This document shows, one piece after another, positions 1 to 34,796 of a DNA stretch of 34,796 nt. Numbering within the stretch: the stretch's first letter is position 1; the number at the start of each line of letters is the position of its first letter. The stretch is from Phycisphaerales bacterium (lineage in GTDB: Bacteria; Planctomycetota; Phycisphaerae; Phycisphaerales; SM1A02). The position numbers and the translations under genes are program-made. The notes under the pieces are model-generated. The model saw only the letters and a program-made list of their open reading frames with translations, made no database searches and was not told the origin of the DNA. The DNA is taken from the NCBI GenBank assembly GCA_022447205.1, contig JAKVBQ010000006.1, positions 71,186 through 105,981 of the forward strand, given 5' to 3'.

Positions 1-1506
1 TGACGGGAGGGCATCGGTCACGGCCTGGACGGCAGGACTGTCTTCCATCTGCGGGAGCCCCTTCTGACCGGAACTCCTGAGCACGGCCTCGACGCCGTCG
101 GACTGGCCGATCACGAGACTGCCGGCGCCGATCCCGACCGCGACCTGGCTGAATTCATCCAGGGGATCGGAGTAGATCGTGTCTCCGTTGAAGTCGCGGG
201 GCATCAGCCCTGCGGCGGGCGCAAGCATCGCAAAGACCTGCTCGAGCGCTTCGCCGTTCGAGGTCGGAATCGCGATCGTGGTCCGGGTCGGCGTGAACGG
301 ACTGTCGGTCTCGACGGTGAAGACGTGGATCTGCGGGCCGAGCGTGTCGAGTCCGGACTGAAGCATCGGTGCGAACTGTTCGAACATCGGCTCGATCTGC
401 TGGGCATCACCTTCGGGAAGGTTCCCGAGCACGTCTCGAATGGTGGGCACCAGGCCCTTGAAATCGAAATCCATCCGTCCATAGGAGACGGCGCCACCAG
501 GCACGAAGGCCGGGACGTCCTCGACCGGAGTCGAGACATCGAGCAGCTTCACGAGACCGAGGCGTTCTCCATCGACCAGGATGCTGACGCCGCCTTCGAT
601 GACGCTTTCATCCTGACCCATGTCCATCCAGAAGCCGTAGCCTCGGATGTCGCCGAACAGCTGCTGGACGATCGGCAGGATGCCACCGGCCATCGGACCC
701 GCGACCGGTGCGATCATCGGCTGGATGCCACCGGTCAGGATCATCGCGTTCAGGTCATGCCCCCCATCGGGAATCATGTCCAGGAGCGCCTGGTAGTCAT
801 CATTGTCGGCAAGCACCCTGGCCTTGCCACCATCGATGACGGAGAGGGCGTCGTCGATCGCGATCGGCTCGGAACCGATCAGGAGACGAGCACCATCCCG
901 GACCATGTAGGTGGTCGAGAGGGAATCGTTCATGAAGTCGGTGTCCCCACCGATCGGGAGCATCATGTCCTGGTCCATGAACTCGTCGAGACCGGGCATC
1001 TCGATGCCGGCATCGATCACGAGCATCTCACGGCCCCGCATCTCCTCCCGGTCGAACTTCGCGTTGGAATCGACGGTCATCTCCGTCATGCGCTGCTCGA
1101 AGATGGCCCTGGCCATCGCTTCGCTCTCCCCGAAGGAGATGTGCAGGAGGTAGGCGGGCACCTCGATGCCGAGGTCCTCGTCGAATGTGATGTAGGCGGC
1201 AAGCCCGACCTCCTCGGGAAGCACCACGTCATTCGGCCCGAGTTCCATCCCTCGCCCCATCTCCTCGAGCATCGGCATCAGCATCTCATCGAGATCCTCA
1301 CCGTCACCGATCATCTGCATGAGAGGCGAGGCAGCGAAGTCATCCATCGTCCCCCTGATGTCCGAAGCTCGTGCGACGAAGAAGGTCGATTCGGGGAAGA
1401 GGTCCTCCCCCCGGACGGCATCAATGGTGGAGGCGTCGGCTGCCGAGGCAAGCGCCATCGCGATCAGGGTGCATTCGAACACGTGTACTCTCCTTAGGGT
1501 GATCAT
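1..1506 (-). CDS. Secreted protein of unknown function (C-terminus cut by window edge)
   Basis: An open frame runs without a stop from the start to the left window edge, so about 500 residues are visible and the C-terminus is missing. I do not recognise the family. The N-terminus looks like a signal peptide: two arginines, a hydrophobic core (CTLIAMALASA), then an Ala-Asp-Ala cleavage-like site. The rest is acidic, rich in Met, Asp and Glu, with no Cys-rich or membrane segments and no motif I can name. Start choice is open. ATG at 1506 gives the full signal peptide with its basic n-region but has a weak ribosome site. GTG at 1482 has an excellent AAGGAG seven bases upstream but loses the arginines. 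The gene lies 43 bases after the S1C protease on the same strand and is probably cotranscribed with it. High third-position GC supports this frame over the long opposite-strand frames. Confidence 0.75.
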   Translation of the reverse strand, partial: MITLRRVHVFECTLIAMALASAADASTIDAVRGEDLFPESTFFVARASDIRGTMDDFAASPLMQMIGDGEDLDEMLMPMLEEMGRGMELGPNDVVLPEEVGLAAYITFDEDLGIEVPAYLLHISFGESEAMARAIFEQRMTEMTVDSNAKFDREEMRGREMLVIDAGIEMPGLDEFMDQDMMLPIGGDTDFMNDSLSTTYMVRDGARLLIGSEPIAIDDALSVIDGGKARVLADNDDYQALLDMIPDGGHDLNAMILTGGIQPMIAPVAGPMAGGILPIVQQLFGDIRGYGFWMDMGQDESVIEGGVSILVDGERLGLVKLLDVSTPVEDVPAFVPGGAVSYGRMDFDFKGLVPTIRDVLGNLPEGDAQQIEPMFEQFAPMLQSGLDTLGPQIHVFTVETDSPFTPTRTTIAIPTSNGEALEQVFAMLAPAAGLMPRDFNGDTIYSDPLDEFSQVAVGIGAGSLVIGQSDGVEAVLRSSGQKGLPQMEDSPAVQAVTDALPS

Positions 1507-1549
1507 TCCGAGCCGTGTCTTGTTGGCATCGGGTTCACTTCGATTTCAA

Positions 1550-2512
1550 TCAGTCCTGGTTCGAGGTGCCGTCGCGAAGCTGGGGCGGATCCTCGAAATT
1601 CCGGCGACGTGGTGGTTGGTGGTACCGGTGACCTGAATTCGGGTTGTCCTTGTCGTAGGCGAATGCCTCGCGATTCCGGACGAAGTCCTTCACGTACCGG
1701 GCGGGAATGGCGAACCCGAGGGACTGCCCCCCGCCGATGATCATGTTGGTGATCCCGATCACCTCCCCGCGGGAGTTGAAGAGCGGGCCGCCGGAGTTGC
1801 CCGGATTGATCGGGGTGTCGGTCTGGATGAACGACAGGCCGTCGATCGCGCGGTTCCGGGTGGAGACGACGCCCTGGGTCAGGGTGCGCTCGAGTCCGAG
1901 GGGATTGCCGATCGCGAAGACCGGTTCACCGCCCTCGATGGTGTCCTCGACCTCGATCGTCGCGAAGTCGAACGAATTTTCGTCCGGATGGGTGATCCTG
2001 ATGAGGGCGAGGTCGAGGTGGTTGTTGATCGCGACCAGTTCGACCTCGTCGATGACGGTGCGCTTGAGCGTGCCGTCGGACTGGGGGAACCAGACCGTCG
2101 CCCTCAGGGCGGTCTCGCCCTGGACGACGTGCGCATTGGTGATCGCGGATCCATCCCGGTTGATGATGACGCCGGAGCCGAGTCCACCGGGCGTCGAGAC
2201 CTTGATCACGGCAGGGCCGAGTCGCCGGGCATGCTCCCTGGGGCTCAGCTCCCGAAGGTTCTCCGCCGTGGAGAAGAGATCATCCTGAACGACCTCGATC
2301 ATCGTCGCCTCCGGATTCTCGGCGACGACCTCCGCGACATCACTCATCTCGAGCTTCAGGACGGTCGGGCCGACATCAAGCCAGAGGGACTGGTCGGTTC
2401 GCTTGAGGATCGTTCCCTGCAGGCGGGCACCGCTGTGCAGGAGGACATCGTCCGCCACCACGATCGAACCAAGCAGCAGGGAGCTCATGAAGACGGTCAG
2501 GGCGATTCTCAT
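1550..2512 (-). CDS. S1C-family (HtrA/Deg-like) trypsin-like serine protease without a PDZ domain
   Basis: A 320-residue exported serine protease. An N-terminal signal peptide (hydrophobic to about residue 19, ending VVADD) is followed by a small beta-rich region (about 21-70) and then the trypsin-like domain (about 95-275). The catalytic triad is visible: His128 in TNAHVV, Asp167 in NNHLDLAL and Ser240 in PGNSGGPLF. HtrA/Deg proteins normally carry one or two PDZ domains after the protease. Here only about 45 polar residues follow, rich in Arg, Pro and Asn, so this is a short PDZ-less member. The ATG at 2512 is chosen because it begins the signal peptide; the frame extends upstream without one. 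It is divergent from the VCBS-repeat gene across 97 bases and lies just upstream of the secreted unknown protein. The role (envelope quality control or processing) is inferred from family only. Confidence 0.9.
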   Translation of the reverse strand: MRIALTVFMSSLLLGSIVVADDVLLHSGARLQGTILKRTDQSLWLDVGPTVLKLEMSDVAEVVAENPEATMIEVVQDDLFSTAENLRELSPREHARRLGPAVIKVSTPGGLGSGVIINRDGSAITNAHVVQGETALRATVWFPQSDGTLKRTVIDEVELVAINNHLDLALIRITHPDENSFDFATIEVEDTIEGGEPVFAIGNPLGLERTLTQGVVSTRNRAIDGLSFIQTDTPINPGNSGGPLFNSRGEVIGITNMIIGGGQSLGFAIPARYVKDFVRNREAFAYDKDNPNSGHRYHQPPRRRNFEDPPQLRDGTSNQD

Positions 2513-2609
2513 CCTGAGTGGTTCCTCTCGAAAACGCTGTGTTTCAGGAAGGACTACTATACGCGGACCACGGGCTCCCGGCCCGCTTCTCGTGAATGGA
2601 AAGACCAAC

Positions 2610-4919
2610 ATGCCGCATCTCGTCCCGACAACGGCCTCCACGGCCTTGATCTCACTCCTGATGACCTCCGCTGCAGGGGGCCAGGCTCCGGATCTCTCAG
2701 ACTTCTATGGGTTCGACGGCATGGAAGTGGTCCGCATCGATCCGGGAGCAGGTCCCATCACCCACGGTGACGTGGATGGTGACGGACACCAGGACCTGAT
2801 CGTCGTGAACAACTACAAGAACCGGATCGAGCTGCATCACCAGAAGCCCGATGCCGAGCCGAACGACGAGCTCTTCAAGCCCAGGAGCGCGAACGACCTC
2901 CCGGAACACTGGCGCTTCCGCAGGGTCCAGCTGCCTGCGGTCAATCGCGTCACCGCGATCGCCCCGTACGACTTCAACGATGACGGCCTGATGGATCTGG
3001 TCTATGCCGGACAGGACCCCGCCGCGATCGTCTTCCTCGAGCAGACCGCACCGGGAGAGTGGAAGGTCTCGAGGCGCCACTTCATCAACGGACTGATGGC
3101 CTCTCGCGACGGCATGACGATCAGGGACGTCATGGGCGACGAGCGCCCGGAACTGATCGCGATCACCAAGGGGAGGATCAACGTCTGGCCACTGGACGGC
3201 GACGCACTCGGATCCGCGACGGAGCTGACGGCCGGTGACACCCCGGTGGCAGCGTTCTTCGTCGAGGACATCGACGGCGACGGCCTGGAGGATCTCTTCG
3301 CGGTCGCGCCGGATGACTCCGCGCCCATCAGGATGTGGCTCTGCGAGGAGGGGCAGGAAGGCAAGGCCCTGGGTGCGCAGCTGCGATTCGAGATGCCCCC
3401 GCTCCGGGAGGCGGAGGTCATGCGCATTCCGGGACGCGACGAGGCGATGGTCGCCGTCATCGAGAAGCCCAGCAAGCGCGTCGCCCTGATGGAACTCGCT
3501 CGAGAGCAGGTCAGCGACCTCGGCGATCGTGAAGCCGCCTACGAGGTGTTCTCCTTCCTCGATCCCGGCAATCGTGCGCGGCGGGTCGAGATCGTCGATC
3601 TCATGAACGACGGCACCGCCGACATCCTCGCGACCAACACCGATTCCAACGCCATCTCGATCTACCGGAACACACCCGGGGAGGGACTCAACGCCCCGGT
3701 GCTCTCCCCCGCCTACGCGGAGCTGAGCGGCCTGACCTCGGGTGACCTCGATGGCGACGGCACGATCGAGATCTACCAGCTGAGCGAGAACGAAGGCGTG
3801 GTCGGGCGAAGCCACGTCGACGAACAGGGCAGGCTCACGTTCCCGGAGGTCATCCCGGTCTCCTCGGGCTTTGAACCGGTGGCAGCCGATGTCGTCTCAC
3901 TCGATGGCGGCAACCGACTCGCCGTGATCACCAAGTCCGGTCGCAAGTACGCACTGGAACTCATCGGCAAGGACGGCATCGAGCAGACCATCGATCTCGG
4001 ATCGATGAGTCGAGCACCCGAGAACGTGCTGTCCGCCGACACCGATCGGGACGGACATCAGGACCTCCTCCTGCTCACGCCCGAACGCAGTGCGACGCTT
4101 CTGCTCGGGAGCGAGGATGGCTTCCAGCTGGTCGAGAAGCCCGGACAGGAGAAGCTGCTTCGAGCCGCAGGACCGCAGAACACCTCGATCATGGATTTCG
4201 AGGGTGACGGGCAGCCCGATCTCATGGTCGCCGACAGCAACTTCGTGCGCGCCCTCGAATTCAACCGCCCCGATCCGAACGTTCCGGAAGGTGGCTGGGA
4301 GGTGGTCGACCAGGTCAACGCACCACGTTCAGACATCAATCTGGTCGCTCTCGAACCGCTCGGCGAAGACCGCTTCGCGGCAGCCGATCGCGAGAACGGA
4401 CAGATCGTGATCTTCGACCGCCGGGACGACGACTCGGGGTGGTCGACCGGCGAGACGATCACGGTCCGTGGTTTCCGATTCGACGACCTCAAGGTCGATG
4501 GAAGCGCCGACTCAGAACGCATCCTCGCCATCGGAAGCGATGGTTTCGCGGTCGTTCACCTGGGAGGCGAGCGGCAGATCCTGAGGGAGTTCTCCAGCTG
4601 GCGCCCCGAGGATCCGCGAGAGGTTCCACACGAGTTCGCCATCGGCGACATCAACGGCGACGAGCTCGTCGACCTCGTCAGCCTCGATGCCGGCCGGCAG
4701 GCGGCACGCATCCTGGCCCTGACCGAAACGGGACAGCTCCTTCCGGCGAACTCCTTCGAGGTCTTCGAAACGCGGATCTTCAGTGGCGGCGAACCACGCG
4801 ATTTCGAGCCCCGCCAGGCGTTGATCGCTGATTTCACCGGCGATGACCGGGAGGACCTGGTCCTGCTGACCCACGACCGGATCCTGGTCTATCCGCAGGA
4901 CACGACACCGGAGGACTGA
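2610..4919 (+). CDS. Secreted VCBS/FG-GAP repeat protein (beta-propeller type, nine calcium-loop motifs)
   Basis: A 769-residue exported repeat protein. The ATG at 2610 starts a signal peptide (ALISLLMTSAAGGQA) and has GGAAAG upstream. Nine DxDxDG-type loops typical of VCBS/FG-GAP blades occur near residues 54, 121, 219, 329, 379, 476, 528, 680 and 740, for example DVDGDGHQDL, DFNDDGLMDL, DIDGDGLEDL and DINGDELVDL. Loops 4, 8 and 9 are degenerate (MNDG, NGDE, TGDD). Such loops bind calcium and the repeats usually build integrin-like beta-propellers; nine loops could be one or two propellers. No enzymatic domain, membrane anchor or C-terminal sorting domain is seen. These proteins are abundant in planctomycetes and their substrates are mostly unknown; adhesion or a cell-surface scaffold is inference. 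Confidence 0.9.
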   Translation: MPHLVPTTASTALISLLMTSAAGGQAPDLSDFYGFDGMEVVRIDPGAGPITHGDVDGDGHQDLIVVNNYKNRIELHHQKPDAEPNDELFKPRSANDLPEHWRFRRVQLPAVNRVTAIAPYDFNDDGLMDLVYAGQDPAAIVFLEQTAPGEWKVSRRHFINGLMASRDGMTIRDVMGDERPELIAITKGRINVWPLDGDALGSATELTAGDTPVAAFFVEDIDGDGLEDLFAVAPDDSAPIRMWLCEEGQEGKALGAQLRFEMPPLREAEVMRIPGRDEAMVAVIEKPSKRVALMELAREQVSDLGDREAAYEVFSFLDPGNRARRVEIVDLMNDGTADILATNTDSNAISIYRNTPGEGLNAPVLSPAYAELSGLTSGDLDGDGTIEIYQLSENEGVVGRSHVDEQGRLTFPEVIPVSSGFEPVAADVVSLDGGNRLAVITKSGRKYALELIGKDGIEQTIDLGSMSRAPENVLSADTDRDGHQDLLLLTPERSATLLLGSEDGFQLVEKPGQEKLLRAAGPQNTSIMDFEGDGQPDLMVADSNFVRALEFNRPDPNVPEGGWEVVDQVNAPRSDINLVALEPLGEDRFAAADRENGQIVIFDRRDDDSGWSTGETITVRGFRFDDLKVDGSADSERILAIGSDGFAVVHLGGERQILREFSSWRPEDPREVPHEFAIGDINGDELVDLVSLDAGRQAARILALTETGQLLPANSFEVFETRIFSGGEPRDFEPRQALIADFTGDDREDLVLLTHDRILVYPQDTTPED

Positions 4920-5024
4920 ACCAAGACCGCCCCGGAACGTCTTGATCCGTTCCTGACTGAAAGACCACGCTTCCTTCTCATTCGCGCACTTGAAACTCCG
5001 GCCGATGAAGGGAAGGATGAAGGG

Positions 5025-6431
5025 ATGAGCGGAACGAACGACATGCGCAGGAGGGACTTCATGACCTCCTCCGGAGTTGCCCTGGGACTCGGCTTCCTCG
5101 GGCTGCAACGTGTCGTCCAGCAAGCCGCGGCCGGAACGGGAACGCTTGCTTCTGACTACGGTCCGCTCAAGACCGATCCATCCGGTGTCATCGACCTCCC
5201 GGAAGGATTCAGCTACTCGGTGTTCAGCCTGAACGGCGAGGAGATGGATGACGGGCTGCTGGTCCCGGGTCTGCATGACGGCATGGCCGCCTTCCCGATC
5301 GATGCGACCACCTGCCTCCTGGTGAGGAACCACGAGGTCAACTCCGGCCACGAACCGCGCTACGGTCCCTTCGGCCTGCAGAACGAAAGGCTGGGGAACG
5401 TGCCGCCCGAACTTCTCTACGATCCGGGCACGGAATCAGGCACACCCTCGCTGGGGGGGACGACCAGCGTCCTGTTCGACCTGAAGCAACAGAAGCTCAT
5501 GAGGCACTGGCTTTCGCTCGCGGGAACGGGCCACAACTGTGCAGGCGGCCCGACCCCATGGAACACCTGGCTCTCCTGCGAGGAATGGACGCAACGAGCG
5601 GATGACCGCCACCTGCGCGACCACGGCTATGCGTTCGAGGTCCCGGTCACGTCCGAACCCGCTCTGTGCACTCCACGTCCGTTGACCGACATGGGACGTT
5701 TCTATCGGGAGGCGGTCGCCATCGACCCCTCCACCGGCATCGTGTACCAGACGGAGGATCGACAGGACAGCGTCCTCTACCGCTTCATTCCCGACGTCCC
5801 CGGCAGCCTGCACGAGGGTGGTCGGTTGCAGGTGCTCGCGATCGCCGACCAGGATCAATTCGACACCCGGAACTGGAACCATGACGGCACGGACATGATG
5901 CTGCTCGGGCAGACCCTGCCGGTGTGTTGGCTGGACATCGATGATGTCGAATCCCCACTCGACGATTTGCGCTACCGGGCCTACGACATGGGTGCCGCAC
6001 GTTTCGCGCGCAGCGAGGGGATCTGGATGGGTGAAGGTGCCTTGCACTTCGTCTGCACCACGGGTGGGCGTGCGCAACTCGGACAGATCTTCACCTACAC
6101 GCCGAGTCCGGACGAGGGCGGGCCGACGGAGCGGTCCTCGCCGGGGACCCTCAACCTCTTCGTGGAGACGAATGACGGTTCCCTGGTCAACAACGCCGAC
6201 AACATCACGGTCGCCCCCGTCGGGGATCTCTTCGTCTGCGAGGACGGTGGTGGTTCCAACGGCATGGCCCGGGTGACACCCGACGGCGTGGTCACCCGAT
6301 TCGCGGAGAACCGCATGAATGACAGTGAACTGGCGGGTCCCTGCTTCAGCCCGGACGGCAGCACGTTGTTCGTGAACATCCAGCGACCGGGCCTGACCAT
6401 CGCGATCACGGGGCCGTGGCGATCCGCCTGA
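5025..6431 (+). CDS. phoX: PhoX/DUF839-family alkaline phosphatase, Tat-exported
   Basis: A 468-residue protein of the PhoX (DUF839) family, which hydrolyses phosphate monoesters outside the cytoplasm using iron and calcium. The N-terminus carries a twin-arginine signal (MRRRDFMTSSG from residue 7, then a hydrophobic stretch), fitting Tat export of a folded metalloenzyme. Family motifs visible are GTGHNCAGGPTPWNTW (about 167-182, with Cys172, the probable iron ligand), SCEEW (184-188), YREAVAIDP, GEGALHF and DNITVAPVGD. It is shorter than the roughly 650-residue Pseudomonas PhoX, so it belongs to a compact branch and its activity is less certain. The ATG at 5025 has GGAAGG eight bases upstream; ATG 5043 is a possible internal start. 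It lies about 7 kb from the PhoB/PhoR/NptA/PhoU cluster, which makes phosphate regulation plausible. I could not find a classical Pho box. Confidence 0.8.
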   Translation: MSGTNDMRRRDFMTSSGVALGLGFLGLQRVVQQAAAGTGTLASDYGPLKTDPSGVIDLPEGFSYSVFSLNGEEMDDGLLVPGLHDGMAAFPIDATTCLLVRNHEVNSGHEPRYGPFGLQNERLGNVPPELLYDPGTESGTPSLGGTTSVLFDLKQQKLMRHWLSLAGTGHNCAGGPTPWNTWLSCEEWTQRADDRHLRDHGYAFEVPVTSEPALCTPRPLTDMGRFYREAVAIDPSTGIVYQTEDRQDSVLYRFIPDVPGSLHEGGRLQVLAIADQDQFDTRNWNHDGTDMMLLGQTLPVCWLDIDDVESPLDDLRYRAYDMGAARFARSEGIWMGEGALHFVCTTGGRAQLGQIFTYTPSPDEGGPTERSSPGTLNLFVETNDGSLVNNADNITVAPVGDLFVCEDGGGSNGMARVTPDGVVTRFAENRMNDSELAGPCFSPDGSTLFVNIQRPGLTIAITGPWRSA

Positions 6432-6449
6432 TCGGTCCGTGGACCCTCG

Positions 6450-7829
6450 TCAGCTGCCCTGCACCCACTCGGCGAGGTGCCGTCGCCTGAGGAAGAAGAT
6501 GATGCAGCCGATCGCGGCGAGGCCCGCGCACAGGAAGAAGACATGTTCCGGCTCGAGCTGGAGCACCTTCACCCACACCAGGTAGATGATCGCGGCAAGG
6601 GTCATGAAGGTGAAGCTGATCGCATTGGTCGTGCCGAGGAACCGTCCACGTTCACCATCCGGTGCCCGCTTCTGGATCAACGTCATCAACGGGATGAGGT
6701 AGAACCCCGCGGAAAGACCCGCGCCGGCCGCCATCACGACCCATGACCAGAAGAGGGTCTTCGGCTCGAGCGGCAGGAATCCAGCCAGCGCGAACATCAG
6801 GAAGAAGAAGGTCATGCCGAGTGCACCGAACGGAACATGACTGGGGTGGATGGTGCGCCGGGAGAAGAGACCGCACAGGACGGACCCGAGGCCGCTGGCG
6901 ATACCCAGGGTCGAGAAGAGTGTCGCCGCACGAACCGGATCGAGACCCGGCACCTCGACGAGGGCGAAGGACACGACGTTGCCGGTCCCGGGCAGGAAGA
7001 CCAGCCGCCAGGACGGATCGGCGAGGCGGGTCTGGAGATCGGGAAAGGCGACGAGTGCGATGGCACCGACCAGCCAGAAGCCGGACCAGGCCAGGGCGAT
7101 CCGCAGCACGGGACCGTCCGCCATCCCCTTGATCGCGGTGATGTAGGTCGACAAGGGGTTGAGCGAGAAACCAAGGCCGGGTTGGATGGCAGGCAGTCGG
7201 GGAATGATGAAGGTCGGCAGGAGTCCGAGGAGCGCGAAGAAGACCATGAAGACGCCCGGCAGCCAGACCAGGTCGTAGTGGACTCCGTCGGGTGAGTACA
7301 GGCCGGCGATCATCCCTGCCAACTGCGCCCCCAGGACGATCGCGATCTGCGTGGACATGCTGATCCAGCCGTTGGCTGGTCCGAGCCGGGAGCGACCGAC
7401 GAGTTCGATCAGGATGCCGTACTTCACCGGGCCGAAGAAGGCGCTCTGCGTCGCGATCAGGAAGAGACTCACGAGTGCGAGCAGCGGACTGCCGTCGTAG
7501 AAGGCGAGGAAGGCGAGCAGGACGCACCCGAGCTCGATGAGCTTCAACCAGATCATCTGGGAGCTCTTGGACATCCGGTCCGCGACCTGCCCCCCCCAGC
7601 CGGAGAAGAGCAGGAAGGGCACGGTCAGGCAGAGTGCCGCGAGGGACGTCCCCCCGTAGACACCGATCGAGGTCTTCGACCAGATCCCATCCCGGGCGAC
7701 GGCATAGGAGATCGTGCCCCGCAGGATGTTGTCGTTCATCGCCCCCGCGAACTGGATCAGCATGAGCGACGAAAAGCCGCGGTTCCAGATGCTGTTCGGC
7801 GTGGATTGGGACTCCGGGCGAGCGTCCAT
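6450..7829 (-). CDS. MFS transporter, LplT/lysophospholipid-transporter-like
   Basis: A 459-residue polytopic protein with about 11-12 predicted membrane segments. The start region (LMLIQFAGAMNDNILRG) resembles the QFxGAxNDN signature of LplT and of the MFS half of Aas-like proteins, which move lysophospholipids inward across the cytoplasmic membrane for re-acylation. Other MFS features are the loop GGQVADRMSKS after TM2 and FFGPVKYGILIELV. The acyltransferase and acyl-ACP synthetase domains found fused in some relatives are absent. The frame stays open far upstream, but the translation there is low-complexity; ATG 7829 is the first start that fits the family. The 45-base gap to the divergent ggt gene means the two promoters overlap. 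It converges with phoX at 18 bases. Substrate is inferred, not shown. Confidence 0.85.
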   Translation of the reverse strand: MDARPESQSTPNSIWNRGFSSLMLIQFAGAMNDNILRGTISYAVARDGIWSKTSIGVYGGTSLAALCLTVPFLLFSGWGGQVADRMSKSSQMIWLKLIELGCVLLAFLAFYDGSPLLALVSLFLIATQSAFFGPVKYGILIELVGRSRLGPANGWISMSTQIAIVLGAQLAGMIAGLYSPDGVHYDLVWLPGVFMVFFALLGLLPTFIIPRLPAIQPGLGFSLNPLSTYITAIKGMADGPVLRIALAWSGFWLVGAIALVAFPDLQTRLADPSWRLVFLPGTGNVVSFALVEVPGLDPVRAATLFSTLGIASGLGSVLCGLFSRRTIHPSHVPFGALGMTFFFLMFALAGFLPLEPKTLFWSWVVMAAGAGLSAGFYLIPLMTLIQKRAPDGERGRFLGTTNAISFTFMTLAAIIYLVWVKVLQLEPEHVFFLCAGLAAIGCIIFFLRRRHLAEWVQGS

Positions 7830-7874
7830 GTGCAGAAGGGTACCACCCGACTCGGAAGGACGTATCTTGGTGGC

Positions 7875-9683
7875 ATGAAAATCAACCGCACCACCCTCGA
7901 AGGATCGATCGATCGTCGTGAAGCAGTCACCAGACTCGCTGCCCTGGGCGCGACACCCGGCATCCTCGCGCTGCTCCAGGGCTGCGCCACCGGAACAGCA
8001 TCGGTGTCGACTGTTCGACCCACGAGTACCGCCCCGACCCCCTATCGCAATGGTGCAGTGGCGGCGGATCACCCGATTGCATCGCGAACCGGTGTCGAGA
8101 TCCTGAAGGCAGGTGGCAATGCGGTGGATGCGGCGATCGCGGTCAACGCGATGCTCGGCGTGGTGCGTCCGTACTCCTGCGGGCTCGGAGGCGGCGGGTT
8201 CCTGATCACCTACTCGGAGAAGACCCGCGTCACCTGGGGCATGAATGCCCGTGAAGTGGCGCCACCCGGGGTCTGGGAAAGCTACTACATGGACCTGCGA
8301 TCCTCGGGTGGACCTGAACAGGCCTCGCGGTACGGCGGGCATGCCGTGGCGGTCCCGGGAACCGCCAGTGGATTGTTTCACGCGCACGCCCAGGGTGGCT
8401 CCCTGCCGATGGAGCAATTGCTCGCACCGGCGGCCCGGGTCGCTCGTGAAGGATTCGAAGCGGATGGCAACCACATCGCCGCCGTGAACAGCATGCGCAG
8501 GACACGGGAACGACTGCCGTGGACCAGGACCATTTCGGGATGGGTCTGGGAGCAGTGGTGTCACGAAGGCTCGGTCGAGGTCGGAACACGACTCACGAAT
8601 CCCGCCCTGGCCAACACGTTGGAACGTCTCGGTGCCGAGGGCATCAGCGCGTGGCGCACGGGCGAGATACCAGAGGCCCTCGCCAGAGCCGCCCGGAGTT
8701 CCGGTGGCAAGCTCACGCCGCAGGCGATCGCCGGCTACCGCGCCTCGGCCTGCACGCCGCTCGTGATCGAGGATGCCTTCTTCGACGACTCACTGATCAC
8801 GATGCCACCGCCCTCGAGCGGCGGCATCGCCATCGCCCAGATCCTGGGCATGAACGAAGTCCTCCTGAAACAGGCGGGACTGCCTCGGGTGCCCGATGCG
8901 GACACCAGCCACCAACTGGTCGAGGCGATGAAGATCGCCTTCGGACTCCGAGCGGAGTACCTGGCCGATCCGAAGTTCGCCCCGGTCCCGATCGAACAGC
9001 TGACCGACCGCGAGGGCATCCGCCGCATGGCCGAGGCGATCGAAGCGGACCGCGCACGATCCGCTCGCGAGGTGAGTGAGGCCCAGCAGCTGCCCGAGGA
9101 CCGCGGTACGAGCCACCTCGCGGTGATCGATGGCGACCGGACCGCAGTGGCCTGGACCAGCACGATCAATGGCACGTTCGGCTCACTCGTTGGAGATCCC
9201 GTGAGTGGTGTCATCCTCAACAACGAGATGGATGACTTCACGACGATGGCCGGTGAAGGCAATCTGTTCGGACTGAGGCAGTCGGAATGGAACGCGCCGG
9301 AACCCGGCAAGTGCCCCCTGTCCAGCATGTCACCTTCGATCGTCCTTGATGGGAACGGGGACATCCGGGCGATTGCCGGAGCCTCCGGAGGACCACGCAT
9401 CATCTCCGGCACCTTGCAGGTGCTCATGGGCATGCGCTACTGGGGCGACACGGCAGCCGAGGCGATCGCCAGGCCACGGTTGCACCATCAGTGGATGCCG
9501 GATGCGGTTGCCTGGGAGCCTGGTTCGAAGGCGGAGCATGACGCTGATGCACTGGCCGCCAAGGGCCATGTCTTCGAGAAGAACAGTCGAGGACTCGGCG
9601 TGGTCCAGGCGATCCGGGTCGAGAAAAGCGGCTTCGAACCCGCCTCCGATCCTCGCAAGGGTGGTACCCCAGCCGGATATTGA
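7875..9683 (+). CDS. ggt: Gamma-glutamyltransferase, predicted lipoprotein
   Basis: A 602-residue enzyme that cleaves or transfers the gamma-glutamyl group of glutathione and related peptides; it is made as a proenzyme that self-cleaves. The nucleophile that becomes the new N-terminus is Thr412 in RGTSHLAVID. Also visible are NAREVAP (Arg126, glutamate binding), NNEMDDF (449-455), PLSSMSP (481-487, oxyanion hole serines) and GASGGPRII (502-510). The N-terminus has DRREAVTRLAALGA followed by LLQGC, so it is probably a lipoprotein anchored at Cys37; the paired arginines might also direct Tat export. ATG 7875 is used because it begins this signal. It is divergent from the MFS gene and is followed 74 bases later by tRNA-Leu. 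Confidence 0.93.
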   Translation: MKINRTTLEGSIDRREAVTRLAALGATPGILALLQGCATGTASVSTVRPTSTAPTPYRNGAVAADHPIASRTGVEILKAGGNAVDAAIAVNAMLGVVRPYSCGLGGGGFLITYSEKTRVTWGMNAREVAPPGVWESYYMDLRSSGGPEQASRYGGHAVAVPGTASGLFHAHAQGGSLPMEQLLAPAARVAREGFEADGNHIAAVNSMRRTRERLPWTRTISGWVWEQWCHEGSVEVGTRLTNPALANTLERLGAEGISAWRTGEIPEALARAARSSGGKLTPQAIAGYRASACTPLVIEDAFFDDSLITMPPPSSGGIAIAQILGMNEVLLKQAGLPRVPDADTSHQLVEAMKIAFGLRAEYLADPKFAPVPIEQLTDREGIRRMAEAIEADRARSAREVSEAQQLPEDRGTSHLAVIDGDRTAVAWTSTINGTFGSLVGDPVSGVILNNEMDDFTTMAGEGNLFGLRQSEWNAPEPGKCPLSSMSPSIVLDGNGDIRAIAGASGGPRIISGTLQVLMGMRYWGDTAAEAIARPRLHHQWMPDAVAWEPGSKAEHDADALAAKGHVFEKNSRGLGVVQAIRVEKSGFEPASDPRKGGTPAGY

Positions 9684-9757
9684 GCCATTGCTTCCGGATC
9701 AGATCGGTTCAGCCCTTCTCAGCTGCTGCTGCGGGGGCTACCATCTCCCTCCCGCTC

Positions 9758-9843
9758 GCGGATGTGGCGGAATTGGCAGACGCGCTAGATTCAGGTTCTA
9801 GTGGGGGTAAAACCCCGTGGAGGTTCGAGCCCTCTCATCCGCA
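9758..9843 (+). tRNA. trnL: tRNA-Leu, anticodon CAG
   Basis: A cloverleaf can be folded by eye. The 7-bp acceptor stem is GCGGATG (9758-9764) with CATCCGC (9836-9842) and discriminator A at 9843. The anticodon stem CTAGA/TCTAG holds the loop TTCAGGT with anticodon CAG. A long class II variable arm (GGGGTAAAACCCC) is typical of leucine tRNAs, and the T arm is GGAGG-TTCGAGC-CCTCT. CCA is not encoded; TCG follows the discriminator. Confidence 0.97.
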
Positions 9844-9850
9844 TCGTGAA

Positions 9851-9886
9851 AACGCCCCGGCATCTCCTGATGCCGGGGCGTTCTTC
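9851..9886. terminator. Bidirectional rho-independent terminator between tRNA-Leu and recA
   Basis: A perfect 14-bp inverted repeat, AACGCCCCGGCATC (9851-9864) and GATGCCGGGGCGTT (9869-9882), encloses a four-base loop TCCT. The top strand continues TTCTTC; on the bottom strand the stem is followed by TTTTC. It can therefore end both the tRNA transcript (+) and the recA transcript (-), whose stop codon lies 24 bases away. Confidence 0.93.
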
Positions 9887-9906
9887 ATGGCTCTTCCAGA
9901 CATCGA

Positions 9907-11118
9907 TCAGGCCTTGGGCTCAGCCTCAGCCGGTGCACCAGCCTGGGCCGGAGCTGCCGCCGGCAGGTTCTGCTCCATGACCTTGCCCCGAATCTCGTCG
10001 AAGAGATCGGTGTTGTCGCGGAGGAACTGCTTGGCGTTCTCACGGCCCTGACCGAGCCGCACATCGCCGTAGCTGAACCAGGCACCCGACTTCTTGATGA
10101 TGTTGTCCGCAACGGCCAGGTCGACCAGGTCGCCGGAGAGCGAGATGCCCTCGTTGAACATGATGTCGAACTCCGCATTCCGGAACGGCGGGGCGATCTT
10201 GTTCTTGACGACCTTCGCTCGGACGCGGTTGCCGACGTTCTTCTCGCCATCCTTGATCGCACCGATGCGTCGGATGTCGATTCGGACGGAGGAGTAGAAC
10301 TTCAGTGCGCGGCCACCGGTGGTGGTCTCCGGGCTGCCGAACATGACGCCGATCTTCTCGCGAAGCTGGTTGATGAAGATCACGATGCAGTTGCTTCGAG
10401 CGATCGCACCCGTGAGCTTGCGCAGGGCCTGGCTCATCAGACGGGCCTGGAGGCCGACGTGGCTGTCGCCCATCTCCCCTTCGATCTCGGCACGCGGGAT
10501 CAGCGCGGCGACGGAGTCGACGATGATCACGTCGACGGCGTTGGAGCGGACCAGGAGCTCGCAGATCTCGAGCGCCTGCTCACCGGTGTCCGGCTGGGAG
10601 ACGAGGAGTTCGTCGAGGTTCACCCCGAGCTTCTTCGCCCAACTGGGATCAAGGGCGTGTTCCGCATCGATCATCGCAGCGACCCCACCCTCCTTCTGGG
10701 CGTTGGCGGCGACCGTCAGGGCGAGGGTGGTCTTGCCGGATGACTCCGGTCCGAAGACCTCGACGACGCGTCCTCGGGGAAGGCCTCGGCCACCGAGGGC
10801 GAGGTCCAGGCTGATCGTGCCCGCGGACACCGAAGGGATCTGCGGGATCGAGTCACCATCGAGCTTCATGATCGAGCCGGAACCGTAGGCCTTTTCGATC
10901 TGGCCGAGCGCCCGTTCGAGCGCCTGCTGCCTGCCGGCCTCCTTCTTGCGGGCATCTGCCTCTGCGGCGTTCTGGGAAGCGTTCTTCGAGGTCGGCTTGG
11001 AAGTGGTCGTCACCTTGGTCACCTTCGTCATGGGGCTGATGGAGCTGTCTGCTTTCGACTGAGCGGCGGTGCCGTTCGTGCCTTGCTTGGTTCTGGCTGC
11101 CGGAGTTGCTTGGGGCAT
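9907..11118 (-). CDS. recA: Recombinase RecA
   Basis: RecA forms filaments on single-stranded DNA, drives strand exchange and triggers LexA self-cleavage. The 403-residue product has Walker A GPESSGKT (123-130), the [24 protein letters not shown] core with the L1 loop, [22 protein letters not shown] (Walker B and L2) and KVVKNK. ATG 11118 is chosen: GAGG lies ten bases upstream, and longer versions would run through the inverted repeats at 11167-11228. Compared with E. coli RecA it has about 55 extra N-terminal residues rich in Thr, Lys, Ser and Ala. ATG 11031 would cut that to about 25 but has no ribosome site. The C-terminal tail is Ala/Pro/Glu-rich rather than strongly acidic. Confidence 0.97.
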
Positions 11119-11166
11119 TTCGAGTGGTCCTCGTGGTTGTTCCGTGACTGTCCGTGTCTGTGGGAA

Positions 11167-11181
11167 ACCGATTTGTTCGGT
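11167..11181. promoter_or_regulatory. Inverted repeat upstream of recA (candidate operator, proximal copy)
   Basis: ACCGA-N5-TCGGT, 49 bases upstream of the recA start. On the recA strand it reads TACCGAACAAATCGGT. It shares the nine-base string TACCGAACA with the second copy at 11216-11229. It is a candidate binding site for a LexA-like repressor; the resemblance is to operator architecture in general, not to a consensus I can cite for this group. Confidence 0.4.
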
Positions 11182-11215
11182 ATCCGTCAGGGTACGGTCT
11201 GGGTCGACCACTTTG

Positions 11216-11228
11216 ACCGATGTTCGGT
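11216..11228. promoter_or_regulatory. Inverted repeat upstream of recA (candidate operator, distal copy)
   Basis: ACCGA-N3-TCGGT, 98 bases upstream of the recA start; on the recA strand TACCGAACATCGGT. The left arm and the following bases repeat the proximal copy at 11167, while the spacer is two bases shorter. The centres are about 48 bases apart. Confidence 0.4.
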
Positions 11229-11234
11229 AGATAT

Positions 11235-11258
11235 TCGGGTCTCTTTTTCAGGACCCGA
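11235..11258 (-). terminator. Hairpin after the UDP-xylose synthase gene (weak terminator or leader structure)
   Basis: A 7-bp inverted repeat TCGGGTC (11235-11241) and GACCCGA (11252-11258) with a ten-base loop sits 24 bases after the stop of the upstream minus-strand gene and before recA. It lacks a clear U-tract on the minus strand, so terminator function is uncertain. Confidence 0.35.
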
Positions 11259-11282
11259 GTATCCGGAGGTGCTCCAAGTCGT

Positions 11283-12254
11283 TCAATAGTTGGGAGTTGG
11301 GGCTCGATACTGACTCATGTCGATCGACCTGAAAAAGTCGATGGTTTGCTCGATGCCCTCCGCCAAGGCCACCTTCGGCGACCAGCCCAAGGTCGATTTG
11401 GCGAGGGAGATGTCCGGTTGTCGCTGGAGCGGATCATCTTCGGGCAGGCCGCGGGTCTGCTCGATCGCGGAGGCGGACCCGCTGATTCGAACCACGTGTT
11501 CGGCAAGCTCGCGGATCGTGAACTCATCGGGATTCCCCAGGTTCATCGGACCGGTGAAGTCATCCGGCCCGCCCATCATCGCCAGCAGCCCGTCCACGAG
11601 GTCGCTGACGTAGCAGAAGGAACGCGTCTGGGAACCGTCCCCGTAGAGGGAGATCGTCTCCCCCGCCAGCGCCTGGCGGATGAAGTTGCTCACCACCCGG
11701 CCGTCATAGGGGTGCATCCGGGGACCGTAGGTGTTGAAGATCCGGACCACCTTGATGTCGACCTTGTTCTGCCGGTGGTAGTCGAACATCAGGGTCTCCG
11801 CCGCGCGCTTGCCCTCGTCGTAGCACGCCCGGGGCCCGATCGGATTCACGTTGCCGCGATAGGACTCGGTCTGCGGGTGCTCGGTGGGATCCCCGTAGAC
11901 CTCGCTGGTCGAAGCGTGCAGGATCCGTGCGCCCACGCGCTTCGCGATGCCGAGCATGTGGATCGCACCGAGAATCGAGGTCTTGGTCGTCTTGATCGGG
12001 TTGTACTGGTAGTGCCCCGGTGCCGCCGGGCAGGCGAGATTGAAGATCTCGTCGACCTCGAGGGTGATCGGTTCGGTCACATCGTGGCGGATCAGCTCGA
12101 AATTGTTGTGATCCAGCAGATGGGCGATGTTCGACTTCTGGCTGGTGAAGAAGTTGTCCAGGCAGATCACGTCATGCCCGCCGGCGACCAGTCGGTCGCA
12201 CAGATGAGAACCCAGGAAACCAGCACCACCCGCCACGAGAACGCGTTTAAGCAT
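11283..12254 (-). CDS. uxs: UDP-glucuronate decarboxylase (UDP-xylose synthase), SDR family
   Basis: A 323-residue extended short-chain dehydrogenase that converts UDP-glucuronate to UDP-xylose using bound NAD+. The Rossmann motif GGAGFLGSH lies at residues 9-17. The active site has STSEVYGD (115-122) and the Tyr145-x3-Lys149 pair in CYDEGKR. The surrounding [17 protein letters not shown] is strongly characteristic of UXS enzymes. RTFCY-like text ([13 protein letters not shown]) and [11 protein letters not shown] also match. ATG 12254 has GGAGG seven bases upstream. It is divergent from anmK across 77 bases. UDP-xylose would feed exopolysaccharide or surface glycan synthesis; no glycosyltransferase lies nearby to confirm this. 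Confidence 0.93.
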
Positions 12255-12331
12255 TTGTTGCCTCCGTGCAGCCCGGATTCTACGAGGTTTTCCGACTTGA
12301 CGTAGGGCTGGACGGTCCTGAAGGTGCACCC

Positions 12332-13468
12332 ATGGCAGACACTCGGAAACCGAGAATCGTGGTCGGAACGATGACCGGGACCAGCATCGACGGGCTGGAC
12401 GTCGCCATCATGGAGGTGCAGGGCCGCGGACTGGGCCTGTCCGCTCGACTCCTGCAGCATGGAACGAGCCCGCTGGGCCCACTGGCCCCCGACCTCCGGA
12501 AGCTCGCCGAGCAGGTGCCGGCCTCCACCGGGGAGATCGCCCGAATCGCCCATGCGTTCGGCACACTCCATGCAGAGGCGATCTGCGACACCCTGACCTC
12601 GGCCGGCCTCACGCCAGAGGACCCGGAACTGATCGCACTCCACGGCCAGACGGTCTTTCATGCCCCCCCCTTGAGCTGGGCCCTCCTCGACACCTCCCCC
12701 ATCACGCAACGACTTCCCTGCACGATCGTCTCGAACCTGCGTGCCAATGATCTCGGCGCCGGTGGTCAGGGTGCTCCGATCACCCCCCTGGCAGACTGGA
12801 TCCTCTTCCGGTCCGCATCCCCTCGTTCAATCGTCAACCTCGGTGGTTTCTGCAACGTGACCAACCTGCCGGCAGCGGACGACGGTCCGGAGGGCATCAC
12901 CGGCGGCGATGTCTGCCCCTGCAACCACCTTCTGGATGCCGAGGCCAGGAACACCCTCGGCACCCCCTTCGACCAGGACGGGGCGCATGCACTGCAGGGC
13001 GTGGTCGATGAGGCACTGGCCTGCCGAATCCAGGACGCCATCGGCAGTGACTCCGCCCAAGACTTCGAACGCTCCCTCGGGACCGGTGACGAGATGACCC
13101 GTGCCCTGGCACCATTGGGCGGACTGGCACGTGGCGAGGACCGCCTGGCCACGGTCGTGGATGCGGTCGCACGCTCGATCGCAGCCAGCCTGAAGGGGGC
13201 GACGGACACGTGTTTCTTCGGAGGAGGGCTTCGTAATCTGGCCCTCCAGGCCGCACTCCGGAGGCATCTGGACCATGAGGGCATCCAGTTCAAACATCCG
13301 TCGATCCAGCCCGAGGCACGCGAAGCCTGCGCCATGGCGGTCCTCGGCACGATCGCCCGGGACGGTGAAGCGATCACCCTCCCGGCCGTGACCGGACGAT
13401 GCGACAAAACGACCCATCTGGATGGACTCTGGTGCCTTGCATCCCAGCCCGACTTCACAGATCCTTAA
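12332..13468 (+). CDS. anmK: Anhydro-N-acetylmuramic acid kinase
   Basis: A 378-residue enzyme (E. coli AnmK is about 369) that opens 1,6-anhydro-MurNAc and phosphorylates it to MurNAc-6-phosphate during peptidoglycan recycling. Visible motifs are [12 protein letters not shown] (12-23, nucleotide binding), LHGQTVFH (103-110), NLGGFCNVT (169-177), the catalytic Asp193 in GGDVCPCN, and FFGGGLRN near residue 295. E. coli has FDTGPGN at the catalytic loop; here it is GDVCPCN with two cysteines. ATG 12332 has AAGG seven bases upstream. MurQ, NagZ and AmpG, which complete the recycling pathway, are not in the window. Confidence 0.93.
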
Positions 13469-13593
13469 CCAGGGATGAACACGTACCATTGATTCAAGAC
13501 GCACACTTCGAACAACGAATGCGGATCATGCTCTTCTTGTCTCATTTTCCGCCACCAGTTCGATGAACACGTCTTACGTGAAGGCCGACGCCC

Positions 13594-14319
13594 GTGACTG
13601 AGAGTTTCCTGCTCATCGTCGAAGACGAACTCGAGATCGCGGAACTCATCGACTTCCACGCGAATCGAGACGGCTACGAGACGAAGATCGTGCATTCCGG
13701 CCGGACGGCGCTCGAGGTCATCTCCCAGGACCAGCCCGACCTGATGATCCTCGACCTGATGCTCCCCGACGTCGACGGACTCGAAGTGCTTCGAAGGGTC
13801 CGCCGACTCGAAAAGGGCAACGACACGCCGATCCTGATCGTCTCGGCGAAGGGCGATGAATCCGACGTGGTCGCGGGCATCGAACTCGGCGCGGACGACT
13901 ACGTGACGAAACCTTTCAGCCCGAGGATCCTGATGGCCAGGATCAGGAACATCCTTCGGCGGAGGAATCCCGAGATCGATGCGGGCAAGAACGACCCGGA
14001 CCGCTTCTCCCTCTGTGGAGGCAACCTCGTCATCGATCCGGGCAGACACGTGGTCACCCTCCATGGTGATCAGATCGAGCTGACCCTGACGGAGTTCGGG
14101 ATGCTTCAATACCTTGCCGCGAGGCCGGGTTTCGTGCGCACGCGTGAACAGATCATCTCCGCGGTCCATGGCCGGTCGACCGTCCTCTCGAGTCGGACGG
14201 TCGACGTGCACGTCACGGCACTCCGCAGGAAGCTCGGTGAGTTCGGCGATCGGATCGAGACGGTCCGGGGTGTCGGCTATCGGTTCGCGGAAGCCTCCGA
14301 ACGAGTCATCGATGACTGA
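13594..14319 (+). CDS. phoB: OmpR/PhoB-family response regulator
   Basis: A 241-residue two-component regulator. The receiver domain (about 1-118) has acidic residues Glu10/Asp11, phospho-acceptor Asp54 in LMILDLMLPD, Ser at LIVSAK and Lys in VTKPFSPR. The winged-helix DNA-binding domain (about 138-235) contains LTLTEFGMLQYLAARPG, the SSRTVDVHVTALRRKLG recognition helix and VRGVGYRF. The start is GTG 13594 with AAGG nine bases upstream; nearby ATG and GTG codons are out of frame. The kinase begins 12 bases after the stop, and a phosphate cotransporter and phoU follow, so phosphate control is the best guess. The family alone would not distinguish it from other OmpR-type regulators. Confidence 0.88.
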   Translation: MTESFLLIVEDELEIAELIDFHANRDGYETKIVHSGRTALEVISQDQPDLMILDLMLPDVDGLEVLRRVRRLEKGNDTPILIVSAKGDESDVVAGIELGADDYVTKPFSPRILMARIRNILRRRNPEIDAGKNDPDRFSLCGGNLVIDPGRHVVTLHGDQIELTLTEFGMLQYLAARPGFVRTREQIISAVHGRSTVLSSRTVDVHVTALRRKLGEFGDRIETVRGVGYRFAEASERVIDD

Positions 14320-14331
14320 TCGAAGGGCCAG

Positions 14332-16071
14332 GTGGGCGATGACTCCGGAACACACGGTTCGTCCCGGACACGGTTCATGACGGCGACGACCGGCATCCGA
14401 GGATCATCGATGCTGCATGCCGTGCTGCGCGCGTCCCTGCTGATGCTCGTGATCGGAGCGACCGGGGCCATCCTGGGGATCATCCTCAACAACAAGCTGG
14501 ATGCCCACGCGAACGAACGACTTCGCGAACGGGCGGAGGCTGTCGCGCGAGTGCTCGGCGAGACCCCGCCTCGGGAGACCGACCGCATCATCGAATCGAG
14601 CGCGAGCCTGCTGGGACTGACCGTGGCGGAGGTACCGAGCGCGAGCATGATCGCCGCCCCCGCCGACGCTCGCCGTGTCCTGGTCGGGATTCCCGGCCGG
14701 GACACCTTTCTCGAGGTGACCGACAGTTCACCGGGATTGGCGGAGCAGGCGAATTCGATCCTGATCGCCTTCTCATGGTTGACCGGCACGGCACTCGTCG
14801 CCGGGATCAGCGTGGTCGCCTGGCGGACACGCCGCAATCAACAGGCCTTGCAATCGGCGCTCGATGGTGCATCGAGATTCGAGGCCGGCGACCTGTCCCA
14901 CCGGATCCCGCTCACCGGAGCACGGGAATGGGACCACATGTCGATCTCGCTGAACCGGATGGCCCGACAGCTCTCCCAGCAGATTCGCTCGATCCGCGTC
15001 CAGAGACTCCAGCAGAGCGCGATTCTTGAATCGATGAGCAGTGCGGTCATCGCACTGGACAGGAACCACCAGCTGCTGTCCGCCAATCAGGCAGCGGAAC
15101 TCCTGTTCGGGCTCGGTCCTTCAAGTCAGGGGCGCCCCCTGCTGGAGCTCCTGAACGAACCCGAACTGCATCGGATCGTGGAGCATGTCCTGACCTCGAA
15201 CATGCGCGAGACCCGTGAATTCGAATCCCAGGTGCTCGAAGGCAGACTCCTCTCCGTGATCGCCGAGCCCATGCGGGTCACCGAACAGAAGACGATAGGC
15301 GCGGTGATTCTCGTGGATGACGTGAGCGACATCAGGCGGCTCGAAAGCATGCGATCCGATTTCGCGGCGAACGTGAGCCATGAACTCCGGACACCGATCA
15401 CCAACATCCAGGGGTACGTTGAAACGCTCCAGGAGATCGATCTCGGTGACACGGCACAGGCCCGGAAGTTCCTCGGCATCGTCCAGCGCAATGCAGAGCG
15501 CCTGGGCATGATCATCGAGGACCTGCTGACCCTCGCCCGACTCGAGGAACCGGAGGATGCGACCGGGGAGGATCTCCACCCGGTCTCCTTGGACGCCATC
15601 ATCGAGGAAGTGATCGACCGGCAGGGCCCGGCGGCCCAGAGGCGGTCGATCGAGCTGATCCTGGAAGGTGGCGAGGGATTCGAGGTCCGGACGCGGGGGG
15701 ACCTCCTGGTCGAGGCGATCTCCAACCTGGTTTCCAATGCAATCCGGTACGGACCCGAGTCAGCCCCGGTACGGATCAGGATGTCGGAGGGCGAGACACC
15801 CGACATGCTCGAGATCACCGTCATCGACCAGGGGCCCGGCATCCCGCAGGAGCACGTGCCGAGGCTCTTCGAGCGCTTCTATCGAGTCGACAAGGCGCGT
15901 TCCCGCACCGAAGGGGGCACGGGACTGGGCCTTGCGATCGTCAAGCACATCGCGCTCGTGCACGGAGGCTCCGTCCGGGTCGAGACCGCCGCCGGGGCGG
16001 GTGCCGCATTCACCCTGGAGATCCCGGGGTCAGCCATGCCGACTGCCAACGTGATGCACACACCGTCTTAA
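14332..16071 (+). CDS. phoR: PhoR-like membrane sensor histidine kinase
   Basis: A 579-residue kinase partner of the preceding regulator. Two membrane segments (about 29-51 and 142-164) flank a roughly 90-residue extracytoplasmic region. Then come HAMP (about 165-218), PAS (about 225-330), HisKA with the phospho-acceptor His350 in VSHELRTPITNIQGY, and HATPase with NLVSNAIRYGP, DQGPGIP and GGTGLGLAIVKHI. This TM-HAMP-PAS-HisKA-HATPase order is that of PhoR. The GTG start at 14332 has GAAGGG close upstream; ATG 14377 is an alternative without a ribosome site. PhoR is usually silenced by PhoU together with the Pst transporter. Here NptA and PhoU follow instead and no pst genes are visible. Confidence 0.88.
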   Translation: MGDDSGTHGSSRTRFMTATTGIRGSSMLHAVLRASLLMLVIGATGAILGIILNNKLDAHANERLRERAEAVARVLGETPPRETDRIIESSASLLGLTVAEVPSASMIAAPADARRVLVGIPGRDTFLEVTDSSPGLAEQANSILIAFSWLTGTALVAGISVVAWRTRRNQQALQSALDGASRFEAGDLSHRIPLTGAREWDHMSISLNRMARQLSQQIRSIRVQRLQQSAILESMSSAVIALDRNHQLLSANQAAELLFGLGPSSQGRPLLELLNEPELHRIVEHVLTSNMRETREFESQVLEGRLLSVIAEPMRVTEQKTIGAVILVDDVSDIRRLESMRSDFAANVSHELRTPITNIQGYVETLQEIDLGDTAQARKFLGIVQRNAERLGMIIEDLLTLARLEEPEDATGEDLHPVSLDAIIEEVIDRQGPAAQRRSIELILEGGEGFEVRTRGDLLVEAISNLVSNAIRYGPESAPVRIRMSEGETPDMLEITVIDQGPGIPQEHVPRLFERFYRVDKARSRTEGGTGLGLAIVKHIALVHGGSVRVETAAGAGAAFTLEIPGSAMPTANVMHTPS

Positions 16072-16104
16072 CAATTCGCCGAGGAATATCAGTACATTGC
16101 CGGC

Positions 16105-17277
16105 ATGAACACCTCGGGATCCCTCACGAAGACAAGCAAGACGAGGACCTGGCTCAGCGCGCTCTGGGCACTCCTCTTCCTCTATCTGTTCCTCTGCGCC
16201 ATCAATGTGATGGGCGCGGGTCTCAAAGGGGTCGGCAAGGGTTCCGACTGGCTTGAGACGATCATCGCCCAGGGCACCAATCCCCTGGTCGCCCTGCTCG
16301 GAGGCGTCTTCGTCACCTCGGTCGTGCAGAGTTCGTCGTTTACGACATCACTGATCATCACCCTGGTTGCCGCCGGACAGATGGAGATCGAGACAGCGAT
16401 CTTCGCCGTGATGGGCGCCAACATCGGAACGAGCATCACGGGCCTCATCGTCAGCCTCGGAACCATGCGCATCAAGCGGCAGTTCCGTCGTGCCTACGCA
16501 ACCGCGCTGATGCATGCGATCCCCAACATCCTGACCGTTCTCATCCTGTTCCCCGTCGAGTGGATCAGCAGTGTGATGATGGGCAACGGGCGCGGCATCC
16601 TCGCCAACATCGCCAGCTGGGCCGCCGACCTCATCGGCTTCGGCGACGTCACCAAGCCCACCAACCCGATCAAGGTCATCACCAAGCCGATCGTGAACCT
16701 CGTTCAGGGCACGATGGAGTCGATCGGCGGGGACGGCTCGCTCGGGGCTTCGGTCGCGGTCGCGGTCTGCGGGCTTCTCCTGCTCTTCATCTCCCTCCTC
16801 TTCCTGGTGCGGAACCTCAAGGGTGCGGTCCTGACCAGGCTCGAGGGGCTCTTCTCGACCGTCTTCTTCAGGAACGACTTCGTCGCCTGGCTCAGCGGCA
16901 TCTTCTCGACGATCAGCGTCCAGTCGAGTTCGGTCACCACCAGCCTGCTGGTCCCGATCACCGGTGCCGGTGCGGTGAAACTCAAGCGTGCCTTCCCCTT
17001 CCTCCTGGGATGCAACATCGGAACGACGGTGACTGGTGTGATCGCTGCTCTGGCGAATCCCACCCATGCGGCGGTGACCGTGGCCATCGCACACGTGCTG
17101 TTCAACTTCTGCGACAACACCATCTGGTACCCGTTGCGGAGGATCCCCATCAGGATGTCGAAGGCCTACAGTCGACTGGCCTGCCAGTCACCCAAGTGGG
17201 CATTCATCTTCCTGGCCACCGTCTTCATCGTGGTCCCCATCATCGGACTCGCCATCACGGAATGGCTCTTCTTCTGA
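16105..17277 (+). CDS. nptA: Na+/phosphate cotransporter, NptA/NaPi-II type
   Basis: A 390-residue inner-membrane protein that imports phosphate with sodium. The two inverted halves of the family are evident. The first has VVQSSSFTTSL (73-83) and MGANIGTSITG (103-113). The second has SVQSSSVTTSL (271-281) and LGCNIGTTVTG (301-311). The QSSS motifs line the substrate site. A polar loop of about 40 residues joins the halves. Start ATG 16105 lies 33 bases after phoR, so it probably belongs to the same transcript. Unlike some bacterial relatives it has no fused PhoU domain; a separate phoU gene follows. High-affinity Pst is absent here, so this may be the main phosphate importer controlled by the two-component pair. 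Confidence 0.92.
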   Translation: MNTSGSLTKTSKTRTWLSALWALLFLYLFLCAINVMGAGLKGVGKGSDWLETIIAQGTNPLVALLGGVFVTSVVQSSSFTTSLIITLVAAGQMEIETAIFAVMGANIGTSITGLIVSLGTMRIKRQFRRAYATALMHAIPNILTVLILFPVEWISSVMMGNGRGILANIASWAADLIGFGDVTKPTNPIKVITKPIVNLVQGTMESIGGDGSLGASVAVAVCGLLLLFISLLFLVRNLKGAVLTRLEGLFSTVFFRNDFVAWLSGIFSTISVQSSSVTTSLLVPITGAGAVKLKRAFPFLLGCNIGTTVTGVIAALANPTHAAVTVAIAHVLFNFCDNTIWYPLRRIPIRMSKAYSRLACQSPKWAFIFLATVFIVVPIIGLAITEWLFF

Positions 17278-17368
17278 CCTCCGCCCTCGAGGCCCAACCG
17301 GTACGATCCAGAAATTCCCATGAAGAATCGGCGCGTACAACGCCGAATCTCATGAGAGGAGCAGCACA

Positions 17369-18073
17369 ATGCTTGGAAGCCTGATTGCAGCACTTCGATC
17401 CAACGACGCACTCGACAAGGCGTTTCTGGAATTCAACCAGATGCTCGAGTCCGGTCACTGGATGTACAAGGAGGTGCAGGACGTACTCGACGGCACCAAG
17501 AATCCCGCGGAGAGCCGGGAACCGATCTTCTCCCGGGACCAGGAGATCAACGACCTCCTTCGTTCGCTGCGCTCCAACCTCGTCACGCACCTGAGCATCA
17601 ACAAGAATGCCGACATCGCTGCGTGTCTGGTCCTGATGAGCATCGCGAAGGATGCCGAACGGATCGGTGACTACTGCAAGAACCTCTTCGAGATCGGCGT
17701 GCACGACCAGAGGAGCCAGGAGAACACCTCGTACACGGAACGACTCGACGCCCTCCCCGGCAAGGTCGAGGAGGTCTTCAAGCTGGTCGAAGAGGCGTTC
17801 CCGGAATCGAGCACCAAGATGGCGAAGGACGCGATTCGTGCCGCGGATTCCATCCGCGCGGAATGCGACTCGATCGAGAACGACCTCCTCGCGGAACGGG
17901 AGACGATGCAGACGCATGATGCCGCGGCCTGCAGCCTGAAGGCACGCTACTACAAGCGACTGGCCTCGCACCTCGCGAACATCGCGACGGCGATCTTCGG
18001 GAGGATCGAGGACCTCGACTTCAGGAAGCCCCCGAAGGCCGGGGACGCTGAACCCGAAGAGGCGAGCGGCTGA
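17369..18073 (+). CDS. phoU: PhoU-like phosphate-signalling protein
   Basis: A 234-residue, mostly helical protein of the PhoU family, which links phosphate transporters to PhoR and dampens uptake. The first three-helix repeat contains KDAERIGDYCKNL (94-106) with the ExxxD metal-binding pattern (Glu97, Asp101). The second repeat has KRLASHLANIAT near residue 200, where the acidic pattern is degenerate (SHLAN). The C-terminal 20 residues are polar and look disordered. ATG 17369 is preceded by GAGGAG at good spacing. The 91-base gap after nptA contains a possible small hairpin (TCGGCG/CGCCGA) but no clear terminator. With NptA next door it may act on that carrier rather than on Pst. Confidence 0.88.
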   Translation: MLGSLIAALRSNDALDKAFLEFNQMLESGHWMYKEVQDVLDGTKNPAESREPIFSRDQEINDLLRSLRSNLVTHLSINKNADIAACLVLMSIAKDAERIGDYCKNLFEIGVHDQRSQENTSYTERLDALPGKVEEVFKLVEEAFPESSTKMAKDAIRAADSIRAECDSIENDLLAERETMQTHDAAACSLKARYYKRLASHLANIATAIFGRIEDLDFRKPPKAGDAEPEEASG

Positions 18074-18100
18074 GCGGCACGTCAGCCCGGACAACCCGAA

Positions 18101-18122
18101 CCTCTCGGGAATTCCCGTGAGG
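18101..18122. repeat. Near-perfect palindrome in the gap after phoU
   Basis: CCTC-T-CGGGAATTCCCG-T-GAGG: a perfect 12-bp core palindrome flanked by a T:T mismatch and a further 4-bp arm on each side. It lies 27 bases after phoU and 71 bases before the next start codon. No U-tract follows, so it looks more like a binding site or processing hairpin than an intrinsic terminator. Confidence 0.5.
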
Positions 18123-18193
18123 ATTCACACTTGAACGAACCGAACAGGCGCTAGGATCGTCCTCTGAAGGCCGCTTCCGGGGACCACCGCCTG

Positions 18194-18703
18194 ATGAAGT
18201 CAACCAGATCCACGCACGTGCATGACACCCGAACCTCTTCGATCCAGGTCGAACGGGTGGACATCCTCGCGCGAACCCTGCATCTGGTCGGCCAGCGAAA
18301 GGCCCGGGACCTGACGGCGAGGCAGGCGGTCATCCAGGAGAACCGCTCCAGCGCGAAGGACGTACCGCCACCCTCGGATGCCCAGCTCAACCTGGTCTCG
18401 GAGATCATTCGCAGACTCCAGGGCTCGATGCTCACGCCCGAGGACCGAGCAGCGATCATCGCCATCGGAGAGGGAAACGGCCTGCGCCGTTTCGACATCA
18501 ACCTGCTGATCGCGAAGATTCAGGACCGGGTCAGGCGAGCGGAACCGACGAGCTGCAGAGCACTCGTCCAGACCAGTCGAGGCCCGTCGAAACCAGCGAC
18601 CTCACGATGGAACGAGGAGCTTGCGCACGCGGCAAGGCTGGCCATGGCGCTGATCGCCAGCACAGCCCTCGCGATGCTCGCGATCGAGTGGCTCCTGGGT
18701 TGA
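18194..18703 (+). CDS. Uncharacterised protein with a C-terminal membrane anchor
   Basis: 169 residues; I do not recognise the family. Residues 1-60 are basic and polar (STHVHDTRTSSIQVERVD, then RKARDLTARQ). Residues about 60-115 look like a compact helical domain with LNLVSEIIRRLQGSML, PEDRAAIIAIGEGNGLRRFD and INLLIAKIQDRVRR. A single hydrophobic helix at about 148-167 ends the protein, so it may be tail-anchored with its body in the cytoplasm. High third-position GC and a GGGGA before the ATG support it as real. It follows phoU by 120 bases and converges with rnc at 16 bases. The link to phosphate signalling is positional only. Confidence 0.7.
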   Translation: MKSTRSTHVHDTRTSSIQVERVDILARTLHLVGQRKARDLTARQAVIQENRSSAKDVPPPSDAQLNLVSEIIRRLQGSMLTPEDRAAIIAIGEGNGLRRFDINLLIAKIQDRVRRAEPTSCRALVQTSRGPSKPATSRWNEELAHAARLAMALIASTALAMLAIEWLLG

Positions 18704-18719
18704 GTCCGGACCGGGATGT

Positions 18720-19553
18720 TCAGGCGTCGTGATCGAGTTCCGCGCCTGCGGGCGTGGTGGTCGGAGCAGCGACACCATCCTCCACCCCGAGCTGTCGGAC
18801 CCGATCGCTGAAGGCATCGATATCAAGCTCCTCCACCTCGACGAGGCGGATCTCCCCATCGTCGTCGTTTTCCGCGATGCCGAGTTCGATCAGGGTGGCG
18901 AGCGCGGCCTGCTGCTCGGCCTGCTTCTTCGAGTTGCCCCAGCACGAGGCATAGCGACGCGAGTCGATCTGGACGCAGACGTGGAAGCACTTCGCGTGAT
19001 CCGGACCACGTTCCTCGAGCACGGGGTAGACGGGGTTCTGCCCACCCAGTCGCTGCAGCGTCTGCTGGAGGACGGACTTGAAGTTGTGCTGGTGACCGAG
19101 CCTTGCCGCCTCGCTGACCAGGCCTCCAAGATGCCTGAGGATGAACTGGCGAGCGGATTCCAGGCCGGCGTCGAGGTACATCGCACCGATCAGGGATTCG
19201 AAGACGGCGGCGGCAAGTGACTGCGGAAGGTCCTCGCGGCCGCCCATCCCCTTGCCGAGCTGCAGCAGTTCGGACAGGCCGATGGCGTTGGCGACGTCGG
19301 CGCAGGTCCGACGGCTGACGACGTTCGACTTGATCTTGGTGAGTTCACCCTCGAGGTACTCGGGGTATCGCTGGTAGAGGTGCTCGCAGACCACCATCCC
19401 GAGGACGCTGTCCCCGAGGAATTCGAGTCGTTCATTGCTCTTCAGGCGGGTCTCAGCCTGCGAGGCATGACGCAGCGCACGCTTCAACAGCGTCTTGTCG
19501 GTGAAGGTATGACCGAGCTTGAGCTCAGCCTCATGCAGGATGGCGTCATCCAT
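18720..19553 (-). CDS. rnc: Ribonuclease III
   Basis: A 277-residue double-strand RNA endonuclease for rRNA and mRNA processing. The nuclease domain has the signature NERLEFLGDSVLG (40-52) with Glu41, Glu44 and Asp48, and AAAVFESLIGAMYLD (114-128) with Glu119. The double-stranded RNA-binding domain runs from about 155 to 225 (NFKSVLQQTLQRLGGQNP, then NSKKQAEQQAA). The position matching E. coli Asp114, one of four conserved metal-site acidic residues, is Ala116 here (LAAAVFES against the usual LADxxE pattern). An acidic tail of about 45 residues follows the RNA-binding domain. ATG 19553 is used because the family homology begins there; the upstream frame runs through leader hairpins at 19612-19656. 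Confidence 0.95.
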   Translation of the reverse strand: MDDAILHEAELKLGHTFTDKTLLKRALRHASQAETRLKSNERLEFLGDSVLGMVVCEHLYQRYPEYLEGELTKIKSNVVSRRTCADVANAIGLSELLQLGKGMGGREDLPQSLAAAVFESLIGAMYLDAGLESARQFILRHLGGLVSEAARLGHQHNFKSVLQQTLQRLGGQNPVYPVLEERGPDHAKCFHVCVQIDSRRYASCWGNSKKQAEQQAALATLIELGIAENDDDGEIRLVEVEELDIDAFSDRVRQLGVEDGVAAPTTTPAGAELDHDA

Positions 19554-19855
19554 GGTCGAGTTCCAAGCACCCCAGAAGGCGGGCGCAGTGAGTCTCGACC
19601 CGGGCGGCTTCTCCGTTCGCCGTCTCCCACGGCGAATGGAGGACCCGCGCGGGTCCGATCTGATCCTAGCATGCCCCCATCCAGAGAGGCATTCATGAGT
19701 TGATATCGGCTCAACAGATCCCCTCCTGAAGCCCGATAGCCCCCATATTGACTCTTCTGGGCCGGGGAGTGGCCTCAATGGCGGTCTCCGGGTAGACTGT
19801 CGGACTCGCTTGAGGGGCCGACGGCCCATGACGAAGCCCCTGGAAAGGCACTCGG
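19554..19855. other. 302-base divergent intergenic region between rnc and rpmH
   Basis: No coding frame is credible here. It holds the rnc leader hairpins (19612-19656), less GC-rich DNA around 19690-19755 where divergent promoters would be expected (for example TTGACT at 19749), and just before rpmH a possible hairpin with outer arms AGGGGC (19813-19818) and GCCCCT (19836-19841). I saw no DnaA-box cluster and no RNA gene. Confidence 0.5.
19612..19656 (-). promoter_or_regulatory. Tandem hairpins in the rnc leader region
   Basis: Two adjacent inverted repeats lie 59-103 bases upstream of the rnc start. The first (19612-19640) is a 12-bp stem, TCCGTTCGCCGT with ACGGCGAATGGA, including one G:T pair and a CTCCC loop. 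The second (19641-19656) is a perfect 16-base palindrome, GGACCCGCGCGGGTCC. If transcribed they would form two stacked stem-loops in the rnc 5' leader. In E. coli, RNase III cuts a hairpin in its own leader to limit expression; the same is plausible here but not shown. Confidence 0.5.
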
Positions 19856-19990
19856 ATGCATTACCCCAGACGAACCAGCCGCATCAAGAAGATCCGCAAG
19901 CAGGGTTTCCGTGCGCGCATGCGAACGAAGGCCGGCCGCAAGATGATCAATCGCAAGCGCGCGATGGGTCGACGGCTGAACGTCCGCTGA
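19856..19990 (+). CDS. rpmH: 50S ribosomal protein bL34
   Basis: A 44-codon gene that is easy to miss. The product starts MHYPRRTSRIKKIRKQ and contains GFRARMRTKAGRKMIN, the hallmark of bL34, followed by RKRAMGRRLNVR. It is very basic and of the usual family length. A strong ribosome site, GGAAAGG, lies about seven bases upstream of the ATG. In most bacteria rpmH is followed by rnpA and lies near dnaA; here a shikimate kinase begins 34 bases downstream instead. Confidence 0.96.
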   Translation: MHYPRRTSRIKKIRKQGFRARMRTKAGRKMINRKRAMGRRLNVR

Positions 19991-20024
19991 GCAGAGAATT
20001 GACCACCAGGCGTGAACCAGATCG

Positions 20025-20582
20025 ATGATGTCTGCACCATCGAAGGCTGTCGTGTTGATCGGCCTGCGCGGTGCGGGCAAGACGAGCCTCGGCCGTCGCC
20101 TCGCGGAGACACTCGGTCTTCGCTTCGAGGATCTCGACGACCTCGCGCTCGCCGACTGCGCCGAAGCCTCGATCGCCGAGGTCTTCTCATCGCGTGGTGA
20201 GTCCGCCTGGCGAACTGCGGAAGCCCACGCCTTCAGCAGCGCGCTTTCAAGGGGTGTGGAGATTCTCGCCCTCGGTGGCGGTGCCCCCATGACCGACGCG
20301 ATCAGGGATCGGCTCCAGGCCGGCAGGGAGGCGGGCACCCTCACCGTGATCTGGTTGGATGCCCCTGATGCGATCCTCGCGGAGCGGATCGGTGCACATG
20401 ACGATGCGAGGCCCGCCCTCCTGAGCGACGAGGACGGGCAGGAGGCGACGCCCGAACAGGAAACCAGCGCGCTGCGCGAACGGAGGGCCCCGGTCTTCGC
20501 GGCGCTTGCAGACACCCTCATCGACACGACGGCCGCGCCATCGAGCGTCCTGGAGGACCTCGTCAAGGCGGCGGGAAGCTGA
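20025..20582 (+). CDS. aroK: Shikimate kinase
   Basis: A 185-residue P-loop kinase that phosphorylates shikimate at the 3-hydroxyl in the chorismate pathway. Walker A is GLRGAGKT (13-20). The shikimate-binding FEDLDD (34-39) has Asp36 and Asp38. GESAWRTAEAHAF has Arg63 and Glu66, and GGG is at 84-86. The lid region follows in RPALLSDEDG, and LRERRAPVFAALAD matches the C-terminal helix. Two adjacent ATG codons (20025 and 20028) are both possible starts. It follows rpmH closely and may be cotranscribed with it. No other aro genes are in the window. The lid segment is a little longer than usual. Confidence 0.9.
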   Translation: MMSAPSKAVVLIGLRGAGKTSLGRRLAETLGLRFEDLDDLALADCAEASIAEVFSSRGESAWRTAEAHAFSSALSRGVEILALGGGAPMTDAIRDRLQAGREAGTLTVIWLDAPDAILAERIGAHDDARPALLSDEDGQEATPEQETSALRERRAPVFAALADTLIDTTAAPSSVLEDLVKAAGS

Positions 20583-20687
20583 CACCCGTCGCGAGCGTGC
20601 AAACTCCTTCACAGCCCGGGGGATCAATCTGCCGATGAGGTGAGGAGCCCCCCCACCTGAACCAAGGACGAGGCACCGCAGGCTCCC

Positions 20688-21686
20688 ATGACGATTCTCG
20701 ATGCAATCATCCTCGGCATTGTCGAAGGCATCACCGAATACCTCCCGGTCTCCTCGACCGGGCACCTGATCATCACCTCATGGCTGCTCGGACTCGACGA
20801 GAGTTCGGAGCAGGCGGAGGCGGTCAACGCCTTCAACATCATCATCCAGGGCGGTGCGATCCTCGCAGTACTCGGCCTCTATCGGAAACGGGTGCTGCAG
20901 ATGATCCGGGGGCTTGCGGGCAGGGACGTCGCCGGCAGGAAGCTCTTCACGAACCTGGTCATCGCATTCATCCCGGCCGCCATCCTGGGCGTCCTGCTCG
21001 ACGACATCATCGAACGACACCTCTTCACGCCGATCCCCGTGATCGCGGCCCTCTTCCTCGGAGGCATCCTGCTGCTTGGCATGCGACGCTGGCAGGACCG
21101 GATCTACGCCGCACAGAATGCCGGGCCGGGCAGCGGTTCGAGCGGCGATCATGAGGAACGGGAAGCGGATCGCTTCGTGGACATCGAAGCGCTCTCCTGG
21201 AAGAGCGCCCTGATCATCGGGTTCCTGCAGTGCGTCGCGATGTGGCCCGGCACCAGCCGCTCGATGATGACGATCGTGGGCGGGATGTTCATGGGGCTCC
21301 GGCCGCGACAGGCGGCGGAATTCAGCTTCCTCCTCGGACTGCCCACCCTGGGCGGGGCATGCGTCTACAAGCTCGGCAAGGCGCTGCTTCGCGACGGTGA
21401 CGGCTTCATCACGACCCTCGGTGGCTGGGTACCGGTGGCGGTGGGCATCGCGGTCGCGACCCTGGCCGCGGCGGTCGCGATCAAGTGGCTGGTCGAATGG
21501 CTCGCCTCGCACGGACTCGCCCTCTTCGGCTGGTGGCGCATCGCACTCAGCGTGTTCCTCGGAGGCGCGATCTACATGGGCTGGTTCACCATCACCCCAC
21601 CAGCCGATGCGGAGATGACCGGCAACGGTTCGACGACGGCGACCCTGGCGACTGCAGGACAGGTGGACGTCACGCCCGAAGGCTGA
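20688..21686 (+). CDS. uppP: Undecaprenyl-diphosphatase UppP/BacA
   Basis: A 332-residue inner-membrane enzyme that dephosphorylates undecaprenyl pyrophosphate so the lipid carrier can be reused for cell-wall synthesis; overexpression is known to confer bacitracin resistance in other bacteria. The first catalytic motif is VEGITEYLPVSSTGHL (12-27) with Glu13, Glu17, Ser22/23 and His26. The second is WPGTSRSMMTIVGGMF (186-201). About eight membrane segments are expected. Relative to the usual 270-290 residues it has a polar cytoplasmic insert at about 140-165 and a polar C-terminal tail after residue 310. It lies 105 bases after aroK. Confidence 0.95.
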   Translation: MTILDAIILGIVEGITEYLPVSSTGHLIITSWLLGLDESSEQAEAVNAFNIIIQGGAILAVLGLYRKRVLQMIRGLAGRDVAGRKLFTNLVIAFIPAAILGVLLDDIIERHLFTPIPVIAALFLGGILLLGMRRWQDRIYAAQNAGPGSGSSGDHEEREADRFVDIEALSWKSALIIGFLQCVAMWPGTSRSMMTIVGGMFMGLRPRQAAEFSFLLGLPTLGGACVYKLGKALLRDGDGFITTLGGWVPVAVGIAVATLAAAVAIKWLVEWLASHGLALFGWWRIALSVFLGGAIYMGWFTITPPADAEMTGNGSTTATLATAGQVDVTPEG

Positions 21687-21730
21687 GCGCACACCACCTG
21701 ATCCACTCCAATTCATCGAGAGGCCCCACG

Positions 21731-22273
21731 TCAGTCGGAGGACGTGTCTTCCTCGTCACCAAGCTCGATCAGGTCCTCGCGAAGCGCACGTTCCTCGTCA
21801 CGCTCCTGGAGAGGCAGTCCGTTCTCGACGCGAGCGAACTGCCGTTCGACCGAGAGGCGATCGAGGGCCGGGACGATCCGGGAGACCGGGGCGATCTGCT
21901 CGAACACCGCGATCTGCCAGCCGTCCCGAGCGGTCTGGTAGCCGACGTAGAGGACGTTGTCCGCGGCGACCGGACCGACCGCATCAAGCCAGACCAGGGA
22001 ATCCTCCGCCTGGTGCAGGTGCGGCTGCTCGAAGGTCTTCCCGCCGACATGTTCCATGAGGTACCAGCGCACCGCACCGGGCTGGTCGCCCCCGGCAAGC
22101 ATGCGCAACCACCAGTCACCGCCCTTGAAGGAGACCTTGCCGAAATCGACGACCTCCGGACGGGGAAAGAGGGTGCCACCAAGCGCCCACGCAAGGAGGG
22201 CCGCCATGATGAAGAAGATCGCCGACTTCACGATGAGGCTGCGGAGACCGAGGATGACTTGGACGATGGCCAT
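21731..22273 (-). CDS. Uncharacterised protein with one N-terminal membrane segment
   Basis: 180 residues; I do not recognise the family. One hydrophobic segment (about 9-33, LRSLIVKSAIFFIMAALLAWALGG) is followed by a soluble region with many aromatic residues (GGDWWLRML, VRWYLMEH, GYQTARDGWQIAVFEQ). The tail is very acidic (EERALREDLIELGDEEDTSSD). It starts 17 bases after the ligA stop, on the same strand, so it should share the ligA transcript. No ribosome site is obvious before the ATG, which fits translation coupled to ligA. The body is probably outside the cytoplasm if the segment is an uncleaved anchor. Confidence 0.72.
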   Translation of the reverse strand: MAIVQVILGLRSLIVKSAIFFIMAALLAWALGGTLFPRPEVVDFGKVSFKGGDWWLRMLAGGDQPGAVRWYLMEHVGGKTFEQPHLHQAEDSLVWLDAVGPVAADNVLYVGYQTARDGWQIAVFEQIAPVSRIVPALDRLSVERQFARVENGLPLQERDEERALREDLIELGDEEDTSSD

Positions 22274-22290
22274 GGGGGGAACAGGATAGC

Positions 22291-24610
<2,320 letters not shown>

Positions 24611-24611
<1 letters not shown>

Positions 24612-25501
24612 CAGGCAGTCTCCCGGGTGTCGTCACCCGTCGCGTTGAATCGTTCCTCGATCACCCTGCGTGCCGTGATGATATCCGCCACCCGAGCCTC
24701 GCCGGCCTCCCTTTCGATCACCAGGTCCACTTCCCGCGGCATCGAGGCGACGACGTCGAAGAAGGCCGGCCAGTCGACGGCACCGGTGCCGACCGGAACC
24801 TCGGCACCCCATTCCCCGGGCACCTCGGAGGGGACGGCATCCTTGACATGGACCTGGACGGTCCGTTCGGCGAGCAGGCGAATCCCCTCGATCGGATCCC
24901 CCATGCCGTAGAGAATCATGTTCGCGGGATCGAAGTTGATCCCGACACCGGGACGATCGAGCTCATCCAGGACGTCGAGGATCGTCCGGGCGGTCTCCTG
25001 ACCGGTCTCGAACGCGATCGAGACCCCGCGTTCCCCGAACATGTCGATGAGCTGCCGGAGTCGATGGAGCACGGTCTCCCGACACGGGTCGTCGGCATCA
25101 TGCGGGATGAAGCCGGCATGGAAGGAGATCAGTCGGATCCGGCACTCCTCGGCGAGATCAGCGACCCGGATCGCCGACTCGAGGATCTCCGGCCAGTGTG
25201 CGTCGGGGCGGACGCCTCCCGTGGCCTTGATCGTCTCGAGGGTGGTGTAGTCCTCATGGACCGTCGAGAACATCCCGCTCAGGATGCGGATCCCGTGATC
25301 CCTCAGGATCTGGATGCTGTCCGCCCAGATCCGGGGCTCGTCGACGAGGGGCAGCAGCGCCAGCTGGACGGCGGAGAGCCCGGTTCCCTCAAGCGACTCC
25401 AGGAGGTCCCTGGGGTGACCGGGCCGGAGGCTCCAGCTGCAGACGCCGATACCGGGCATCGATCGAGGGGGTTCATTCGATTCGGGGTCCCTGTGCACCA
25501 T
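24611..25501 (-). CDS. Sugar phosphate isomerase/epimerase (xylose-isomerase-like TIM barrel)
   Basis: About 296 residues of the AP-endonuclease-2/xylose-isomerase-like barrel. Typical strand ends with metal ligands are visible: IGVCSWSL near the N-terminus, IRLISFHAGFIPH, VSIAFETGQE (metal-binding Glu), VGINFDPANMILYG (Asp and Asn), VQVHVKDA (His and Asp) and VIEREAG (Glu). The family includes sugar isomerases, inosose dehydratases and epimerases; the substrate cannot be told from sequence. ATG 25501 has GGAAGGAG just upstream; ATG 25459 is a later option that starts directly at the barrel. It is the first gene of the operon that continues to the FmdB-like gene and ligA. Confidence 0.88.
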
Positions 25502-25602
25502 GGGCTCCTTCCGGGGTTCCTGACCCGGAAAGTGTACCTTCGATGCGGATGCTGGCCCGAACTCCCGAGGGACTCTAGGATGTCCCATCGGAGAACTCCC
25601 CA

Positions 25603-26277
25603 GTGACCAGCGCCAGGGTTGACCACGACACGATGCCGACAGACGACGAGGACCCGAAGCGACGGGGCCTGGGACGTCGTCTCGGGGCGTTCTTCAGCCG
25701 CCTGTCCACCCGGAACGTGTTCTTCAACAAGCTCTGCTCCCTGATCTGGCTCCCCTACGCCTTCCGGAGCGGGATCAGCTTCCGGCAGCTGGACAAGGAC
25801 ACCTTCACCGCCAAGCTCCCCTTCCGGCGCATCAACCGCAACTGGTACAACGCGATGGCCGGTGCGGCCCTTCTCGGCAATTCCGAGGTCGCCGCCGGGA
25901 TGTACCTCTTCGCGGAATGCGGCTCCGACTACATCGTGATCTGCAAGGAGATGCGCTACCGCTTCCTCCGCCCGTGCTTCGGACCGGCGATCTACCGGAT
26001 CGTCAACTGCGAGGATCTCACCACCAAGGTCGCCGATGGCGGTGAGTTCAACATCGAGCTGGAGCTGACGATCACCCAGCACGTCCACAAGAAGAAGGGC
26101 AAGGATCGACGGGTCGGCCGCTGCTTCATCACCTTCCACTGCACCCCGAAGGAGATGTACAACGATCGTCGCGTCAGGGGCGGAGCCAGGGACCGCACCC
26201 CACAGGTCCGCCAGATGATCGAGGAACAGGCACCGGAGGAGTCGGTCGAGACCCGGGACGTCGCGACGACCCCCTGA
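25603..26277 (+). CDS. DUF4442 (hotdog-fold, thioesterase-like) protein
   Basis: 224 residues. The central part (about 35-170) resembles DUF4442: it contains LIWLPYAFRSGISF, the conserved-looking FRRINRNWYNAMAGAALLGNSEVAAG, and FRPCF-like text (FLRPCFGPAIY). DUF4442 proteins have a hotdog fold related to acyl-CoA thioesterases and PaaI, but a specific activity is not established. The ends are charged and probably disordered. The GTG start at 25603 has GGAG nine bases upstream; ATG 25633 has none. The next gene follows 27 bases after the stop, suggesting cotranscription with the membrane protein. Confidence 0.75.
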   Translation: MTSARVDHDTMPTDDEDPKRRGLGRRLGAFFSRLSTRNVFFNKLCSLIWLPYAFRSGISFRQLDKDTFTAKLPFRRINRNWYNAMAGAALLGNSEVAAGMYLFAECGSDYIVICKEMRYRFLRPCFGPAIYRIVNCEDLTTKVADGGEFNIELELTITQHVHKKKGKDRRVGRCFITFHCTPKEMYNDRRVRGGARDRTPQVRQMIEEQAPEESVETRDVATTP

Positions 26278-26304
26278 CGCCACTCCCGCCGTAGACTTCA
26301 CGCC

Positions 26305-27414
26305 ATGCAGGCAGCGAACGCACGCAGCATCCTCGGCTGGGGCATCTACTCGGCAAGCAGCTGGACCTGGTGCATCGGGCTCTACCTCCCGATCATCATG
26401 CTTCGGCTCTTCGGCTGGCCGGGCTTCCTGCTCTTCGCCATACCGAACATCGCAGGCGTCGTGCTCTTCGGCTACCTCTTCGACGAACGAAGGAGTCGGG
26501 ATGCGCTTGAAACGCACCGCCCGGCCGTTCGCCTGTTCTCGATCGCGACCGCGGGCTACCAGCTGTTCTTCATCGGCTGGCTGTGGACGCGGCTGCTCGG
26601 AGACGGCTCCTCGAACCTCGGGGCGATGGTCGCCCTCGGGGCCTGGCTGATCGGCCTGGTCCTGGTGATGCTCCCGGATCGCGCATGGGTCTGGCTGGGT
26701 GTCGGCACCTGGGCGATGTCGATCGTGCTGTTCACGCTCCATGGGGCGGACGGCCTGGGTTCGCTCCCCGCATCCGGCAGCCTGGAACGGAGCGATCTCC
26801 TCCTCCTCGCGCCTGCGGTCATCTTCGGGTTCATGTTCTGCCCATGGCTCGATGCCTCATTCCACAGGGCGCGAATCCGTTCGAAGAGCCCCCACGTCTT
26901 CGTGGTCTTCGCCCTGACCTTCGCACCGATGATCCTCTTCACGTGCTGTTACGGAAGCGAGGGCACGCTCGCACTCGACGGCATCATCCTCGCGCAGCTC
27001 ACGATGCAGGCGACCTTCACCACCGCCGTCCATCTCCGTGAAGCCTGGCTCGGTGGACCGGACACCGATCGTCGATCGATCACCCCCTGGCCCTGGGCGG
27101 CGTTCCTGCCGGGCTGCGCGATCCTGCTGGGCACGCTTCCGTTCATCGCCGGCGAGACGACCTACCTGCGCATCCTCGGCCTCTATGGCCTGGTGTTTCC
27201 CGCCTACGCCCTCCTCTTCATGCGCCGGCGAAACGTCGCCACTCCGAATCGAACCAGCCTGCTGCTCTTCGCGCTGCTGCTCATCCCCTGCGGGATCGCC
27301 TTCGACCGGGCCTTCATCGATCTCGCCACGGCCTGGGTGCCCTTCGCGGTGGGAGGCCTGCTTCTGTTGGTCTGCGCGACGTGGCTCCTGAACCGCAGAC
27401 CCACCAGCAGCTGA
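26305..27414 (+). CDS. Polytopic membrane protein of unknown function
   Basis: 369 residues with roughly ten hydrophobic segments, for example WCIGLYLPIIMLRLFGWPG, LFAIPNIAGVVLFGYLF, LGAWLIGLVLVMLPD, FVVFALTFAPMILFTCCYG and FLPGCAILLGTLPFIAG. The N-terminal GWGIYSASSWTWCIG followed by a helix with AIPN recalls a half of a sodium/solute symporter, but I cannot assign it. Short charged loops (DERRSRDALETHRP and GGPDTDRRS) suggest cytoplasmic sides. Start ATG 26305 has no strong ribosome site. High third-position GC and the steady hydrophobic pattern make it a real gene. Confidence 0.75.
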   Translation: MQAANARSILGWGIYSASSWTWCIGLYLPIIMLRLFGWPGFLLFAIPNIAGVVLFGYLFDERRSRDALETHRPAVRLFSIATAGYQLFFIGWLWTRLLGDGSSNLGAMVALGAWLIGLVLVMLPDRAWVWLGVGTWAMSIVLFTLHGADGLGSLPASGSLERSDLLLLAPAVIFGFMFCPWLDASFHRARIRSKSPHVFVVFALTFAPMILFTCCYGSEGTLALDGIILAQLTMQATFTTAVHLREAWLGGPDTDRRSITPWPWAAFLPGCAILLGTLPFIAGETTYLRILGLYGLVFPAYALLFMRRRNVATPNRTSLLLFALLLIPCGIAFDRAFIDLATAWVPFAVGGLLLLVCATWLLNRRPTSS

Positions 27415-27538
27415 TCCGCGCGTGAATCCCCCGGAAACGGGAAAGAAGACCGATCTCGGGGGGGTTCTCATGGATTGGAGGCCGTGGACGCGATAGGCTT
27501 CATGGAGAAGCCGCTTTGCCGGATACCGGAGCATCGCC

Positions 27539-29035
27539 ATGCCGGAAACGACACTGAGAGCACTGAATCGCCAGGACTTCGACTTCTGGGCCGCGCATCA
27601 CCTCCTGTCGAGGGCGGGATTCGGCGGTACCCCGGACCAGGTGCTCAGCCTCTCCCGTCTCGGCCTGGATGACGCGGTCGACTTCATCGTCGACTACCAG
27701 TCGCTCCCGGAACCCGAGGTCAGTGCCGGCTTCCAGTCCGACATCATGCGCCCGCCGACGCGCGAGGAGAGCATGGCGTACCAGCAGGCACGCCGCTCCG
27801 GTGATGAAGAGGCCCTGAGCGAATTTCGGCGACGACGCCAGGAACGACAGGCCGCCGACCGCAAGCAGGTCGAGGAGATGAGGAAGTGGTGGCTCGAGCG
27901 GATGATCGAGACCCCCCGTCCGCTCGAGGAGAAGATGACCCTCTTCTGGCACGGACACTTCGCGACCGGCTATCGAGCGATCGAGGACAGCTGGCACATG
28001 TACATGCAGAACCGGATGTTCCGGACCGAGGCCACCGGCAACTTCGGCAGGCTGCTCTACGGGATCATCCGCGACCCGGCGATGCTGCGGTACCTGAACA
28101 ACAACCAGAACCGCAAGCAACGACCGAACGAGAACCTCTCCCGGGAACTGATGGAACTCTTCTCCCTCGGCGAAGGCAACGAGTACACCGAGAGCGACAT
28201 CAAGGAAGGTGCGCGCGCACTGACCGGATACACCTACGAGGACGACGAGTTCCGGTACAACGAACGCAACCACGACCAGGACCAGAAGACGATCCTGGGT
28301 CGGACCGGCAACTTCGATGGCGACGACCTCGTGGGGATCATCCTCTCTCGAAGAGTGTGCAGCGAATTCATCGCCATGAAGCTGTACAAGTTCTTCGTCA
28401 ACGACGAACCGAGCGTCCCGAACAAGGAGCAGCGTACGTTCATCACCGCGATGGGACGGAGACTGCGCACCCACGAGTACGACCTGAAGCCGCTGCTCAA
28501 GGCGCTCTTCAAGAGCGAACACTTCTATGCGCCGGAAAACCGCTGCTCGGTGGTCAAGAGCCCGATCCAGCTGATGGTGCAGACGATCCGTTCGCTGCGG
28601 ACGCCGGTCCGGGACCTCTCGACCCTCTCCGCCGCGGGCGATCTCATGGGGCAGAGCATCCTCGAACCCCCGTCGGTCAAGGGCTGGGACGGCGGCCGAA
28701 GCTGGATCAACACCTCGACCCTCTTCGTGCGACAGAACCTCGCCGTCTACCTGCTGACCGGCAAGCGTCCGGACATCTACGACTGGCAGGTCAGCGGGGT
28801 CCGGTACGACGGGGACCACATGCTCTCGACGCTCGAACGGGACGAACGCGGGCGGGTGTCGCCGCAGGAGGCACTGCCCTACCTGTGCAGGTTCCTGCTC
28901 GGAAGCGAACCGCACCCGAGTCGCCTCGAGACGCTGAACGCATTCCTTGACCGACACGGCGGACGGATCGACGGCGACCGCCTGGTCGGTGCACTCTGCC
29001 TGATCACTTCGATGCCCGAGTACCAACTCTGCTGA
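27539..29035 (+). CDS. DUF1800 family protein
   Basis: 498 residues of the DUF1800 family, common in planctomycetes and usually encoded beside a DUF1501 protein, as here. Visible family marks are WAAHHLLSRAGFGGTPDQV at the N-terminus, KMTLFWHGHFAT near residue 133, NENLSRELMELFSLGEGNEYTESDIKEGARALTGY (about 197-231), KLYKFFVND, and PPSVKGWDGGRSWINTSTL (about 380-398). No signal peptide is seen, although its partner has a Tat signal, so it may be cytoplasmic or exported in complex with that partner. Function is unknown. The DUF1501 start lies 19 bases after the stop, with GGAG in between. Confidence 0.93.
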   Translation: MPETTLRALNRQDFDFWAAHHLLSRAGFGGTPDQVLSLSRLGLDDAVDFIVDYQSLPEPEVSAGFQSDIMRPPTREESMAYQQARRSGDEEALSEFRRRRQERQAADRKQVEEMRKWWLERMIETPRPLEEKMTLFWHGHFATGYRAIEDSWHMYMQNRMFRTEATGNFGRLLYGIIRDPAMLRYLNNNQNRKQRPNENLSRELMELFSLGEGNEYTESDIKEGARALTGYTYEDDEFRYNERNHDQDQKTILGRTGNFDGDDLVGIILSRRVCSEFIAMKLYKFFVNDEPSVPNKEQRTFITAMGRRLRTHEYDLKPLLKALFKSEHFYAPENRCSVVKSPIQLMVQTIRSLRTPVRDLSTLSAAGDLMGQSILEPPSVKGWDGGRSWINTSTLFVRQNLAVYLLTGKRPDIYDWQVSGVRYDGDHMLSTLERDERGRVSPQEALPYLCRFLLGSEPHPSRLETLNAFLDRHGGRIDGDRLVGALCLITSMPEYQLC

Positions 29036-29054
29036 GGCCTGGAGGAGCAACCGC

Positions 29055-30371
29055 ATGACACGCGAAGAACCAAGAGCCTATTCCAGACGACTCTTCCTCC
29101 AGCAGGGCGTGACCCTCGCCTCGATCGCCAGCACCGTGCCCTGGTTCATCCAGCGAAGTGCATCAGGCATCATGCATCCCCTGGACTCGGCGGTCTCCAG
29201 TCTCGCCGGCGTGCCCGAGGAACGAATCCTGGTGGTGGTGCAGCTCGGCGGCGGCAACGACGGTCTCAACACCGTGGTGCCGTACTTCTCCGACAGCTAC
29301 CGACTCGCCAGGCCCGGCATCGCGATCGGTGCCCCCGGGGCACCCAATGGCGGCGCGGGCGAGGCGATCCAGCTCGATGAGAACGCGGGACTCGGGCTCC
29401 ATCCGCAGCTCGGCGGGCTCAAGGAGCTTCATGACCAGGGCCTGCTCTCGGTGATCCAGGGTGCCGGCTACCCGAACCCCAACCGTTCGCACTTCACGTC
29501 GATGGACATCTGGCACACCGCTCGCCGGGATGCCAAGGGCAACGGCTGGATCGGACGGTACTTCGACAACACCTGCAACGGCACCCCGACCCCGGAGGGT
29601 GCGATCTCGATCGGTCGCAAGGCTCCCCTTGCGATGATCGGTGACGTCCAGAAGCCGGTCAGCTTCGAATCGGAGGATCTCTTCAGGTGGCTCGGGCAGG
29701 ACCTCCACGATTCGATGAAGGATCCGTACGACAAGATCAACCGCATGGGCATGCCCGGTGACGTCGAGCCCGACACCCAGGCCTCGTTCCTCATGAGGAC
29801 CGCCCTCGACGCACAGCTTTCCTCCGACCGGATCCGCACTGCGGTCGGCCGGCGACCGCTGGTCGAGTACCCGAACAACAACCCGCTCGCCGCCCAGCTC
29901 CGCATGGTGGGCGCGATGATCCGGGACGAGATGCGCACCCGGGTCTACTACGTCACCCTGGGTGGCTTCGACACCCATGCCAGCCAGCTGAACAGCCACG
30001 GCAACAAGATGAGGCAGTTCGGCCAGGCGATGAACATCTTCCAGCAGGATCTCAAGGCCCAGGGCAATGACAGCCGGGTCCTGACCATGGTCTTCAGCGA
30101 GTTCGGCAGGCGAGTCGCCCAGAACGCCTCCGGTGGCACCGACCACGGCACCGCCGCCCCGATGTTCCTGGTCGGCCCGATGGTCCGTCCGGGCGTGCTC
30201 GGCCAGCATCCTTCGCTCGACAACCTCGATTCCGGGGATCTCGTGCATACCGTCGACTTCAGGTCGGTCTATGCTTCAGTCCTCGATGACTGGATGAAGA
30301 GCTCCTCGGTCGACGTCCTCGGTGAGCCATTCCAGAAAGCCCGCATCTTCAATCCGGAGTCCCTCAAGTGA
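29055..30371 (+). CDS. DUF1501 family protein, Tat-exported
   Basis: 438 residues of the DUF1501 family, which has a fold related to sulfatases and alkaline phosphatases. The N-terminus has the twin-arginine motif YSRRLFLQQG followed by a hydrophobic stretch ending near SIASTVPW, typical for this family. Other marks are VVVQLGGGNDGLNTVVPY (about 57-74), RSHFTSMDIWHTA (about 147-159), YYVTLGGFDTHASQ (about 298-311), VFSEFGRRVAQNASGGTDHGTAAPMFLVG (about 347-375) and VDFRSVYASVL. The conserved Asp and His residues could hold metals. It is translationally coupled to the next gene through a GTGA overlap. The biochemical role of the DUF1800/DUF1501 pair is not established. Confidence 0.94.
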   Translation: MTREEPRAYSRRLFLQQGVTLASIASTVPWFIQRSASGIMHPLDSAVSSLAGVPEERILVVVQLGGGNDGLNTVVPYFSDSYRLARPGIAIGAPGAPNGGAGEAIQLDENAGLGLHPQLGGLKELHDQGLLSVIQGAGYPNPNRSHFTSMDIWHTARRDAKGNGWIGRYFDNTCNGTPTPEGAISIGRKAPLAMIGDVQKPVSFESEDLFRWLGQDLHDSMKDPYDKINRMGMPGDVEPDTQASFLMRTALDAQLSSDRIRTAVGRRPLVEYPNNNPLAAQLRMVGAMIRDEMRTRVYYVTLGGFDTHASQLNSHGNKMRQFGQAMNIFQQDLKAQGNDSRVLTMVFSEFGRRVAQNASGGTDHGTAAPMFLVGPMVRPGVLGQHPSLDNLDSGDLVHTVDFRSVYASVLDDWMKSSSVDVLGEPFQKARIFNPESLK

Positions 30372-30721
30372 ACCACCTCAACGCGACCTTCCTCATCAGC
30401 ACCCTCACCCTCGGCCTCATCGGGTGTGACCTGCAGGACAACGAGCAGCCGACCGCGGTCGCCTCGGAAACCAGCGAGGTCGTGCCGGCCTCGACGAAGA
30501 CCTTCGTCTTCAGCGTCAAGGGCATGAGTTGCGGTGGTTGCGCGAACGCCGTCGACACCAAGGTCGAGAAGGTGGACGGGGTCATGGCCTGCGACGTCTC
30601 CCTCGAACAGCAGAAGGCGACGGTCGAACTGGCCGAAGGCGGCTCGGCGACGGACGTCGAGGAAGCGATCCGGAGTCTCGGTTACACCGTGGAACCGGAA
30701 TCCACGAATCCCGCATCCTGA
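30368..30721 (+). CDS. Lipoprotein with a heavy-metal-associated (HMA) domain
   Basis: 117 residues. A short signal ends in the lipobox LGLIGC, giving an acylated Cys20 followed by Asp. A roughly 28-residue linker leads to an HMA ferredoxin-like domain (about 45-110) with the metal site GMSCGGCANAV (Cys55, Cys58) and IRSLGYTVE at its end. HMA domains bind Cu(I), Zn(II) or Hg(II) and normally sit in the cytoplasm on P-type ATPases or chaperones; here the domain should be outside the cytoplasmic membrane. The GTG start overlaps the DUF1501 stop (GTGA), so the two are translated together. Its last 40 bases overlap the convergent DHH gene. Confidence 0.9.
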   Translation: MNHLNATFLISTLTLGLIGCDLQDNEQPTAVASETSEVVPASTKTFVFSVKGMSCGGCANAVDTKVEKVDGVMACDVSLEQQKATVELAEGGSATDVEEAIRSLGYTVEPESTNPAS

Positions 30722-31755
30722 AGCGCTGCAACCAGCGCATCACGAACGGCATCCTTCGCCGCGGCCAGCGGAAGCTGGATCCTCGCACCTGCCGCATGGA
30801 CATGACCACCACCGCCGAACACCGCGGCGAGCTGGTTCACGTCGATGAAGGGGCTGCCGGGGTCGAGTGGCGGCTTGGAACGGAAGCTGACCTTCACCCC
30901 GTCCGCGTCCACCGCGGTGATGAGGACCGAAACCTCGACGGAACGCACGCTCATCGGCGCGTTCACCAGACCGGAGAGCTCCTCGGGGCGTGCGGTGGTC
31001 TCCTCGAAGTCAGCCGGTGCCAGCTGCATCAGGACGGCACGATCACCACAGATGAACTCCGCGGACTGCTGGGCACGGCCGGACATGAGGATGCGTGCGG
31101 GTCGGTCGTTCTCCTCGATGATCCGGAAGATCCGACTCTTGTCGGCACCGGCCTCGACCAGGCGTGCGGCCACGCGAAGTGAATCGGCGCCACAACTCTC
31201 GAAACGGAACCAGCCGGTGTCGGTGGCCAGGCCGAGCAACAGCGCTTCCGCGATCGAACATCGTCCCGAATCGTCCCCGCCCGCCTCGAGCGAAACGCCG
31301 AGAGCATCGACCAGGGAGACGAGGAGTTCGGTGCAGGAGGCGGCCTCGACACGGATGAGCCGCTCGGAGGCGACGTCGTCACCGCGTGCATGATGGTCGA
31401 AGCCGATGATCGAATCCCGCCGGTCACGGAGGAAGGATTCCAGCGGCTGCAACTGGGACCAGGCACCGGTGTCGACGATCACCACGAGGTCATGGTCGTC
31501 CGAAGGCTGGTCGGGGGGTGCCTCACGGATCGGCAGGTCCGGCACGAACTCGAGCAGGGAATCCGAGATCGCTCCCTGCACCCAGACCTCGTTCTCGATC
31601 CCGAGTTCACGCAGGGCACGCGCGACGGCGGCGCATGAACCGATCGCATCGCCGTCAGGCTTCTCGTGACTGGTGACCAGGACCTTACGGGCCGACTTCA
31701 GCCGCCCTGCCAGGTGTTCCATCGTTGTGTTCGACGTGTATTCGAAACTGGTCAT
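30682..31755 (-). CDS. nrnA: DHH-family phosphoesterase, NrnA-like
   Basis: 357 residues. The DHH domain has TSHEKPDGDAIGS (28-40; His30, Asp34, Asp36), IVDTGAW (Asp95) and the namesake FDHHARGD (119-126; Asp120, His121, His122). The C-terminal DHHA1 domain has AAVFGGGGHVHAAGARI. This matches NrnA-type enzymes, which degrade very short RNAs and/or dephosphorylate 3'-phosphoadenosine 5'-phosphate. In many bacteria nrnA lies with rbfA, truB and ribF; here ribF is directly upstream and overlaps it by ATGA, supporting the call. The C-terminal end overlaps the convergent HMA lipoprotein gene. Confidence 0.9.
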   Translation of the reverse strand: MTSFEYTSNTTMEHLAGRLKSARKVLVTSHEKPDGDAIGSCAAVARALRELGIENEVWVQGAISDSLLEFVPDLPIREAPPDQPSDDHDLVVIVDTGAWSQLQPLESFLRDRRDSIIGFDHHARGDDVASERLIRVEAASCTELLVSLVDALGVSLEAGGDDSGRCSIAEALLLGLATDTGWFRFESCGADSLRVAARLVEAGADKSRIFRIIEENDRPARILMSGRAQQSAEFICGDRAVLMQLAPADFEETTARPEELSGLVNAPMSVRSVEVSVLITAVDADGVKVSFRSKPPLDPGSPFIDVNQLAAVFGGGGHVHAAGARIQLPLAAAKDAVRDALVAALQDAGFVDSGSTV

Positions 31756-32657
31756 CGGACGAGGTGCTCCTGCAGGCAGCGTTGAGCCTCGGCGCAGTCG
31801 AGGGTGATCCGGTTCAGAAGATCATCGACCGAGTCGAAGCGGGTCTGTTCACGTAGCCAACGCTGCAGATCGACCTGCAGGGTCCAACCGTAGTCGTCGA
31901 CCGGACCATCATGACCGATCATGTGCACTTCCGCGATCCGATCATGGTTTCCGAAGGTGGGTTTGCGCCCGATGCTCACCGCAGCCATCCTGCGCTCCCC
32001 GTCGGGCAGCGTCGCCAGTCCCGCATAGACGCCATCGGCCGGCAGCAGCTGCTCGCCATGGTCGAGGTTCGCGGTCGGGAACCCGATCGTCCGCCCCCGC
32101 TTGTCCCCCTCGACGACCCGGCCATCCAGCCGGTAGGGACGGCCGAGTGCGGTGCAGGCATCGACCACCCGGCCCCGCGCGAGGAGCCATCGGACCAGGC
32201 TCGAGCAGACCCGGACCCTCGATCGATCCTCGAGCTCCACGAGCTGGTCCTCGACCACCTCCACCCCGAAGCCGTACCGGGTTCCGAGCATCCGAAGTTC
32301 CTCGATCCCGGCACTCCGTCCGCGGGCGAATCTGAAATCGGCGCCCTCGACGATGCCCTCGAACGGCAGCTCCGCCTGGAGCCGCTGGATGAAGCCTTCC
32401 GCACTCGAACCGAGCAGTTCCGGATCGGGCATGAGTTCCCGGACCTCGTCCACCCCGGCCTCGAGCAGCAGCTCACGGCGTCTCGACGGATCGGAAAGCC
32501 GCTGCAGGGGCGAGCCAGGACGCAGAATGGCGGCCGGATGGGGCTCGAAGGTCACAACGACCACCCTGCCGTCTCCAGCCAGTTCCCGGGCCCGTCTGGC
32601 GAGGGCCTGGTGCCCGAGATGAACACCATCGAAGTTTCCAATCGAGATCACGTTCAT
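31752..32657 (-). CDS. ribF: Bifunctional riboflavin kinase / FAD synthetase
   Basis: 301 residues that convert riboflavin to FMN and then FAD. The N-terminal adenylyltransferase domain begins MNVISIGNFDGVHLGHQAL (nucleotidyl-transferase GxHxGH-like site), followed by VVTFEPHP and EGADFRFARGRSAG. The C-terminal flavokinase domain starts at GRPYRLDGRVVEGDKRGRTIGFPTANL, with PADGVYAGLATL. ATG 32657 is preferred: it has GGAG six bases upstream, whereas the slightly longer frame would use TTG. Its stop overlaps the nrnA start (ATGA). It is divergent from the glutamate dehydrogenase gene across 84 bases. No FMN riboswitch is visible. Confidence 0.94.
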   Translation of the reverse strand: MNVISIGNFDGVHLGHQALARRARELAGDGRVVVVTFEPHPAAILRPGSPLQRLSDPSRRRELLLEAGVDEVRELMPDPELLGSSAEGFIQRLQAELPFEGIVEGADFRFARGRSAGIEELRMLGTRYGFGVEVVEDQLVELEDRSRVRVCSSLVRWLLARGRVVDACTALGRPYRLDGRVVEGDKRGRTIGFPTANLDHGEQLLPADGVYAGLATLPDGERRMAAVSIGRKPTFGNHDRIAEVHMIGHDGPVDDYGWTLQVDLQRWLREQTRFDSVDDLLNRITLDCAEAQRCLQEHLVR

Positions 32658-32741
32658 GCCACACTCCGGCAAATCCGATGCAACAATGTAGGATCGAACT
32701 CCCCTGGACGGGGGAGTCCAATTACAGGGTATCGAGCACCG

Positions 32742-34796
32742 ATGCGAACCGACACCAGCGAACCATCAGAAGCCCTTCCGACCGACCCGGAACCCCTGAT
32801 CAAGGAGCTCGCCCACGAGTTCCGAGAATCCGCCGAGAGCGTGGTCCCCTGGTTCCTCAGGTCGATGCCCCGGATGTACTTCCAGGACACGGACCTGCAG
32901 GCCCAGCTCGCCCACCTCAGGACGATCATCGCCCTCCGGGCGTCCGGCGGGCCGCTCGAGATCACCATGCGCAGCGAGGACGGTCGACTCTGGACCGCGA
33001 TGCGCCCCACGAACTATCCCGGCGTGCTGGCGGAGATCATGGCGGAGCTTCCGCTCGACCAGTCACTGCGCAGCGCGAAGATCCACACCGCCGCCGACGG
33101 CTCGTTCGTCCTGGACACCTTCGAGTTCGGCGACCAGGACCCGTTCGATCTCTCCGATCCGGAACAGTGCGCGAAGATCGAGGCGACGATCGAGTACGTG
33201 CGCAACAACGGGATCGACTGGAACGAGGAGGCGATCAGGGCCTACTGCTCGCAGTGCACGGCGGACTACATCCGCACGCTCACCCCCTTGCGCATCGAGA
33301 AGCACCGCGCACTCTTCGAAGCCGTGAGTGGAACGGACTCGTCCGTCGTCTCCCTCGAGGCCGAAGCGGATCCGAATCACTCCCGCGTGACGATCGCGCT
33401 TGCGAACGCCCGAACCAGGACGACGATGGAACGTGCCGCGAACCTGATCTCGAGCTACGGCGTCGACATCCACCGCGCGTATCTCGACGTCGTGGGCGAC
33501 GCCCCCCACGGTTCGGTCACCTACGTCGGCTTCATCATCGAGGCCCCGGGAGGCGGCGCACTCGACGAGAACAGCGAACTCTGGAAGTCGATCCAGCGCG
33601 AACTCCGCCGAATCAAGTGGATCGACTTCAACGTCCTTGGTCTCTCGAAGCGACACGAGGAACTGCACATCGACCGTGCGGAGCTCCTGCTCGCACTCTG
33701 CCATCTCGTGCACCAGATCCTCTCGCCGCGGAACGCCTTCGCGTTCACGCGGGACCGGATTCTCGCGCGGGCCGAGGATGCCATGGACGTGTCCAGGGCG
33801 ATCCTCAAGCTCTTCACCGATCGTTTCAAGCCGTCGAACCCCCTGACCGAGGACGCCTTCCTCCAGCAGGCGGAGGAGCTTCGTGCGCGGATCGATCGCG
33901 AGGTCGATACCGAGACCAGTCGGGAGACGCTCGCCGCGATGGTGGATGCGGTCACCGGCACGCTCCGCACCAACTACTTCCTGCCGAACCGATTCGGACT
34001 CGCGCTGCGCCTCGATCCCAGGATCCTGCTGAGCGAACGGCGACCGGAACTCCCCTACGGCGTCTTCTACGTCCACGGGCGCGGGTTCAGCGGTTTCCAC
34101 GTGCGCTTCCAGGACATCGCCCGGGGCGGCCTCAGGGTCGTCAAGCCGCGCAACATGCTCCACCACGTCAGGGAGAGCGAGCGACTCTACGACGAGGCCT
34201 ACGGACTGAGCTTCGCCCAGCAGTTGAAGAACAAGGACATCCCGGAAGGTGGCGCCAAGGCGACGATCCTCCTGGAACCCGAAGCGGGCATCGATCGCTG
34301 TGTGAAGAGCTTCATCGATTCCCTGCTCGACCTGATCACGCCGGACGAGACCACCCGTGAGCGGATCGTCGATCGTTTCGGCCAGAACGAGCTGATCTAC
34401 CTCGGACCGGACGAGAACATCACCCCCCGCCACATCCAGTGGATGGTGCGGAGGGCCGGGCTCAGGGACTACCCGATGCCCAACGCCTTCATGAGCTCGA
34501 AGCCGGGTGCCGGCATCAACCACAAGGTCTACGGCGTGACCAGCGAGGGCGTGAACGTCTTCCTCAGGGAGTTCCTTGATGCCCGCGAGGTCGACCCGAC
34601 GACGACACCGTTCTCGGTGAAGATCACCGGTGGCCCCGACGGGGACGTCGCCGGCAACATGATCAAGATCCTTGATCGAGACTACGGCAAGAACGTCTCG
34701 ATCGTAGGCATCGCGGACGGATCGGGCTGCGGCGAGGACCCCGATGGCCTCGACTACCAGGAACTCCTCCGGCTCGTCCGCGAGGAACTCCCCATC
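32742..34796 (+). CDS. Large NAD-dependent glutamate dehydrogenase (C-terminus cut by window edge)
   Basis: 685 codons are visible with no stop before the right edge. The protein belongs to the large GDH2/NAD-GDH class that oxidises glutamate to 2-oxoglutarate and ammonium. An N-terminal regulatory region of about 430 residues comes first. The catalytic part then shows YVHGRGFSGFHVRFQDIARGGLR, LKNKDIPEGGAKATIL with catalytic Lys506, YLGPDENITPRHIQWM, FMSSKPGAGINHKVYG and the NAD-binding ITGGPDGDVAGNMIKIL. The remaining Rossmann part and C-terminus lie outside the window. ATG 32742 is the first in-frame start after the divergent ribF promoter region; the ribosome site is weak. Long alternative frames on both strands here are shadows. 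Confidence 0.9.
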   Translation, partial: MRTDTSEPSEALPTDPEPLIKELAHEFRESAESVVPWFLRSMPRMYFQDTDLQAQLAHLRTIIALRASGGPLEITMRSEDGRLWTAMRPTNYPGVLAEIMAELPLDQSLRSAKIHTAADGSFVLDTFEFGDQDPFDLSDPEQCAKIEATIEYVRNNGIDWNEEAIRAYCSQCTADYIRTLTPLRIEKHRALFEAVSGTDSSVVSLEAEADPNHSRVTIALANARTRTTMERAANLISSYGVDIHRAYLDVVGDAPHGSVTYVGFIIEAPGGGALDENSELWKSIQRELRRIKWIDFNVLGLSKRHEELHIDRAELLLALCHLVHQILSPRNAFAFTRDRILARAEDAMDVSRAILKLFTDRFKPSNPLTEDAFLQQAEELRARIDREVDTETSRETLAAMVDAVTGTLRTNYFLPNRFGLALRLDPRILLSERRPELPYGVFYVHGRGFSGFHVRFQDIARGGLRVVKPRNMLHHVRESERLYDEAYGLSFAQQLKNKDIPEGGAKATILLEPEAGIDRCVKSFIDSLLDLITPDETTRERIVDRFGQNELIYLGPDENITPRHIQWMVRRAGLRDYPMPNAFMSSKPGAGINHKVYGVTSEGVNVFLREFLDAREVDPTTTPFSVKITGGPDGDVAGNMIKILDRDYGKNVSIVGIADGSGCGEDPDGLDYQELLRLVREELPI

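Follow-up and report, generated by a model that had tools for sequence, protein, structure and literature searches.

The two repeated motif copies in front of recA in a Phycisphaerales genome are very probably halves of two LexA operators (SOS operators) that belong to a class-wide direct-repeat box. The window, that is, the whole stretch of 34,796 nucleotides that was analysed (contig JAKVBQ010000006.1, assembly GCA_022447205.1), carries recA and, upstream of it, a sugar-epimerase-like gene whose stop is at 11283, leaving a gap of 164 bp between the two (Table 1). The reading is built on computed positions, on conservation, on an 11-bp period and on the sharing of the element with the lexA and umuD promoters; from these sequence features we infer that LexA is the binder, that its binding represses and that DNA damage induces.

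Table 1. Features at the recA promoter, numbered by position in the window.
Feature	Position	Strand	Remark
recA gene	9907..11118	-	ATG at 11118; TIGR02012, 543 bits
Second inverted repeat ACCGAACAAATCGGT, ACCGA-N5-TCGGT	11167..11181	-	49 bases before recA ATG
recA operator 2, weaker direct repeat CCTGACG-GATA-CCGAACA (CCTGACGGATACCGAACA)	11174..11191	-	Score 17.0
Probable recA -10 element TACCCT	11189..11194	-	recA loci compared by eye
First inverted repeat ACCGAACATCGGT, ACCGA-N3-TCGGT	11216..11228	-	98 bases before recA ATG
recA operator 1, direct repeat CCGAATA-TCTA-CCGAACA (CCGAATATCTACCGAACA)	11221..11238	-	Upstream of promoter

The sequence-only reading had drawn this region as two inverted repeats, ACCGA followed by a TCGGT arm, and had suggested a lineage-specific SOS operator. 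Both motif copies were found exactly at the positions and distances from recA given there, and the spacers of N3 and N5 were confirmed; the TACCGAACA copies before recA are spaced 47 bp apart. The true unit is in all likelihood an 11-bp-period direct repeat, not an inverted repeat, and is best read as a LexA site, with the consensus CC[G/T]AACA-N4-CCGAACA and the core [G/T]AAC-N7-GAAC (GAAC-N7-GAAC). A period of 11 bp corresponds to about one helical turn. Of the two ACCGAACA copies, the one within the first inverted repeat forms the half of operator 1 nearer to the promoter, and the one within the second forms operator 2's downstream half. Operator 2 is degenerate, with three mismatches to the consensus, overlaps a -10-like element and the expected transcription start, and is the analogue of lexA site 2 (CCTGACATATGCCGAACA).

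Half-sites with the same orientation and an offset of 11 bp are also present in the lexA-operon promoters of the window's own genome (G000) and of two relatives, G001 and G013. We searched these three genomes for CCGAACA-N4-CCGAACA, with the reversed pattern as a control. When at most one mismatch was allowed, the own genome contained only recA operator 1 and a site in a umuD-like promoter, CCTAACAGAACCCGAACA, with one match for the reversed control. At up to two mismatches, 55 places were found, including both lexA-operon sites (CTGAACAAGTCCCTAACA and CCTGACATATGCCGAACA), versus 23 for the control; the corresponding numbers were 60 versus 29 in G001 and 21 versus 3 in G013. Four of the own sites (recA operator 1, umuD and the two at lexA) recur in both relatives.

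A scoring matrix was built from 28 training sites, which came from other genera only and were chosen as the best direct repeats in repeat-bearing loci. Its scan of the own genome covered 193,444 bases, overlaps included; the genome-wide search used only the limit of two mismatches to the consensus, and all 55 candidates from it were scored with the matrix, the last two added giving 4.7 and 12.1. In the scanned stretches the top five matches were recA operator 1 (27.4), umuD (26.6), lexA site 2 (22.6), lexA site 1 (17.8) and recA operator 2. Among 4,172,280 positions of shuffled control sequence, four scored at least 15 and two at least 17, and the best reached 22.8. The recA operator 1 and umuD sites outscored every one of these positions. 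The other three sites are within genome-wide chance on score alone, and they count because of their location, not their score.

Several further candidates were rejected as targets. The sixth-best own match (L442, 16.0) lies within a long coding frame, as does L427, and L430 (14.3) is situated where convergent frames end or in the space separating them. Direct repeats in L281 and L282 (exact) and in L299 and L300 (one mismatch) resemble parts of mobile elements by eye. At these four loci, which belong to several genomes, a stretch of the form GCGCAACCG[T/A]ACA-N4-CCGAACA recurs close to the ends of contigs or, by eye, beside a transposase-like ORF; it is probably a mobile-element part that contains the direct repeat by chance.

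A comparison by eye of the sequence preceding recA in 30 genomes of the order, the own genome included, showed one layout in many of them: ACCGAACA, a short gap, TTGACA, 16-17 bp, NATCCT, approximately 6 bp, a second ACCGAACA and a short leader. Promoter elements, as well as likeness to UmuC and to transposases, were judged by eye throughout. Many relatives have NATCCT at the -10 position with TTGACA 16-17 bp upstream, and the own genome retains both ACCGAACA copies and the -10-like TACCCT, with a poor -35; a sigma-70 consensus scan found no canonical promoter at the own recA. A half-site pair with up to two mismatches was present in 26 of 44 recA loci, the own locus among them, and 16 of these 26 had the two half-sites spaced by 46, 47 or 48 bp. 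Among the matches listed, there were at least seven exact 47-bp pairs, in 7 of 61 genomes, all in recA-type promoters; six adjoin a located recA, and the pair in G003, where no recA was found, lies in the same kind of promoter. The conservation of the repeated ACCGAACA before recA across these genomes supports it beyond chance.

Other features of the recA region were also noted. In the stretch that leads from operator 2 to the recA start, ten relatives (L022, L025, L028, L030, L031, L036, L037, L040, L042 and L046) share TTGAC-N18-TATG at fixed length. We rejected it as a second promoter 3' of operator 2 and read it as leader plus start codon, because TATG holds the in-frame recA ATG in all ten matched loci. 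Between the epimerase-like stop and recA, positions 11230-11263 can form a hairpin with 12-nt arms (92% complementary), a 10-nt loop and no T-run, which is a possible terminator overlapping the upstream half of operator 1; this half doubles as the 3' arm of the hairpin. G001 and G013 retain a similar half-site, and no such hairpin is visible in them by eye. The window's RecA has an N-terminal extension of approximately 62 residues (10933-11118) ahead of the family match, and the extensions in relatives vary in length and sequence.

Across 61 genomes, the direct repeat was matched 188 times at up to one mismatch, versus 54 for the reversed control. Among the 150 of these 188 matches that were listed, at least 13 are located no more than 1.5 kb upstream of recA (at 10 of 56 genes) and at least 10 no more than 1.5 kb upstream of lexA (at 10 of 59 genes), versus approximately 0.06 expected for each, as calculated from the 150 listed matches with 3.5 Mb assumed per genome; none of the 150 lies downstream. 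Matches on the opposite strand made up 1 of the 13 listed at recA and 4 of the 10 at lexA.

The spacing of half-sites was then scanned at up to two mismatches, with G000, G001 and G013 left out and one locus (L326) dropped for want of an anchor. The class-wide recA set was drawn from 117 genomes with a recA match, from which 40 upstream stretches were taken across families and not by motif, and it also took in loci returned directly by the recA search. Period 11 was found at 35 of 89 recA loci, compared with 1-13 for other periods between 7 and 25 and a mean of 0.67 in base shuffles; the remaining 54 loci fell short of the two-mismatch threshold. At lexA, period 11 was found at 8 of 27 loci (other periods, 0-3; shuffles, mean 0.4). 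The 40 loci taken from other families included an exact copy (L357) and two one-mismatch copies (L341 and L349). As a positive control we used recA loci of other phyla returned by a recA search by name: exact GAAC-N7-GAAC was present at 22 of 27 loci in Alphaproteobacteria, 0 of 8 in Firmicutes and 0 of 12 in Actinobacteria, and exact GAAC-N4-GTTC at 4 of 8 in Firmicutes and 11 of 12 in Actinobacteria. One contig labelled Limnohabitans sp. MAG13 (L168) encodes a RecA 78% identical to that of the window, with a planctomycete-type direct repeat upstream, and this record looks mislabelled or mixed.

As is typical of an SOS box, the element stands in front of recA (operators 1 and 2, and the 35 other loci), in front of lexA, where it would serve autoregulation (two sites each in G000, G001 and G013), and at the error-prone polymerase operon (umuD). 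The lexA-associated sites lie approximately 0.4-1 kb upstream of lexA, and the promoter is placed there because another ORF intervenes. In the own genome (L016) this ORF has no Pfam match; by eye, several of the loci L078-L105 have an ORF upstream of lexA with a similar LxLGPGG stretch. Outside the close kin of the window, many lexA promoters have the form TTGACA...TGTTCGGGTAACGTAAACCGAACA, with a -10-like TAACGT between opposed half-sites; promoters of this form with GGTAACGTAAACCGAACA hold TAAC-N7-GAAC as well, and in L088 and L091 a second, reversed direct repeat lies upstream. By the matrix, 15 of 27 lexA loci scored below 15, in a set of which four were training loci. The direct repeat was present upstream of umuD in all 10 orthologues found, seven of them outside G000, G001 and G013; it is inverted relative to the gene and overlaps the -10 region by eye. 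In the own genome, a UmuC-like ORF lies 3' of umuD. Sought as a fourth target, imuA had no match over the family cut-off in any of the 61 genomes, and many of the matches were RecA itself.

A single LexA in the own genome exceeds the NCBIfam cut-off (TIGR00498, 167.9 bits); it has a DNA-binding domain (PF01726) and an S24 domain (PF00717). Its Ala-Gly cleavage site and its catalytic Ser and Lys align with those of solved LexAs, and the protein is, as judged from these sequence features, a canonical cleavable LexA. A LexA match was obtained in 59 of the 61 genomes, including the own. Identical LexA coordinates and E-values were obtained for G048, which belongs to the order, and for G165, the source of locus L171 (Phycisphaera sp. 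RI_212); the two are apparently a single genome, which should place the window in the order of this Phycisphaera assembly. The recognition helix of the own protein is SRVTVHEHIKALEKKG (also given as SRVTVHEHIKAL), and the linker has 21 residues. In 23 of 27 loci of the order the linker has 19-22 residues; two values of 61 in this set were anchor artefacts, and two loci gave none.

As long as DNA is intact, LexA on the two operators would deny RNA polymerase access to recA: on operator 2 it would mask the -10 region together with the start site, and on operator 1 it would sit on the DNA that precedes the -35. The single site at umuD and the two sites at lexA would place LexA over the promoter or next to it. 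After damage, RecA bound to single-stranded DNA would induce LexA to cleave itself, and this cleavage would release recA, lexA and umuDC jointly.

The sites might instead be bound by another DNA-damage regulator, either an activator or a second repressor of the S24 or WYL type, with LexA merely under its control. We consider this unlikely. At umuD, lexA and recA alike, the sites extend over the -10 region (by eye), as expected for a repressor, and recA, lexA and umuDC are the classic LexA set; in addition, the half-site core is the same as that of GAAC-type LexA boxes, both in our positive control and in the accessible part of PMC3323433. These points have to be set against the position of operator 1 upstream of the -35, which is frequent for activators, the poor -35 of the own recA, and one relative (G025, 97% complete) in which the recA element is present and no LexA match was found. 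Slightly less probable still is that LexA reads a palindrome, either of the Gram-positive type (GAAC-N4-GTTC) or TGTTCGG-N10-CCGAACA, and that the direct repeat is a by-product of overlapping half-sites. At up to two mismatches, inverted CCGAACA half-sites with a gap of 10 do occur at 12 of 27 lexA loci, but the count at recA is just 9 of 89, and the direct repeat is present at umuD in all 10 orthologues found. Those with a gap of 2 were found at 5 of 89 recA loci and none of 27 lexA loci, versus 35 and 8 direct repeats, and the Gram-positive palindrome was rejected as the general operator on these counts; GAAC-N4-GTTC is absent at the window's recA. Among the matches listed, exact ACCGAACA-NN-TGTTCGGT is present at two recA promoters (G006 and G017), where it lies in the promoter spacer with the geometry of the Gram-positive box, and once more within a coding frame (G057). 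The palindrome in G006 and G017 may be a remnant or a reversion.

Both ACCGA...TCGGT inverted repeats are present in the sequence, but that they are the operators as first drawn is very improbable, far more so than either of these alternatives. The 3.25-Mb own genome holds the pattern ACCGA-N3..5-TCGGT 37 times (4 for the reversed-pattern control), the two spacers differ, and among the 26 recA loci with a half-site pair the TCGGT arm is found twice at site 1 (in the window and G013) and once at site 2 (in the window). The inverted repeat was rejected as the operator unit on these counts and, because its TCGGT arm is almost never kept in recA loci, is most likely incidental. The broader idea of a lineage-specific SOS operator fared better than its inverted-repeat geometry and is well supported, because the element, once redrawn as a direct repeat, recurs at the lexA and umuD promoters of the own genome, and relatives carry it before all three genes. 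The sequence-only reading had named absence of the motif from other repair promoters and from relatives' recA regions as refuting, and for the redrawn motif this check favoured the idea.

Taken further, the LexA reading leads to a scenario that we favour by a narrow margin over its being wrong in some part: the class would have arrived independently at a direct-repeat LexA operator with the geometry seen in Alphaproteobacteria, starting from a GAAC palindrome whose remnants persist in two recA promoters, and this operator would be read by a short-linker, Firmicutes-like LexA. The core regulon might consist of just recA, lexA and umuDC, and recA would be closed by a pair of operators approximately 47 bp apart that flank the promoter. 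With a concrete and testable motif, the SOS regulon of this large group, most of which is uncultured, becomes open to study, and the apparently independent changes of a palindrome into a direct repeat grow in number by one. It also becomes directly testable how direct repeats are recognized by a LexA dimer, since the linker here is shorter and the helix different from those of the alphaproteobacterial LexAs compared.

Our literature search, to which most subscription papers were out of reach, found no motif described for LexA in Phycisphaerae or elsewhere in the Planctomycetes. For Verrucomicrobia, a 2016 paper reportedly gave the LexA box as TGTTC-N4-GAACA; that group shares the superphylum and the box shares the GAACA bases, but it is a palindrome with its half-sites in the other order, whereas the element described here is a direct repeat. 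The E. coli motif is not used by planctomycete LexA, according to the accessible text of PMC3108266. In the part of PMC7739468 that is accessible, the Balneolaeota box, TTACACATATTTTWTACATA, is likewise a LexA direct-repeat motif, with a different half-site sequence, and direct-repeat recognition by LexA is said to have arisen independently in several instances. The accessible parts of PMC3323433 and PMC8565304 report 17 LexA motifs and give the Gram-positive box as GAAC-N4-GTTC. This box has the same half-site core, two relatives have a true palindrome of this kind at recA, and the own helix is closer by eye to the Firmicutes type (SSSTVHGHLSRLEKKG; STVHGHL); its arms are inverted, whereas those at recA, lexA and umuD of the window's genome are direct. 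The same parts of these two papers give the alphaproteobacterial box as GTTC-N7-GTTC, a GAAC/GTTC direct repeat with an 11-bp period that, as here, is located at recA. The present element differs from it in its extended CC[G/T]AACA half-site and its degenerate upstream half. The proteins differ as well: the own helix, SRVTVHEHIKAL, is unlike the alphaproteobacterial SKSGIHRLITALEERG (SKSGxHRLIxAL), and its linker of 21 residues compares with 41-55 in four alphaproteobacteria, so that the own LexA lacks the alphaproteobacterial combination of a SKSGxHRLIxALEERG helix and a long linker. Because recognition helix and linker differ, the direct-repeat geometry shared with Alphaproteobacteria suggests, most simply, convergence and not transfer of an alphaproteobacterial lexA.
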